From Buchnera aphidicola (Lipaphis pseudobrassicae) (lineage in GTDB: Bacteria > Pseudomonadota > Gammaproteobacteria > Enterobacterales > Enterobacteriaceae), in contig NZ_CP034870.1 in NCBI RefSeq assembly GCF_005081185.1, forward strand, positions 289,695 to 353,694: a stretch of DNA of 64,000 nt, written 5' to 3'. Position numbers and translations under genes: made by a program. Under the pieces are notes generated by a model. The model saw nothing but the letters and a program-made list of their open reading frames with translations, was not told the origin of the DNA and did no database searches. This document shows, one piece after another, positions 1 to 64,000 of this stretch (positions are counted from its first letter, which is position 1; every line of letters begins with the position of its first letter).

Positions 1-638
<638 letters not shown>

Positions 639-694
639 ATCATTTTTTTATGTTAAAATAATTTTAAAAAATTTTAAGCAATTTAATAAAAAAT

Positions 695-1300
695 ATGCAG
701 GAAATATTTCTTATGACATCGATAATATTAATTATTTCCATGATTTTTTTAACTGGATATAGTTTTGTTAATATTGAAAGATACTCTAAAATACATTATG
801 TTTTAAATAAACATATTATAGAAAAGAGTATACATTATTGGAATAATTTTATAAACGATTCCGCACGCAAATATAATATTGAAAATAAATTAATTAAATC
901 TATTATTTATGCTGAATCTTCTGGTAATCCTTATGCTAAAAGTAATTCTAATGCAATTGGATTAATGCAAATAAAACCATCTTCTGCGGGTGTTGAAATA
1001 TATCGTTTAAATGGTAAAAAAGGTCAGCCATCTATTCAAGAATTATATAATCCAAAAATAAATATTGATATGGGCACTGCTTATATTCGTTTATTGCAAA
1101 AAAAACTGTTTGGTATAAGAAACAAAGATGTAATGAAATATGCTATGATTGTATCATATGTTAATGGCGTAAGTGCTTTGCTTAAAATATTTTCTAAAAA
1201 TAGACAGGAAGCAATATCTATAATAAATACTATGACGACAAAAACTTTTTCTGAATATGTAAAAAAAAACATCCAGCAAAACAGGCCTCTCATTACTTAA
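695..1300 (+). CDS. emtA: membrane-bound lytic murein transglycosylase EmtA-like
   Basis: This 201-residue protein matches E. coli EmtA/MltE (about 203 residues), which cleaves glycan strands of peptidoglycan and leaves 1,6-anhydromuropeptides. The SLT (lysozyme-like) domain spans about residues 55-190. The catalytic glutamate is E74 in YAESSGNP, followed by NAIGLMQIK, typical of the family. Residues 8-24 form one hydrophobic segment. In E. coli this segment ends in a lipobox whose cysteine carries the lipid; here the equivalent position reads L-T-G-Y (residues 19-22), so the cysteine is gone and the segment is probably an uncleaved inner-membrane anchor. It follows purB by 56 bases. An alternative ATG lies at 713. 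Confidence 0.88.
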   Translation: MQEIFLMTSIILIISMIFLTGYSFVNIERYSKIHYVLNKHIIEKSIHYWNNFINDSARKYNIENKLIKSIIYAESSGNPYAKSNSNAIGLMQIKPSSAGVEIYRLNGKKGQPSIQELYNPKINIDMGTAYIRLLQKKLFGIRNKDVMKYAMIVSYVNGVSALLKIFSKNRQEAISIINTMTTKTFSEYVKKNIQQNRPLIT

Positions 1301-1415
1301 CAAAAGTTATAATGATTTATAATTTACTTTAAAACTTTTACAGAGATATTTTATAATAAAAAAATCTATTAAATTAGAAATAATATAACATAATATCTTT
1401 TGTCGAGATTTAAAA

Positions 1416-2189
1416 ATGGAATTGTTAAAGAACAAAAAAATTTTAATAACTGGAATATTTAATAAAAAATCAATTGCTTTTGATATAGCAAAATCTATGT
1501 ATAGTCAAAAAGCAAGATTAGCTTTTGTATGTCAAAATGAAAAAATTACTAGTAGAGTAAAAAAATTAGCAGAATCATTTAAATCTAATATTGTACTATC
1601 ATGTGATTTCAGTAATGATGTAAATATAAAGAATATGTGTTTGAATTTATCAAAAATATGGAAAAAATTTGATGGATTAGTACATTCTGTTGCTTATTGC
1701 CCTAAAAAATTTTTTGATGGAGATTTTATCGATAATATTACTAGAGACGGATTCAATATTTCTCATGAAATTAGTTGCTATAGTTTTTTAGGATTAGTCA
1801 AAGAATGTAGAAAAATGTTAAATAATCATTCTTCTTTATTAACATTATCTTATTTAGGTTCGAAACGTGTTGTACCTAATTACAATGTTATGGGATTAGC
1901 AAAAGCTTCTTTAGAAGCAAATGTTCGATATATGGCTTATACATTAGGTAAACATAATATTCGAGTTAATGCAATTTCACCTGGTCCAATTAAAACTATT
2001 TCTTCATATAGTATTAAAAATTTTAATAAAATACAAAAACATCATCGTTCATCTGCATTGATAAAAAATTCTATCACTGGAGAAAATATAGGTAATGTTG
2101 CATCTTTTTTGTTATCTAACTTATCTATTGGAATTACTGGTTCAGTTATTTATGTTGATAATGGTTTTAATGTTAGTTCTATAAGATAA
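1416..2189 (+). CDS. fabI: enoyl-[acyl-carrier-protein] reductase [NADH]
   Basis: A 257-residue short-chain dehydrogenase/reductase of the FabI type (E. coli 262 residues). It carries out the last reduction of each fatty-acid elongation cycle in the cytoplasm. The nucleotide-binding N-terminus reads ILITGIFNKKSIA, where E. coli has a GVASKLSIA version of the FabI loop. The catalytic pair Y156 and K163 is in NYNVMGLAKASLEANVRYM, which is identical to the enterobacterial motif. The C-terminal tail is a few residues shorter than in E. coli. The start at 1416 fits the family N-terminus, but no good Shine-Dalgarno is seen (TCGAGA about 10 bases upstream). Confidence 0.96.
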   Translation: MELLKNKKILITGIFNKKSIAFDIAKSMYSQKARLAFVCQNEKITSRVKKLAESFKSNIVLSCDFSNDVNIKNMCLNLSKIWKKFDGLVHSVAYCPKKFFDGDFIDNITRDGFNISHEISCYSFLGLVKECRKMLNNHSSLLTLSYLGSKRVVPNYNVMGLAKASLEANVRYMAYTLGKHNIRVNAISPGPIKTISSYSIKNFNKIQKHHRSSALIKNSITGENIGNVASFLLSNLSIGITGSVIYVDNGFNVSSIR

Positions 2190-2392
2190 ATATATCATAT
2201 TTTTTTAATTAAAAATTAATTTTATTTAAAATACAAAATAAATTTCTTTAAACAAAAATTAAAAATTAAATGTTTTGATAAGTTTTTTTCAAACAATATT
2301 TATGCTGTTTTATAAAAAAGCTACATATTTAAATAAATTGTTAAGCTTATAAAATTATTGATTTTTTACTATGACAATTAGGTTTTATCATT

Positions 2393-4330
2393 ATGTTCCA
2401 AAACCATCCATTACTTGCACAGTTGAAGAAAAATCTACATGCTAAAACACCACGTGTTGAAGGCATAGTAAAAAGTACTGAAAGAGGATTTGGATTTTTA
2501 GAAATTGATGCTCAAAAAAGTTATTTTATACCTCCTAAAAACATGAAAAAAGTCATGCATGGAGATAAAATAATCGCATTATTAAAAATAGAAAAAGATA
2601 GAGAAATAATTGAGCCTGAAAAATTAATTGAACCTTTTTTAAATAAGTTTGTAGGAAAAATAGAAAAAAGAGATCATAAATTATTTATTATACCTGATTA
2701 TCCAATGTTAAAAGATCTTATAATATGTCAAAATGATACAAATTATATAAATACCCTGCAAAATGGTGATTGGGTTGTAGCAAGATTAACAAAACATAAA
2801 CTTAATGGAAATAACTTTTTTTATGCTGAATTAATTGAAAAAATTATAAAAAAAGATGATCCTTTAACACCATGGTGGGTTACTTTAGCACGTCATAATC
2901 TTGCTAGAAAAGAACCATTAGCAAATAAAGATGATTTTATATTAAAAGAAAATTACTATAGACAAGATTTAACTAATTTAGATTTTATTACTATAGATAA
3001 CAGTCATACAAAAGATATTGATGATGCTCTTTTTATTAATCAAACTTCCGATGAAGGATTTTCTCTAATTGTAGCAATTGCTGATCCGACTGCTTATATA
3101 AAAAATGATAGTAAACTAGATCTTATTGCATATCAAAGAAGTTTTACTAATTATTTACCTGGATTTAATATTCCTATGTTGCCTAGAGTTTTATCAGAAG
3201 ATATATGTTCTTTGAATCCAAATGTACGTCGTCCAGTACTAGCATGTCATATTAATATTTTAAAGGATGGAAACATATCCAATACAACTAAATTTTTCTT
3301 AGCATGGATAAAATCTAAAGCAAAATTATCTTATGAACATGTTTCAGATTGGATTGAAAAATCCGGTATATGGAAACCTCCTAATAAAACTATAGAAAAT
3401 CAAATATTATATTTACATCGTTTATGTTTATTACGTATACAATGGCGTTTAAAAAATGCTGTATTATTTAAAGATAATCTAGAATACCGATTTCATTTTT
3501 CTGAAAACGGAAAAATTGTAGACATTTTTGCTGAAAAAAGACGTATTGCTCATAAAATCGTTGAAGAAGCTATGATAGTTGCAAATATATCTGCAGCTAA
3601 TTTTTTATCTAAAAATCTTGGATTTGGGATATATAATATACATTCTGGATTTGATTATTCCAATGCCGAAAATGTAGTAGCTTTCTTAAAGAATTATAAT
3701 TTAAATTTCACTGTTCAAGAAATTATTACCTTAAAAGGTTTTTGTAAACTTAGACGTGTTCTAAATGTTTTATCTAATAACTACATTGATAGTAGAATTC
3801 GTCGTTTTCAATCTTTTGGTGATTTTAGTACTGTTCCTGCACCTCATTTTGCTCTTGGTTTTTCAGAATATGCAACTTGGACTTCTCCTATTCGAAAATA
3901 TAGTGATATGATTAATCATCGTTTATTAAAATCTATTATTAATAAAGAAAAATCAATTAAACCTAGCGAAGAAATTAAATTAAAAATCAGTGAGCAAAGA
4001 AGAAGAAATAGAATTGCTGAAAGAGAGATTTCAGATTGGCTTTATACTATATTTTTACAAAAAAAAGAACAAAGAAATAAAAAATTTAAAGCAGAAATAA
4101 TTGATATCGTAAGAAATGGAATAAGAGCTCGTTTGATAGAGAATGGTGCTAATGTTTTTATTCCTGGCGTATTTTTACATAAAATCAGAGAAGAATTAAC
4201 GTTTGATCAAGAAATGGGGAAAGTTTTTATTAATGGTATTATGTATTATAAAGTATCTGATTTCATTTATGTTACCTTATCGGAAATTCGATTGGAAACT
4301 CGTAGTATTATTGCTAAACCTGAAGATTAA
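2393..4330 (+). CDS. rnb: exoribonuclease II
   Basis: RNase II, a processive 3'-to-5' exoribonuclease that degrades single-stranded RNA and stops at structured ends. Length 645 residues against 644 in E. coli. Domain order is two N-terminal cold-shock domains (about residues 1-175), the catalytic RNB domain (about 190-530) with the metal-binding acidic cluster in IDNSHTKDIDDALF, the conserved GFNIPMLPR and TSPIRKYSDMINHR stretches, and a C-terminal S1 domain. All appear intact, with no frameshift. A 203-base AT-rich spacer separates it from fabI. Buchnera is known to lack many other exoribonucleases, so this is probably a main mRNA decay enzyme; that last point is inference. Confidence 0.97.
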   Translation: MFQNHPLLAQLKKNLHAKTPRVEGIVKSTERGFGFLEIDAQKSYFIPPKNMKKVMHGDKIIALLKIEKDREIIEPEKLIEPFLNKFVGKIEKRDHKLFIIPDYPMLKDLIICQNDTNYINTLQNGDWVVARLTKHKLNGNNFFYAELIEKIIKKDDPLTPWWVTLARHNLARKEPLANKDDFILKENYYRQDLTNLDFITIDNSHTKDIDDALFINQTSDEGFSLIVAIADPTAYIKNDSKLDLIAYQRSFTNYLPGFNIPMLPRVLSEDICSLNPNVRRPVLACHINILKDGNISNTTKFFLAWIKSKAKLSYEHVSDWIEKSGIWKPPNKTIENQILYLHRLCLLRIQWRLKNAVLFKDNLEYRFHFSENGKIVDIFAEKRRIAHKIVEEAMIVANISAANFLSKNLGFGIYNIHSGFDYSNAENVVAFLKNYNLNFTVQEIITLKGFCKLRRVLNVLSNNYIDSRIRRFQSFGDFSTVPAPHFALGFSEYATWTSPIRKYSDMINHRLLKSIINKEKSIKPSEEIKLKISEQRRRNRIAEREISDWLYTIFLQKKEQRNKKFKAEIIDIVRNGIRARLIENGANVFIPGVFLHKIREELTFDQEMGKVFINGIMYYKVSDFIYVTLSEIRLETRSIIAKPED

Positions 4331-4434
4331 CTTTAATAATAAAGTATTATATACGTATAAAAATGTTTTAAATAACATAAAATGTTTTTAAAGAAATTAT
4401 AAAAATTCAACATATATTAGGAGAAATATAATAT

Positions 4435-5082
4435 ATGAATATTTCAATTTTTGATCTATCTATATATATAAAATTTTTTATAGGATTGTGCGCTTTAGTC
4501 AACCCCATTGGAATGATTCCTATTTTTACTACTATGACTCATGGTCAATCTACTTTAGAAAGAAAAAAAACAAATTTAATAGCTAACTTTTCAGCATCAT
4601 TAATATTAATTATGTCACTATTTTTTGGTAGTAACATTTTAAGTGCATTTGGTATATCTATTAGTTCTTTTCGTATTGCTGGAGGAGTTCTTATTATTAG
4701 TATAGCTTTTTCAATGATTAGTGGAGAATTTATAAACAAAATAAAAAAAGTAAAAGAAAAAAAAGAAAATCAAACATCAGACAATATAAGCGTCGTTCCT
4801 TTAGCAATGCCTTTAATTGCAGGACCTGGTGCAATAAGTTCAACCATTGTATGGAGTACTTATTATTCTACTTGGATGAACTTATTAGGATGTAGTTTAG
4901 TTATTCTTTTATTTTCATTTATATGTTGGTTATGTTTTCAAGTTGCTCCTTGTGTAGTAAACATTTTAGGAAAAACAGGAATTAATATTGTCACTCGTAT
5001 GATGGGATTATTATTAATGTCTCTTGGAATAGAATTTATTACTATCGGAATTAGTACTGTTTTTCCTGGATTATTAAATTAA
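4435..5082 (+). CDS. ychE: MarC-family integral membrane protein (YchE-like)
   Basis: A 215-residue polytopic membrane protein of the MarC family, the same length as E. coli YchE. About six transmembrane segments are seen, in two halves. Each half carries the family proline-glycine motif: VNPIGMIPIF near residue 22 and MPLIAGPGAIS near residue 125. The central cytoplasmic linker (about 100-115) is lysine-rich. A clear Shine-Dalgarno, ATTAGGAGA, lies at 4417-4425, 9 bases before the ATG. The biochemical role of MarC-family proteins is not established; they were once linked to multiple antibiotic resistance, but that link is not well supported. The gene lies 20 bases before lipB and may be co-transcribed with it. 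Confidence 0.88.
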   Translation: MNISIFDLSIYIKFFIGLCALVNPIGMIPIFTTMTHGQSTLERKKTNLIANFSASLILIMSLFFGSNILSAFGISISSFRIAGGVLIISIAFSMISGEFINKIKKVKEKKENQTSDNISVVPLAMPLIAGPGAISSTIVWSTYYSTWMNLLGCSLVILLFSFICWLCFQVAPCVVNILGKTGINIVTRMMGLLLMSLGIEFITIGISTVFPGLLN

Positions 5083-5102
5083 TAATTTTTTATATAAAAT
5101 TT

Positions 5103-5750
5103 ATGAATCAGATTGTACAAAATAAAATTATTTTTTTTCGGGATTTAGGAATTGAACATTGGTCAAATACGTTTGAAAAAATGAATAATTTTACAATATC
5201 TCGTAATTTTTATACATTAGATGAAATATGGTTTGTAGAACATTATCCAATATTCACCCAGGGACAATTGAATCAAAAACCAAATTTAAAATATATAAAA
5301 AATATACCTATAGTGAATGTAAATAGAGGTGGTCAAATTACATATCATGGACCTGGACAGCAGATATTATATTTTTTAATTGATCTCAAACGTCGAAAAT
5401 TAAATATTCGTCAACTAATAGATATCATGGAAAAAACCATAATAACTACTTTGAATGAGCTTTCTATAAAAAAAGCATATACAAAAATAAAATCACCAGG
5501 AGTGTATATACATAAAAAAAAAATATGCTCTTTAGGTTTAAGAGTAAAAAAATATTTAACTCTTCATGGTTTAGCTATTAATGTTAATATGGATTTGACA
5601 CCTTTTAGTTATATTTGTCCTTGTGGAGATATAAATATAAGAATGACACAAATAAAAGAATTTAAAAAAGATATTACTTTAGAACATTTAAGAAATATTT
5701 TAGTTAAAATACTATCTAATTTTTTTTGTGTCATGATGGTAAAAAAATAG
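5103..5750 (+). CDS. lipB: octanoyl-[acyl-carrier-protein]:protein N-octanoyltransferase
   Basis: LipB moves octanoate from acyl carrier protein to the lipoyl domains of 2-oxoacid dehydrogenases, the first step of endogenous lipoylation. Length 215 residues (E. coli 213). Family motifs seen are VNRGGQITYHGPGQ (about residues 73-86), the catalytic lysine K140 in HKKKICSLGLR, and the catalytic cysteine C174 in ICPCGDI. The three lysines before I141 are encoded by a run of ten A residues (5514-5523), which is intact and in frame. lipA follows, and one lipoylated client, SucB, is also encoded in this window. Confidence 0.96.
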   Translation: MNQIVQNKIIFFRDLGIEHWSNTFEKMNNFTISRNFYTLDEIWFVEHYPIFTQGQLNQKPNLKYIKNIPIVNVNRGGQITYHGPGQQILYFLIDLKRRKLNIRQLIDIMEKTIITTLNELSIKKAYTKIKSPGVYIHKKKICSLGLRVKKYLTLHGLAINVNMDLTPFSYICPCGDINIRMTQIKEFKKDITLEHLRNILVKILSNFFCVMMVKK

Positions 5751-5828
5751 TTATAAATCAATTTTTTTTAAAAAATATTAACAATATTAAATATAATTTT
5801 TTAGAAAAAATTTTTACATTATTATATA

Positions 5829-6827
5829 ATGTATATTTTAATGCCCGTAGTTGAGAAAATGAATTCCATGAAGATGAATAAAGATATTTTATTAAAAAAT
5901 AATATATCAAAAAAATTAAATATAATTCCAACTAAAAAAGTGTGTAATTTACAAATAAAATTAAAAAAACCTGATTGGATAAAAATTAAGACACCTATTA
6001 ATACATCTCGTATACACAAAATAAAGAGTGCTTTACGTAAAAATAATTTATATTCTGTTTGTGAAGAAGCACATTGTCCTAATTTATCTGAATGTTTTAA
6101 TAAAGGAACTGCAACATTTATGATACTAGGACCAATATGTACAAGAAATTGTCCATTTTGCGCAGTTTCTCATGGTATACCAAATCCTGTGAACACTAAA
6201 GAACCTGAAAAATTATCTAATGCTATATTTGATATGAATATTAATTATGTAGTAATTACATCAGTAGTACGAGATGATTTATATGATGGAGGAGCTCAAC
6301 ATTTTGTTAATTGTATTCAATCTATTAGAAATAAAAATCAAGTAAAAATAGAAATATTAGTTCCTGATTTTCGAGGAAGAGTAGATTTAGTTCTAAAAAT
6401 ATTTAATCAATCATTACCTGATGTTTTTAATCATAACATAGAAAGCATTCCTAGGATGTATAAAATTATTCGTCCTGGTGCAAATTATAAAAAATCATTA
6501 ACTTTATTGGAATCATTTAAGAAAAAATATGTTAATATTCCTACAAAATCAGGTTTAATGTTAGGACTTGGTGAAACAGAAAAAGAAATCATTCAAGTAA
6601 TGCAAGATCTTTATTCAAGTGGAGTAACTTTACTTACAGTGGGGCAATATCTTCAGCCTAGTATTCATCATTTTCCAGTACAACGTTATATACCACCTAA
6701 CGAATTTAAAAGGATAAGAAAAGAAGCTTTATCTATTGGTTTCTCTAATGCTTTTTGTGGTCCCTTTGTTCGTTCATCATATCATGCTAGTTTTCAATCT
6801 TTTTTATCTTTTAAGAAATCAAATTGA
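5829..6827 (+). CDS. lipA: lipoyl synthase
   Basis: A radical-SAM enzyme that inserts two sulfur atoms into protein-bound octanoate. Both [4Fe-4S] clusters are intact: the auxiliary cluster cysteines C78, C83 and C89 in [12 protein letters not shown], and the radical-SAM cysteines C104, C108 and C111 in CTRNCPFC. The C-terminal RSSYHA motif holds the serine that ligates the auxiliary cluster. It pairs with lipB just upstream. The start is uncertain. The longest frame starts at 5829 (332 residues), but other ATGs follow at 5841, 5859, 5868 and 5874. Alignment with the 321-residue E. coli protein favours 5859 or 5868, the latter with GAGA 11 bases upstream. Confidence 0.95.
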
Positions 6828-6952
6828 TGTTATTTTAAGATGAATTTTTATAAATATTTTTATACATCGTATACCTAACAAGTTATGGATAAAAATTTAT
6901 AGAAAAACAATATTTTTTATTGTTGTATATTATTTATATTAGAGGTTATATA

Positions 6953-7663
6953 GTGTTAAATCCTATTTCTTTCAATATTCCTAAAATTATCATTGCATTA
7001 GATTTTTCTGATAAAAAATCTGCTATGAAGCTAATTGATCTTTTAAATCCATCTATTTTTTATTTAAAAATTGGTAAAGAAATGTTTACAATTTTAGGTT
7101 CTAAATTTATAAAAGAATTACATCAACTGGGATTCAACATATTTCTTGATTTAAAATTCCATGATATTCCTAATACTGTTTTTAATGCTACAAAAGCTGC
7201 TGCAGATTTAGGAATATGGATGTTAAGTGTTCATGCAGCAGGAGGAAAAAAAATGTTAACTTCTGCAAAAAACGCTTTAAAATCTTTTAAAAAAGCACCT
7301 TTATTAATAGCTATTACAGCATTAACGAGTTTAAGAGAAGAGGAATTACAAGAAATTGGAGTAAAAAGTTCATTAACAGAATATATTTTAACATTATCAA
7401 AATTATCTAATGATTGTGGTTTAGATGGTGTTGTTTGTCCAGGAAGAGAAGCAAAAAAAATTAAATTTTTATTTGGAAATCAATATAAAATTATTACACC
7501 AGGAATTAGATGTTCTAAAGATTTATTATATGATCAAAATAACATTATTACTCCTAAAGAAGCTAAAAAGTATAAAATAGATTATATAGTAGTAGGACGT
7601 TCTATTACAAAATCAAAAAATCCAATTAAAAAATTGGATTTAATAATAAAATCTATGCAATAA
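6953..7663 (+). CDS. pyrF: orotidine 5'-phosphate decarboxylase
   Basis: PyrF makes UMP from OMP, the last step of de novo pyrimidine synthesis. The TIM-barrel protein shows IIIALDFSD at the first strand, the catalytic DLKFHDIPNT motif (Asp-Lys-Asp array) and a C-terminal DYIVVGRSIT phosphate-binding stretch. I chose the GTG at 6953 as the start. It has AGAGG at 6941-6945, seven bases upstream, and gives 236 residues beginning MLNPISFN, in line with other PyrF proteins. The frame stays open to a TTG at 6920, but that would add a tail with no family counterpart. It is followed by ribA after 32 bases. Confidence 0.95.
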   Translation: MLNPISFNIPKIIIALDFSDKKSAMKLIDLLNPSIFYLKIGKEMFTILGSKFIKELHQLGFNIFLDLKFHDIPNTVFNATKAAADLGIWMLSVHAAGGKKMLTSAKNALKSFKKAPLLIAITALTSLREEELQEIGVKSSLTEYILTLSKLSNDCGLDGVVCPGREAKKIKFLFGNQYKIITPGIRCSKDLLYDQNNIITPKEAKKYKIDYIVVGRSITKSKNPIKKLDLIIKSMQ

Positions 7664-7695
7664 AATAAATCTATAATTTTCAATTAGGAAGTTTT

Positions 7696-8286
7696 ATGCA
7701 ATTAATAAAAACAGAAAAAGCTATATTACCTACTCCTTGGGGTAATTTTTTTATTTTTGGTTTTGAAGAAAAGGACAATGGAAAAAATCATATTGCTCTT
7801 GTGTATGGAAATATTAAAAAAAACACCCCAATTCTCTCTAGAATACATTCAGAATGTCTTACAGGTGATGCACTTTTTAGTTTAAGATGTGATTGTGGTA
7901 TTCAATTAGAAATGGCTATGAAAATCATTTCTAAAGCGGGAAATGGTGTGTTAATTTATCATCGTCAAGAAGGAAGAAACATTGGTTTATTGAATAAAAT
8001 AAAAGCATATGCTTTGCAAGATCAAGGATTTGATACTGTAGAAGCAAATGAAAAATTAGGTTTTTCTGCAGATGAAAGAGATTTTTCATTATGTGCTGAT
8101 ATATTTAAAATATTAAAAATTAAAAAAATACGATTATTAACAAATAATCCATTCAAAGTACAAATGCTTAGTAAAGCTGGAATAAACATCGTAGAACGTA
8201 TCCCTATTATATCAGAAACTAATCCTAAAAATTCTTTTTATTTAAAAACTAAAGCTAAAAAAATGGGTCATTTATTATATGAATAA
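7696..8286 (+). CDS. ribA: GTP cyclohydrolase II
   Basis: RibA opens GTP to 2,5-diamino-6-ribosylamino-4-pyrimidinone 5'-phosphate, the first committed step of riboflavin synthesis, a vitamin Buchnera is known to make. It has 196 residues, the E. coli length. The zinc-binding cysteines are in [17 protein letters not shown] (about residues 53-69), and the GTP-binding [11 protein letters not shown] motif follows at about 94-104. The ATG at 7696 has TAGGAAG at 7685-7691, close to a consensus ribosome binding site. The gene ends the first plus-strand block; a hairpin separates it from the convergent cls gene. Confidence 0.97.
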
Positions 8287-8346
8287 ATTTTTTATATAAA
8301 TTTTAAAAAAATTATGAAGTTTAATTCATAATAAAAAATATTAATA

Positions 8347-8377
8347 TTTTTTATACAAGTATTACTCGTATAAAAAA
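8347..8377. terminator. bidirectional hairpin terminator between ribA and cls
   Basis: A 10-bp perfect inverted repeat, TTTTTTATAC (8347-8356) and GTATAAAAAA (8368-8377), encloses a short inner AGT/ACT stem. It lies between two convergent stop codons. Because the arms are themselves T-rich and A-rich, a transcript from either strand would form a hairpin ending in a U run. Function is inferred from position and structure. Confidence 0.5.
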
Positions 8378-8419
8378 ATAAAGTTTTTTTTAAAATGATT
8401 TAAACTTTTTTTAAATTAA

Positions 8420-9880
8420 TTATAATAAAGGACTTAAAAAATAAAATATATTTTCTAATATTCTAGTCCAATATGCTCTCATAGACCAAACTTTTTTATC
8501 TAATAAAACAGAATCAGAAATATATTGCTTTTGTATAAAAAATAAATTTTTTCCAAAATGACTATCGTCAATTACCAATGTAATTTCGAAATTTAGCCAA
8601 AGACTTCTCATGTCTAAATTAACAGTACCAATTAAACTCAATTGTTGATCTACTAAAATACTTTTACTATGTAGTAAACCTTCTTTAAATTGATAAATTT
8701 TTACACCTGCTTCTAGTAATTCAGTAAAAAAAACTCTACTTGCCCATTTTACTAAAATGGAATCATGATATAAAGGTATAATAATACTAACTTTAACACC
8801 TCGTTGAGCAGCAGTGCAAATTGCATATAGTAAATCTTCACTAGGTACTAGATAAGGTGTAGTTATAATCAATTCATTCTTAGCCGAATAAATGGCAGTT
8901 AGTAAGGCTTGATGAATCATATTTTCAGGAAATCCTGGTCCTGAAGCAATAACTTGTATACTAGAATTTTTATTAGACTCACTTTTTAATATTGTTTTAT
9001 TTGGTAATTGAGGTAAAATTTTTAAACCAGTTTCGATTTCCCAGTCACAAGAATAAATAATTCCTATTATTGCAGCTATAGGTCCTTCTATTCTAGTCAT
9101 CAAGTCAATCCATTGACCAATTCCAGAAGATTTTTTAAATAAACAAGGATCAACAAGATTCATGCTACCTGAATAAACAATATAATTATCGATTAATATA
9201 ATTTTTCTATGTTGTCTGACATCTAATCGTCTTAGAAAAATTTTTAATAAACTAACTTTTAAAGATTCCACTACTTGAATTCCAGATTTCCTCATAATGT
9301 CAACCCATGGGCTTCTAAAAAAAGCTATACTTCCAGCAGAATCTAGCATTAATCTACAATGTATTCCCCGTTTTGCAGATTCAATTAAAGCTCTTGCTAC
9401 GTCATCTGCTATTCCACCGGGTTTCCAAATATAAAACACCATTTCAATATTTTTACGTGCCAATGAAATATCGCGTATTAAAGTTTCTATAGTTTTATTA
9501 GTATTAGTTAACAGTTTTAATTTATTGCTTTTGATTCCATAAATTCCTTGCCTATGTTTACATAATTGAAATAAAGAAGTAGCTACCTCACTATTTTTTA
9601 ATTGAAAAATATATGTGCAAGATTTTAATTCATTTAACCATTTATTAGAAACAGACCAAATTCTATTTGCTATTTTTTTTTGTCTTTTCCCTAAATATAG
9701 TTCACCAAAAAAAAACCAAACAGAAATTCCAATAAACGGAATAATATAGACAGTTAACAACCAAGACATAGAAGAAGGTATACTACGTCTTTTTTTAATT
9801 AAAACACGAAAAGTAATATTTGCAATTAATAACCAATATATTAGAAATATCAAATATTGTATTAAAAAAAAAATATTCAT
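8420..9880 (-). CDS. cls: cardiolipin synthase A
   Basis: A 486-residue phospholipase-D-superfamily enzyme, exactly the length of E. coli ClsA. It condenses two phosphatidylglycerol molecules into cardiolipin in the inner membrane. Two N-terminal transmembrane segments span about residues 5-25 and 38-58. Two HKD motifs are present: [18 protein letters not shown] (about residues 223-240) and [20 protein letters not shown] (about 403-422). Both have His, Lys and Asp in place, so activity is expected. The start is an ATG at 9880 with only a weak upstream purine stretch. A 252-base AT-rich spacer separates it from yciA. In E. coli this interval holds kch, yciI and tonB, none of which I can see here. 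Confidence 0.96.
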
Positions 9881-10132
9881 CCATTGAAAGGCCTATTTAT
9901 ACTTGTTAAAAAAAGTTTTTATTTTAAATTCAATTATTTATTTTAAATAAATTATATATAATGATTTTTATTTAATATACTTAAGTAGTGGTAAACTTTT
10001 ATAGATATATTTTTGCAATAAATATTTAAAACCAATGCAAATATATTTTTTTAAAATATGTATTTAGTTTTTAATCATTTTAAATAATCAATACATAACA
10101 ACGTATTTTAATTTTTTTAGTATATGTTTTAG

Positions 10133-10540
10133 TTAAATGATACTCATTGGCAATAATTCACATGGTCTTCCTGACTTATCAATTGCAACATAAATAAATT
10201 GAGATTCTACGGCGCAATAATATTGCCCTAATGGTTTTGAATAAATTTTTTTAATCCACGTTTCTACATCAATTTTCATAGAGCTTTTTCCAACTTTAAT
10301 ACATTTTGCATAACAAATTACAATATCTCCTACTGATACAGATTTTAAAAAAGTAATATTATTAACTTTTACAGTAACAACTTTTCTTCCTGAAATTTCT
10401 TTTGCCAATATTGCTCCACCCATATCCATTTGAGACATGATCCAACCACCAAATATATCACCATTAGCATTGGTATTTTTAGGCATTGCAAGTGTTTTTA
10501 ACACTATTATTCCCTTTGGTAAGATTTTTTTTTCTGACAT
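10133..10540 (-). CDS. yciA: acyl-CoA thioesterase YciA
   Basis: A single hot-dog-fold thioesterase that hydrolyses acyl-CoA esters. The core motif NANGDIFGGWIMSQMD carries the asparagine and aspartate used for catalysis in this family. I set the start at the ATG at 10540, giving 135 residues beginning MSEKKILPKG, close to the 132-residue E. coli protein. The frame stays open to a GTG at 10555, but the sequence there gives no family match and no well-placed Shine-Dalgarno. It leads the minus-strand yciA-yciB-yciC order known from E. coli only in reverse sense: yciC and yciB are transcribed before it. Confidence 0.93.
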   Translation of the reverse strand: MSEKKILPKGIIVLKTLAMPKNTNANGDIFGGWIMSQMDMGGAILAKEISGRKVVTVKVNNITFLKSVSVGDIVICYAKCIKVGKSSMKIDVETWIKKIYSKPLGQYYCAVESQFIYVAIDKSGRPCELLPMSII

Positions 10541-10570
10541 TACTAAAATATTCACTCTATTATAATAAAA

Positions 10571-11104
10571 TTATTTTTCTTTTAATATTTTATAATTTAT
10601 ATAAACACCAGTTATTAAAACTAAAATGAATGTTAAAAATGTAAATCCAAAAACTTTAAAAATAACCCAAGTTTGTTCTGAAAACCAAAATGCTATATAA
10701 ATATTTAAAATACTACAAAATAAAAAAAATAAAGACCATATTAAATTAATTTTACGCCAATAGACACTAGATATATTTATATCTCTTTCTAAAAATCTTT
10801 GTATTATTGGTTTATTTGTAAAAAATTGACTAATTAATAAAATCATAGAAAAAACAATATAAATTATTGTAATTTTCCATTTAATAAATTGACTATTATG
10901 AAAAAATATTGTAAGTAAACCAAAAAAAGTAATCATAAAAAAACTAAATAGATTAATTTTATCTATTTCGTTATAAAAAATCCAATAAAACAGACATATC
11001 GTTCCAGACATAACAATTAAAGATCCGGAAGCTATAAAAATATCATAAAGATTATAAAAAATAAAAAAGACAATCATTGGTATAATATTTAATATTTGTT
11101 TCAT
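10571..11104 (-). CDS. yciB: inner membrane septation protein A family (YciB/IspZ)
   Basis: A 177-residue protein with about five transmembrane helices, matching the YciB (IspZ/intracellular septation A) family, 179 residues in E. coli. Homologues affect cell division and envelope synthesis in enterobacteria through contacts with elongation and division proteins; a precise reaction is not known. The family pattern of hydrophobic helices with tryptophan-rich caps is kept, for example KINLIWSLFFLFCSILNIY and FGFTFLTFILVLITGVYINY. It sits nine bases after yciC on the same strand, and the two are probably co-transcribed. Confidence 0.87.
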   Translation of the reverse strand: MKQILNIIPMIVFFIFYNLYDIFIASGSLIVMSGTICLFYWIFYNEIDKINLFSFFMITFFGLLTIFFHNSQFIKWKITIIYIVFSMILLISQFFTNKPIIQRFLERDINISSVYWRKINLIWSLFFLFCSILNIYIAFWFSEQTWVIFKVFGFTFLTFILVLITGVYINYKILKEK

Positions 11105-11113
11105 AATTTAAAC

Positions 11114-11875
11114 CTAAATAACATTTGAATTTTGAGAACGTAAAAAAATCATATAAAATCGAAATAAATATATAATTAAAAGCGAATATAATACATTTAT
11201 ACTCATATGTAATATTAAAAAAATAAGATTCCTATTAAGAAAATCAATACTAGAGAGCATTGTTGTGATAATAAACTTGCTAAACATCCAAAATAAAACA
11301 CCTGATCCTATTATTTTTATATGTTTCCAAGAAACACGCATACTAAAACGAATAGATTCTATTAAATTATGTTGTTTAAAAGAAAAAATTATTGGTGCTA
11401 AAGATAACAATATTGATAACAATATACCTAGAATAATAAAAAACATAAAAGCTAATTGAACAAGAAAAGTTACAAGAAAATTTAATAAAAATAAATTAGG
11501 AAAGGATGTAAATAAAGAAAATGCTGAAGATATAATTGATTCTTTTTTATTATTGGATAAATTAGAAATTAAAACAATCATACTTCCTAATAATAATGTT
11601 TTGCTTAATAATAATTCAACAATTTTAAAAATAGAATATTTCAATAGTTGGTTTTTTTCTTCTAAATTCATTTTATTAATTAAATCTAGAAATGAATGCA
11701 CATGAATAAGTTGATTGTTTTCTATGATAGAAACAACATTCATGTCTGGTTTAACAAACATATCGGTTAATATGCTAACAAATGTAACAAAAATAGATAT
11801 TAAAAAAATTTTTCCTATTTGTTTAGAAAAAAAATGATATGTATCATTACGTATTTCACTAGCTGTAATAATCAT
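11114..11875 (-). CDS. yciC: UPF0259 membrane protein YciC
   Basis: A 253-residue polytopic membrane protein matching E. coli YciC (247 residues; UPF0259). About six hydrophobic segments are visible. The N-terminal ITASEIRNDTYHFFSKQIG is characteristic, followed by a first transmembrane helix near residues 23-42. The family has no established function. The gene starts 80 bases downstream of trpA on the same strand. In E. coli the genes ompW and yciEFG lie between trpA and yciC; here they have been deleted, which brings yciCBA directly behind the tryptophan operon. Confidence 0.86.
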   Translation of the reverse strand: MIITASEIRNDTYHFFSKQIGKIFLISIFVTFVSILTDMFVKPDMNVVSIIENNQLIHVHSFLDLINKMNLEEKNQLLKYSIFKIVELLLSKTLLLGSMIVLISNLSNNKKESIISSAFSLFTSFPNLFLLNFLVTFLVQLAFMFFIILGILLSILLSLAPIIFSFKQHNLIESIRFSMRVSWKHIKIIGSGVLFWMFSKFIITTMLSSIDFLNRNLIFLILHMSINVLYSLLIIYLFRFYMIFLRSQNSNVI

Positions 11876-11955
11876 ATGTATATTCCTTATAAATATTATA
11901 TCCTAAAGATTATACATATTATTTTGGAGAAAAATATTTTTTATATAAAAAATAT

Positions 11956-12765
11956 CTATTCTATTTTAGTAGCAATTTTTAATTTTTTAACCATATTTCT
12001 TATTTTAAGAAGCATTATATCTTCTTCATTTAAGTATTTCTCAATAATATTTATTATTGCAGAACCACATATTACACCAGATAATCCTGATGACATAGCT
12101 TCTTTTATTTGAAAAATATTAGAAATACCAAAACCTTGTAATAAAGGTATAGAATTATATTTTTTTATTCTTTTTATGAAATCTTTAGATATTAATAAAT
12201 TTTTGTTTTCAATTCCAGTTACTCCAGATCGAGATAATACATAAATATATCCTTGTGCATATAAGGAAATTTTATATAATAAATTATTGTCTGCTTCAGG
12301 TGGGCATATAAAGATAGAATTAATTTGATATTTATTTGCAGTTTCATAAAAAATTTTTGATTCTTCGATAGGAACATCTGCTATTAATACTGAATCTACA
12401 CCAGAATTATGGCATTGAGCATAAAAATTATCAATACCTTGATTATATATAAGATTGGCATATATTAAAATACCAATAGGTATATATATATTATTTTTTC
12501 GTATATTTTTTAATGTTTTAAAATATTGAAAAAAGTTATTTTTATTAGATAGTGCTCGTAAGTTTGCTTTTTGAATAGTAGGCCCATCAGCTAATGGATC
12601 TGAAAATGGTATTCCTATTTCTAAAGCGTTTGCTCCATTTTTTATTAAAACCTCAATTATTTTTATTGATTGTTCTAAATAGGGATCACCTAACACTATA
12701 AATGGAACAAAACATCCTTCTTTTGTTTTATATAATTGATCAAAAACTTTTTGATATCGGTTCAC
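11956..12765 (-). CDS. trpA: tryptophan synthase alpha chain
   Basis: The alpha subunit cleaves indole-3-glycerol phosphate and passes indole to TrpB through a tunnel. It has 269 residues (E. coli 268). The catalytic glutamate and aspartate are in [19 protein letters not shown], and the phosphate-binding QGFGIS loop is present. The start codon is GTG at 12763-12765. Its first base pair is shared with the end of the trpB stop codon, giving TAGTG on the minus strand, so the genes overlap by one base and are probably translationally coupled. The N-terminus [10 protein letters not shown] aligns directly with the E. coli start. Confidence 0.97.
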
Positions 12766-13955
12766 TATTTTTTTTCCTTTTTATTTAAAATATCATAAAC
12801 TGTAAAAATATCTTTATCTCCTCGTCCAGAAAGATTAACAATAAAAATTTGTTCTTTTTTTGGATACATATTCATTAACTTTAATGCGTATGCTAATGCA
12901 TGAGAAGACTCTAAAGCAGGTATTATACCTTCTTTTTTACATAATATTTGAAATGCATCAAGTGCTTCTTTATCTGTAATAGATACATATTTAGCACGAT
13001 TAATACTATTCAACCAAGCATGTTCTGGACCAACAGATGGAAAATCTAATCCGGCTGAAATTGACCAAGATTCTTGAATTTGACCTTCATTATTTTGCAT
13101 TAAATGAGATTTCATTCCAAAAAAAATACCAGTTCTACCATGTTGTAAAGGAGCTCCATGTTTTCCTGTATTTATACCTTTACCACCTGGTTCAACTCCT
13201 ATTAGGTTAACTTTTTTTTCATCAATAAATTCTGAAAAAATACCGATGGCATTAGAACCACCTCCAACACAAGCAATAATTGAATCTGGTAATCTATTTT
13301 CTTGTTCTAAAATTTGTTTTTTAGTTTCTTCTCCAATGATTTTTTGAAATTCTCGAACAATGATAGGATAAGGATGGGGTCCTGCCGCAGTTCCAATCAT
13401 GTAATGAGAATTTTTATAACTATAGGACCAATCACGTAGTGCTTCATTGCAAGCATCTTTCAAAGTTCCTGATCCGTTTTTTACTGATATAACTTCTGCA
13501 CCCATTAATTTCATGCGAAAAACATTTGGATGTTGTCTTTTAACATCCTTGATTCCCATATAAATTCTACATTTTAAATTTAATAATGCACAAACAATTG
13601 CAGTAGCTACACCATGTTGACCTGCACCAGTTTCAGCAATAATTTCTTTTTTTTTCATTTTTATTGCTAACATAGCTTGTCCTAATACTTGATTAGTTTT
13701 ATGAGCACCACCATGTAATAAATCTTCTCTTTTAAGATAAATACGAGTTTTTGTATTTTTAGTTAAATTATTACATAAAGTTAATGGTGTAGGTCTACCT
13801 GCATAATTTTTTAGTAAATTAAATAATGTTTTATGAAAATTAATGTCTTTTTGAGAATCAAAAAAATTTTTTTCTAATTCTAATAAAGCTGGCATTAATA
13901 TTTGAGGAACATACATTCCACCAAATTCACCAAAATAAGGATTTAGTAAAGTCAT
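12765..13955 (-). CDS. trpB: tryptophan synthase beta chain
   Basis: The PLP-dependent beta subunit joins indole and serine to make tryptophan, an amino acid aphids cannot make. It has 396 residues (E. coli 397). The Schiff-base lysine is K86 in [12 protein letters not shown]. The PLP phosphate loop [10 protein letters not shown] and the C-terminal LSGRGDKD motif are intact. It overlaps trpA by one base and lies 32 bases behind the trpC(F) stop, in a continuous trpD-C-B-A block on the minus strand. trpE and trpG are not in this block; in aphid Buchnera they are known to be on a plasmid or elsewhere. Confidence 0.98.
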
Positions 13956-13987
13956 AAAATAATTTCCTATTTTTTTATTGAAAATTG

Positions 13988-15358
13988 TTAATAATATCTT
14001 AATTTTTGAAAAACTGATTTTATTTTTTTATGATCTTTTATACCAGGAGAAATTTCTACACCAGAGTTTAAATCCAATCCTGAAAAACGTAATTCTGATG
14101 CTTTAACACAATTATCAGGATTAATTCCTCCAGCTAAAAGTACATTTTCAAAATAATGGTTTTTTAATATAGACCAATCAAAAGATACATTACTTCCTCC
14201 ACAATAAGAATCAAATATATACATATTTACATTTTTCCAGTTTAAATCAGGTAGTTCTTTTGAATTAATAGAAAATGCTTTCCAAATTGCAATATTTTTA
14301 GGAAGTATTTTTCTAAGTGTATTTATATATATTAAATTTTCTTTTCCATGTAATTGAATTGCATATAAAGAAAGTGTTTCAGCAATATTTACAATGATAT
14401 TAATATCTTCGTTTTGGAAAACACCTACATATCTTAATAGATTGTTTATAACTATTTTTTTTGATATTTTTTCATTAATATTTCTAAGAGAATTCTTTAC
14501 AAAAATTAATCCTCCATAAACAGCACCTTCTTTTCCGATAATTTCTGCATCATAACTTCTAGTCAATCCACAAACTTTGTTTTTACCAAAAATCAAAGAC
14601 CGTATACTTATATCTAAATTTTCTTTAGACATTAAGTGTGATCCAATCAAAAATCCATTTACAAATTTACTTAATTCTCTAACTTGACTGTATTTTTTTA
14701 TACCAGATTCACTAATAATTGTCATGTTTTTAGGAAGCAAAGAAGATAATTTTCGGGTACGATTTAAATCAATTGATAAATCATGTAAATTACGATTATT
14801 AATTCCAACAATATCAGCGTTTAATTGAATAGCTCTTTTTAATTCTACAATATTATTTATTTCAGTTAATACTCCCATGTTTAGTTTTTTCGCAATTTTA
14901 GATAATGTTTCGTATTGCGAATCATTTAAAACAGATAACATTAATAAAATTGCGTCTGCTTTATAGTATCTTGCTAAATATATTTGATATGGATCAATAA
15001 AGAAATCTTTGCATAAAATTGGTTGTGATGTATGTTTTCGTACTACAGGTATAAATTCGAATTTTCCATCAAAATATTTTTCGTCTGTGAGAACTGATAT
15101 AGATGAAGCATATTTTTTATAGATCTTAGAAATTTGAATTAAATCAAAATTATTTCTAATAACTCCTAAAGAAGGAGATTGTTTTTTACATTCTAATATA
15201 AAAACAGGATTTTTTTCTTTTAAAGAACTATAAAAATCACGTGTTTCTTTATTAATATTATTTTTAAAAGTAATAAATGGTTGTTTATTTTTTCTAAATT
15301 TAATCCAATCTTTTTTATCTTTTATAATTTTTTCAAGTATTGTCTCTTTCATATTCAT
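13988..15358 (-). CDS. trpC: indole-3-glycerol phosphate synthase / phosphoribosylanthranilate isomerase fusion
   Basis: A bifunctional TrpC-TrpF protein of 456 residues (E. coli 453). The N-terminal half (about 1-256) is indole-3-glycerol phosphate synthase with [13 protein letters not shown] and [13 protein letters not shown], both catalytic lysine strands. The C-terminal half (about 257-452) is phosphoribosylanthranilate isomerase, starting at [12 protein letters not shown] with its catalytic cysteine and ending with [13 protein letters not shown]. The gene overlaps the end of trpD by 26 bases, so its start lies inside trpD. A second in-frame ATG at 15352 is an alternative start two codons in. 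Confidence 0.97.
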
Positions 15359-16361
15359 CTTCTTTTAACATATTAGAAATATCAATTATGTGCTTATATA
15401 CATCTCCACTCCGAATTTTATTTAATGCTAATTTAGTATTTTCTTTTAAATCTTCATAACCAAATATTTTTAATAAAATAGCTACATTCACTGCTATTAA
15501 TTCTTCATTTAATCTATCACCTTTTCCTCTCATAATTTCCCGAATTATTTGATAATTTTCTTCTGGTGATTTTTCTATAAATATTTTTTTATGATGCATA
15601 TTTAATCCAAAATCTTTTGGTTGTAATTCATATGATAAAATTTTTTCATTATATAATTCAGAAACATATGTAGTACCATGTAATGTTACTTCATCAGTAT
15701 CATTACCATGTAAAACTATAGCACGTTGATATTTTAAACTTTTTAAAATTTTAACTAAAGAATGTAGTAAATTTTTGTTATATACACCAATTACTGAAAG
15801 AAGTGGTCTTGCAGGATTGAGAAAAGGTCCTAATAAATTAAAAATAGTTCTAATTTTTAAAGTTTTACGAACATTGTTAGAATATTTAAAACTATCATGA
15901 TATTTAGGAGCAAATAAAAAACAAATATTTAGTTTATCTAGAGTTTTTCGAGATTGTTCTGGAGATGCATGTAAATTGATATGAAATTTTTTTAACAAAT
16001 CAGAAGATCCTGATTTACTAGACACACCTTGATTGCAATGTTTAATTATTTTCAAACCACAGCTAGAAGCAACAAAGGCACTTGCAGTAGAGATATTAAT
16101 AGTATTTTTAACATCTCCACCTGTTCCTACTATATCGGCAAAAACATAATCTGGTCTTGGAAAAAACTTTATATTTTCTGAAAATGCGCGTATTGCTCCT
16201 ATTATTTCTTCTTCTGATTCACCTCGTATTTTCATTGCTGTTAATATAGATGCTAATTGTATATCTGTCATATTTCCACAACTAATTAATTTAAATAATT
16301 GATAACTTTCTTTTTTATTTAAATATTTTGAGTCATAAATTTTATTCAAAATATTTTGCAT
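15333..16361 (-). CDS. trpD: anthranilate phosphoribosyltransferase
   Basis: TrpD adds phosphoribose to anthranilate. It has 342 residues. It is a stand-alone transferase and lacks the glutamine amidotransferase (TrpG) domain fused to it in E. coli. The PRPP site motif DIVGTGGDVKNTINIST and the anthranilate-site KHCNQGVSSKSGSSD are intact. AGGTAAATA precedes the ATG at 16361, giving a good Shine-Dalgarno at six bases. It is the first gene of the minus-strand trpDCBA block. A possible promoter upstream is TTGAAT (16449-16454, read on the minus strand), a 17-base spacer and TATTGT (16426-16431); this is a weak match. No leader peptide or attenuator was recognised. Confidence 0.97.
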   Translation of the reverse strand: MQNILNKIYDSKYLNKKESYQLFKLISCGNMTDIQLASILTAMKIRGESEEEIIGAIRAFSENIKFFPRPDYVFADIVGTGGDVKNTINISTASAFVASSCGLKIIKHCNQGVSSKSGSSDLLKKFHINLHASPEQSRKTLDKLNICFLFAPKYHDSFKYSNNVRKTLKIRTIFNLLGPFLNPARPLLSVIGVYNKNLLHSLVKILKSLKYQRAIVLHGNDTDEVTLHGTTYVSELYNEKILSYELQPKDFGLNMHHKKIFIEKSPEENYQIIREIMRGKGDRLNEELIAVNVAILLKIFGYEDLKENTKLALNKIRSGDVYKHIIDISNMLKEDEYERDNT

Positions 16362-16574
16362 TATTTACCTTTTTGTTTTCTCTATTATATATAAAATATT
16401 TTGATATTTATTTTTTTTTAATTTTTACAATAATCTATTGATATAAACAATTCAATTTAAATTTCAAAAACTTTTAATAAAATTTTTTTTAAAATATATA
16501 TGAAATGAAAAATAATATGAAAATACTATTTTAATACATTATATACTATAACTTTACTTTTGAGACTTTTAACA

Positions 16575-17471
16575 ATGAATAAATTAATAGTGTTATTATT
16601 GTTTTCTTTAGTATCTATTACTTGGGGAACAACCTGGATCGCAATGAAAATTGCAACAGAAACAATACCCCCTTTTTTTGCTACTGGAATACGTTTTTTA
16701 GTAGCTTCTCCTATATTAATTATGCTTGCATATTATACAAAAACACCTCTTTTATTTCCGCCTGGTCAGAGATGGTTTCAATTTGTGATTGCAATTTTTT
16801 ATTTTTCTATACCATTTACATTAATGTTATATGGAGGTATTTACGTTAGTTCTTCTATAGCTTCTATTATATTTTCAAATATGCCAGTTGCTGTATTAGT
16901 GATATCTTTTTTTTATTTAAAAAAAAGATTACTTTTAACTCAAAAAATTGGATTAATAATTTCTTTAATTACATTATTAATTGTTTTACTTATAGAATTA
17001 GAATCAAAATGTTTTATACAATGGAAAGCTATTTTAGCTTTACTTACAGCGTTATTTAGTCATGCAATGATTTATGCAGAATGTCAAAAAAAATGTTGCA
17101 GTGTATCTGTCATAACTTTTAATGCTTTGCCATCATTAATATCTGGAATATTATTATCTGCTACTTCTTGGTTTTTAGAAGAGCCTCATATTACTAATTT
17201 TTCTAATAAATCTATTTTAGCTGTATTTTATTTAGGAGATTTTTCTGGAATTTTTGGGATTTTATCATATTTTTATTTGCAACAAAAAGTAAGTGCTTTT
17301 TACGCTTCTACTGTTTTTTTGATTTTTCCAGTAATTTCTGGAGTTTTAGAAAGTTATATTTATAAAAATACAATGGTATCATGCGAAATATGGTTTATTG
17401 TTCCGTTATTAATAGGAATATTATTAACTTTAATACCAGTTGATATATTTAAAATAAAAAACAAAATGTAA
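16575..17471 (+). CDS. EamA/DMT-family transporter
   Basis: A 298-residue protein with about ten transmembrane helices in two EamA repeats, typical of the drug/metabolite transporter superfamily. The N-terminal signature [19 protein letters not shown] is the conserved first-helix pattern of the family. Members export amino acids, nucleotides or other small molecules, or exchange metabolites; the substrate cannot be read from the sequence. I placed the start at the ATG at 16575, with TTGAGA upstream at 16560-16565. The frame stays open to a TTG at 16560, but [10 protein letters not shown] is the more natural membrane-protein start. In a symbiont with few transporters it is a candidate for moving metabolites to or from the host; this is inference. 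Confidence 0.85.
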
Positions 17472-17510
17472 TTTTTAATTGATTTTTAAAATTTTTAAGG
17501 ATCTTTACAA

Positions 17511-18257
17511 ATGAACGAGAAAATACAAAAAATTTTATCTGGTCTCGGACATGGTTCTCGTCGAAAAATTGAAAATATGATCTACTCTGGAAGTATATTA
17601 ATTAATGGTAAAAAAGCATTTATTGGACAACGTTTAGATAAAACAAACTCTCATAAAATAACAATTAATGAAAAAACAATGACGATTAAAAAAAAAGAAT
17701 TTAATACTAAAATCTTAATTTACAATAAACCTGAAGGAGAAATTTGCACTCGAAATGATCCGAAAAAACGTCCAACAGTATTTGATAAATTACCTTCTAT
17801 AAATCTTCAAAGATGGATTAGTATTGGACGATTAGATCTTAATACTAGCGGATTATTATTATTTACAAATAATGGAGATCTAGCTAATGAACTTATGCAT
17901 CCTAGAAATCAAATAGAACGAGAATATTATATTCGTGTTTTTGGAAAAATTAATAAAAATACGATGAATATTTTAAAAAATGGAGTTAGAATTAAAGATG
18001 GATATGCTTCATTCAAAGAAATTCAATCTATTCAACCTAAAAAATTACTAAAAAATAAATGGTTTAAAGGTGTAATATGTGAAGGCAGAAATCGTGAAAT
18101 TAGGTTAATGTGGAATAAAATGAAATGTCAAGTGAGTCGATTAATTAGAATACGATACGGAAATATTATTTTACCTAAAACTTTAAAGTTAGGAAATTTT
18201 TTACAATTAAGTTCTATTTCAATTAAAACGTTACATCAATTAATTTATAAGAAATAA
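17511..18257 (+). CDS. rluB: 23S rRNA pseudouridine(2605) synthase
   Basis: A 248-residue RsuA/RluB-family pseudouridine synthase. An N-terminal S4 RNA-binding domain (about 1-60: EKIQKILSGLGHGSRRKIE) is followed by the catalytic domain with the active-site aspartate in ISIGRLDLNTSGLLLFTNNG. The C-terminal RNREIRLMWNKM motif is also conserved. RluB modifies U2605 in 23S rRNA near the peptidyl-transferase centre. The protein is shorter than the 291-residue E. coli RluB because it lacks the basic disordered C-terminal tail. AAGGATC at 17499-17505 serves as ribosome binding site. Assignment to RluB rather than RluE or RsuA rests on length, motifs and neighbourhood (near sohB and topA). Confidence 0.9.
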   Translation: MNEKIQKILSGLGHGSRRKIENMIYSGSILINGKKAFIGQRLDKTNSHKITINEKTMTIKKKEFNTKILIYNKPEGEICTRNDPKKRPTVFDKLPSINLQRWISIGRLDLNTSGLLLFTNNGDLANELMHPRNQIEREYYIRVFGKINKNTMNILKNGVRIKDGYASFKEIQSIQPKKLLKNKWFKGVICEGRNREIRLMWNKMKCQVSRLIRIRYGNIILPKTLKLGNFLQLSSISIKTLHQLIYKK

Positions 18258-18297
18258 TTATATAAATTATTTTTTTTATTTCAAAGGAGATAACTTC

Positions 18298-19347
18298 ATG
18301 AATCTACTTATTGAGTATGGATTATTTTTAGCCAAAATCCTTACTTTTATTATTGTGAGTGTAGGTGCTACTATGCTTTTTATATTAATAGTAAAAAGAA
18401 AAAAAAATACTAGAAATAAATTGAAAATCACTTTACTAGAAAAAGATTATAAAAATGTAAAAAACAATGTTTTATTAGCAAAAATGAATACCTTTGAAAA
18501 AAAGGAATGGATGAATAAAGAAAAAATAAAAAATAAAGAAAAAAATAAACAGAAAAAAAAACAAATATTAGATAATAAAAAAGGATGTTTTAAAAATCAA
18601 AAGAAAACATTATATGTATTAGATTTTAATGGTGGTGTTTACGCAAATGAAGTAGTAGGTCTCAGAGAAGAAATATCAGCTATACTTTCAGTTGCAAAAA
18701 AAAATGACGAAGTTTTATTGCGTTTAGAAAGTTCAGGAGGTGTTATTCATGGATATGGATTGGCAGCTTCTCAATTAAATAGATTACGAGAAAGAGGAAT
18801 ACGATTAACCATTTCTGTAGATAAAATAGCTGCTAGTGGGGGTTACATGATGGCATGTGTTGCAGATTATATTGTTTCAGCACCATTTGCTATAATAGGT
18901 TCTATTGGTGTAGTAGGACAAATACCTAATTTTAACAAACTATTAAAAAAATGTAATATAGATATTGAACTCCATACCGCTGGAGATTACAAACGTACTT
19001 TAACAATGTTAGGTCATAATACAGATTCAACACGTAAAAAGTTCTGTGAAGAATTAAATACAATACATAATCTTTTTAAAAATTTTATTAAAAAAATGAG
19101 ACCTTGTTTAGATGTTGAAAGCGTCTCTAATGGAGAACATTGGTTTGGAACTATGGCTTTAGAAAAAAAATTAGTAGATGAAATTAGTACAAGTGATGAT
19201 TTTTTAATGTCTAAAATGGAAGAATATACTTTATTAAATATTCAATATGTTTATAGTAAAAAAATATTAGAACGTTTTACTTCTTCTCTAATAGATAGTA
19301 TTAGTAAAGTTTTACTTAAATTATTTTTTTATAAAAATTATTTTTAA
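18298..19347 (+). CDS. sohB: inner-membrane serine protease SohB
   Basis: A 349-residue S49-family (SppA-like) peptidase, the same length as E. coli SohB. One N-terminal transmembrane helix (about residues 8-32) is followed by a very lysine-rich cytoplasmic or periplasmic linker (about 33-100), then the protease domain. The catalytic serine is in KIAASGGYMMACVAD, and the general-base lysine is probably the one in TAGDYKRTLTMLG. SohB was found as a multicopy suppressor of an htrA (degP) defect; its natural substrates are not known. A strong AAGGAGAT Shine-Dalgarno precedes the ATG at 18298. Confidence 0.93.
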   Translation: MNLLIEYGLFLAKILTFIIVSVGATMLFILIVKRKKNTRNKLKITLLEKDYKNVKNNVLLAKMNTFEKKEWMNKEKIKNKEKNKQKKKQILDNKKGCFKNQKKTLYVLDFNGGVYANEVVGLREEISAILSVAKKNDEVLLRLESSGGVIHGYGLAASQLNRLRERGIRLTISVDKIAASGGYMMACVADYIVSAPFAIIGSIGVVGQIPNFNKLLKKCNIDIELHTAGDYKRTLTMLGHNTDSTRKKFCEELNTIHNLFKNFIKKMRPCLDVESVSNGEHWFGTMALEKKLVDEISTSDDFLMSKMEEYTLLNIQYVYSKKILERFTSSLIDSISKVLLKLFFYKNYF

Positions 19348-19426
19348 TGTATAAAATAAAGATTATTTAAATAATTTTTTAATTGAATAAGTTAGTATAA
19401 CTTAATATGTTCTACTGGATAAAAAT

Positions 19427-21991
19427 ATGCAAAAATCTCTTGTTATTGTTGAATCGCCAACAAAAGCAAAAACTATAAATCAATATTTAGGATGTAAATA
19501 TATAGTTAAATCTAGTATAGGACACGTACGAGATTTACTTGTTAGAAAATTTAATAAAAAATATAAAACAAAACAGTCTATTTCACAGTCTAGTGAAAAA
19601 GATGACTTAATGTATCAGATAGGAATCAATCCTTATAATAATTGGAAAGCTGAATATCATATTTTACCTGGTAAAGAAAAAATTGTTTCTGAATTAAAAA
19701 ATATTGCTGATACAGTAGATCATATATATTTAGCTACGGATTTAGATCGAGAAGGAGAAGCTATAGCCTGGCACTTAAAAGAGGTTATTGGAGGAGATCC
19801 TTCTAAATTTAAACGTGTAGTATTTAATGAAATTACAAAAAATGCTATAAAAAAAGCATTTAACAATGTAAGTCATATAAATATGTATCGAGTAAATGCT
19901 CAGCAAACACGTAGATTTATGGATCGTATTGTAGGCTATATGATATCACCTTTATTATGGAAAAAAGTTTCTAGAGGTGTCTCTGCAGGACGAGTTCAAT
20001 CAGTAGCAGTTCGCATAATATCAGAACGTGAACATGTTATAAAAAATTTCGTACCAGAAGAATACTGGAAATTAAGCATATCTCTTTTTTTTCAAGAAAA
20101 GAAAAGTATTATTTTAGATGTTACTCATTATCAAAATAAAATATTTCGTCCAATGAATAAAGAGGAATTAGATTTATATATACAGATAATTAAAAAATCT
20201 AATTTTACCGTGAAACATCGTGAAGATAAAATATTTTTTAAAGAACCACCAGCTCCTTTTATAACTTCTACATTGCAACAATCATGTAGTATTGATTTAG
20301 GTTTTAGTGTAAAAAAAACAATGTTTTTAGCACAAAAATTATATGAAGAAGGCTATATAACTTATATTCGTACTGATTCCACTTATATCAATGAGAATGC
20401 TGTTAAAACAGTTAGAACATACATAAAACAACATTATGGTGATAGATATATACCTATAGAACCTAATACTTATTGCAATATACAATATTCTCAAGAAGCC
20501 CATGAAGCTATCCGACCATCTAACATTAAAACAACCAATATAAACAATAGTAATTTAAATTTAGATGCTCAAAAATTATATACACTTATTTGGAGTCGAT
20601 TTGTAGCTTCTCAAATGTCACCAATGAAATATCAATCTAGTACAGTTGTAATTATAGCAAATGAATTTAAATTAAAAAAAATTGAAAAAATAATAGTTTT
20701 TAAAGGTTGGATGAAAATTTTAAAAGAAGAAAAAAATATAGTATCTGAAATTTCTTCGCTAAAAATAGGAAATTTATTATTTTTTAATAAAGCTACATCT
20801 GTACAAAAATTTACTAAACCTTTACCTCGTTTTAATGAAGCTTCTTTAGTTCGTGAATTAGAAAAAAAGGGTATTGGAAGACCTTCTACTTATTCTACAA
20901 TTACATCGAAAATACAAGAAAAGGGGTATGTAAAAATAAAAAAAAATCAATTATATGCAGAAAAAATGGGTGAAATTATTACCATTCGATTGAAAAAAAA
21001 TTTTAGCAATCTACTCGACTATAATTTTACTGCTCGTATGGAAAAAAATCTTGATAAAATAGCTGAAAATAAAATTGAATGGAAGAAAGTTCTTAATTCT
21101 TTCTTTAAAGATTTTTCTAAAAGATTAGAACAAGCTAAAAAAAAACCAGAAGAAGGAGGTATGGAACCAAATACTATTGTTATGACATCAATTAAATGTC
21201 CTATATGTTATAAAAAAATGGGAATAAAAAATGCAATTACTGGTGTTTTTTTAAGTTGTTCGGGATATGATGCTGATCCTAAAAAACGTTGTAAAAAGAC
21301 TATAAATTTAACTTCATTAAATGAATTTAAAAATAACAAAAAACAGCAATTAATAGAAAAAATTCATCGTTGTAAAGAATGTAAAATGACTATGGATAGT
21401 TATTTTATTAATAATGAAATGAAAATACATATTTGTATTAATAATCCTAGTTGTTTTGGTTATACATTAGAAAAAGGAGTTTTTAATAGTCCTATTTATT
21501 TATCTGAGGTAATTCAATGTGAAAAATGTTATAATGATATGATATTGAAAACTAGTAGATTTGGAAAATTTTTTCTCTGCATTAAAAAAGATTGTAAAAA
21601 TACAAGAAAAGTTTTAGCTAATGGTGAAATATCAGATCCAAAACTAGAACCTATTCCTTTTCCGGAATTATTATGTACAACATCGAATGCATCATTTGTT
21701 TTAAGAGAAGGAACATCTGGTATTTTTTTTGCTGCCAATACTTTTCCTAAATCTCGTGAAACTAGATCTCCTTTCGTAGAAGAACTTGCTAGATTTCAAA
21801 ATTTACTACCAGAAAAAATACGATATTTAGCCAGTGCTCCTATAACTGATAACAAAGAAAATAAAACTATAGTGTGTTTTAATAGAAAAACAAAACAATA
21901 CTATATTGGTTCTAAGAAAGAAGGAAAATTTACAGATTGGTTAGCTATATTTGTTGATAATAAATGGCTTGTTATTAATAAAAAAAAGTAA
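19427..21991 (+). CDS. topA: DNA topoisomerase I
   Basis: A type IA topoisomerase that relaxes negative supercoils. It has 854 residues (E. coli 865). The Toprim domain (about 3-150) shows IVESPTKAKTI and the metal site YLATDLDREGEAIAWHL. The catalytic tyrosine is in YITYIRTDS. Three C-terminal four-cysteine zinc ribbons follow from about residue 590 (CPICYKKMG, CKECKMTM, CEKCYNDM), then a cysteine-free ribbon ending KFTDWLAIFVDNKW. The protein is complete. Its TAA is only two bases from the stop of suhB on the opposite strand, so the two transcripts must overlap at their ends. Confidence 0.97.
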   Translation: MQKSLVIVESPTKAKTINQYLGCKYIVKSSIGHVRDLLVRKFNKKYKTKQSISQSSEKDDLMYQIGINPYNNWKAEYHILPGKEKIVSELKNIADTVDHIYLATDLDREGEAIAWHLKEVIGGDPSKFKRVVFNEITKNAIKKAFNNVSHINMYRVNAQQTRRFMDRIVGYMISPLLWKKVSRGVSAGRVQSVAVRIISEREHVIKNFVPEEYWKLSISLFFQEKKSIILDVTHYQNKIFRPMNKEELDLYIQIIKKSNFTVKHREDKIFFKEPPAPFITSTLQQSCSIDLGFSVKKTMFLAQKLYEEGYITYIRTDSTYINENAVKTVRTYIKQHYGDRYIPIEPNTYCNIQYSQEAHEAIRPSNIKTTNINNSNLNLDAQKLYTLIWSRFVASQMSPMKYQSSTVVIIANEFKLKKIEKIIVFKGWMKILKEEKNIVSEISSLKIGNLLFFNKATSVQKFTKPLPRFNEASLVRELEKKGIGRPSTYSTITSKIQEKGYVKIKKNQLYAEKMGEIITIRLKKNFSNLLDYNFTARMEKNLDKIAENKIEWKKVLNSFFKDFSKRLEQAKKKPEEGGMEPNTIVMTSIKCPICYKKMGIKNAITGVFLSCSGYDADPKKRCKKTINLTSLNEFKNNKKQQLIEKIHRCKECKMTMDSYFINNEMKIHICINNPSCFGYTLEKGVFNSPIYLSEVIQCEKCYNDMILKTSRFGKFFLCIKKDCKNTRKVLANGEISDPKLEPIPFPELLCTTSNASFVLREGTSGIFFAANTFPKSRETRSPFVEELARFQNLLPEKIRYLASAPITDNKENKTIVCFNRKTKQYYIGSKKEGKFTDWLAIFVDNKWLVINKKK

Positions 21992-21993
21992 AT

Positions 21994-22797
21994 TTATATT
22001 GATTTAATATAGCAGTTTCGTATTTTTTCAGTAATTAATCTAATAACTTTTGGGCTGCTAGTTAGATTACCAGAATGACAATTATTATTTTCATGTCCTC
22101 CTGTAAAATCACTAATTAAGCAACCCGCTTCTCTTACTTGTAATTTTCCTGCAATAAAGTTACTAGGATCTAGATTAAAATCAAATAAGCAATCTATTTT
22201 TCCAGCAGCAACATAAGCTAAATCAAGAACTGTTGAACCTGTTGATCTAAAAGAAATTCCACATAAAATTAATTTTTTATATATTTCGAAATAAGAAAAT
22301 GATTGATTAGCTAAATAGTCAGGTAAATTGACAGCAACTGTAGTATATTTTAAACTATTAATATTACTGCATCTTGTTCTATATCCATTTAGTTGAGATC
22401 CTTGTCCTTTTACAGCTGTAAATAAATCGTTTCTTATAGGATCATATATTACGGAAATTTCTGTCTTATTTTTTACGATAACTGCAATAGAAATACAAAA
22501 ATGTGGAAAATTTTTGATAAAGTTTTTTTTACCATCTAATTCATTAATAATCCAAATTGTAGCTTTTTCATTTTTTTTAAAAACAATATTGTGATTTTTA
22601 TTTAAAATAATATGTCTAGGATAAGATTTATAAATAATTTCACTAATAGTGTTATAGGTTCTATACATAATGTTTTTTATAAATAATTTATTTTTTTCTG
22701 TATCTTCTTTTATAAATTTTTGTGTATCATAGTTTTGAATAATGATATTTCCTCCTTTACGTACTGCACGAATTGCAATATTTAACATGGGATGCAT
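21994..22797 (-). CDS. suhB: SuhB-like protein with a degraded inositol monophosphatase active site
   Basis: A 267-residue member of the inositol monophosphatase fold, the length of E. coli SuhB and clearly orthologous (MHPMLNIAIRAVRKGGNI, FRSTGSTVLDLAYVAAGKID, ISDFTGGH). Compared from memory with the E. coli protein, the metal ligands are mostly gone: D44 is M44, E67 is K67, D84 is N85 and D212 is N213; only D87 remains (D88). The glycine-rich DPLDGTTNF motif reads NELDGKKNF. Phosphatase activity is therefore unlikely. E. coli SuhB also acts in the rRNA transcription antitermination complex through NusA, which does not need catalysis, and this could explain why the frame is kept. That role here is inference. 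Confidence 0.93.
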   Translation of the reverse strand: MHPMLNIAIRAVRKGGNIIIQNYDTQKFIKEDTEKNKLFIKNIMYRTYNTISEIIYKSYPRHIILNKNHNIVFKKNEKATIWIINELDGKKNFIKNFPHFCISIAVIVKNKTEISVIYDPIRNDLFTAVKGQGSQLNGYRTRCSNINSLKYTTVAVNLPDYLANQSFSYFEIYKKLILCGISFRSTGSTVLDLAYVAAGKIDCLFDFNLDPSNFIAGKLQVREAGCLISDFTGGHENNNCHSGNLTSSPKVIRLITEKIRNCYIKSI

Positions 22798-22974
22798 TAA
22801 ATTCTCCTATATTTTTAATTTTATTAAAATAATATCATAATTTAAACCTCTTTAATATTTTAATCATTAAAAAATTTTTTGTAATAAAATTATTAAAAAT
22901 TGACTTATTCAGTTTAATAATTATATTCAATAAACAGTAAAATGCTTTTTATTAAATTTATTTGGAATTTATAC

Positions 22975-24069
22975 ATGAAAAGTAATTTAAATACATCAAA
23001 AACTTTAAATAATAAAATTAATTTATTAGATTTAAATCCTAAAAATTTATATTTTTTTCTTAATTCTTTAGGAGAAAAAAATTTTTCTTCAAAACAAATC
23101 ATGAATTGGATTTATAAACATAATTGCAATGATGTCAATAAAATGCTTAATATAAGTATTAAAACAAGAAAAAAATTAAATGAAAAATCTTATATTTTTG
23201 CATCTGAGTTTATAGAAGAAAAAATTTCTTCAGATGGAACTATAAAATGGATCACATCTATTGATAATCAAAAAATTGAAACGGTATATATTCCAGAAAA
23301 AAAACGTTCTACACTTTGTGTTTCCTCACAAATAGGTTGCGCTCTAAAATGTCGTTTTTGTGCTACTGGACAACAAGGTTTTAATAGAAATTTAAAAGTC
23401 TCTGAAATTATTGCACAAATTTGGCAAGCAAATAAAATTCTTAAACAAAAAAATATTAATAATCATATTAGTAATATAGTTTTTATGGGAATGGGTGAAC
23501 CATTATTAAATTTAAATAATGTTGTTTCTGCTATAAAAATAATATTAGATCAATATGGTTTTTCTTTGTCGAAACGTCGTATTACTTTATCTACTTCTGG
23601 AATAGCACCAGCTTTAAAAAAAATGAAAAATATGATTGATGTTTCTTTAGCTATTTCGCTTCATGCTCCTAATGATTCTATCCGTGATATAATTATGCCA
23701 ATCAATAAAAAGTATAATATTCAATCAATTCTAAGTTCAACATTAAAATATTTAAAATATTCAAAAGCAAATTATGGTGGTGTAACAATAGAATATGTAA
23801 TGTTAAATGGAATTAATGATTCGAATAAAAATGCACATGAATTAAGTCTTTTATTGAATAATATACCTAGTAAAATTAATCTTATACCTTGGAATCCCTT
23901 TTTAGGTTCATCTTTTTTATCTAGTAATTTAAATAGAATTAATATTTTTGCAAATATTTTAAGAAGTAAAGGATTTACGACAATAATTCGAAAAAATAGA
24001 GGACAGGATATAAACGCTGCATGTGGTCAGTTAACTGGAAATATAATCAATCGTTTTCAAAGATTATAA
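22975..24069 (+). CDS. rlmN: dual-specificity RNA methyltransferase RlmN
   Basis: A radical-SAM enzyme that methylates C2 of A2503 in 23S rRNA and A37 of some tRNAs. Numbered from the start chosen here, the 4Fe-4S cysteines are C122, C126 and C129 in GCALKCRFCATGQQG. The methyl-carrying cysteine is C350 in INAACGQLTGN, and VFMGMGEPLLN is the SAM-binding stretch. I prefer the ATG at 22975 (364 residues), because KINLLDLN then sits at the same distance from the N-terminus as in E. coli. A frame-extending ATG at 22942 would add 11 hydrophobic residues with no family counterpart. suhB lies divergently upstream. Confidence 0.95.
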   Translation: MKSNLNTSKTLNNKINLLDLNPKNLYFFLNSLGEKNFSSKQIMNWIYKHNCNDVNKMLNISIKTRKKLNEKSYIFASEFIEEKISSDGTIKWITSIDNQKIETVYIPEKKRSTLCVSSQIGCALKCRFCATGQQGFNRNLKVSEIIAQIWQANKILKQKNINNHISNIVFMGMGEPLLNLNNVVSAIKIILDQYGFSLSKRRITLSTSGIAPALKKMKNMIDVSLAISLHAPNDSIRDIIMPINKKYNIQSILSSTLKYLKYSKANYGGVTIEYVMLNGINDSNKNAHELSLLLNNIPSKINLIPWNPFLGSSFLSSNLNRINIFANILRSKGFTTIIRKNRGQDINAACGQLTGNIINRFQRL

Positions 24070-24218
24070 TATTTTTATATTAAAAAAAGTATATTGAAAG
24101 AATCTACATATATTTTAGGTGATATGAATCTTTTATTATTTAACGTTTAAGTTATTTGTTGTTATTTAAAAAAATATATTTTCTATTATATTCATTATAA
24201 AAAAAATCAAAAAATCAT

Positions 24219-25295
24219 ATGAAACCATGCAAAATTATTACTCGTAGAAAATCTAATCGCATTTATGTTGGAAAAGTTCCTATTGGAGATAATGCGCCCA
24301 TTTCGGTTCAATCAATGACAAATACTAAAACTGAAAATTTTTTAGAAACTATTAAACAAATTTTAGATTTAAAAAAAGTAGGAGTTGACATTGTTCGTGT
24401 TTCTATACCTAATTTAGAATCAGTTGAATCATTTAAAAAAATTAGAAAAGAAACAAATATTCCATTAATTGCAGATATACATTTTGATTATAGATTAGCT
24501 TTAAAAGCCATGGAATATGGAGCAGATTGTTTAAGAATTAATCCTGGTAATATTGGGAATCAAAAAAGGATATCAGAAATTATCAATGTTGCAAAGGATA
24601 AAAACATACCAATTCGAATAGGTGTAAATTCAGGATCTTTAGAAAAAGATATATTAAATAAATATAGAACTCCTACTCCAGACGCTTTAGTTGAATCAGC
24701 TATAAGACATATTGAATACTTTGATAGTTTAAATTTTGATAAATTTAAAGTTAGTGTTAAAGCATCTAACGTTTTTTTAGCTATTGAATCTTATGAAAAG
24801 CTAGCACAAAAAATTACACAACCTTTACATATTGGAATAACAGAAGCTGGTGGATTAAGAAGTGGTACAGTAAAATCTTCTATTGGTATTTCTTACTTGT
24901 TGTTGAAGGGTATTGGCGATACAATACGTATTTCATTAGCAGCGAATCCAATTGAAGAAGTAAAAGTAGCGTATGATATTCTAAAAACTTTATCTATACG
25001 ATCTAGAGGAATTAATTTCATTGCATGTCCTACTTGTTCTAGACAAGAATTTGATGTAATCAATACGGTTAATCAATTAGAAAAAAAACTAGAAGATATC
25101 TCTACTCCTATAGATGTATCAATTATTGGATGTATTGTTAATGGAATAGGAGAAGCCAAACTTGCAACCTTAGGATTAACAGGAGGATATAAAAAAAGTA
25201 CTTTATATAAAAATGGAATACGTCAAAAAAATAAAATAAAGAATGACGAAATTATTGAACAAATGGAAATTCAAATTAGAAAGCTGATAAAATAA
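24219..25295 (+). CDS. ispG: 4-hydroxy-3-methylbut-2-en-1-yl diphosphate synthase
   Basis: IspG (GcpE) is the [4Fe-4S] enzyme of the methylerythritol phosphate isoprenoid pathway. It has 358 residues (E. coli 372). The TIM-barrel N-terminal domain contains [20 protein letters not shown] and [11 protein letters not shown]. The C-terminal cluster domain has [10 protein letters not shown] and the third cysteine in [11 protein letters not shown]. The 149-base spacer before the ATG takes the place of rodZ in E. coli; no remnant is recognisable. It is followed by hisS after 71 bases, the same neighbour as in E. coli. No clear Shine-Dalgarno is seen before the ATG. Confidence 0.97.
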
Positions 25296-25366
25296 GTGAT
25301 AAATTTTTTAAAAAAAATAATTTTTAATTAAAAAAATAAAATTTTTTTAATTTATAAGAGAATATA

Positions 25367-26668
25367 GTGAAAAATAAAGAAATTACCTCTATTAGAGGTG
25401 TGCATGATTACTTTCCAACAGAATTAAAATTATGGAATTATATAGAGAATATTTTAAGAGAGGTGTTAACTAGTTATTGCTATTTAGAAGTTAGATTACC
25501 TATTTTAGAGAAAACTGAAATTTACAAAAGAGCTATTGGAAATGTTACTGATGTAGTAGAAAAAGAAATGTACTCTTTTGAAGATAAAAAAGGAAATAGT
25601 ATAACTTTGCGTCCAGAAGGAACTGTAGGTTGTGTAAGAGCTATAATACAAAACCGTTTATTACAACAAAAAAAAACCAATCATAAATTTTGGTATCTCG
25701 GTCCAATGTTTCGATATGAAAGGCCTCAAATGGGAAGATATCGACAATTTTATCAATTAGGAGCTGAGGTATTCGGATTAGATACAGAAGATATTGATTT
25801 AGAAATAATTTTACTAACTAATCGTTTATGGAAAAAAATTGGTGTTGATAGAGATGTAACATTAGAAATTAATTCTATTGGTTCTCGAATTGATCGATTT
25901 CAATATAAAAAAGAATTAGTATCTTATTTAAAAAAATATGAGCACATTTTAGATGAAGATTGCAAAAGAAGATTATATACTAATCCCTTAAGAATTTTAG
26001 ATTCTAAAAATCAAGAAGTTCAAAAAATACTGCAAGAAGCTCCATTATTAAGTCAATATATTAATAAATCTTCAAATATTTATTTTAAAAATTTATGTGA
26101 AATGATAGCTTCTTATGGAATAAAATATATATATAATCCAAAATTAGTAAGAGGATTAGATTACTATAACGATACTGTTTTTGAATGGAAAAGTGATAAA
26201 TTAGGTTCTCAAAACACTATTTGTGCTGGTGGTCGATATGACTCTTTAGTACAAGATATGGGAGGTGAAAATACATCTGCTATAGGATTTGCTATAGGTA
26301 TAGAACGTTTAGTTTTATTAGTAAAATCAATTAATAATATTTCTAATATTGAAGAAGAAATTAATATTTATATTATTTTTTCAAGAGAAGATGAGAAAAA
26401 TTCTGCGATAAAACTATCTGAAGAAATAAGAAATATCTATCCAACATTAAAAATATTTATTAATTTTTTTAGTCAAAGTGTTAGAAAAAAAATAAAAAAC
26501 GCTAAAAACATTTCAGCAAGAATAGTGATTATAATTAATAAAAAAGAAACCAAAAAAAGATATTTTTTAATAAAAGACCTAAAGAAAAAACAAGAATATT
26601 ATCTCATTAAAGATGATCTAATGTTAAAAATTAAAGACTTTTTTAAAATAAAAAACGTATCTATTTAG
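25367..26668 (+). CDS. hisS: histidine--tRNA ligase
   Basis: A class II aminoacyl-tRNA synthetase that charges tRNA-His. It has 433 residues (E. coli 424). Motif 2 region [21 protein letters not shown] and the histidine A motif [15 protein letters not shown] are intact, as is the motif 3 arginine in [14 protein letters not shown]. The last ~100 residues form the anticodon-binding domain. The start codon is GTG at 25367 with AAGAG ten bases upstream. The N-terminal [17 protein letters not shown] lines up with the E. coli protein at this codon. Confidence 0.97.
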
Positions 26669-26700
26669 TTTTTTTAATAAAATTCATATTGAGAGAAAAC

Positions 26701-27957
26701 ATGCTTAAAAATAAAATAATGCTTTCAAAATATGATCCAGAATTATGGTATGCAATAGAAAAAGAAAAAGAAAGACAAGAAAATCATATTGAATTAATTG
26801 CATCAGAAAATTATACTAGTAACTATGTTATGAAAGTACAAGGATCACAATTAACTAATAAATATGCAGAAGGATATCCAGGAAAACGCTATTATGGTGG
26901 TTGTGAACATGTAGATATAATTGAACAGTTAGCTATTAATCGAGCAAAAAAATTATTTGATGCTGACTATGCTAATGTTCAACCGCATTCTGGTTCGCAA
27001 GCTAATTTTGCAGTTTATACAGCGCTACTAAATCCTGGTGATACAATATTAGGAATGGAATTATCACATGGAGGTCATTTGACTCATGGATCACATGTAA
27101 ATTTTTCAGGAAAAATGTATCATGTAGTTCCATATGGAATTAACGAACATGGTGATATTGATTATGAAAAACTATTACATTTGACTAAAAAATATAAACC
27201 GAAAATGATTATTGGTGGATTTTCAGCATATTCTGGAATTTGCAATTGGAAAAAAATACGTGAAATTGCAGATGAAGTAAATGCTTATTTTGTTGTAGAT
27301 ATGGCCCATGTTGCTGGTTTAGTTGCATCAGGAATTTATCCAAATCCAATATATTATGCTCATGTAGTTACAAGTACTACTCATAAAACTTTAGCAGGAC
27401 CTCGTGGAGGATTAATTTTATCAAAAAACGGAAATGATAATTTGTATCAAAAATTGAATTTATCTGTTTTTCCTGGAGCACAAGGAGGACCACTGATGCA
27501 CGTAATTGCTGGAAAAGCTATAGCATTTAAAGAAGCATCAGAACCAAAATTTAAAATATATCAAAAACAAATAATAAAAAATGCTAAAATTATGTCTAAT
27601 ATTTTTCTAGAAGAAGGATATAAAATAGTATCTGGTGGTACTCATAATCATTTATTTTTAATTGATTTAAGTGATAAAAAATTAACAGGTAAAGACGCTG
27701 ATATTGCTTTAGGAAAAGCTAATATAACTGTAAATAAAAACACTATCCCAAATGACTTAAAAAGTCCTTTTATTACCTCAGGAATACGCATTGGAACACC
27801 AGCTGTGACTAGAAGAGGATTTAAAGAAAAGGAAATGTATCAAATATCTCATTGGATAATTAGTATTTTAAATAACATTCACGATTATGATAATATTATT
27901 AAAATTAAAAACAAAGTGTTACAACTTTGTTTGAAGTATCCTGTTTACATCAACTAA
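26701..27957 (+). CDS. glyA: serine hydroxymethyltransferase
   Basis: GlyA converts serine and tetrahydrofolate to glycine and 5,10-methylene-THF. It has 418 residues (E. coli 417). The PLP lysine is in [16 protein letters not shown], and [11 protein letters not shown] and [13 protein letters not shown] are near-identical to the E. coli protein. The start is the ATG at 26701, preceded by GAGAG at 26691-26695. An in-frame TTG at 26689 also exists but overlaps the ribosome binding site and is unlikely. It lies 32 bases after hisS. On its 3' side it converges with bioD after 77 bases of AT-rich DNA. Confidence 0.97.
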
Positions 27958-28034
27958 TATATTAAAATATCCATCTTTTTAAAAATTATATTAAAAACTA
28001 AAAAAATAATATTTTTTATACATATTTTTTCAAT

Positions 28035-28709
28035 TTATTCTGGCAATATAATTTTAATTTTTTTAAAGTTTATTTGATTCTTTTTTTGTAAGTAAGGAAC
28101 AGTTCCTAAGAATGGAGAATTCATATATTTTTGCAAAGTTTGGATGTAATATAAATTATATTTATCTTCAGGAATAGTATGATTAGCAATCCAACCTCTA
28201 CATTCTAGTTTTTCAGAAAGAATAGCTTTTTCAGTTAAAATAGCATGATTAATACATCCTAATTTAATTCCAATAACAATGATAACAATTAATTTTTCTT
28301 TCTTAACCCAATCTGAAAAAGTATCTTGATAAGATATAGGAGTATACCATCCACCAGCACCCTCTATTAATATCCAATTGCTCTTTTTAACAATTTTTTT
28401 TAAACCTAAAGAAAGATTTTTCATCTTGATATTTCGATTGTAAATTTTACTTAAAAAATGAGGAGGAGCATTTTCAAAAAATAAGATTGGATTTACTTCT
28501 TGATAATCTAATATCACAGAACTATTTTCTCTTAAAATAATTGCATCATGATTAAAAAAACCCAATGGTGTTTTTTTACAACCAGAAGCAACTGGTTTAT
28601 ATCCAGCTGTATTATATCCAATTTGAGATGCTTTTCTTAATAAAATTTTACTTACAAATGTTTTACCTACATTTGTATCAGTTCCAGTAATAAAAAATTT
28701 TTTAATCAT
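28035..28709 (-). CDS. bioD: ATP-dependent dethiobiotin synthetase
   Basis: BioD closes the ureido ring of dethiobiotin from 7,8-diaminopelargonate, CO2 and ATP. It has 224 residues (E. coli 225). The P-loop GTDTNVGKT is at residues 9-17; YKPVASG carries the conserved lysine, and LIEGAGGWYTP is the second nucleotide and metal site. It lies downstream of bioB on the same strand, with bioF and bioC, which separate these genes in E. coli, deleted. The 274-base gap between bioB and bioD holds a strong hairpin. Confidence 0.96.
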   Translation of the reverse strand: MIKKFFITGTDTNVGKTFVSKILLRKASQIGYNTAGYKPVASGCKKTPLGFFNHDAIILRENSSVILDYQEVNPILFFENAPPHFLSKIYNRNIKMKNLSLGLKKIVKKSNWILIEGAGGWYTPISYQDTFSDWVKKEKLIVIIVIGIKLGCINHAILTEKAILSEKLECRGWIANHTIPEDKYNLYYIQTLQKYMNSPFLGTVPYLQKKNQINFKKIKIILPE

Positions 28710-28800
28710 AAGATCCTATTGTTTTAAAAATGTTAATATTAAGAAAAAATAAACGTTTTCTTAAAAATAACATACAAAATATTGGAATATTATTTTAACT

Positions 28801-28871
28801 AAGTAACTCAATATATAGCTAACTTTATATATCTAATATAAAGAAGAGATAACTATAATATTGAGTTACTT
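28801..28871. repeat. nested inverted repeat in the bioB-bioD spacer
   Basis: A perfect 14-bp inverted repeat, AAGTAACTCAATAT (28801-28814) and ATATTGAGTTACTT (28858-28871), flanks a second perfect 8-bp hairpin, CTTTATAT (28823-28830) and ATATAAAG (28836-28843), with a 5-base loop. The parts between are partly complementary (ATAGCTA against TAACTAT), so the whole 71 bases can fold as one long imperfect stem. On the plus strand it is followed by six T residues (28870-28875), but no plus-strand gene ends here. On the minus strand it lies between the end of bioB and the start of bioD with no U run. It may block or process the bioB-bioD transcript. It does not resemble a BirA operator. Confidence 0.6.
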
Positions 28872-28983
28872 TTTTGTGAATGAAAAACTATATAGTTTTA
28901 ATGTATTAAAATAATTAATTACTTCAAAAAAATTTACACATATATTTTATAAAAAAATTAATAACTTTATATTTGTAATAATA

Positions 28984-30012
28984 TTATGTTGCTGCATTAT
29001 AATATTGATTTTTTTTGATTTTAGACATTTGATTTATTGAATAATTCTCATTTTTTTTATCTATTATTTCATGCTTATATTCAGGATACAAATTTAATTG
29101 TTTTAATAATTTTAAATCATTTTTTTCTTCTGGATTATCTGCAGTAAGTAGTTTACAACCATAAAAAATAGAATTAGCTCCAGCCATAAAACACATAGCT
29201 TGAGTTTGATCATTCATGTTTTTACGCCCTGCTGATAATCTAATATAAGATTTGGGCATCATAATACGAGCAGCCGCAATAATACGAATGAAATCAAATG
29301 GTTCTATATTTTTATTGTTTTCCATTGGTGTTCCTGGGATTTTAACTAGCATATTGATAGGAACACTTTCTGGATGAATAGATAAATTAGATAGTTCCAT
29401 TAATAATTCCATACGATCTTCTATTTTTTCTCCTAAACCTATAATTCCACCAGAGCAAATTTTCATACCAGAATTGCGAACTATATCTAATGTTTTTAAT
29501 CTTTCTTGATATGTACGAGTAGTAATGATATGACTATAAAATCTAGAAGATGTATCTAAATTATGATTGTAAAAATCTAAACCTGCAGAAGATAATTTTT
29601 TTGCTTGAGAAGCATTTAAAGTTCCTAAAGTCATGCAAGTTTCCATTCCCATTGATTTTACTTCTTTAATAATTTTTTCTAAATACGGCATATCTTTTTC
29701 TTTTGGATTTTTCCATGCGGCACCCATACAAAATCTACTAGAACCTGAAGATTTTGCTTTTTTTGCTGCATCAAGAATAGTTTCTATTTTTAATAAAGGC
29801 TCTTTTTTTAATCCTGTCTTATATCTAGAACTTTGTGGACAATATTTACAATCCTCTGGACAAGATCCTGTTTTTATTGAAAGCAACGTACTTATTTGTA
29901 TAGTGTTTGGGTTAAAATTTTTTCTATGTTCTTTTTGAGCTTGAAAAATAAGATCAAAAAATGGTTTATTAAAAAGTTTTTTTGTAGCTTCTAGAGTCCA
30001 TTTTTTTTTCAT
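28984..30012 (-). CDS. bioB: biotin synthase
   Basis: BioB is a radical-SAM enzyme that inserts sulfur into dethiobiotin. It has 342 residues (E. coli 346). The radical-SAM cysteines are C51, C55 and C58 in [13 protein letters not shown]. Also present are [15 protein letters not shown] and [22 protein letters not shown], the latter holding the arginine that ligates the [2Fe-2S] cluster. The ATG at 30012 has GGAGATAAA directly upstream. It is divergent from bioA across an 84-base spacer, the layout of the E. coli bio locus. Confidence 0.97.
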
Positions 30013-30096
30013 TTTATCTCCAAAAAAATTATGATTTATTTAATCAAAGGTTTATAATATTATTAAACAATATTTTTTTATATAGATAAATAAAAA

Positions 30097-31383
30097 ATGA
30101 ATCAATCTGATATAATGTTTGATTATAAACATATTTGGCATCCTTATTCATCTATGACTAACCCACTTCCTTGCTATTCGGTTATATCTGCTAAAGGAGT
30201 GTATTTAAAATTAAATAACGGGAAAAAGATAATAGATGGTATGTCTTCATGGTGGTCTGCAATACATGGTTATAATCATCCTATTTTAAATAAAGCTTTA
30301 AAAAAACAGATAAAAAAAATGTCTCATGTTATGTTTGGTAGTATCACACATCCTGCCGCAGTTGCTCTTGCTAGAAAACTAATTGATTTAACACCAAAAG
30401 AGTTAGATTGTGTTTTTTTTTCTGATTCTGGTTCAGTTGCTATTGAGGTAGCAATGAAAATGCTAATACAATATTGGTATTCATTAGGTCAAAGAAGAAA
30501 ATTTTTTTTAACTATTCGTCATGGATATCATGGTGATACTTTTGCTGCAATGTCAATTTCTGATCCTAAAAATTCTATACATAAAATATATAACAACTTT
30601 TTACCAAAACACTTTTTTTCTGACCCACCAATGTCTTCTTTTCATGATAAATGGAATGAAAACGATCTTATATCTTTTCAAGAAATAATAGAAAAAAATT
30701 CATTAAAAATAGCTGGTGTAATATTAGAACCTATAGTGCAAGGCGTAGGAGGAATGAAATTTTATCACCCTATATATTTAAAAAAAATAAAATGTCTATG
30801 TGATTATTATTCTATTCCTTTGATTTTTGATGAAATTGCTACTGGATTTGGACGTACTGGAAAATTATTTGCTTTCGAACATGCTAATGTAGTGCCCGAT
30901 ATATTATGTTTAGGAAAAGCTATTACAGGAGGCACAATAACACTAGCAGCAACAATATCTTCTAGTCATATTGCAAAAACTATTAGTAATAGTAAAATTG
31001 GTTGTTTTATGCACGGTCCAACCTATATGGGAAATCCATTAGCATGTGCTGCTGCCAATGCTAATATTAAAATATTGCAAAAAAATAAATGGAAAATACA
31101 AGTTTCTAATATTGAACAACAATTATGTAAAGATTTATTACCGCTGATTAATCATCATAATGTAAATAACGTACGAATATTAGGAGCTATTGGTGTAGTA
31201 GAATGTATGCGCTTGATTAATATAGCTTTAATACAAAAATTTTTTGTAAATAATGGAGTATGGATTAGACCTTTTAAAAAATTAATTTATATTGTCCCAC
31301 CTTATATTATTGATACTAAACAATTAAGTGTTTTGACTAACTCTATTAAAAAAGCTTTAGATAATGCTTCATTTTTTTTATAA
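30097..31383 (+). CDS. bioA: adenosylmethionine-8-amino-7-oxononanoate aminotransferase
   Basis: BioA is a class III PLP aminotransferase that uses S-adenosylmethionine as amino donor to make 7,8-diaminopelargonate from KAPA. It has 428 residues (E. coli 429). WHPYSSM, DGMSSWWSAIHGYNHP and the PLP lysine region LCLGKAITGG are conserved, and IFDEIATGFGRTG holds the cofactor aspartate. It is divergent from bioB. Its TAA is 12 bases from the pgl stop on the opposite strand and forms one arm of a hairpin. Confidence 0.97.
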   Translation: MNQSDIMFDYKHIWHPYSSMTNPLPCYSVISAKGVYLKLNNGKKIIDGMSSWWSAIHGYNHPILNKALKKQIKKMSHVMFGSITHPAAVALARKLIDLTPKELDCVFFSDSGSVAIEVAMKMLIQYWYSLGQRRKFFLTIRHGYHGDTFAAMSISDPKNSIHKIYNNFLPKHFFSDPPMSSFHDKWNENDLISFQEIIEKNSLKIAGVILEPIVQGVGGMKFYHPIYLKKIKCLCDYYSIPLIFDEIATGFGRTGKLFAFEHANVVPDILCLGKAITGGTITLAATISSSHIAKTISNSKIGCFMHGPTYMGNPLACAAANANIKILQKNKWKIQVSNIEQQLCKDLLPLINHHNVNNVRILGAIGVVECMRLINIALIQKFFVNNGVWIRPFKKLIYIVPPYIIDTKQLSVLTNSIKKALDNASFFL

Positions 31384-31412
31384 ATTATATAATCATTAAA
31401 AATTATAATTTA
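31381..31412. terminator. AT-only hairpin spanning the bioA and pgl stop codons
   Basis: A 9-bp perfect inverted repeat, TAAATTATA (31381-31389) and TATAATTTA (31404-31412). The left arm begins with the bioA stop codon and the right arm lies within the last codons of pgl. With no G or C in the stem it would be a weak terminator, but it is symmetrical and serves both converging genes. Such AT palindromes also arise by chance in DNA this rich in A and T. Confidence 0.3.
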
Positions 31413-32412
31413 ACTGATGGATAAGTATCCAAACGGGTCTATTTCCAGTGCTATATGTATTTAATTTTTTTAGTTCTCCAGTACCTTTCAAAATATTATA
31501 TATGGTAAATATATTATTTTTTTCACTAGCAACTATTAAATACGAATTTGTTTTATCGATATAAAATGATCTAGGCTGTTCTTCTGTATTATAACTTTGA
31601 AAAAATATGATTTTATTATTTTTATTAATATGAAATAAAGAAATCGTATTAAATAATCGATCGGAAACATATAAAAAACGTCCACATGATGTTATCTGAA
31701 TATCAGAAGACCAATAAACTTTTGCAAAATGATTATTTTGATTGAATATATTAATATTTTGTATATTTTTTATATGTATGATATTATTTGTTTTATTTAT
31801 TTTCCATACATCTATAGTTCCATTTAGTTCATTTATAGTATAAACAAAATCTTGATTGGGATGAAAAACAATATGACGTGGTCCAGATTTATTTTGAGTT
31901 TTAAGAAATTTTTGTTCTGTGTTTTTTAATATACCAAAATTTTTTAAATAATATAAATAAATACGATCTTCTTTAAGAGACATAACAAATAATATATTAT
32001 ATTTATAATTTACTCGGGCAGCATGACATCCTTGAATATCATAAATAATTTGAATTGGTTTTTCCGGTATACCATTTTTATTTAATGGACTTACACTTAA
32101 ACAATTTGAATGATATGAACTACAAAAGAGAAAATCATTAGTTTTATTAAATGAAATATAATTAGGTGTTCCTGGTATAAAACTTTCATATTTTTTTTCA
32201 AGACAACCATTTTTTTTTATAATATAAGTAATAATTTTATTATTAGGACGAATTCCAGCATATAAAAAATTTTTATTTTTAACAATTCTCATAGGCTGAA
32301 TTTGACCATTTGTTGAAACTTGTTGAAGTAAATTCATATCTCCATTTTGACATAAACTCCATACTTCTATATTTTCACTTGTTCCGTTTGCGATATAAAC
32401 GATTTGCTTCAT
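31396..32412 (-). CDS. pgl: 6-phosphogluconolactonase (beta-propeller type)
   Basis: A 338-residue seven-bladed beta-propeller lactonase of the YbhE/Pgl type (E. coli 331). It hydrolyses 6-phosphogluconolactone in the oxidative pentose phosphate pathway. Repeating propeller blades with patterns such as GPRHIVFHPNQDFVYTINE and RFLYVSDR are seen along the whole length. The C-terminal TGNRPVWILIHQLN closes the propeller. In E. coli pgl is near the bio locus, and this adjacency is kept. A 112-base spacer separates it from the upstream mfd gene on the same strand. Confidence 0.93.
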   Translation of the reverse strand: MKQIVYIANGTSENIEVWSLCQNGDMNLLQQVSTNGQIQPMRIVKNKNFLYAGIRPNNKIITYIIKKNGCLEKKYESFIPGTPNYISFNKTNDFLFCSSYHSNCLSVSPLNKNGIPEKPIQIIYDIQGCHAARVNYKYNILFVMSLKEDRIYLYYLKNFGILKNTEQKFLKTQNKSGPRHIVFHPNQDFVYTINELNGTIDVWKINKTNNIIHIKNIQNINIFNQNNHFAKVYWSSDIQITSCGRFLYVSDRLFNTISLFHINKNNKIIFFQSYNTEEQPRSFYIDKTNSYLIVASEKNNIFTIYNILKGTGELKKLNTYSTGNRPVWILIHQLNYNF

Positions 32413-32524
32413 ACAACTACCTCAATATTTTTTCTTAAAACTATTTTTATATCATAAAAAATAATTATTATTTTATCATATATAGAAAAAGACTTAATAT
32501 ATATTAATTTTCAAAAATAATATT

Positions 32525-34978
32525 TCACTGATTTTTTGTTAAAACAGAATCTTTTTTTTTGAGATTCTTTAATAAATTTAACATCCATGAAAGACGTAAA
32601 TCATCATCTGCTGCATTATATAAAAATCTTAATTTAGTTGAACTTTCCATTTTCCAAATATCTGGTTGCGTCTTAAAAATACTTAATAAATATTCAGTAT
32701 TAACTAAGTTTTTTTTGTTAAATTCTATAATACCGATATCTTTATTAAATTTAATTAATTTAATGCCAATTTTATATGCTATTAGTCGAATTTTAGCAAT
32801 AGAAATTAAATTATTAGAAAATACAGGTAATTTACCAAAATTATTAATTAATTCGTCTTGAATAAATTCTATTTCTTTTTCATTTTTAGCACTTGCGATT
32901 TTTTTATAAAAAAACAATCTTGTATTAACGTTAGAAATATAATTTTCTGGCAATAAAGATGAAACATATAATTTAATTTCTATTGGATTTTTAGATAATC
33001 GTTTAAAAGATACATTTTTTCCATTTTTTAATAAATCGACAGCATTCTTTAAAAGTTTCATATATAAAGAAAATCCTATACTTTTTACATGTCCGCTTTG
33101 TTCTTTTCCTAATAATTCACCTATTCCTCTGATTTCAAGATCTTGATTAGATAAAGAAAAACCTCCTCCAAAATTATTAATTGATGCAATTGCTTCTAAT
33201 CTTTTTTTTGCATCTGCAGTAATTTTTTTAAAACTCTTAACAAGAAATAAGGCGTATGCTTGATGATTAGATCTACCAATACGTCCACGTAATTGATGAA
33301 GTTGAGATAATCCGAAATGATCAGAATTTTCAATAATAATTGTATTTGCCCTTGGTATATCAATTCCACTTTCAATAATAGTAGTACAAATTAAAACATT
33401 AAATTCATTATTATAAAATTCATTCATAACCTTTTTTAAATCGACATTATTCATTTGTCCATGACTTATTTTGATACTAGCTTCAGGGATTAATTTTGAT
33501 AATCTTTCAGCAATATTAATGATGTTTTGTACTTTATTATATATATAATAAACTTGTCCACCTCTTGAAATTTCTCGTAATACTGTGTTTCTTATTAACA
33601 AAGGATTATATTCTTTAATAAAAGTTTTAATAGCTAATCTTTGAGCTGGTGGTTTTTTTATAATAGACAAGTCTTTTATACCAATCATAGTCATATTTAA
33701 AGTACGTGGTATAGGTGTAGCTGTTAAAGTTAATATATCAATATTGGAATATCTTTTTTTGAACTCTTCCTTATGATTAACACCAAATCTATGTTCTTCA
33801 TCAATAATTAACAAACCTAAGTTACACCATTCGATTTTTTTTAATAGAAGTTTATGCGTACCTATTAAAATATTAATTTGTCCATTTTTAGTATTTTTAA
33901 AAATTAAATTTTGTTTTGTTTGGTTTTGAAATCTAGATAGTATTTCAATTTTAAAATTCCAGTTAGAAAAACGTTTTTTAAAATTCTCATAATGTTGGTT
34001 CGCTAGCAAAGTAGTAGGAACTAAGATAGCTACTTGTTTGCTGTTAGAAACAGATAGAAAAGCTGCTCTCATAGCAACTTCTGTTTTTCCAAAACCTACA
34101 TCTCCACAAATTAAACGATCCATAGGAATAGAATTACACATATCCATTAAGACAGATTTAATGACTTTTTTTTGATCTAATGTTATTTCGAATAAACAAT
34201 CTTTACAAAAAATTTGATAATTTTTTTCATTTTTTTTAAATGAAAATCCTTTCTGAGATTTTCTATTAGCATAAATATTTAATAATTGAGCAGCATGATC
34301 ATATATAATTTTGTTTATCTTTTGCTTAGTCTTATTCCATTCTTCACCTCCTAATTTATGGAGAGGTGCATTTTCTGCGGATGTTGCGGTATAAGGAGAG
34401 ATAAGATGCAAATAAGCAACAGGTACATATAATTTATCTCCTTGTGCGTATGTAATAACTAAATACTCAGATTGAATACTAGCAGTTTTAATGGTAGTTA
34501 ATCCTTGATAACGACCAACTCCATGTTCAATATGTATAATTGGAGAACCTACAATTAATTCAGGAAAACGATTATCTTTAAGATGAGAATAATTACATCT
34601 AACATTAGAAATTTTTTTATTATCAATTATTTGTAATAAATCTTTTGTATAAACAAACAAAAGATTATTTTTGTTATCTATAAATTCTTTTTCATATTCT
34701 GTAGTCGTATAAAAATAATTAATATTTTCATTAATATCGAGAATATTTTTTATATATTTTGGAATAATATTATGACTCATTAAAAAATTTAAAATCTTTT
34801 TTGAATTTTCTCCATGATTGAGAGAGAAAAGTATTTTACCCGAGAATTCCCGTAAAAAAGATAATAATTCATTAATATTTGTTTTATTATTAATATGATC
34901 AAATAAACTCGGTGATTTTTTATATTCATAATTAATATTTTTTTTATGTTTTAAAATTTGATTTTTTATAATTTTCAT
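32525..34978 (-). CDS. mfd: transcription-repair coupling factor, N-terminally truncated
   Basis: An 817-residue Mfd against about 1148 in E. coli. The missing ~330 residues are the UvrB-like module (D1a-D2-D1b), which contacts UvrA. What remains is the RNA-polymerase-interaction domain (about 140-205, with IIHIEHGVGRYQGL), the RecG-like translocase with Walker A GDVGFGKT (292-299), DEEH (393-396) and ATPIPRTLNMTMIGIKDLS, the QLRGRIGRSNHQAYA motif VI region, and the C-terminal D7 domain. The frame is clean. The ATG at 34978 is preceded by open-ended AT-rich DNA with no trace of the lost module. A role in releasing stalled RNA polymerase without repair recruitment is a reasonable inference. 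Confidence 0.95.
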   Translation of the reverse strand: MKIIKNQILKHKKNINYEYKKSPSLFDHINNKTNINELLSFLREFSGKILFSLNHGENSKKILNFLMSHNIIPKYIKNILDINENINYFYTTTEYEKEFIDNKNNLLFVYTKDLLQIIDNKKISNVRCNYSHLKDNRFPELIVGSPIIHIEHGVGRYQGLTTIKTASIQSEYLVITYAQGDKLYVPVAYLHLISPYTATSAENAPLHKLGGEEWNKTKQKINKIIYDHAAQLLNIYANRKSQKGFSFKKNEKNYQIFCKDCLFEITLDQKKVIKSVLMDMCNSIPMDRLICGDVGFGKTEVAMRAAFLSVSNSKQVAILVPTTLLANQHYENFKKRFSNWNFKIEILSRFQNQTKQNLIFKNTKNGQINILIGTHKLLLKKIEWCNLGLLIIDEEHRFGVNHKEEFKKRYSNIDILTLTATPIPRTLNMTMIGIKDLSIIKKPPAQRLAIKTFIKEYNPLLIRNTVLREISRGGQVYYIYNKVQNIINIAERLSKLIPEASIKISHGQMNNVDLKKVMNEFYNNEFNVLICTTIIESGIDIPRANTIIIENSDHFGLSQLHQLRGRIGRSNHQAYALFLVKSFKKITADAKKRLEAIASINNFGGGFSLSNQDLEIRGIGELLGKEQSGHVKSIGFSLYMKLLKNAVDLLKNGKNVSFKRLSKNPIEIKLYVSSLLPENYISNVNTRLFFYKKIASAKNEKEIEFIQDELINNFGKLPVFSNNLISIAKIRLIAYKIGIKLIKFNKDIGIIEFNKKNLVNTEYLLSIFKTQPDIWKMESSTKLRFLYNAADDDLRLSWMLNLLKNLKKKDSVLTKNQ

Positions 34979-35554
34979 TGGAACAAATTTTGTTTTTAAA
35001 GGGAATTAATAAGACTTCATTTTATATAATTTTTTTCTATTTCTAGAATAGAATTCTTATTCTAATTAATAAATTCAATTTATTTATGTAAAACATTCAT
35101 TAAACTAATAGTAATTTATTTAATAGATAATAAAATATTTTTACAATAAACAACTACTACTTAATATATAGAAAATAATAATTAATGCTAATTATTATTT
35201 TTTATAATTTTAGAATTAAAAATTTTTTCTAATAAAATTAGCATTTATTGTAATTTTTTAAAGTATTTTACTTTTAAAACTAAAATAAAATAAATAATTG
35301 GTTTGTTAAAACATACATGCTACTTATCACTATGGGTAATATATGTATTGATATTTAAAACACTTAAAAACACATAATATAATTTATTTAAAATAATACT
35401 TATTAAAAATCTTTTGATAAATTTACTGTATATATTATGATAGTATATATTTAACATTTATATGAACTCAATTTATCTATTTTTTTAAACTTTTAAAATT
35501 TAATAGATATTAAATATTGTATGAAAAATATTTTTATGTCTAAGAACAAAATTT
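34979..35554. other. 576-base spacer between divergent mfd and lolC; no gene found
   Basis: Almost pure A and T with stops in all frames. It holds one notable inverted repeat, AATGCTAAT (35184-35192) and ATTAGCATT (35237-35245), and an EcoRI-like palindromic cluster AGAATAGAATTCTTATTCT at 35046-35064. A possible lolC promoter is TTGATA (35348-35353), a 19-base spacer and CATAAT (35373-35378), which is weak. It stands where the lost 5' part of mfd and E. coli ycfT would be, but I recognise no remnant of either. Confidence 0.5.
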
Positions 35555-36754
35555 ATGTATAAACCTATATATTTATTTATTGGTTTACGTTATTTGTGGA
35601 ATTTTCATTTACCAAAGTTTAAAAAATTAATCACAATATTATCGATTATAGCTATTGGTATTAGCACAGCTTCACTTATTATTATAATATCTGTAATTAA
35701 TGGTTTTGAAGATAATCTTAAAAAAAATACTTTATCTTTTGTTCCACATTTGATAGTTACTAATAAAAAAAAATGTGTTAACACATTAGATTTTCCTAAA
35801 AAAATTTTATATCTACATGATTTTAAAAAAGTTTCTGACTTTATCAGCCGAAAAGTCATCTTAAGAAGCAAGAGTGATATTTCTATGGGAGAAATAATTG
35901 GAATTGATAATAGTAATAAAGAAAACATTAAAAATTACAATATCAAAAACATTTCAAATATACTTAAACCTAAACAAAAAAATGCAATTCTAGGAATAGA
36001 ATTAGCAAAAAAATTACATGTAAATATCGGTGATGAAATTAAATTAATTCTTCTGACTAATCAGAAAAAATTATTTTTTAAAGAAATATTTAACGAACAG
36101 ACATTTAAAATTATAGATTTTTTTTCTACTAAGAATGAAGTAGATTACTATCATATAGTAATTAATAAGGAAGATTGTTTAAATCTTTTACATTTACCTA
36201 AGGGTTATATTACTGGTTGGCGTGTATGGGTTAAAGAACCACTATCCTTAAACCTTCAACGAATGAAAAAGTCAATTGATTCCTTTATTCTATTAGATTG
36301 GAAATTAGAAAAAGGTGAAATATTTAAAAAAATAATATTTGAAAAATACATCATGTTACTTGTATTTTGTTTGATTTTAATAGTAGCAATTTTAAATATA
36401 TTTATTATGCTTACTGTCTATACAATAGAAAAAGAAAATAGTATAGCAATTTTACAATCCCAAGGATTAACAAATTGGAAAATTATATTAATATTTGTTA
36501 TACTTAGTTTAAGTATAGCTATTATTGGAAATATATTTGGAACAGTAATGAGTATGTTTTTAATAATAGAAAAAAATTTCTTAAAATATCTGATTAGATT
36601 TTTTTTTGACGAGATAGATGTATCTATTATTATAGTACCTCATCAAATTTTTTTAATTAATATCATATCTATATTTATTACAACTATATCTACATTATAC
36701 CCAGCTTATAACGCTACAAAAATACAATCAGCTCAAATTTTATCTCATGAATAA
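35555..36754 (+). CDS. lolC: lipoprotein-releasing system transmembrane protein LolC
   Basis: A 399-residue inner-membrane protein of the LolC/E family (E. coli LolC 399). The N-terminal helix region FIGLRYLWNFHLPKFKKLI is followed by a large periplasmic domain (about 50-260), then three C-terminal transmembrane helices and the [21 protein letters not shown] end. LolC with LolD and LolE extracts mature lipoproteins from the inner membrane and passes them to LolA. MYKPIYLFIGLRY aligns with the start of LolC rather than LolE. The last 8 bases overlap the start of lolD, suggesting coupled translation. Confidence 0.93.
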   Translation: MYKPIYLFIGLRYLWNFHLPKFKKLITILSIIAIGISTASLIIIISVINGFEDNLKKNTLSFVPHLIVTNKKKCVNTLDFPKKILYLHDFKKVSDFISRKVILRSKSDISMGEIIGIDNSNKENIKNYNIKNISNILKPKQKNAILGIELAKKLHVNIGDEIKLILLTNQKKLFFKEIFNEQTFKIIDFFSTKNEVDYYHIVINKEDCLNLLHLPKGYITGWRVWVKEPLSLNLQRMKKSIDSFILLDWKLEKGEIFKKIIFEKYIMLLVFCLILIVAILNIFIMLTVYTIEKENSIAILQSQGLTNWKIILIFVILSLSIAIIGNIFGTVMSMFLIIEKNFLKYLIRFFFDEIDVSIIIVPHQIFLINIISIFITTISTLYPAYNATKIQSAQILSHE

Positions 36755-37430
36755 TATTATAAAATGTATAAAATTAAATAAATTTTATCAAGATGGCGAT
36801 CTTGTTTTAAATGTCTTAAAAAACATATCATTTAAATTAAATATTGGAGATATAGCTGGTATTATTGGAAAATCTGGTTCAGGTAAAACTACATTACTAC
36901 ATTTACTTGCTGGTTTAGATGTTCCTAATTCTGGAGACATATTATTTAATGGAAAATCAATAAGTTCTATGTCATCTAATCAAATAGCAAATTTTAGAAA
37001 TAAACAATTAGGTTTTATTTATCAATTTCATCATCTAATGTTAGATTTTAATATATTAGAAAACGTTGCGATGCCTCTTTTAATCAGTAATAAAAGTAAA
37101 AAAGAATCTCAAGAAATAGCATATGAAATACTAAAAAAAGTTAATTTAGAAACAAAAATAAAAAAGTATCCATCTGAAATTTCTGGAGGTGAAAGACAAC
37201 GTGTTGCTATTGCTCGAGCATTTGTAAATAAACCTTCTTTAATAATAGCGGATGAACCTACTGGTAATTTAGATCAATATAACGCAAATCTTATTTTAGA
37301 TTTAATATTGCAGTTTAATTGCTCTTATAATACTTCTTTTTTAATTGTTACACACGATATTAACTTAATAAAAAAAATACCTGTTTTATTCCAAATAAAA
37401 AACGGTTTATTATATAATTATCACAATTAA
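36747..37430 (+). CDS. lolD: lipoprotein-releasing system ATP-binding protein LolD
   Basis: The ATPase of the LolCDE exporter, 227 residues (E. coli 233). The Walker A motif GKSGSGKTT is at residues 41-49. The Q-loop is in FIYQFHHLM, the signature is [14 protein letters not shown], and Walker B is [11 protein letters not shown], followed by the H-loop in IVTHD. All nucleotide-binding motifs are intact. It overlaps lolC by eight bases and is followed by lolE after 17 bases, in one operon. Confidence 0.95.
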
Positions 37431-37447
37431 TAAAAAAGACATTATCA

Positions 37448-38667
37448 ATGAATTTATTACCTTTTTTAATTGCAAAACGATTGTATCTTAACGAGAATAA
37501 AAAAAATAAAGTATTTATCATTTCCTTTTTATCTAAAATTGGAATATCTATTTCTGTTTTTTCTCTCATCATAAGTTTAAGCGCTTTAAATGGATTTAAT
37601 ATTTTACTAAATACAACAATTTTATCCAGTTTTCCCCATGGAATCATTCAATTAATTGATCAATCTTCACTAAAATGGAAAGATGTAATTACAAAATTAA
37701 AACTTTCTCCAGGAGTTCTTTATTCTGAGCCATATATTATCACTAATGGATTATTAACTAAGCGAGATATAGTTAAAATAATTGAAATTAAAAGTTTTAA
37801 AGATATAAAATATTTTGAAAATAATATTTTTAAATATAAAAAAATCAATTTTTTAAAAAAAAAAATAATATTATTATTTCATCAAGTTTAGCTCAAAAAT
37901 TATCGATTAAAAAAGGTGATTTTATCAATCTAATTTTTTTAAAAAAAAATTTTTTTAAATCTAATCTAAAGTCTTTCTCTTTAAAAGTTATAGGAATATT
38001 TGAAGATAATGGTATTTTAAATTCAAATATGGGATATGTACCATTTGAATTTTTTAAAAAATTTCTTATTAAAGAAAATATTATCGATAAAATTGAATTG
38101 CATATGTCTGATCCATTTAATGCAAATAAAATTATAATAAATGCAGCAAAAAAACTTAATACACCTCTATTATTATACACTTGGATTAATGATTATAAGT
38201 ATATATATCATGAAATTAATATGATAAAAGCAATTATATACCTATCTTTATTATTTCTGATAATTATTTCGTGTTTTAGCATTACATCTATCTCTTTAAT
38301 GACTATTTCTAAAAAAACAAAAGATATCGCTATACTACGTAGTATAGGAGCGAATGATTTCCTTATTCAAAAAATTTTTTTATACTATGGTATGAGGTCT
38401 ATTATTATTTCTACTATAATGGGTTTATCTTTAGGTATAATAACAATCTTGAATTTTAAAAAAATCATATTTTGTTTAAATACATGCTTTAAAGATAATA
38501 TATTATTAGATAATATTTATTATAAAAATTTTTTTTTGTTAGAATTAAAATTACTAGATGTTTTAATTATATTTATTGGTACATTAATAATAGGTATGAT
38601 AACAAACTGGTATCCAGCGTATTATGCTTCACATCTTAATCCTAGTGAGACATTAAAAGAATATTAA
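37448..38667 (+). pseudogene. lolE: LolE, lipoprotein-releasing transmembrane protein, frame broken at an A11 run
   Basis: Two frames together make one full LolE (about 407 residues). The first runs from the ATG at 37448 to a TAG at 37889-37891. The second is open from about 37864 to the TAA at 38665-38667. They meet at a run of eleven A residues (37855-37865). One added A (or two lost) joins them, giving ...FLKKKNNIIISSSLAQKL..., and SSLAQKLSIKKGDFINLIF matches the conserved LolE periplasmic segment. The second half keeps the three C-terminal helices and NWYPAYYASHLNPSETLKEY. The rest shows no stop or other damage, so the lesion is recent, is rescued by transcriptional slippage at the run, or is a sequencing error. 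Confidence 0.9.
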
Positions 38668-38716
38668 AACAATAATTCTTAAAAAATAAATATTTATATA
38701 ATAAAATGGTGAAAAA

Positions 38717-39715
38717 ATGACTATTAAAGTTGGTATTAATGGATTTGGTCGTATTGGACGTGTAATATTTCGACTTGCTCAAAAACATGAAAATATCGAA
38801 ATTGTAGCTATTAACGATTTATTAAGTCCTGATTATATAGCTTATATGTTGAAATATGATTCTACTCATGGACCTTTTAAAAAAATTATTGAAGTTAATA
38901 AAGAAAGTATCATAATCAATGGAAAAAAAATTCGCATTACTTCAATAAAAGATCCTGAAAAACTGAACTGGAGTGATTTATCAATTGATGTAGTTATCGA
39001 ATCAACTGGACTTTTTTTAACTAAAAATACAGCTTATAAGCATATTTTAGCAGGAGCAAAAAAAGTAGTTATTACAGGTCCTTCAAAAGATGATATACCA
39101 ATGTTTGTAAGAGGAGCCAATTTTGATAAATATAAAGGAGAAGATATTGTATCAAATGCATCTTGTACTACCAATTGTTTAGCACCTTTATCAAAAGTCA
39201 TAGATAATACACTAGGAATTATTGAAGGTTTAATGACAACAGTACATGCAAGCACAGCTACCCAAAAAGTTGTTGATGGAGCTTCTTCTAAAGATTGGAG
39301 AGGAGGAAGAAGTGTATTACAAAATATTATCCCATCTTCTACTGGAGCAGCTATTGCCGTAGGAAAAGTTTTACCGAATTTAAATGGTAAATTAACAGGT
39401 ATAGCATTTCGAGTTCCTGTTTCAAATATATCTGTTGTAGATTTAACAGTGCGTTATAAAAAATCAGCTACATATAGTGAAATATGTGAAATAATTAAAG
39501 AATCTTCTCAAAAAGAAATGCAAGGAATTATAGGATATACCGAAGAAGAAGTTGTTTCTACAGATTTTAATGGATCAGAATTAACTTCTATATTTGATGC
39601 AAAAGCAGGTTTATCTTTAAATAAAAATTTTGTTAAATTAATTTCATGGTATGATAATGAAACGGGTTATTCTAGTAAGGTACTTGACTTAGTTTGTTTA
39701 GTATCTAAAACATAA
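38717..39715 (+). CDS. gapA: glyceraldehyde-3-phosphate dehydrogenase
   Basis: The glycolytic NAD-dependent GAPDH, 332 residues (E. coli GapA 331). The Rossmann start is [18 protein letters not shown]. The catalytic cysteine is in [10 protein letters not shown] (about residues 148-157), the catalytic histidine in [10 protein letters not shown], and [15 protein letters not shown] closes the protein. GGTGAAAAA precedes the ATG at 38717. A strong hairpin follows downstream. It lies 49 bases after lolE, a neighbourhood not found in E. coli. Confidence 0.98.
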
Positions 39716-39829
39716 TTTTTTAAAATTTTTAACGAAATTAAAAAATAGTGTATTTTTTTATATTGCTAATCATTTTTATATTTTATTATATCAAAATAAT
39801 AGTCATATTTTTTTTTATCTAAAATATAT

Positions 39830-39865
39830 AAGCAGTATTAAGTTATAATACTTAATACTGCTTTT
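39830..39865. terminator. strong bidirectional terminator between gapA and queF
   Basis: A 14-bp perfect stem, AAGCAGTATTAAGT (39830-39843) and ACTTAATACTGCTT (39850-39863), with a 6-base loop and a T run (39862-39865) on the plus strand. It sits between the converging gapA and queF genes. It contains GC pairs at the base of the stem, unusual in this region. It is one of the clearest intrinsic terminators in the window. Confidence 0.75.
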
Positions 39866-39905
39866 AACAGTAAAAATTTAAATATTTTAAATTAATATAA
39901 ATTTT

Positions 39906-40691
39906 TTATTGTCTACACATTCGGACAAGACAAGGTGAAAAAAGTGTATTAGTACGCCATGGATTAATATCAATTCCACCTCTTCGTGTATATCTAGCAT
40001 ATACAGTAAGCTCGTGAGGTTTGCAATTATTTTCAATATCATTGAAAATTCTTTCAACACATTCTTCATGAAATTCATTATGATTACGAAAAGAAATTAA
40101 ATAAGCAAGTAATGCAGAATGATCAATTTCTTGTCCAACATATATTATTTGTATTGATGCCCAATCAGGTTGTTGAGTTATTGGACAATTTGATTTAAAC
40201 AAATTACTATATAAAGACTCTTTTAAAATTTTTTTAGAAGAATTAATAAGTAGAAATGGATTATACTGATAAGATGTAATCTCAATATTTTGATCATCTA
40301 TACAACAACCATAAAATTCTGATATATTCTCATTTTTAATTTGATTTAAATTAAATAATTTTATAGACACTACTCCACATACACATTTAGTTAGATCAAA
40401 TTGTATGGTTTCAAGCAGCTGTATATGATTGTTAAATTTAGTTTGATGAAAACTATTAATATATATTTTTAAACTTTTAGATTCGATGATATTCGCACTA
40501 GTTATGTTAATTTCTATTTTAGCGACAGCAACTTGAGGTATACCATTTTTATTCAACCAAGATAATTCATATAATGTCCAAATATCTTTTCCCATAAAAG
40601 GAAGATTAGAATTATCTAATTTTAGATTATCACGGTGTTTTTTTCGAGGTATGCTTTTTAATAAACTAAAATGATTTATTTTTAAACTCAT
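39906..40691 (-). CDS. queF: NADPH-dependent 7-cyano-7-deazaguanine reductase
   Basis: QueF (YqcD) reduces preQ0 to preQ1 on the way to the tRNA base queuosine. It is the long bimodular form with 261 residues (E. coli 282). The catalytic cysteine C169 and aspartate D176 are in KSNCPITQQPDWASI, and FRNHNEFHEECVERIFND holds the substrate glutamate. The N-terminal half is the inactive tunnelling-fold repeat. No other queuosine gene is visible in the window, so where preQ0 comes from cannot be told here. Confidence 0.95.
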   Translation of the reverse strand: MSLKINHFSLLKSIPRKKHRDNLKLDNSNLPFMGKDIWTLYELSWLNKNGIPQVAVAKIEINITSANIIESKSLKIYINSFHQTKFNNHIQLLETIQFDLTKCVCGVVSIKLFNLNQIKNENISEFYGCCIDDQNIEITSYQYNPFLLINSSKKILKESLYSNLFKSNCPITQQPDWASIQIIYVGQEIDHSALLAYLISFRNHNEFHEECVERIFNDIENNCKPHELTVYARYTRRGGIDINPWRTNTLFSPCLVRMCRQ

Positions 40692-40786
40692 ATTTTTTCT
40701 TTTTATTAAATTTTTAAAAATAAAACTATTGTTTTATTTTAACATATTGTAATTAGATAAAATTTGTTGATTTTTTTAAAAAAATT

Positions 40787-41314
40787 TTATGTTATTTTTA
40801 TCTTTTTTTCAAATTGAGGCATAATTTTTTTTAACCATGTTACAACTCGTTCATTAGTTTTTTCTCCTTGTCTATCTTCGTCTAAAATCAATCCCATAAA
40901 ATACTCTTGATTTAGTAAAGCTTTAGAATTTTCAAAATTATATTCTTTTGTTGACCATTTTCCAATGATATGAGCATTATTTTTTTTAACAATTTTATAT
41001 ATTATACCTACTGCATCACAAAAATATTCACCATAATCTTCTTGGTCACCACATCCAAATAATGCTATAGTTTTATTTGATAAATCAATTTTTTTTAAAG
41101 TAGGTAGAAAATCATCCCAATCACATTGAACCTCACCATAATACCAAGTAGGAACTCCTAATATTAAATATTTAAAATCTTGAATATCTTTTTTAGTAGC
41201 ATTGCTAATATCATGTAATATAGAAATATTTTCACCTATATATTTTTGAATTAATTTTGCTATTTTCTCTGTATTTCCAGTATCACTTCCAAAAAAAATA
41301 CCTATTTTTTCCAT
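40787..41314 (-). CDS. fldA: flavodoxin 1
   Basis: A 175-residue FMN electron carrier (E. coli FldA 176). The FMN phosphate loop GSDTGNTE is at residues 9-16, and the isoalloxazine loops include [15 protein letters not shown] and [15 protein letters not shown]. It feeds electrons to radical-SAM enzymes such as BioB and to IspG; RlmN and LipA, also in this window, are likely clients. I chose the ATG at 41314, which has AGGTG six bases upstream. A GTG at 41323 in the same frame lies inside that ribosome binding site. Confidence 0.96.
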
Positions 41315-41754
41315 TTTTAACACCTATAATAAAATAAATTTATTGAAAATTGACATTATATTAATTTATATACTTTATTAAATCATCATTTGTTATTAAA
41401 AGTATTTTTTTTGTAAAGTAAAAGATATAAAAATCATTATTAATGTATATTATTCAAAATAATATCAAGTATACTTCTTATATAGATATTTTATTGTTTT
41501 AATTCTAAAATATTGATATATTTTAAAAATAAAAGTTTTTCTATAGTTAAATTTTATTTAATAAAAATATTTTTAATTTCTTTTTTTATATGTGTTATAT
41601 TGATTAAATTTTTTAATTCTGCTTTCTATCAAAAATATAAATACATATTTAGAGAAATTTAAAAAATATTGATAACTATATTAAATATTTTTATATATTT
41701 ATAATACAAATATATTTTTCATAAAATATTGTTATAATTTAAAATATTAAGACT
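41315..41754. other. 440-base spacer between divergent fldA and phrB; no gene found
   Basis: Very AT-rich, with stops in every frame and no conserved protein fragment. It must carry the promoters of fldA (minus) and phrB (plus). An extended -10 element for phrB is annotated at 41730-41738. I see no tRNA-like T-loop, no strong hairpin and no trace of genes found near fldA or phrB in E. coli (seqA, ybfE, ybgH). Confidence 0.5.
41730..41738 (+). promoter_or_regulatory. extended -10 promoter element upstream of phrB
   Basis: TGTTATAAT matches the sigma-70 extended -10 consensus TGnTATAAT exactly. Transcription would start near 41745, only about ten bases before the phrB ATG at 41755. No -35 box is evident at the right distance, as is usual for extended -10 promoters. 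Perfect matches are expected now and then by chance in DNA of this composition. Confidence 0.4.
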
Positions 41755-43188
41755 ATGCAAAAAAATTTAATTTGGTTTCGTAATGATCTTAGACTACACG
41801 ATAATATGGCTTTACATGAAGCATGTAAATTTAATACAGATCAAGTTATAGCTTTATTTATTTCTACACCTAAACAATGGTTTCATTATTGTATCTCTGA
41901 AAAAAAAATATCTTTCATATATCATCATATAATTTCTTTAAAACAAGAATTGTTGAATTTAAATATTATTTTGCATCATCATGAATCTACTGATTTTTCA
42001 ACTTCAATACAATATTTAATATATTTTTGTGAGAAACATAAAATTAATAATTTATTTTATAATTATCAATATGAAATAGATGAACGTAATCGAGACTATT
42101 TGACAAAAAAAATATTATCTGAAAAAGGTATATCTGTAAAAGGTTTTCATAGTAATATTTTAGTTCCTCATCAATACATCAAAAATGAAAAAAACGAAAC
42201 ATTTAAAGTATATTCTTTTTTTAAAAAAAAAATAATAAATAATTTATATAAAAGTATACCGAAATGTATTCCTATACCATTGAAAAGAATACCTAATAAA
42301 AATTGCTTTTCAAATGATTTTTCTTTTAAAGACTTAACTTGCAACTTTAATAAAAATATTTTTCCAATTGGCGAAAACGAAGCTATTAATAAATTAAAAA
42401 AATTTTTATCTAATAAAATTGAAAACTATTTATTAAAAAGAAATTTTCCTTTTTTAAATAGTACTAGTATGTTATCTCCATATTTATCTTTAGGAATAAT
42501 ATCATCTCGATATTGTCTTATGATGCTTTTAAAAAGAAAAAGAGATCTTCCTTTAGATATTATTTTTAATTGTTCTTGGTTTAATCAAATATTATGGCGT
42601 GAGTTTTATTATCATTTATTAATTGGTTTTCCAAATCTTAGCAAACATGAATCGTTAGTAAAATGGGAAAAAAATATTAATTGGAGTAGTAATAAAAAAC
42701 ACTTTCAGAATTGGAAAGAAGGAAATACAGGATATCCTATAGTAGATGCTGGAATGCGACAATTAAATAAATTAGGTTGGATGCATAATCGATTAAGAAT
42801 GATTACATCAAGTTTTTTAGTAAAAAATCTTTTAATAAATTGGAGAAAGGGAGAAAAATATTTTATATCTCATTTAATTGACGGGGATTTAGCATTAAAT
42901 AATGGAGGGTGGCAGTGGTCAGCATCTACTGGATGTGATGCTGTTCCTTATATACGAATTTTTAATCCATATAATCAATCAAAAAATTTTGATCCATCTG
43001 GAGATTTTATAAGAAAATTTATTCCAGAATTAAAAATGGTACCAAATAATTATATTCATCAACCATATGAATGGTCTAAAAAAAATAAATACAAGTTAAA
43101 TTATCCCGATCCGATTATAAACTATAATGATAGTAGAAAAGAATCGCTTATTATGTTTAATAAAGCACGATTATATCTAAAAAAATAG
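41755..43188 (+). CDS. phrB: deoxyribodipyrimidine photolyase
   Basis: A 477-residue class I CPD photolyase (E. coli PhrB 472). The N-terminal antenna domain starts with NLIWFRNDLRLHDNMAL. The FAD-binding helical domain holds WREFYYHLL, GYPIVDAGMRQLN and NNGGWQWSASTGCDAVPYIR, with the tryptophans of the electron-transfer chain kept. It repairs cyclobutane pyrimidine dimers using blue light. There is no Shine-Dalgarno before the ATG, and the predicted 5' leader is about ten bases. The gene is followed by ybgI after 13 bases, as in E. coli (phr-ybgI). Confidence 0.97.
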   Translation: MQKNLIWFRNDLRLHDNMALHEACKFNTDQVIALFISTPKQWFHYCISEKKISFIYHHIISLKQELLNLNIILHHHESTDFSTSIQYLIYFCEKHKINNLFYNYQYEIDERNRDYLTKKILSEKGISVKGFHSNILVPHQYIKNEKNETFKVYSFFKKKIINNLYKSIPKCIPIPLKRIPNKNCFSNDFSFKDLTCNFNKNIFPIGENEAINKLKKFLSNKIENYLLKRNFPFLNSTSMLSPYLSLGIISSRYCLMMLLKRKRDLPLDIIFNCSWFNQILWREFYYHLLIGFPNLSKHESLVKWEKNINWSSNKKHFQNWKEGNTGYPIVDAGMRQLNKLGWMHNRLRMITSSFLVKNLLINWRKGEKYFISHLIDGDLALNNGGWQWSASTGCDAVPYIRIFNPYNQSKNFDPSGDFIRKFIPELKMVPNNYIHQPYEWSKKNKYKLNYPDPIINYNDSRKESLIMFNKARLYLKK

Positions 43189-43201
43189 GTTTTAAAAAAT
43201 T

Positions 43202-43942
43202 ATGAATAATTTTTTTTTAGAAAGTATTCTTAACAAGAAATTACTTTCTCATCAATATAATGATATCGTTCCTAATGGATTACAAATTCAAGGATCAAAA
43301 ATTGTAAAAAAAATTATTACAGGAGTTACTGCATGTCAAAAACTATTAGATGAATCATTATCTCGTAATGCTGATACTATAATAGTACATCATGGTTATT
43401 TTTGGAAAAATGAATCGCGATATATACATAATATGCAAAGAAAAAGATTAAAAACAATACTGTCAAATAACATTAACTTATATAGTTGGCATTTACCTTT
43501 AGATATTCATCCTCAATTAGGAAATAATGCACAAATTGCTAAAAAATTAAATATTAATATTCAAGGTACTATTTTACCTCACGTATTTTGGGGGGTTTTA
43601 GAAAAAGTAACTGCTTTTGAATTTGCTAAAAAAATAGAAAAAATATATAAAAAATCTCCTATACATTTACATGAAAATACTTCACGTTATATTCATCGTA
43701 TTGCTTGGTGTAGTGGTAAAGGACAAGGATTTATTAAACAAGCATACAATTTTGGAGTAGATACTTTTTTAACCGGAGAAATTTCAGAAGAAACCATTCA
43801 TATTTCTAGAGAATTAGGGATTAATTTTTTTGCCTTGGGGCATCATGAAACAGAAAAAGATGGTATTCGTTCTCTAGGAGAATGGTTAAATAAAAAATAT
43901 AATTTAGATGTTACTTTTGTTGATATTTATAATCCGGCATAG
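43202..43942 (+). CDS. ybgI: NIF3-like dinuclear metal centre protein YbgI
   Basis: A 246-residue NIF3/DUF34 protein (E. coli YbgI 247). The dinuclear metal ligands are seen in IIVHHGYFWKNE, HLPLDIHPQLGNN and FALGHHETEKDG. E. coli YbgI has been proposed to be a GTP cyclohydrolase I type 2 homologue or metal-handling enzyme; the true reaction is unsettled. It lies 13 bases after phrB and 45 bases before sucA. Confidence 0.92.
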   Translation: MNNFFLESILNKKLLSHQYNDIVPNGLQIQGSKIVKKIITGVTACQKLLDESLSRNADTIIVHHGYFWKNESRYIHNMQRKRLKTILSNNINLYSWHLPLDIHPQLGNNAQIAKKLNINIQGTILPHVFWGVLEKVTAFEFAKKIEKIYKKSPIHLHENTSRYIHRIAWCSGKGQGFIKQAYNFGVDTFLTGEISEETIHISRELGINFFALGHHETEKDGIRSLGEWLNKKYNLDVTFVDIYNPA

Positions 43943-43968
43943 TTTTAAAAACTTAAAAGTTTTAAAAC
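43942..43968 (+). repeat. AT-rich hairpin between ybgI and sucA
   Basis: GTTTTAAAAACTT pairs with AAGTTTTAAAAC with one bulged base, giving a stem of about twelve pairs just after the ybgI stop (43940-43942). There is no clear U run after it, so it may be a weak terminator or an mRNA-processing site that separates ybgI from sucAB. Confidence 0.3.
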
Positions 43969-43987
43969 ATTTCATATTAAGAAAATC

Positions 43988-46714
43988 ATGAACAAAAAAA
44001 AATTGAAATATTGGTTAAATTCGTCTTGGTTATCTGGAGCTAATCAAAATTATATAGAAAATCTATACCAAAAATTTTTAACTGATCCTCAATCTGTTGA
44101 TATTATTTGGTATAATGCTTTTGTAAAAATTTTTCAAGATCAATATTATTTAAATGAAAACAATGAAAAAGAAAATTTAAGTTTACTTATTAACAAGGCA
44201 TATCAAATAATTCATTCATTTCGTTTACAAGGTTATAAACATTCTATAATTGATCCTCTTCAACTAAAAATTAAAAAAACAGTTCAAGATTTAAAACTTG
44301 AATTTTATAATTTTACAAAAAAAGAATTAACAAAAAATATAGAAATAAATTTTAATAATATTTCTTGTTTTAAAACCAATATTTTAAATTTATATGAAAT
44401 ATTATTAAAAAAATATTCAAACTCTATTGGTTTTGAATATATGTACATAGATAACTTACTTGAAAAGCAATCAATCACTAATTATATTGAATCTTTTTTT
44501 AAAGAAGATATTTTTAATACAAGAGAAAAAATAGATTTTTTAAAAAAAATTACTTATGCCGAATCTTTAGAAAAATATCTTGGAAAAAAGTTTCCTGGTT
44601 CTAAAAGATTTTCTTTAGAAGGAGCTGAAACGTTAATTCCAATGCTTCATGAAGTAATTAAGTATTCAAAAAAACATAATATATCTAAAATATTTTTAGG
44701 AATGGCTCATAGAGGTCGATTAAATGTACTAGTAAATGTGTTAAATAAAAATCCCAAAGTTTTATTTGATGAATTTTCTAATCTCAATGTTTTTAAACAA
44801 AACAGTGGAGATGTTAAATATCATATGGGAGGAATTGCAGAAATAAAACACGAAAAAAAAATTATGCTAAAAATGGCATGTAATCCATCTCATTTAGAAA
44901 TTATCAATCCAGTCATTACAGGAATGGCTAGAGCGTCAATTGATCAATTAAAAAATTACAGTCAAATATTACCTATTAATATTCATGGAGATGCCGCTGT
45001 AATTGGTCAAGGTGTAGTTCAAGAAACATTAAATATGTCTCAGACAGATGGATACAGCGTAGGAGGGACAGTTCATATAGTTATTAATAATCAAATTGGA
45101 TTTACTGCTTCTAATCCTAGACATCTTCGTTCAAGTGAACATTGTACTGACATTGCCAAGATGATCCAGGCTCCAATATTTCATGTAAATGCAGATGATG
45201 TAGAAGCTTCTATTTTTACTATTCAACTAGCTCTTGATTTTAGATCGAAATTTAAAAAAGATGTATTTATAGATTTAGTTTGTTATAGACGTCATGGACA
45301 TAACGAAGTTGATGAACCTTCTGTTACACAACCTGTTATGTATAAAAAAATAAAAAACCATCCTACAGTAAGAGAAATATATTCTAATCTATTAATTTCA
45401 AAAGGAATAGTCACAACTCAAGAAAAAAAAGAAATTATTGATCAATACTATGATAAATTAAATACAGGAGAAAATATATTTTCAGAAAAAACACAAATAA
45501 ATTTTAAATATGAAAAAAGTGATTTTACATTTAAAAAAGAAAAAAATAGAAATATTATTACAAATATTACAAACCTTAAAAAATTATCTTTTTTAATTAA
45601 TAAAATTCCTGATTCTATTAATATACATGATAGAGTTAAAAAAATTTATAAAGAAAGATTGGAAATGTCTAAAGAATTGAAATTATTCGATTGGAGTGCA
45701 GCGGAAACTTTAGCATATGCTACTATTCTTAACGAAGGTATTTCTTGTCGTATTTCTGGAGAAGATGTAAGCAGAGGTACGTTTTTTCATCGTCATGCTA
45801 TTATTCATGATCAAAATGATGGTTCCGTTTACATTCCACTCAATTGTTTCAAAAAAAAACAAGGATATTTTCATATTTGGGATTCTGTTTTATCAGAAGA
45901 AGCTGTATTGGCCTTTGAATATGGATATTCTTTATTTCCATCGAAAACACTGACTATTTGGGAAGCTCAATTTGGTGATTTTGTTAATGGTGCACAAATA
46001 GTTATTGATCAATTTATAGCTTCTGGAGAACAAAAATGGAATCAAAGATGTAATTTAACTCTTTTTTTACCACATGGTTATGAGGGACAAGGACCTGAAC
46101 ATTCATCTGCTAGAATCGAAAGATTTTTACAACTTTGCGCAAATAAAAACATAAGAATATGTATTCCTAGTGTATCTTCGCAGATATTTCATCTTTTAAG
46201 ACAACAAGTATTTAATAATATTTATAAACCATTAATTGTATTTACACCAAAATCACTTTTAAGAAACACAGTAGCTAGCTGTTCTCTAAATGCTTTAGCT
46301 AATGAACAGTTTAAAAAAATTATAGATGAAGTAGATGACACTATAAAAAAAGCGATACGTCTTATTTTTTGTTCTGGTAAAATTTATTACGATTTGTTGG
46401 AACAACGTAGTAAAAATAATATAAAAAATATTGCTTTAATCCGAATTGAACAATTATACCCATTTCCTAAAAATGAAATTTTAAATATACTAAAAAATTA
46501 TTTTGACATAAAAGATTTTATCTGGTGTCAAGAAGAACCCTATAATCAAGGTGCATGGCTATATATAAAAAATTGTTTACGTGAACTGCTTCCATTGAAT
46601 TCTTCACTGAAATATATTGGTCGTTTAGCTTCGTCTTCACCTGCAGTTGGTCATATCTCTATTCATATAAAACAACAAGAAAAAATACTTTATGATGCAT
46701 TAAATATCAATTAA
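43988..46714 (+). CDS. sucA: 2-oxoglutarate dehydrogenase E1 component
   Basis: The thiamine-diphosphate E1 subunit of 2-oxoglutarate dehydrogenase, 908 residues (E. coli 933). Conserved stretches include [33 protein letters not shown], the ThDP motif region [18 protein letters not shown], and the C-terminal FSWQEEP-like [15 protein letters not shown]. The N-terminal E2-binding peptide is recognisable near [15 protein letters not shown]. It is followed by sucB after 15 bases. sdh and sucCD, which flank it in E. coli, are absent, so the enzyme works outside a complete TCA cycle. Confidence 0.97.
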
Positions 46715-46729
46715 AAAACAGGATAAATA

Positions 46730-47965
46730 ATGAAGAAAATAAATGTTCTTGTTCCAGATTTACCAGAATCAGTTAATGATGCAACAATTGTAAAATGGCA
46801 TAAAAAAATAGGAGATGTAGTTAATTCTGATGATAACATAGTAGATATTGAAACAGATAAAGTAATGTTAGAAATATCATCACCTTGTAATGGAAAATTA
46901 AATTTAATTTTAGAAGAAGAAGGAAAAATAGTAAAATCTAAACAAATTATTGGCGAGATAAAACAATACGATTTTGTTAAAAATGAAACATCTAACAATC
47001 TTGTTATAGAAACAAAAAATAGTTTGTTAGAAGCAAAAAAAATGACTTCTAAAAACGAAATATCAGAAATTTTTTTTAAAGAAAGAAAAAAATATTTTAC
47101 ACCGTCTATAAGACGATTGATAAGAATCAATAAAAAAAATAATATTTCTTCTGAATATATTAAGAATGAAACTAAACCAAATAAATTAAACAATATAGAA
47201 GAAATTCAAAAAAAATGTGATCAAATAATATTACAGAAACAAAATGTAAATGAAGAAGAAAATAATCTATTTGAAAAACGAGTAAAAATAAGTCGATTAC
47301 GACAAAAAATTGCTGAAAGATTATTATATAGTAAAAATAATACAGCAATGTTAACAACATTCAATGAAGTAAATATGAAACCAATAATACTTTTACGTAA
47401 AAAATATGGCGAAATTTTTGAAAAAAAATATGGTATTCGAATTGGTTTTATGTCTTTTTTTGTAAAAGCAGTAGTTGAAGCATTAAAACAATTTCCAGAA
47501 ATAAATGCATCAATAGATGGAAAAGATATCATTTATTATAAACATTGTAATATTAGTATAGCTATAGCTACGCCAAGAGGATTAATAACACCAGTATTAA
47601 GAAATGCAGAAATTATGACAATACCAGAAATAGAAAAAAAAATAAAAGAATTTTCTATAAAAGGATGCCAAAATAAAATTAAAATAAGCGAATTAACAGG
47701 AGGTAATTTTACAATTACTAACGGTGGTGTTTTCGGTTCACTAATGTCTACACCTATTATTAATCCTCCGCAAACAGCTATATTAGGAATGCATAAAATT
47801 CAAGATAGGACTATGGTAGTTAATGGAAAAATTAAAATTCTGCCAATGATGTATTTAGCTTTATCTTATGATCATTGTTTAATAGATGGAAAAGAATCAG
47901 TAGGTTTTTTAATGACTGTAAAAAATATAATAGAAGATGTTAATCGTATTTTAATCAACATATAG
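46730..47965 (+). CDS. sucB: dihydrolipoyl succinyltransferase (2-oxoglutarate dehydrogenase E2)
   Basis: The E2 core, 411 residues (E. coli 405). The lipoyl domain (about 1-78) has the lipoylated K44 in [14 protein letters not shown]. The peripheral subunit-binding region (about 122-160) begins normally with FTPSIRRL but then lacks the glycine-rich GTGxGGR stretch, so it looks degenerate. The catalytic domain (about 185-411) is complete, with histidine and aspartate in [20 protein letters not shown]; the usual arginine after the histidine is a cysteine. LipB and LipA of this window supply its lipoate. A hairpin follows the stop. Confidence 0.96.
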
Positions 47966-47984
47966 ATAATTTTATTTGTACTTT

Positions 47985-48023
47985 AAAAGTACAGTGAAAT
48001 TATCACTAAAAAACTGTACTTTT
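47985..48023 (+). terminator. terminator downstream of sucAB
   Basis: An 11-bp perfect stem, AAAAGTACAGT (47985-47995) and ACTGTACTTTT (48013-48023), with a 17-base loop, ends in four T residues. The loop contains AGTGA/TCACT, which could form a competing inner hairpin. It lies 20 bases after the sucB stop. Confidence 0.6.
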
Positions 48024-48079
48024 ATTATCAATAAAAAAAATAAGATGTTTATCTTTTTAGATAATTTTTTGTAAAAAAA

Positions 48080-48088
48080 TGATATAAT
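48080..48088 (+). promoter_or_regulatory. extended -10 promoter element upstream of gpmA
   Basis: TGATATAAT fits TGnTATAAT. It lies after the sucAB terminator and about 120 bases before the gpmA ATG, so the transcript would carry a leader of around 115 bases. No good -35 hexamer is visible. Confidence 0.4.
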
Positions 48089-48209
48089 CTACAATATTTC
48101 AATTTTTATTAGATCATAATTACATTAGCATAACAATATTATTTTTATGATAATTCATATTAAATTTTAAAAATACTTATTTTTAACATAATCATCTCAG
48201 AGAAAAATA

Positions 48210-48905
48210 ATGACAATTAATAAAATAGTATTATTGAGACATGGTCAAAGTGAATGGAATGAACTAAATAAATTTACTGGATGGCATGATGCAAAATTAA
48301 GTAAAAAAGGAAAAAATGAAGCTAAGAATGCTGCTTTATTACTAAAAAAAAAGAAATTTTCTTTTGATTATGCTTATACATCTGTATTAAAAAGAGCAAT
48401 ACATACCTTAGGATATATTTTAGATAAATTAGATCAAAATTGGTTGCCAGTAAAAAAATCGTGGCGCTTAAATGAAAGACATTATGGAGCATTAGAAGGA
48501 TTAAATAAAAATGAAGTTATCGAAAAATATGGAGAAAAAAAAGTTATGTTATGGAGAAGAAGTTTTAATATTACTCCTCCTATAATTAATATACAAGATT
48601 TACGTTTTCCAGGAAATGATATACGATATTCTAATTTAAATATAAAAAAAATACCATTAGGTGAAAGTTTAGAAACAACTGCAAAAAGAGTAATTCCTTA
48701 TTGGGAAAAAACTATTTATCCTGAGTTAAAAAAAAATAAAAAAATACTTATTGTTGCTCATGGAAATTCTTTACGAGCATTAATACAATATTTGTATAAA
48801 ATAGATAATAACAAGATATTAAGTTTAGATATTCCAACTGCAACACCTATTATTTTTGATTTTGACGAGAATCATATTCCTATAAACTGGTACTATTTAA
48901 CATAA
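48210..48905 (+). CDS. gpmA: 2,3-bisphosphoglycerate-dependent phosphoglycerate mutase
   Basis: The cofactor-dependent glycolytic mutase, 231 residues (E. coli 250). The phosphohistidine motif is [11 protein letters not shown] (R10, H11). The acid catalyst glutamate is in [13 protein letters not shown], and the second histidine is in [17 protein letters not shown]. The protein is about 20 residues shorter, mostly because the C-terminal tail is cut after NWYYL. CAGAGA precedes the ATG at 48210. Confidence 0.97.
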
Positions 48906-49101
48906 AATTTACTAAAAATATATTTTGAAATTCTAGCAACTTCCATTCCAACAGATATATTTAAAATTAGGTCTATATCATACAATATAAATATATTTTT
49001 TCAATGTTTTCACGTCTTACAAAATATTTATTAAAAGTAAAATTAACTTTAATAATTCATATATAAATCATTTTTTACAGAAGTTGAAAAAAGAGGTTCT
49101 A

Positions 49102-50064
49102 ATGGTTAAAAGAATTGGAGTCTTGACTAGTGGTGGAGATGCTCCAGGTATGAATGCTGCAATTAGAGGAGTTGTAAGAACAGCACTTAGTAAAAAATTA
49201 GAAGTTTTTGGAATTTATGATGGTTACTTAGGTTTATATGAAAACCGTATGATAAATCTAGATAGATATAGTGTATCTGATATGATTAATAAAGGTGGAA
49301 CATTTCTAGGTTCAGCCAGATTTTCTAATTTTTATCAAAAAGAAGTACGTACTATTGCAATTAAAAATCTTAAAAATAGAAATATAGATGGTCTTGTTGT
49401 TATTGGTGGAGATGGATCTTATATAGGAGCAATGAAATTAACAGAAATGGGTATTCCATGTATTGGAATTCCAGGAACTATAGATAATGATGTTGCAGGT
49501 ACTGATTATACAATAGGTTATTTTACAGCTTTACAAACAGTTGTAGAAGCTATTGATCGATTAAGAGATACTTCGTCTTCTCATCAACGTATTTCTATTG
49601 TAGAAGTAATGGGTCGATATTGTGGTGATTTAACATTAGCGGCAGCTATTGCTGGAGGCTGCGAATTTATTGTACTTCCAGAAATTTGCTATACACAAGA
49701 AGAACTACTTATTGAAATAAAAGCTGGTATTAAAAAGGGGAAAAAACATGCCATTGTGGCAATAACGGAATATATTTGCGATGTAGAACAATTAGCTAGA
49801 TATATTGAAAAGCAAACTAATCGAGAAACTAGAGCAACAATTCTAGGACATATCCAAAGAGGAGGCGCACCAGTTGCATATGATCGTATTTTAGCATCAA
49901 GAATGGGGGCATATGCAGTTGAATTATTAGAAAATGGACATTTTGGTAAATGTGTTGGAGTGCAAAATGAAAAAATGATATTTAATGATATAACAGATGC
50001 ACTAAAAAATATGAAACGTATTTTTAAGAAAGATTGGTTAGTTACTGCTAAAAAATTATACTAA
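49102..50064 (+). CDS. pfkA: ATP-dependent 6-phosphofructokinase I
   Basis: Glycolytic phosphofructokinase, 320 residues, the E. coli PfkA length. The ATP site is [24 protein letters not shown] carries the Mg-binding aspartate, and the catalytic aspartate is in [16 protein letters not shown]. The allosteric effector-site residues of the [10 protein letters not shown] region also look normal. The start is the ATG at 49102 with AGAGG at 49092-49096. An in-frame TTG at 49084 would add six residues and include the ribosome binding site, so it is unlikely. A GC-rich terminator follows. Confidence 0.97.
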
Positions 50065-50073
50065 CGTAAAATT

Positions 50074-50104
50074 AGTGCCGGTGTTTCCGGCGCTCTAACT
50101 TTTT
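50074..50104 (+). terminator. GC-rich intrinsic terminator of pfkA
   Basis: AGTGCCGG (50074-50081) pairs with CCGGCGCT (50087-50094), one pair being G-T, with a 5-base loop, followed by CTAAC and five T residues (50100-50104). Six of the eight base pairs are GC. This is by far the most GC-rich non-coding spot in the window, which argues for selection on its stability. Confidence 0.85.
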
Positions 50105-50148
50105 AATATTATCTATTTTTTTAGATAAGATTTTACAGGTCTTTTAAA

Positions 50149-50952
50149 ATGAATTGTTACAAGAAAAAAACTATCATAAAACAATGCATTGTTGAATTTT
50201 TTGGAACAGGTTTAATAATATTTTTTGGAACAGGTTGTCTAGCAGCTTCAAAATTAACTAATATTAACTTTGATCAATTTGAAATCAGTTGTATTTGGGG
50301 ATTAGGGGTATCTATATCAATTTATTTTAGTTCTGCAATATCTGGAGCACACTTAAATCCTGCCATTACTATTTTTTTTTGGTTATCTTCTAGATTTAAT
50401 AAAAAAAAAGTAATTCCATATATTATATCTCAAATTTTAGGTGCTTTTTTTTTTACGATGTTAATATATTGCCTTTATTATAATTTATTAATTTCGTTTG
50501 AAAAAAAGAATAATATCATAAGAGGTACTCAAGCAAGTATTAATTTAGCTTCTATTTTTTGCACTTATCCTAACTATAATAATAGTTTTATTCAAAATTT
50601 TATAACAGAAATATTTACGACAGCTCTTTTTATGATAATTTTATTACAGTTTAATCAAAAGAAAAATAATTATTTTTTTAAATGTAATTCTATAACTCCC
50701 ATGCTTATAGGAATACTAGTATTTATGATTAATATTACTATGAGTCCTTTGAATAATATTAGTTTAAATCCAGCTCGAGATTTGGGTCCTAAAATTTTCT
50801 TAAGTATTACTGGATGGGGAGTTTTTTCTTTTACTGGAGGTAATAACTGTTTGCATTTTTTAATTCCTACTGTCGGTCCAATTTTAGGCATAAATTTAGG
50901 TGGTTGGATATATACGATATTGATTGATAATTATTCTTTGAATAAAAAATAA
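50149..50952 (+). CDS. glpF: glycerol uptake facilitator (aquaglyceroporin)
   Basis: A 267-residue major intrinsic protein (E. coli GlpF 281) with six transmembrane helices and two half-helices. The NPA motifs are at residues 70-72 (SGAHLNPAIT) and 207-209 (ISLNPARD), with the selectivity-filter arginine R210. It lets glycerol and other small polyols cross the membrane. glpK is not next to it, unlike in E. coli. Its stop is ten bases from the tpiA stop on the other strand; pfkA, glpF and tpiA are also close together in E. coli. Confidence 0.95.
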   Translation: MNCYKKKTIIKQCIVEFFGTGLIIFFGTGCLAASKLTNINFDQFEISCIWGLGVSISIYFSSAISGAHLNPAITIFFWLSSRFNKKKVIPYIISQILGAFFFTMLIYCLYYNLLISFEKKNNIIRGTQASINLASIFCTYPNYNNSFIQNFITEIFTTALFMIILLQFNQKKNNYFFKCNSITPMLIGILVFMINITMSPLNNISLNPARDLGPKIFLSITGWGVFSFTGGNNCLHFLIPTVGPILGINLGGWIYTILIDNYSLNKK

Positions 50953-50962
50953 TTTTTACTAA

Positions 50963-51724
50963 TTAATCAATATTCAATGAAGTATCTATGATTTTTAAAA
51001 AATTTTTAGCATTTAAAGAAGCACTTCCAATTAGTAAACCATCTATATCTGGTTGGTTAACGAAATCTTTTGCATTTGAAGAATTAACAGAACCACCATA
51101 TTGAATTATGATATTTTTACTCATTATATCATGTTTTTGAATATAACATTTTATAAATTTATGTATTGTTTGCACATATTCTGGGTCAGAAGCTATACCT
51201 GTTCCAATTGCCCAAATAGGCTCATATGCAATCACTGTATTTCTAAATGCTGATGGACCTGAAATTCTAAATATAGAATTCAATTGTTCTTCAATAACTT
51301 TTTTTGTTTGTCCATTCTTTTTTTCTACTTCAGTTTCTCCTATACATAAAATTGGTATTGTATTATGATTTTTAATTAAATCAAACTTTTTTGCTATATA
51401 ATCATTTTTTTCATTATGAAACAAACGTCTTTCAGAATGTCCAATAATGATATATCTTATACCTATATCTTTTAACATTAAAATAGAAATTTCACCAGTA
51501 AATGCTCCCTTTAAGTTAATATCTACATTTTGCGCTGCAAGAAAAATGTTCAAATGTCTTAAATCTTCGTACATTCTTTCTAAATATATAGCAGGAGGTG
51601 AAATTATAATAATATTGTTTTTAAATTCGTTTAGTAAATTATTTTTTAAATAATTTAAATAATTAGAAACCATCTCAATACTTCCATTTAATTTCCAATT
51701 TGCTACAATTATTTTTGTTTTCAT
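50963..51724 (-). CDS. tpiA: triosephosphate isomerase
   Basis: A TIM-barrel glycolytic enzyme, 253 residues (E. coli 255). Catalytic residues are the lysine in VANWKLNGS, the histidine in YIIIGHSERR and the glutamate in VIAYEPIWAIGTG. The phosphate loop QYGGSVNSSN is intact. It converges with glpF. Upstream, a hairpin separates it from ihfB. Confidence 0.98.
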   Translation of the reverse strand: MKTKIIVANWKLNGSIEMVSNYLNYLKNNLLNEFKNNIIIISPPAIYLERMYEDLRHLNIFLAAQNVDINLKGAFTGEISILMLKDIGIRYIIIGHSERRLFHNEKNDYIAKKFDLIKNHNTIPILCIGETEVEKKNGQTKKVIEEQLNSIFRISGPSAFRNTVIAYEPIWAIGTGIASDPEYVQTIHKFIKCYIQKHDIMSKNIIIQYGGSVNSSNAKDFVNQPDIDGLLIGSASLNAKNFLKIIDTSLNID

Positions 51725-51754
51725 TTTTATAACCTTTGATTTTATTTTAACTAA

Positions 51755-51799
51755 TAGAAACTAAGTTTTTTATAAAAATGTATATAAACTTAGTTTCTA
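51755..51799 (-). terminator. hairpin between ihfB and tpiA
   Basis: A perfect 14-bp stem, TAGAAACTAAGTTT (51755-51768) and AAACTTAGTTTCTA (51786-51799), with a 17-base loop. It lies after the ihfB stop and before the tpiA start, both read on the minus strand, so it probably ends the rpsA-ihfB transcript. The U run after it is poor (TTAGTT). Confidence 0.5.
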
Positions 51800-51815
51800 A
51801 AAGTATTAAAATACA

Positions 51816-52100
51816 TTATTTATATATATTCGCTTTGTTACGTAATTTTTTACCTGGCTTAAAATAAGGTATATATTTTTCATTTAATTTTACTATTTTC
51901 CCAGTTTTAGGGTTTCTACCTAAACGAGAACAACGATAATGTAAAGAAAAAGTACCAAAACCTCTAATTTCAATTCTTTTTCCTTGTGCTAAAGATATTG
52001 TCATATGTTCTAATATTTCTTTTATGGCACGTCTTATAATCTTATTTGAAATATAAATTTTTTTTTTAGAAATTCTTTCAAATAATTCTGACTTCGTCAT
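51816..52100 (-). CDS. ihfB: integration host factor subunit beta
   Basis: A 94-residue DNA-bending protein of the HU/IHF family, the same length as E. coli Ihf[16 protein letters not shown] and the DNA-intercalating arm [12 protein letters not shown] are the family signature, with the proline at the tip kept. It forms a heterodimer with IhfA (not in this window). It follows rpsA, as in E. coli, with GAGGAT as ribosome binding site. Confidence 0.97.
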
Positions 52101-52172
52101 AAATCCTCGATATTTGTAGATCTAAAAATGCTGAGTATATTAAAAATAATATTTTTTATTATATTAGAATAA

Positions 52173-53849
52173 TTACTCTGTATTTTTAGCTGCCTTGAAA
52201 GCTTCTTTCATTACATTAGAAAATGCATCATCATTTGTTTTTTTATTTACTATATTAATTGATTCTTTTTTTTCGTTTTCATTTACAATATGCATTGTAA
52301 GATAAATAATTTTAATTTTACGATCAAAACTATGTAATTTAACTAAAATTTCATCATTAATTTTGAATTTATTTATAATTTCTTTAGGTTCTAGAAAAGC
52401 AATATCAGAAAATTTTACAATTCCTTCTATATTTTCTGATAACTTTACTATTATACTTTTTTTGTCAAAAGATTTAATTATTCCAGTAATAATTGAACCT
52501 TTTTTATAGTTAGAAATATATACGTTGAAGGGATCTTCTTCTAATTGTTTAATCCCTAAAGATATCCGTTCTCTTTCAGCATCTACTTGAAGAACAACAG
52601 CGGAAATTTCATCGCCTTTTTTGTATTTTTTAACTTCTTCTTCACCAGAATTGTTCCAAGAAATATCAGATAAATGTACCAGTCCATCAATACCACCATT
52701 TAAACCAATAAAAATACCGAAATCTGTAATAGATTTAATTCTACCGATAACATGAACACCTTTTTTATGAGTTTCAGAGAATTCTTTCCATGGATTTACT
52801 TTACATTGTTTTAAACCTAGAGAAATACGTCTACGCTCTTCATCAATATCTAAAACCATTACTTCAACTATATCGTTGACCGATACTACTTTAGATGGAT
52901 GAATATTTTTGTTAGTCCAGTCCATTTCAGAAACATGAACTAAACCTTCCACACCTTCTTGTATTTCTACAAAGCATCCATAATCGGTTAAATTTGTTAC
53001 GCGTCCACTTAATTTCGTTCCCTCTGGATAACGTTGAGAAATTTCTATCCAAGGATCTTTTCCTAATTGTTTTAGTCCTAGTGATACACGCGTTCTTTCT
53101 CTGTCAAACTTTAAAATTTTTACATCAATTTCATCACCAATGTTGACTATTTCACTGGGATGTTTTACTCTTTTCCATGCCATATCAGTAATATGTAAAA
53201 GACCATCTACACCACCTAAATCTACAAATGCTCCATAATCTGTTAAATTTTTCACGATTCCTTTAATATGTATTCCTTCTTGTAAGTTTTCTAAAAGTTG
53301 GTCTCTTTCAGCACTATTTTCCGATTCAATAACTGCTCGACGGGAAACAACAACATTATTACGTTTTTGATCTAATTTAATTACTTTAAATTCTAGCTCT
53401 TTTCCTTCTAAGTGAATTGTTTCTCGAACTGGACGAACATCTACTAATGAACCCGGTAAAAATGCACGTATGTCATTTAGTTCAACAGTAAATCCACCTT
53501 TTACTTTACCATTAATAATACCAGTTACTGTTTCTGATTTATCATGAGCTTGTTCTAATACTAACCACGCTTCATGACGTTTTGCTTTTTCACGAGATAA
53601 TAATGTTTCACCAAATCCATCTTCAATAGCATCTAAGGCTACATCAATTTTGTCACCTACATTAATGTCTAGTAAACCTTGAGAATTTTTGAATTGTTCA
53701 ATGGGAATTGCAGATTCAGATTTCAGTCCTGCATCTACTAGGACAATATCTTTTTCTATAGAAATGATAGTACCGCGAATAATCGAACCGGGACGAGTTT
53801 TAATTTCTTTTAGTGATTCTTCAAATAATTGAGCAAAAGATTCATTCAT
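52173..53849 (-). CDS. rpsA: 30S ribosomal protein S1
   Basis: The mRNA-binding ribosomal protein S1, 558 residues (E. coli 557). Six S1 (OB-fold) domains follow at about residues 21-87, 105-171, 192-260, 277-347, 364-434 and 451-520. Domains 1-5 are very close to E. coli, for example [20 protein letters not shown]. Domain 6 is clearly more diverged, and the C-terminal [17 protein letters not shown] returns to the E. coli pattern. There is no Shine-Dalgarno before the ATG, as expected for rpsA. A promoter and a small hairpin lie upstream. Confidence 0.98.
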
Positions 53850-53886
53850 AATTGATAATTTTTAGAAATTTTTATTTAATGTTCAC

Positions 53887-53903
53887 TTTAACATCATGTT
53901 AAA
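53887..53903 (-). promoter_or_regulatory. possible autoregulatory hairpin in the rpsA leader
   Basis: A palindrome TTTAACA-TCA-TGTTAAA forms a 7-bp stem with a 3-base loop. It lies between the predicted rpsA promoter and its ATG. E. coli rpsA mRNA is autoregulated through leader hairpins bound by S1. That this small stem has the same job is inference. Confidence 0.35.
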
Positions 53904-53913
53904 ATGAGCTCGT

Positions 53914-53942
53914 TTTATATATCTTATAACAATCCTTATCAA
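53914..53942 (-). promoter_or_regulatory. sigma-70 promoter of rpsA
   Basis: Read on the minus strand: -35 TTGATA (53937-53942), a 17-base spacer and -10 TATAAA (53914-53919). This is the best -35/-10 pair I found in the window. Transcription would start near 53907, giving a leader of about 58 bases before the rpsA ATG. Confidence 0.6.
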
Positions 53943-53969
53943 AGAGTGTAATATCCAAATTAATTTTTA

Positions 53970-54620
53970 TTATATTTTTATATGTTTAACAATGTATTGC
54001 ATAAAGATTGTAACAACTTGTGATAGATTCATATAAGTAGAATTTAATATTATAGCATTTTTTGGTATGCATAAAGGAGAAATTAAACGATTTTGATCTT
54101 GTTTATCACGATTATTCATTTTAATAAATAACTTTTTAAAATTTATGCAATTACCATTTTTATTTAATTCTAATAATCTTCTATTCACACGTATATTTAA
54201 ACTAGCATCTAAAAAAAACTTGAGTTTTGCATCAGGAAATACTATTGTTCCCATATCACGTCCTTCTGCTACAAGACCTGGAAACAAACGAAACGATCTC
54301 TGCTTTGTTAACAAAATTTCTCTAATTTTAGGGTACAATGCTAATTTAGAAGCTATTTTACTAATTTTTTCGCATTTTATTAATTTGTTGTTCAATTTTA
54401 TTTTATTGTTTAATAAAACATCTAAATCTTTAATAATAGGAATTATTTTCTGTTCAAAAATAGATATTTTTTTATTTAAAACTAAATATGCTAGTAATCG
54501 ATAAATTTTACCAGATTCTAAAAGTGACCATTTTAATTTATTTGCTATTATGTTAGCTATAGTACTTTTACCAACACCACTAGGACCATCAATAGTAATT
54601 ACAGGAATTGTATTTTTCAT
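53970..54620 (-). CDS. cmk: cytidylate kinase
   Basis: Cmk phosphorylates CMP and dCMP. It has 216 residues from the ATG at 54620 (E. coli 227). The P-loop is GPSGVGKST at residues 12-20. GLVAEGRDMGTIVFPDA and the lid residues near NNRDKQDQNR are conserved. The frame stays open upstream to 54698, inside aroA, but those 26 residues have no family counterpart and PVITIDGPSG fits the E. coli start at 54620. It sits between aroA and rpsA, the enterobacterial order. Confidence 0.95.
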   Translation of the reverse strand: MKNTIPVITIDGPSGVGKSTIANIIANKLKWSLLESGKIYRLLAYLVLNKKISIFEQKIIPIIKDLDVLLNNKIKLNNKLIKCEKISKIASKLALYPKIREILLTKQRSFRLFPGLVAEGRDMGTIVFPDAKLKFFLDASLNIRVNRRLLELNKNGNCINFKKLFIKMNNRDKQDQNRLISPLCIPKNAIILNSTYMNLSQVVTIFMQYIVKHIKI

Positions 54621-54663
54621 TATTCTGTATTTTTTAACACTTTTATTGGTTTTTCTTAAAAAA

Positions 54664-55950
54664 TTAATAAAATCTACTGATAGATAAAAAATCTTCAAAA
54701 TAAGATGGAAAAGTTTTTGAAGTACAACTAGGATTCATTATATTTACACTTGTTCCCGATAAACATATTAATGAAAAACACATAGCCATACGATGATCAT
54801 TATAAGTATCAATATCAGAATATTTAAAAGCAATAGGAGGAGTAATTGATAGAAAATCTTTTCCTTCTTCAACTATCGCTCCAATCTTTCTTAGCTCTAT
54901 AGTCATTGCAGATAAACGATCAGTTTCCTTTACTCTCCAATTATATATATTTCTAATAATAGTAGTACCAGTGGAAAAAAGAGCCACTATTGCAATAGTC
55001 ATTGCAGCATCAGGAATATGATTCATATCTAAATCAATAGCGTTTAATTTATTACGAGTGCAAATAATAAAATCATTACCCCATTCGATAATTGCTCCCA
55101 TTTTTTGAAGAATATTTGCAAATTCTATATCACCTTGAATACTATTTTTTCCAATACCTATAACTTTCACAGAACCACCTTTAATTGCAGAGGCTGCTAA
55201 AAAGTACGATGCTGATGAAGCATCTCCTTCAATAGTATAATTTCCTGGTGTTTTATATTGTTGTTGACCTTTTATATAAAATATTTTATAAGAATCATGT
55301 TTAATATTCACTGCGAAAGATTTAATTAATTTAAGTGTAATGTCTACATAAGGTTTAGAAACTAATGTTCCTTTTATAAAAATAGTAGTATCTTTTGAAG
55401 CAAGTGGGGAACTAATTAATAATGATGTTAAAAATTGACTAGAAATATTTCCATTTAACATAATTTCACCTCCCATAAATCCACCTTTAATACGTATTGG
55501 AGGATATCCTTGATTATTTTTATATTCTATATAAGCTCCTCCTTGCTCTAAAGCTTCAACAAGATGTTGTATTGGTCTTTCCTGCATTCTTTTATCTCCA
55601 CTTAATACAATATCATTTTTATATAAAGATAAAGCGGCTAAAAGTGGTCGCATAGCAGTTCCTGCGTTTCCTAAAAACAATGTAATAGGTTTTGATAGTT
55701 TAAAAGGTTGACCAATACCTTCAATACAACATTTTTTTTTATTATCAGATAAATAATAATTAATTCCTAGTGTTTTTAATGCATCTAACATATATTGAGT
55801 ATCATGACTGCTGAGTAAATTACTTAAATAAGTAGTTCCTTTAGCCATTGATGCAAGTAATAAAACTCTATTAGAAATACTTTTTGAACCTGGTAAAGTA
55901 ATAGTTCCATTAATATAAGATATTGGTTTTAAATAAAAAGAATCTTGCAT
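54664..55950 (-). CDS. aroA: 5-enolpyruvylshikimate-3-phosphate synthase
   Basis: AroA makes EPSP in the shikimate pathway, needed for the aromatic amino acids that Buchnera supplies to aphids. It has 428 residues (E. coli 427). The N-terminal [20 protein letters not shown] holds the catalytic lysine and arginine. [17 protein letters not shown] and [20 protein letters not shown] are the other signatures. It follows serC on the same strand after 73 bases, as in the E. coli serC-aroA operon. Confidence 0.98.
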
Positions 55951-56023
55951 AATAAATATACACTCTATATAAATTAAAATAAAAATACAAAAAATATTAT
56001 TTTTTTAAGTTAAAACAAAAAAT

Positions 56024-57112
56024 TTACGCATATTGATTTTCAAAATATGACATAAATTCAACTAATGATATAACACCTTCTAATGGCATAGAATTATAAA
56101 TAGATGCACGCATTCCACCTTTTATACGATGTCCTCTTAAAGCAGTTAAACCGATTTTAGAAGATTCTTTTAAAAAACACTCATTTAATTTCGGTTCTGC
56201 TAAATGAAATATAACATTCATTTGAGATCTATTCTTATCGTCTATATTGTTAATATAAAAATCACTAGAATTAATTTTTTTATATAATAAGTCTGATTTT
56301 TTTTTATTTATTTTTTCTATTTTTTTTAAACCTCCTAGTTTTTTTAACCACTTAAAAACTAATCCTGATAAATACCAAGCAAAGGTAGGTGGAGTATTAA
56401 ACATGGAATTATGTTCTGATATGACTTTATAATCTAAAATAGATGGTGATTTTCTAGAAGAATTATTTATTAATTTTTCTTTAATAATTACTATTGTTAT
56501 ACCTGCAGGTCCAATGTTTTTTTGGGCACCTGCATAAATTAAATCATAATTTTTAACATTAATTGGACGAGATAGAATATAAGATGAAAAATCTCCAATT
56601 ATAATTTTATTATTAAAAATAGGTTCTTCATAAATAGATAATCCATCCATTGTTTCATTAGGACAATAATGAATATATGATGAATTTTTGTTAATTCTCC
56701 ATTGAGACATTGGTAAAAGAGAAATTTTTTCATTTATGTTTTGTTTAATAAGTATAGAATTAGGGATACAATATTTCTTAGCTTCAATAAAAGCGCAATT
56801 CGACCAATAGCCACTATTAATATAATCTACTTTCTGTGTAGTATCTAATAAATTCATTGGAACGGCAGAAAATTGTCCCCTAGCTCCACCTTGACAAAAT
56901 AAAACTTTATAATCATCAGGTATATTTAATAATTCTCTTAAATCTTGTTCGGCTTCTGAAGCAACTGCCATAAATTCTTTACTACGATGACTTATTTCCA
57001 TAACAGAAGAACCTAACTTTTTCCAATTTGTAAGTTCTTTTTTAGCTGTACAAAGAACATCTTTCGGGATCATAGACGGGCCAGCACTAAAATTATAGAC
57101 TCTATTATTCAT
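56024..57112 (-). CDS. serC: phosphoserine aminotransferase
   Basis: SerC is the PLP enzyme of serine synthesis and of pyridoxal 5'-phosphate synthesis. It has 362 residues, identical to E. coli, from the ATG at 57112. The PLP lysine is in YAGAQKNIGPAG. FNTPPTFAWYLSGLVFKWLK and RGHRIKGGMRASIYN are nearly unchanged. GGTGA lies five bases before this ATG. The ATG at 57127, five codons upstream, would put that ribosome binding site inside the gene. Confidence 0.97.
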   Translation of the reverse strand: MNNRVYNFSAGPSMIPKDVLCTAKKELTNWKKLGSSVMEISHRSKEFMAVASEAEQDLRELLNIPDDYKVLFCQGGARGQFSAVPMNLLDTTQKVDYINSGYWSNCAFIEAKKYCIPNSILIKQNINEKISLLPMSQWRINKNSSYIHYCPNETMDGLSIYEEPIFNNKIIIGDFSSYILSRPINVKNYDLIYAGAQKNIGPAGITIVIIKEKLINNSSRKSPSILDYKVISEHNSMFNTPPTFAWYLSGLVFKWLKKLGGLKKIEKINKKKSDLLYKKINSSDFYINNIDDKNRSQMNVIFHLAEPKLNECFLKESSKIGLTALRGHRIKGGMRASIYNSMPLEGVISLVEFMSYFENQYA

Positions 57113-57151
57113 TATTTCACCAATCATGTTTATGAGTTTTATTATGTAAAA

Positions 57152-58435
57152 TTAATTGATAAACTCTAATCCTCTCATATATTTTTTTTGGAGAACTTTA
57201 GGAATTTCTACACGACCATCAGATTGTTGATAATTTTCCAATATAGCAGCTAAAGTTCTTCCTATAGCCAAACCAGAACCATTTAATGTATGTACAAAAA
57301 ATTTTTTATTTTCGGATTTTTTACGATAACGAATCTTCATACGACGTGCTTGAAAATCAGTCATGTTAGAACAAGAAGAAATTTCTATATATTTTTTCTG
57401 AGACGGAAACCATACTTCTAAATCATAAGTTTTAGCAGAAGAAAAACCCATATCTCCAGTACACAAAAGCATTTTTCTATATGGTAATTTTAATAATCGC
57501 AAAACTTTTTCAGCATGATTAGTTAGGTTTTCCAATATTTCTATAGATTTTTCTGGTTGAACAATTTGTACTAATTCTACTTTATCAAATTGATGTAATC
57601 TAATTAATCCCTTTACATCACGTCCATAAGAAGATGATTCTGATCGAAAGCAAGGCGTATGTGCTACTAACATAATAGGTAATTCTTTTTCATCGATAAT
57701 TTTATTATATAACAAATTAGTTAATGGAACTTCTCCTGTAGGAATTAATATATAACTATTTTTATCTATAGAATTTATATGAAATAAATCATCACTAAAT
57801 TTAGGAAGTTGACCTGTTCCGTATAAAGCTTTAGGATGAACTAAATAAGGTACATAAGTTTCTGTATAACCGTGTTTTAAAGTATGTAAATCTAACATAA
57901 ATTGACTTAACGCACGATGTAAAAGCGCTATATTACCTTTCATTATAATAAATCTTGAACCTGACATTGTAGCTGAAGATTTCCAATCTAGTTCATTAAA
58001 CTTTTTTCCTATTTCTATATGATCTTTAATTTTAAAATTATATTTTCTTTTTTGACCCCAACATTTTATTTCTTTATTATCTATTGATGTCTTTCCTATT
58101 GGAACATCATCGAAAGGAATATTTGGTATACGTATAGAAAAATTGTGAATTTTTTCTTTCAAAAAGTTAAGTTCATTTTTTAAAACATTTAAATTTTTAT
58201 TTAATTGTAAAATTTTATTTTTTAGTATTTCACTTCTTTTTTCAATATTTTTTTGATCTCTAAAAATATTTGACAAAATATTATGTTCATGTTGCAACTT
58301 TTCAGTTTGAATTTGTAATTTTTTACGTTTATCTTCCATTGAAGATATTTTACAAACATTTAGTTTATAATTTTTTTTTGATAATTTTTGAGCTGTCAAA
58401 ATTAATTCATTTCGTAATAAATAAGGATTTAACAT
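57152..58435 (-). CDS. serS: serine--tRNA ligase
   Basis: A class II synthetase, 427 residues (E. coli 430). The N-terminal coiled-coil arm (about residues 30-105) binds the long variable arm of tRNA-Ser. Motif 2 is in TPCFRSESSSYGRDVKGLIR, and motif 3 is in LNGSGLAIGRTLAAILE. It lies 39 bases before serC on the same strand. Confidence 0.97.
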   Translation of the reverse strand: MLNPYLLRNELILTAQKLSKKNYKLNVCKISSMEDKRKKLQIQTEKLQHEHNILSNIFRDQKNIEKRSEILKNKILQLNKNLNVLKNELNFLKEKIHNFSIRIPNIPFDDVPIGKTSIDNKEIKCWGQKRKYNFKIKDHIEIGKKFNELDWKSSATMSGSRFIIMKGNIALLHRALSQFMLDLHTLKHGYTETYVPYLVHPKALYGTGQLPKFSDDLFHINSIDKNSYILIPTGEVPLTNLLYNKIIDEKELPIMLVAHTPCFRSESSSYGRDVKGLIRLHQFDKVELVQIVQPEKSIEILENLTNHAEKVLRLLKLPYRKMLLCTGDMGFSSAKTYDLEVWFPSQKKYIEISSCSNMTDFQARRMKIRYRKKSENKKFFVHTLNGSGLAIGRTLAAILENYQQSDGRVEIPKVLQKKYMRGLEFIN

Positions 58436-58746
58436 AATATAGTTTTTTATTTTAATTGAAGATGAATATTATTCTACAACAAAAATATGTAAAATTTTTG
58501 ATTTAACAACAAATCTTACTTTTAAAGTAAATTTAATAAAATCTTTTATAAATTGTAATTTTTATAAAATTATTCAAAATATTATATATTTTGATAATTT
58601 AGTATAAAAAAACTTATTGTAAAAAAATATATTTTATGACTAATACAATTTTATATAAAATTATTTCATTTAAAAGAATAATTAATCTTTTAGAAAACCA
58701 TAAAATTGATTTAAAAAATATAAAATATTTTTAAAGGATATTAAAT
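58436..58746. other. 311-base spacer between divergent serS and trxB; no gene found
   Basis: Very AT-rich, with no conserved frame. A possible trxB promoter is TTGTAA (58617-58622), an 18-base spacer and TAATAC (58641-58646), which is a poor match. AAAGGAT at 58733-58739 is the trxB ribosome binding site. I recognise no remnant of lrp or cydDC, the neighbours of trxB in E. coli. Confidence 0.5.
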
Positions 58747-59706
58747 ATGAAGAATATCATACACACAAAATTAATAATATTAGGTTCTGGTCCAGCAGGT
58801 TATAGTGCTGCTATATATGCAGCAAGAGCAAATTTGAACCCTATTTTAATTACAGGAATAAACAAAGGAGGTCAATTAATGAATACTAATGAAATTGAAA
58901 ACTGGCCTGGAGATATTAATATTATTACTGGAGCAGAATTAATGGAACGCATGTATCAACATGCCATTAAATATGATACAAAAATTATATGTGATCATAT
59001 AAATTCAGTAAATTTCGAAAAAAAACCATTTTATTTATTAGGAGATTGCAATGAATATTCTGCAGATTCAGTTATTATTGCAACTGGAGCTAATCCTCGT
59101 TATCTAGGATTAGAATCAGAAGAAATTTTTAAAGGTAAAGGTGTTTCAACATGTGCAGTATGTGATGGTTTTTTCTATAAAAATAAGGAAGTTGCAGTCG
59201 TAGGGGGTGGGAATACCGCAATAGAAGAAACATTATATTTATCAAACTTTGTTGAAAAAGTTCACTTAATTCATCGTAGAACTCATTTTAGTGCTGAAAA
59301 TATTCTAATTAGTAGATTACAAGAAAAAATAAAAATTAATAAAGTAATACTTTATTTAAATTCTACTGTAGAAAATATTATAGGAAACACTTCTGGAGTC
59401 ACAAATATAATAATTATGCAACAAAATTTAAAAAAAGAAAAAAAAGAATTAAATATTATGGTTTCTGGTTTATTTATTGCAATTGGATACGTTCCTAATA
59501 CCAAGATATTTATTGATAAATTACAAATGGAAAATGGCTATATTAAAGTATTGTCTGGAAGACATGGTAATTATACTCAAACTAGTATTCCTGGTATTTT
59601 TGCGGCAGGAGATGTTATTGATCACGTATATAAACAAGCAATTACATCATCTGCTAGCGGTTGTATGGCAGCATTAGATAGCCAACGTTATCTTAATCAA
59701 TCTTGA
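58747..59706 (+). CDS. trxB: thioredoxin reductase
   Basis: A 319-residue FAD and NADPH flavoenzyme (E. coli 321) that reduces thioredoxin. The FAD Rossmann motif is [17 protein letters not shown]. The redox-active pair is in [11 protein letters not shown] at about residues 135-138. The NADPH motif is [11 protein letters not shown], and the C-terminal [19 protein letters not shown] binds FAD. All key residues are present. Confidence 0.98.
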
Positions 59707-59753
59707 TATTACATGACTAAATAATAAACTATTTTAGTTAACAAATTTAAAAC

Positions 59754-59776
59754 ATACTAGTCAAAATGACTAGTAT
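59754..59776. terminator. compact hairpin between trxB and infA
   Basis: ATACTAGTCA (59754-59763) and TGACTAGTAT (59767-59776) form a perfect 10-bp stem with a 3-base loop, 48 bases after the trxB stop. No T run follows. It could be a terminator or a stable 3' end for trxB mRNA. Confidence 0.5.
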
Positions 59777-59842
59777 CTGGTATTATTAAATAATAAAATA
59801 TTATATATCATTTAAAAAAATTTATTAAATATTGAGAAAAAG

Positions 59843-60061
59843 ATGACTAAAGAAGAAAATATTGAAATGCAAGGAATAGTAATAGAAACTTTACCAAATA
59901 CTATGTTTCGTGTTGAATTAGAAAATAAACATGTCATTACTGCACATATTTCAGGAAAAATGAGAAAAAATTATATTAGAATATTAACAGGAGACAAAGT
60001 TACTATAGAATTAACACCGTATGATTTAACTAAGGGAAGAATTATTTTTAGAAGTCGCTAA
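59843..60061 (+). CDS. infA: translation initiation factor IF-1
   Basis: A 72-residue OB-fold protein, the E. coli length and nearly identical over most of its sequence ([41 protein letters not shown]). IF-1 binds the 30S A site during initiation. GAGAAAAAG precedes the ATG. It is flanked by spacers of 136 and 201 bases that contain no tRNA gene, although E. coli has serW nearby. Confidence 0.98.
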
Positions 60062-60262
60062 TTAAAATTTATTTTCTAAATTTTATAAAACTCAGAACTA
60101 GTTTAATGTTTTTAACATACATCATCAATTTTTTATAAAAAATAACATTCATCTCTTAAAACTTTTCTTACAAAAATCAAATCTATGAAAAAATAATCAA
60201 TTATAAAAAATTAATTTTTCTCGTTTTTATCAATAAAAAATAAAAAATTTTAAAGAGAATTT

Positions 60263-62026
60263 ATGCGTACTGAATATTGTGGAAAAATTAGAATAATTCA
60301 TTTAAAAAAAATAGTAACATTATGCGGTTGGGTACATAAAATACGAAATTTTGGTAAATTCATTTTTGTTGATATGCGAGATTGCACTGGTATTATTCAA
60401 GTGGTGTTTGAGTCAAAAAATAGTTCAGTTTTTAAAAAAGCTATAACTATAAGAAATGAATTTTGTATTCAAGTTCGTGGAATAGTGAAAAAAAGAGAAG
60501 AAAAGAATAAAAACTTTAGAATTAATACTGGAGAAATAGAAATATTATCAAATACTTTAATAATTTTAAATACTTCAAAATCATTACCATTAGATTATAT
60601 TAATCAAAACAATAATGATGATTCAAGATTAAAATACAGATACTTAGACTTACGTCGATTTAATATTTTAAAAAATCTTAAAATAAGGAATAAAATAAAT
60701 TATTTAACAAGAACTTTTATGACTAAAAAAAATTTTTTAGATATTGAAACTCCGATTCTTACAAAATCTACACCAGAAGGTGCTAGAGATTATTTAGTTC
60801 CAAGTCGGAATCATCATGGAAAATTCTATGCATTACCTCAATCTCCTCAATTATTTAAACAATTATTAATGATTTCAGGTATTGATAAATATTATCAAAT
60901 AGTAAAATGTTTTCGCGATGAAGATTTACGTGCAGATAGACAACCTGAATTTACACAAATTGATATTGAAATGGCTTTTGTAAATGCTAATCAAGTTCGT
61001 AATTTAGCAGAAAAACTTGTAAAAAATATTTGGTTTAATATAACAAATATTAAATTACATACATTTCCAAAAATATCTTTCGCTAAATCAATGAAAAAAT
61101 ATGGAACAGATAAACCAGATTTACGTAATCCAATAGAAATTATTGATGTCTCTAGTATTTTAAAAAATAAAAAATTTATGTTGTTTTTTAATTTAAGTTC
61201 TACACAAAATAATAGAATAGCATTATTGTGTATTCCTGGAGGTTCACACTTAAGTCGAAAATCTATTGATGTTTATACTCAATTTGTCAAAAAATATCAT
61301 GTAAACAAACTATTTTATATTAAAATTAAAGAGTTTAATAAACGTCGAGAATATCATAGTTCGATAAAAAATATTTTAAATGAAAAAATATTAGATAAAA
61401 TTGCAAAAAAAAGTAATGCTAAAAATGGAGATATATTATTATTAATAGCGGATCAAGAGCATATTGTAAATAAATCGCTAGGTATGTTGCGATTAAAAAT
61501 AGGTGAAGATTTTAATATTACAAAAAAAAATGAATGGAAACCTGTTTGGATTATAGACTTTCCTATGTTTAGTAAAGATAAAAATGGAAAATTTTCTTCT
61601 CTTCATCATCCATTTACTGCTATTAAAAATAACTATAAAAACAAGTTAGAACATCCATTTGATACTGCTATTTCAGATAGCTATGATCTTGTCATGAATG
61701 GTTATGAAATTGGTGGAGGTTCAGTACGTATTCATGATGCAAAAACACAAAAAAAAATATTTGATATAATTGGGATGAAAAAATCAATTCAAAATAACAA
61801 ATTTTCTTTTTTAATACAAGCGTTACAATATGGCGCACCTCCACATGCAGGGATAGCATTAGGATTGGACAGAATAGTCATGCTTTTAACCAATAGCAAA
61901 AATATTAGAGATGTTATTGCTTTCCCAAAGACAACATCAGCAACTTGTTTAATGACAAATTCTCCTAGCAAATCAAATGATTCAATACTACAAGAATTAG
62001 GTATAAAAGTTGTAAAAAAAGTATAA
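60263..62026 (+). CDS. aspS: aspartate--tRNA ligase
   Basis: A 587-residue bacterial-type AspRS (E. coli 590). The N-terminal OB-fold anticodon-binding domain (about 1-105) includes VTLCGWVHKIRNFGKFIFVD. The catalytic domain has motif 2 in YYQIVKCFRDEDLRADRQPE and motif 3 in GIALGLDRIVML. The bacterial GAD insertion domain (about 290-400) is present. AAAGAGAAT precedes the ATG. Its stop lies 22 bases from the znuB stop on the opposite strand. Confidence 0.97.
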   Translation: MRTEYCGKIRIIHLKKIVTLCGWVHKIRNFGKFIFVDMRDCTGIIQVVFESKNSSVFKKAITIRNEFCIQVRGIVKKREEKNKNFRINTGEIEILSNTLIILNTSKSLPLDYINQNNNDDSRLKYRYLDLRRFNILKNLKIRNKINYLTRTFMTKKNFLDIETPILTKSTPEGARDYLVPSRNHHGKFYALPQSPQLFKQLLMISGIDKYYQIVKCFRDEDLRADRQPEFTQIDIEMAFVNANQVRNLAEKLVKNIWFNITNIKLHTFPKISFAKSMKKYGTDKPDLRNPIEIIDVSSILKNKKFMLFFNLSSTQNNRIALLCIPGGSHLSRKSIDVYTQFVKKYHVNKLFYIKIKEFNKRREYHSSIKNILNEKILDKIAKKSNAKNGDILLLIADQEHIVNKSLGMLRLKIGEDFNITKKNEWKPVWIIDFPMFSKDKNGKFSSLHHPFTAIKNNYKNKLEHPFDTAISDSYDLVMNGYEIGGGSVRIHDAKTQKKIFDIIGMKKSIQNNKFSFLIQALQYGAPPHAGIALGLDRIVMLLTNSKNIRDVIAFPKTTSATCLMTNSPSKSNDSILQELGIKVVKKV

Positions 62027-62048
62027 CTATATACTATTTCTAGTATTT

Positions 62049-62852
62049 TTATATTTTCTTTTTGAAATATAAGTTTTTTATATTACTTAATAAAAAAAGA
62101 AAAGAAGAGCATAATACTATAGATGGACTAGGTGGTGTATTATAAACAATAGAAAACAATATTCCTCCTGTTACGGAAAAAATACCAATCACTATAGCAA
62201 TAACAACCATTTTTTCTGGAGATTGAGAAAAATATTGTGCAGTAGCAGGTGGAATAATTAACAAAGAAGTGATTAACAACGAACCTACAAATTTAATACC
62301 CATAGAAATAGTTAAAGCAGTCATTAGCATTATAGTTAGACGCACATAAAATATATTTATTCCATCAACTTGAGCTAGTTCTTTATTTATAGTTGCCAAT
62401 AAAATAGCATTCCAACGACAAACTAAAACACTAATAATTATTATGCTACATATTAACATGATTATTAAATCAGATTTAGTCACAGTGAATAAATCACCAA
62501 ACAAATAATTTGAAATATCTATTGTTTGGTAATCAGTAGACATTAAACTTATGAAAATAATCCCTAAAGATAATGAAGTATGTGATACAACACTTAAGAT
62601 AGTTTCTAATGAAAATGGTAGTATTTCTTTTAATAAAGATAAAAAAATTGCAAGTAAACTTATAAAACAAAAAATTATATAAAAAGAACTAATATTAAAA
62701 AAAACAGATATAGCTAAACCAAGAAAAGAAGAATGTGATAAAGTATCACCAAAAGAAGACATTCGACGCCACACTATAAATGAACCTAATGGACCAGTTG
62801 TTAATACTAATATAATACCTGCCAACCATGCTGGAAAAATTAGTTCAAACAT
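62049..62852 (-). CDS. znuB: zinc ABC transporter permease ZnuB
   Basis: A 267-residue membrane permease (E. coli ZnuB 261) with about seven to eight helices. ELIFPAWLAGIILVLTTGPL and FVVWRRM-like FIVWRRMSSFGDTLSHSS match E. coli closely. KFVGSLLITSLLIIPPATA is the family permease motif. I start it at the ATG at 62852, which gives MFELIFPAW. A GTG three codons upstream (62861) is less likely because GAGTG, the ribosome binding site, overlaps it. It is behind znuC after 39 bases. Confidence 0.95.
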   Translation of the reverse strand: MFELIFPAWLAGIILVLTTGPLGSFIVWRRMSSFGDTLSHSSFLGLAISVFFNISSFYIIFCFISLLAIFLSLLKEILPFSLETILSVVSHTSLSLGIIFISLMSTDYQTIDISNYLFGDLFTVTKSDLIIMLICSIIIISVLVCRWNAILLATINKELAQVDGINIFYVRLTIMLMTALTISMGIKFVGSLLITSLLIIPPATAQYFSQSPEKMVVIAIVIGIFSVTGGILFSIVYNTPPSPSIVLCSSFLFLLSNIKNLYFKKKI

Positions 62853-62891
62853 AATAATCACTCTTTTTTTATTTTTAATTAAATATTATTT

Positions 62892-63611
62892 TTAAAAATG
62901 ATGAATATGATTATGATCATGATGATAAACAGCAAAATCTTTGATATGATTTACACCAAAAATAGAAATAAACTCTAAATTTTTACAAACAGCTTCAGGT
63001 GTTCCAGAACAACAAATATGATTATTTAAACAAATTACGTCATCTGTTTTAGCCATAACAAAATTTAAATCATGAGAGACTATTACGATAGAACACTTTA
63101 ATTGATATCGAATTTGATTAATTAATTCATATAAAGCAAATTGTCCCATAATATCAACTCCTTGTGTAGGTTCGTCTAAAACAAGTAAATCAGGAGTATT
63201 TAATAAAGCTTTAGCTAAAAGGACTCTTTGCATTTCCCCACCAGATAAAGTTTGTAACTGACGAGATTTTAAAGATTTTGCTTTTACACGTTTTAACATC
63301 TTCGATATTTTTATAGTACTATTTTTCGATGTAGACAATTTCATAAATCCTTCTACCGTAATAGGAAGAAAGGTATTAAAATGTAGTTTTTGAGGAACGT
63401 AACCCATAGATAAATTATTCGAACGAATAATTGTTCCTGAATTAGGTTTGATTAAACCTAAAATAATACGTACCAAAGTAGATTTTCCAGCTCCATTTGG
63501 ACCGATTAGAGTAAGAATACGATTGGGAATTAAAGATAATGATATATTAGAAAGAACTACACGATTAGAGAAATTTACACAAATATTATTTAATTTAATA
63601 AATTCTAACAT
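62892..63611 (-). CDS. znuC: zinc ABC transporter ATP-binding protein ZnuC
   Basis: The ATPase of the zinc importer, 239 residues (E. coli 251). Walker A is GPNGAGKST at residues 37-45, the signature is LSGGEMQRVLLAKALL, Walker B is LLVLDEPTQGVD, and the H-loop is in IVSHD. The C-terminus ends in a histidine-rich tail, YHHDHNHIHHF, also found in the E. coli protein, which may bind zinc. It is divergent from znuA across 57 bases. Confidence 0.96.
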   Translation of the reverse strand: MLEFIKLNNICVNFSNRVVLSNISLSLIPNRILTLIGPNGAGKSTLVRIILGLIKPNSGTIIRSNNLSMGYVPQKLHFNTFLPITVEGFMKLSTSKNSTIKISKMLKRVKAKSLKSRQLQTLSGGEMQRVLLAKALLNTPDLLVLDEPTQGVDIMGQFALYELINQIRYQLKCSIVIVSHDLNFVMAKTDDVICLNNHICCSGTPEAVCKNLEFISIFGVNHIKDFAVYHHDHNHIHHF

Positions 63612-63628
63612 ATTGTTACTATCTGTTT

Positions 63629-63653
63629 TTATAATATATCTTTGATATTATAA
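63629..63653. promoter_or_regulatory. palindrome in the znuA-znuC spacer, possible Zur-box relic
   Basis: TTATAATAT (63629-63637) and ATATTATAA (63645-63653) form a perfect 9-bp inverted repeat in the 57-base divergent spacer. The right half extended, TGATATTATAAGACAT, looks like the core of the E. coli Zur operator at the same locus as I remember it (TGATATTATAACAT). TATAAT sequences for either promoter also fall within it. Whether a Zur protein exists in this genome cannot be told from the window. Confidence 0.35.
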
Positions 63654-63668
63654 GACATATTTTTTAAG

Positions 63669-64000
63669 ATGAAAATAAATATTATGCTAAAAAATAAAAA
63701 AATATTTAGAATATTAATAACAAGTATATTATACTTCATATCTATCTCAGCTAATGCATCTATAGTAACAACTATAAAACCATTAGGATTCATCGCATCA
63801 GCTATTGCAGATAAAATCACTTCTGTTGAAGTAATTATTCCAAATTCTTATATAATGAATAATTATTCTTTACGTCCATTAGATATTTTAAAAATCAAGC
63901 AGGCTGATTTTATAGTTTTAACTGATAATAAAGTAGAATCTTCTTTTTTAAAGAAAATAATACATAAGTTTAAAAAAAAAATATTATATTAACTTCAACA
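63669..64000 (+). pseudogene. znuA: ZnuA zinc-binding protein start, frame broken at an A10 run (runs off window)
   Basis: The 5' end of the periplasmic zinc-binding protein ZnuA. A signal peptide (about residues 1-28, ending SISANA) is followed by VTTIKPLGFIASAIAD, matching the E. coli start of the mature protein, and NYSLRPLDILKIKQADFIV with the zinc-site region. The frame stops at the TAA at 63990-63992, only 107 residues in. It follows a run of ten A residues (63972-63981). One extra A would restore a frame reading KKKNIILTST to the window end. The rest of the gene lies outside, so whether it is otherwise intact cannot be seen. An ATG at 63684 is an alternative start. Confidence 0.85.

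Follow-up and report, generated by a model that had tools for sequence, protein, structure and literature searches.

The lolE gene of the Buchnera aphidicola symbiont of the aphid Lipaphis pseudobrassicae is frameshifted at a run of eleven A residues (A11) and is probably still used, since the split is inherited among related symbionts, the run is kept in them, and the sequence past the break remains under purifying selection. A first-pass annotation of the same DNA had proposed that the gene may still be used, and the comparison with other Buchnera genomes favours that proposal. As to how, we consider it rather likely from the sequence comparisons that RNA polymerase slippage at A11 gives full-length LolE.

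Within the window, that is, the whole 64-kb stretch of DNA analysed, lolE is the last gene of an operon-like lolC-lolD-lolE series, as judged by gene order (Table 1). The break in lolE is confined to positions 37840-37891, an interval that holds an A5, a T6 and the A11 run, and A11 is its obvious place; the run was found exactly where the first-pass annotation had put the break. That annotation had also described an upstream frame of 147 codons ending just after the run, about 268 further codons open in the neighbouring frame, and intact lolC and lolD genes. All of this was borne out: the upstream stop finishes 26 bases past A11, the neighbouring frame has 266 open codons after the run (37867-38664; 275 counting upstream), and both partner genes are open. 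One added A reaches the second frame and, as read from the sequence, loss of an A from the transcript leads to an immediate stop, again as had been claimed. The A11 run is the sole break in lolE, and in the downstream frame ATG, GTG and TTG are all absent before 38029.

Table 1. Features of the lolCDE locus, in window coordinates.
Feature	Position	Strand	Remarks
lolC, open and intact, 399 aa	35555..36754	+	ORF; best matches NCBIfam TIGR02212 and PRK10814 LolC, each under its cut-off
lolD, open and intact, 227 aa	36747..37430	+	ORF; NCBIfam TIGR02211 over its cut-off (344.8 vs 307.75 bits)
lolE upstream frame, 147 codons	37448..37891	+	LolE up to the run, the codons of the run, a few out-of-frame codons and TAG at 37889-37891
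T6 run adjoining the A run on its 5' side	37849..37854	+	likewise before the run in the symbionts of B. brassicae and D. noxia; H. tataricae symbiont without T6
A11 run, presumed slippage site	37855..37865	+	starts in codon 136, phase 2, as in the symbionts of B. brassicae, D. noxia and H. tataricae
lolE downstream frame, 266 codons and stop at 38665-38667; FtsX permease domain PF02687	37867..38667	+	

Residues 5-116 of the upstream piece correspond to residues 6-117 of Escherichia coli LolE and to positions 5-119 of the LolE model NF008357, and the downstream piece corresponds to E. coli LolE residues 148-411 (E value 3e-47). The LolE model scored 75.6 bits with the upstream piece and 198.7 bits with the downstream piece, each alone below the cut-off of 439 set for the whole protein, compared with 30.7 and 63.6 bits for the LolC model NF008076. 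By these scores both pieces fit LolE models better than LolC models, which identifies the gene as lolE. The claim that the peptide past the run is conserved LolE sequence agrees with the E. coli alignment, and the second frame was found in all 36 genomes compared. Because this frame is conserved LolE in 36 of 36 genomes, we rejected the reading that it is open by chance.

The second half of lolE was present and open in every one of these 36 Buchnera-genus genomes, with a stop at the very end in one of them (G018). The gene was in a single frame in 27 genomes and split in nine, and in all nine the downstream frame was one base short. The split copies belong to the symbionts of L. pseudobrassicae (G000), Brevicoryne brassicae (G006), Diuraphis noxia (G027) and Hyadaphis tataricae (G003), to that of Brachycaudus cardui (G008) and its sister genome G022, and to those of Uroleucon ambrosiae (G016), Uroleucon sonchi (G019) and Acyrthosiphon pisum (G029). 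Plasmid matches agree with the naming of G006 (99.9%) and G003 (100%), and a plasmid stretch of the L. pseudobrassicae symbiont shows 86.7% identity to the B. brassicae symbiont. All of the breaks fall in one variable linker, the widest bounds being codons 119-161. On a lolC and lolD protein tree the splits amount to four changes, three of them common to related symbionts: the group of four that includes the window (ultrafast bootstrap 84), the B. cardui symbiont and its sister (100) and the Uroleucon pair (100), plus the A. pisum symbiont alone. When labels were shuffled, 20000 times each over the 36 tips and inside the 19-tip clade that contains all splits, at most four changes were needed in 7 and 438 trials, respectively. 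The same lolE changes, and nearly the same values of omega, were obtained on a combined protein tree with support values and on a nucleotide tree without them, which may be unfinished. In the group of four, the second halves differ from the Lipaphis copy at 20-37% of residues and carry no extra stop or frame break.

Two copies appeared to have lost their start codon, and in both cases we rejected this as a sign of decay. The first aligned codon of the H. tataricae symbiont gene is ATC, and an in-frame ATG lies three codons upstream; in the U. sonchi symbiont the usual ATG has become ATA, immediately preceded by TTG. In the symbiont of S. graminum (G001), lolE is open over 413 codons (C1:327920-328720 and upstream), whereas the corresponding BUSg_286 carries a pseudogene mark in the accessible text of PMC3246468.

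Comparing run length in related Buchnera genomes had been suggested in the first-pass annotation. In the Hyadaphis-Brevicoryne-Lipaphis-Diuraphis group the A run is exactly 11 long and starts at the same codon and phase in all four genomes. The eleven columns of the run are identical in the four genomes (11/11), compared with 17 of the 45 columns just upstream and with 9 of the 22 upstream columns in which Lipaphis has A. When columns were shuffled, a conserved stretch of at least 11 arose in 788 of 200000 trials; a preference for AAA codons may account for part of this conservation. The keeping of run length among homologs is the sign of purposeful slippage named for 'pseudo pseudogenes' by Baranov et al. 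2005 (accessible text of PMC1088944), and it was found within the group of four; the cases in that work differ in that their largest group consists of IS elements and in that runs of nine were considered there. Across all nine split genomes, the runs vary in place and length. Every one of the nine split genomes, and five of the 27 in-frame ones, have a linker whose longest A or T run is at least 10, a contrast that would also be expected if breaks arise in long runs. Ten or eleven A's stand at the break in eight of the nine split genomes. The ninth is the A. pisum symbiont, whose break sits at a different run from the Lipaphis A11: its linker A10 lies outside the break window, which holds a T9 run and part of an A9 run (codons 124-136).

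Selection was estimated with a codon model (GY94/F3x4) in a script of our own rather than a published program, on the first 118 and the last 264 codons of lolE, the linker between them being left out. For the last 264 codons, the background gave an omega of 0.138, the ten branches descending from shared splits gave 0.153, and the stems together with the A. pisum branch gave 0.151, values for which the long branches bring the synonymous side near saturation. Fixing omega at 1 on the ten post-split branches lowered the log likelihood from -15147.96 to -15281.13 and was rejected by 133 log units. On the same branches omega was 0.135 for the first 118 codons of lolE, 0.155 for lolC and 0.080 for lolD, and ten in-frame tips taken as a control gave 0.158 for the second half. 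These estimates would predate the splits if all splits were recent and independent. The clustering of the splits argues against that, at a level of only about 0.02 within the 19-tip clade. When groups were fitted one at a time, with the other split branches placed in the background class, omega of the second half was 0.110 in the window's group of four, 0.185 in the B. cardui symbiont and its sister, 0.101 in the A. pisum symbiont and 0.313 in the Uroleucon pair; on the Lipaphis branch alone it was 0.077. The Uroleucon value was significantly above the rest (0.313 vs 0.137 for the background; log likelihood -15142.67 vs -15148.51 with one omega; twice the gain, 11.7), and lolC on the same branches gave only 0.181, so that lolE seems to be relaxing in this pair. 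Of the hallmarks of a pseudogene, relaxed selection together with further lesions, we found relaxed selection, and that in the Uroleucon pair only. For the Lipaphis gene, the first-pass statement that the rest of lolE shows no decay is in agreement with the lack of any further break and with purifying selection on the second half.

Apart from the A11 of lolE, no A or T run in the window is 11 or longer. A scan of the window for frame breaks at runs of at least 7, flanked on either side by at least 60 open codons, returned five rows. The A7 and A11 rows both fall in the lolE break; the remaining three were rejected as ordinary gene boundaries (trpC/trpB, trpB/trpA and lolC/lolD). The whole chromosome (641,221 bases) holds 19 distinct A runs of at least 11, and contig C2 holds three. 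Eighteen of the 19 chromosomal runs were inspected, the run at C1 614861 and the three of contig C2 being left out: 12 sit in a single frame with at least 40 open codons to either side, four fail this criterion, and two are frame breaks, in lolE and murF. An A11 run is not rare in this genome. The longest of the listed A runs, 21 A's at G000:C1:612416-612436, is among the 12 in a single frame, one to which no gene is assigned.

If slippage operates at lolE, RNA polymerase would sometimes slip on A11 and produce transcripts one A longer than the gene. The lengthened transcripts would yield full-length LolE and the remaining ones a 147-residue fragment, and the full-length fraction would join LolC and LolD as the second permease subunit. 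A gene that depends on slippage would select against interruptions of its run, which would account for an unbroken A11 in an otherwise variable linker. Transcript slippage is the likeliest route, supported by precedent and by the fact that all the breaks go the same way, and published work makes it a better guess than a -1 ribosomal step. The precedent invoked in the first-pass annotation is found in the literature: the review PMC5009743, in its accessible text, gives 12-50% of transcripts as corrected in frame for Buchnera and Blochmannia genes frameshifted at poly(A), and PMC3164680 reports correction by slippage for a locus of the Rhopalosiphum padi symbiont. According to PMC5574713, insertions during Buchnera transcription increase exponentially as runs lengthen to 11, and homopolymer runs take 151 of 157 insertions vs 16 of 57 deletions. 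If slippage mainly adds bases, the genes it rescues would be those lacking one base, as seen here. Against it, the CirSeq survey of pea-aphid Buchnera LSR1 in the same paper reports, in its accessible text, no frame-restoring transcription error, and lolE is split in the reference genome of the A. pisum symbiont, the same species.

Use of lolE might also be sustained by the ribosome, shifting by -1 on an in-phase A AAA AAA of the run while the mRNA stays unchanged. The run contains two such heptamers, at 37855 and 37858, which keep this reading in consideration, and -1 is the direction needed in all nine split genomes. We nevertheless regard it as unlikely: the region 37840-37930 folds no better than chance (z -0.71, with an equally good fold in 52 of 200 shuffles), seven A's suffice for a heptamer where eight of nine splits have 10-11, and the break window in A. 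pisum contains T9 and part of A9. Use as two separate half-proteins was rejected, since the break maps to the interval between residues 117 and 148 of E. coli LolE and no start codon precedes 38029 in the downstream frame, which by the topology of LolE would begin inside a periplasmic domain. That lolE is a plain pseudogene, its break fixed by drift, with no full-length LolE made and too little time elapsed for decay, would agree with the listing of pea-aphid lolE as a pseudogene (PMC3246468), with the relaxed selection in the Uroleucon pair, and with low constraint as one of the two readings of repeated homopolymer inactivations given in PMC3164680, the other being regulation. This explanation is quite improbable for the Lipaphis gene, whose group of four shares the split in spite of its residue divergence, with no more lesions and an omega of 0.110.

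Each Buchnera cell might carry many genome copies, some of them in frame, with the assembly recording the commoner length. Buchnera is described as highly polyploid, and polymorphism within strains, including single-base indels, is reported for the symbionts of A. kondoi and U. ambrosiae (PMC3164680), but mixed chromosomes alone give no reason to expect four genomes with an identical run length and phase, and we hold this to be very unlikely. An error of sequencing or assembly that undercalled the run by one base would explain why each of the nine splits lacks one base, since undercalled homopolymers err in that direction. Such an error is extremely unlikely: the split occurs in nine of 36 genomes from several submissions (the CP0348xx series, CP013259, CP047588, CP002648 and BA000003), the 12 of 18 inspected long runs that lie in one open frame argue against systematic undercalling in this assembly, and the pea-aphid gene was kept as a pseudogene in a study that drew on two further strains to tell pseudogenes from sequencing errors (PMC3246468).

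Transcript slippage, the reading we prefer for lolE, could extend to genes of the cell wall. In the same genome murF is split at an A11 run (G000:C1:242993-243003, minus strand), outside the window. A murF match was obtained in 35 genomes, and in 29 of these the frame is broken at the homologous run, with one base too few in 28 and a shift the opposite way in G030; the run has at least 9 A's in 34 of 35; G018 carries a further murF lesion near the end. Past the break, in a fit over 42 branches that left out about the first 11 codons after it, omega was 0.098, and a value of 1 was rejected by 580 log units. Homopolymeric frameshifts in murF, the same kind of break and also at A11 in the Lipaphis symbiont, are described in PMC3164680, where four independent inactivations were proposed from few genomes; the larger sample requires six changes. 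With 29 of 35 copies out of frame and the run kept in 34 of 35, the murF break looks more like a long-lived state than a series of independent inactivations. The examination of murC and murE covered frame offsets. Two-piece murC genes were found in 10 of 35 genomes; all ten lack one base, and their break windows contain 8-13 A's. In the five genomes examined for it murE was shortened, four copies being one base short at A10 and that of G018 having the other offset. Lesions in murE were seen in G001, G022 and G028.

Over lolE, murF, murC and murE, 51 of 53 split copies share the one-base-short direction. These copies are not independent, given parsimony counts (gains plus losses) of 4, 6, 7 and 3 or 4 changes, respectively, and a contraction bias of long runs could be an alternative source of the shared direction. 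The Rhopalosiphum maidis symbiont (G007) has poly(A)-split copies of all three genes, murC, murE and murF, and these may be read through. In PMC9116674 (2022), Aphidini Buchnera are reported to be without murF, murC and/or murE, yet R. maidis symbionts build a wall. According to the accessible text, coding sequences with stops or frameshifts were removed there before orthology, and one sentence of the discussion takes MurF as still present in Aphidini; the word slippage has zero occurrences in the main text. We put forward, tentatively, the possibility that lolE, murF, murC and murE are lastingly one base short at long poly(A) runs and kept by selection, so that the envelope would depend on slippage, perhaps as a brake on dosage, and the mur genes of Aphidini would not be lost. 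A regulatory role for such breaks has already been suggested in general terms (PMC3164680).

Poly(A) rescue in Buchnera is already known, and the pea-aphid lolE has been printed as a pseudogene (PMC3246468). The slippage-rescued genes of Buchnera and Blochmannia (PMC5009743, PMC3017870, PMC3164680) resemble lolE in coming from an AT-rich insect symbiont, in having a break at a long poly(A) run and an open remainder and, in some cases, in a break said to be conserved between species. They differ in that their transcripts were measured, whereas slippage at lolE is proposed here from sequence comparison. The LolE pseudogenes listed for the Buchnera of A. pisum and S. graminum (PMC3246468) concern the same gene, with the same type of state in A. 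pisum. Among the matches listed by our literature search, which covered few subscription journals and no supplementary tables, there was no account of lolE slippage or of an inherited lolE split. What is new is the comparative evolutionary evidence for a split lolE that appears to be kept, which is stronger than evidence from a single sequence.

These results indicate that a broken reading frame can persist while several aphid genera diverge, with the protein past the break still constrained. They bring evolutionary evidence to the question of whether, in shrinking genomes, a gene frameshifted at poly(A) is on its way out or continues to be read. Where annotation pipelines discard genes of this kind, the capabilities of the symbionts are then misstated. 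If the tentative extension to the mur genes is true, their retention would explain the cell wall of the Rhopalosiphum maidis symbionts.
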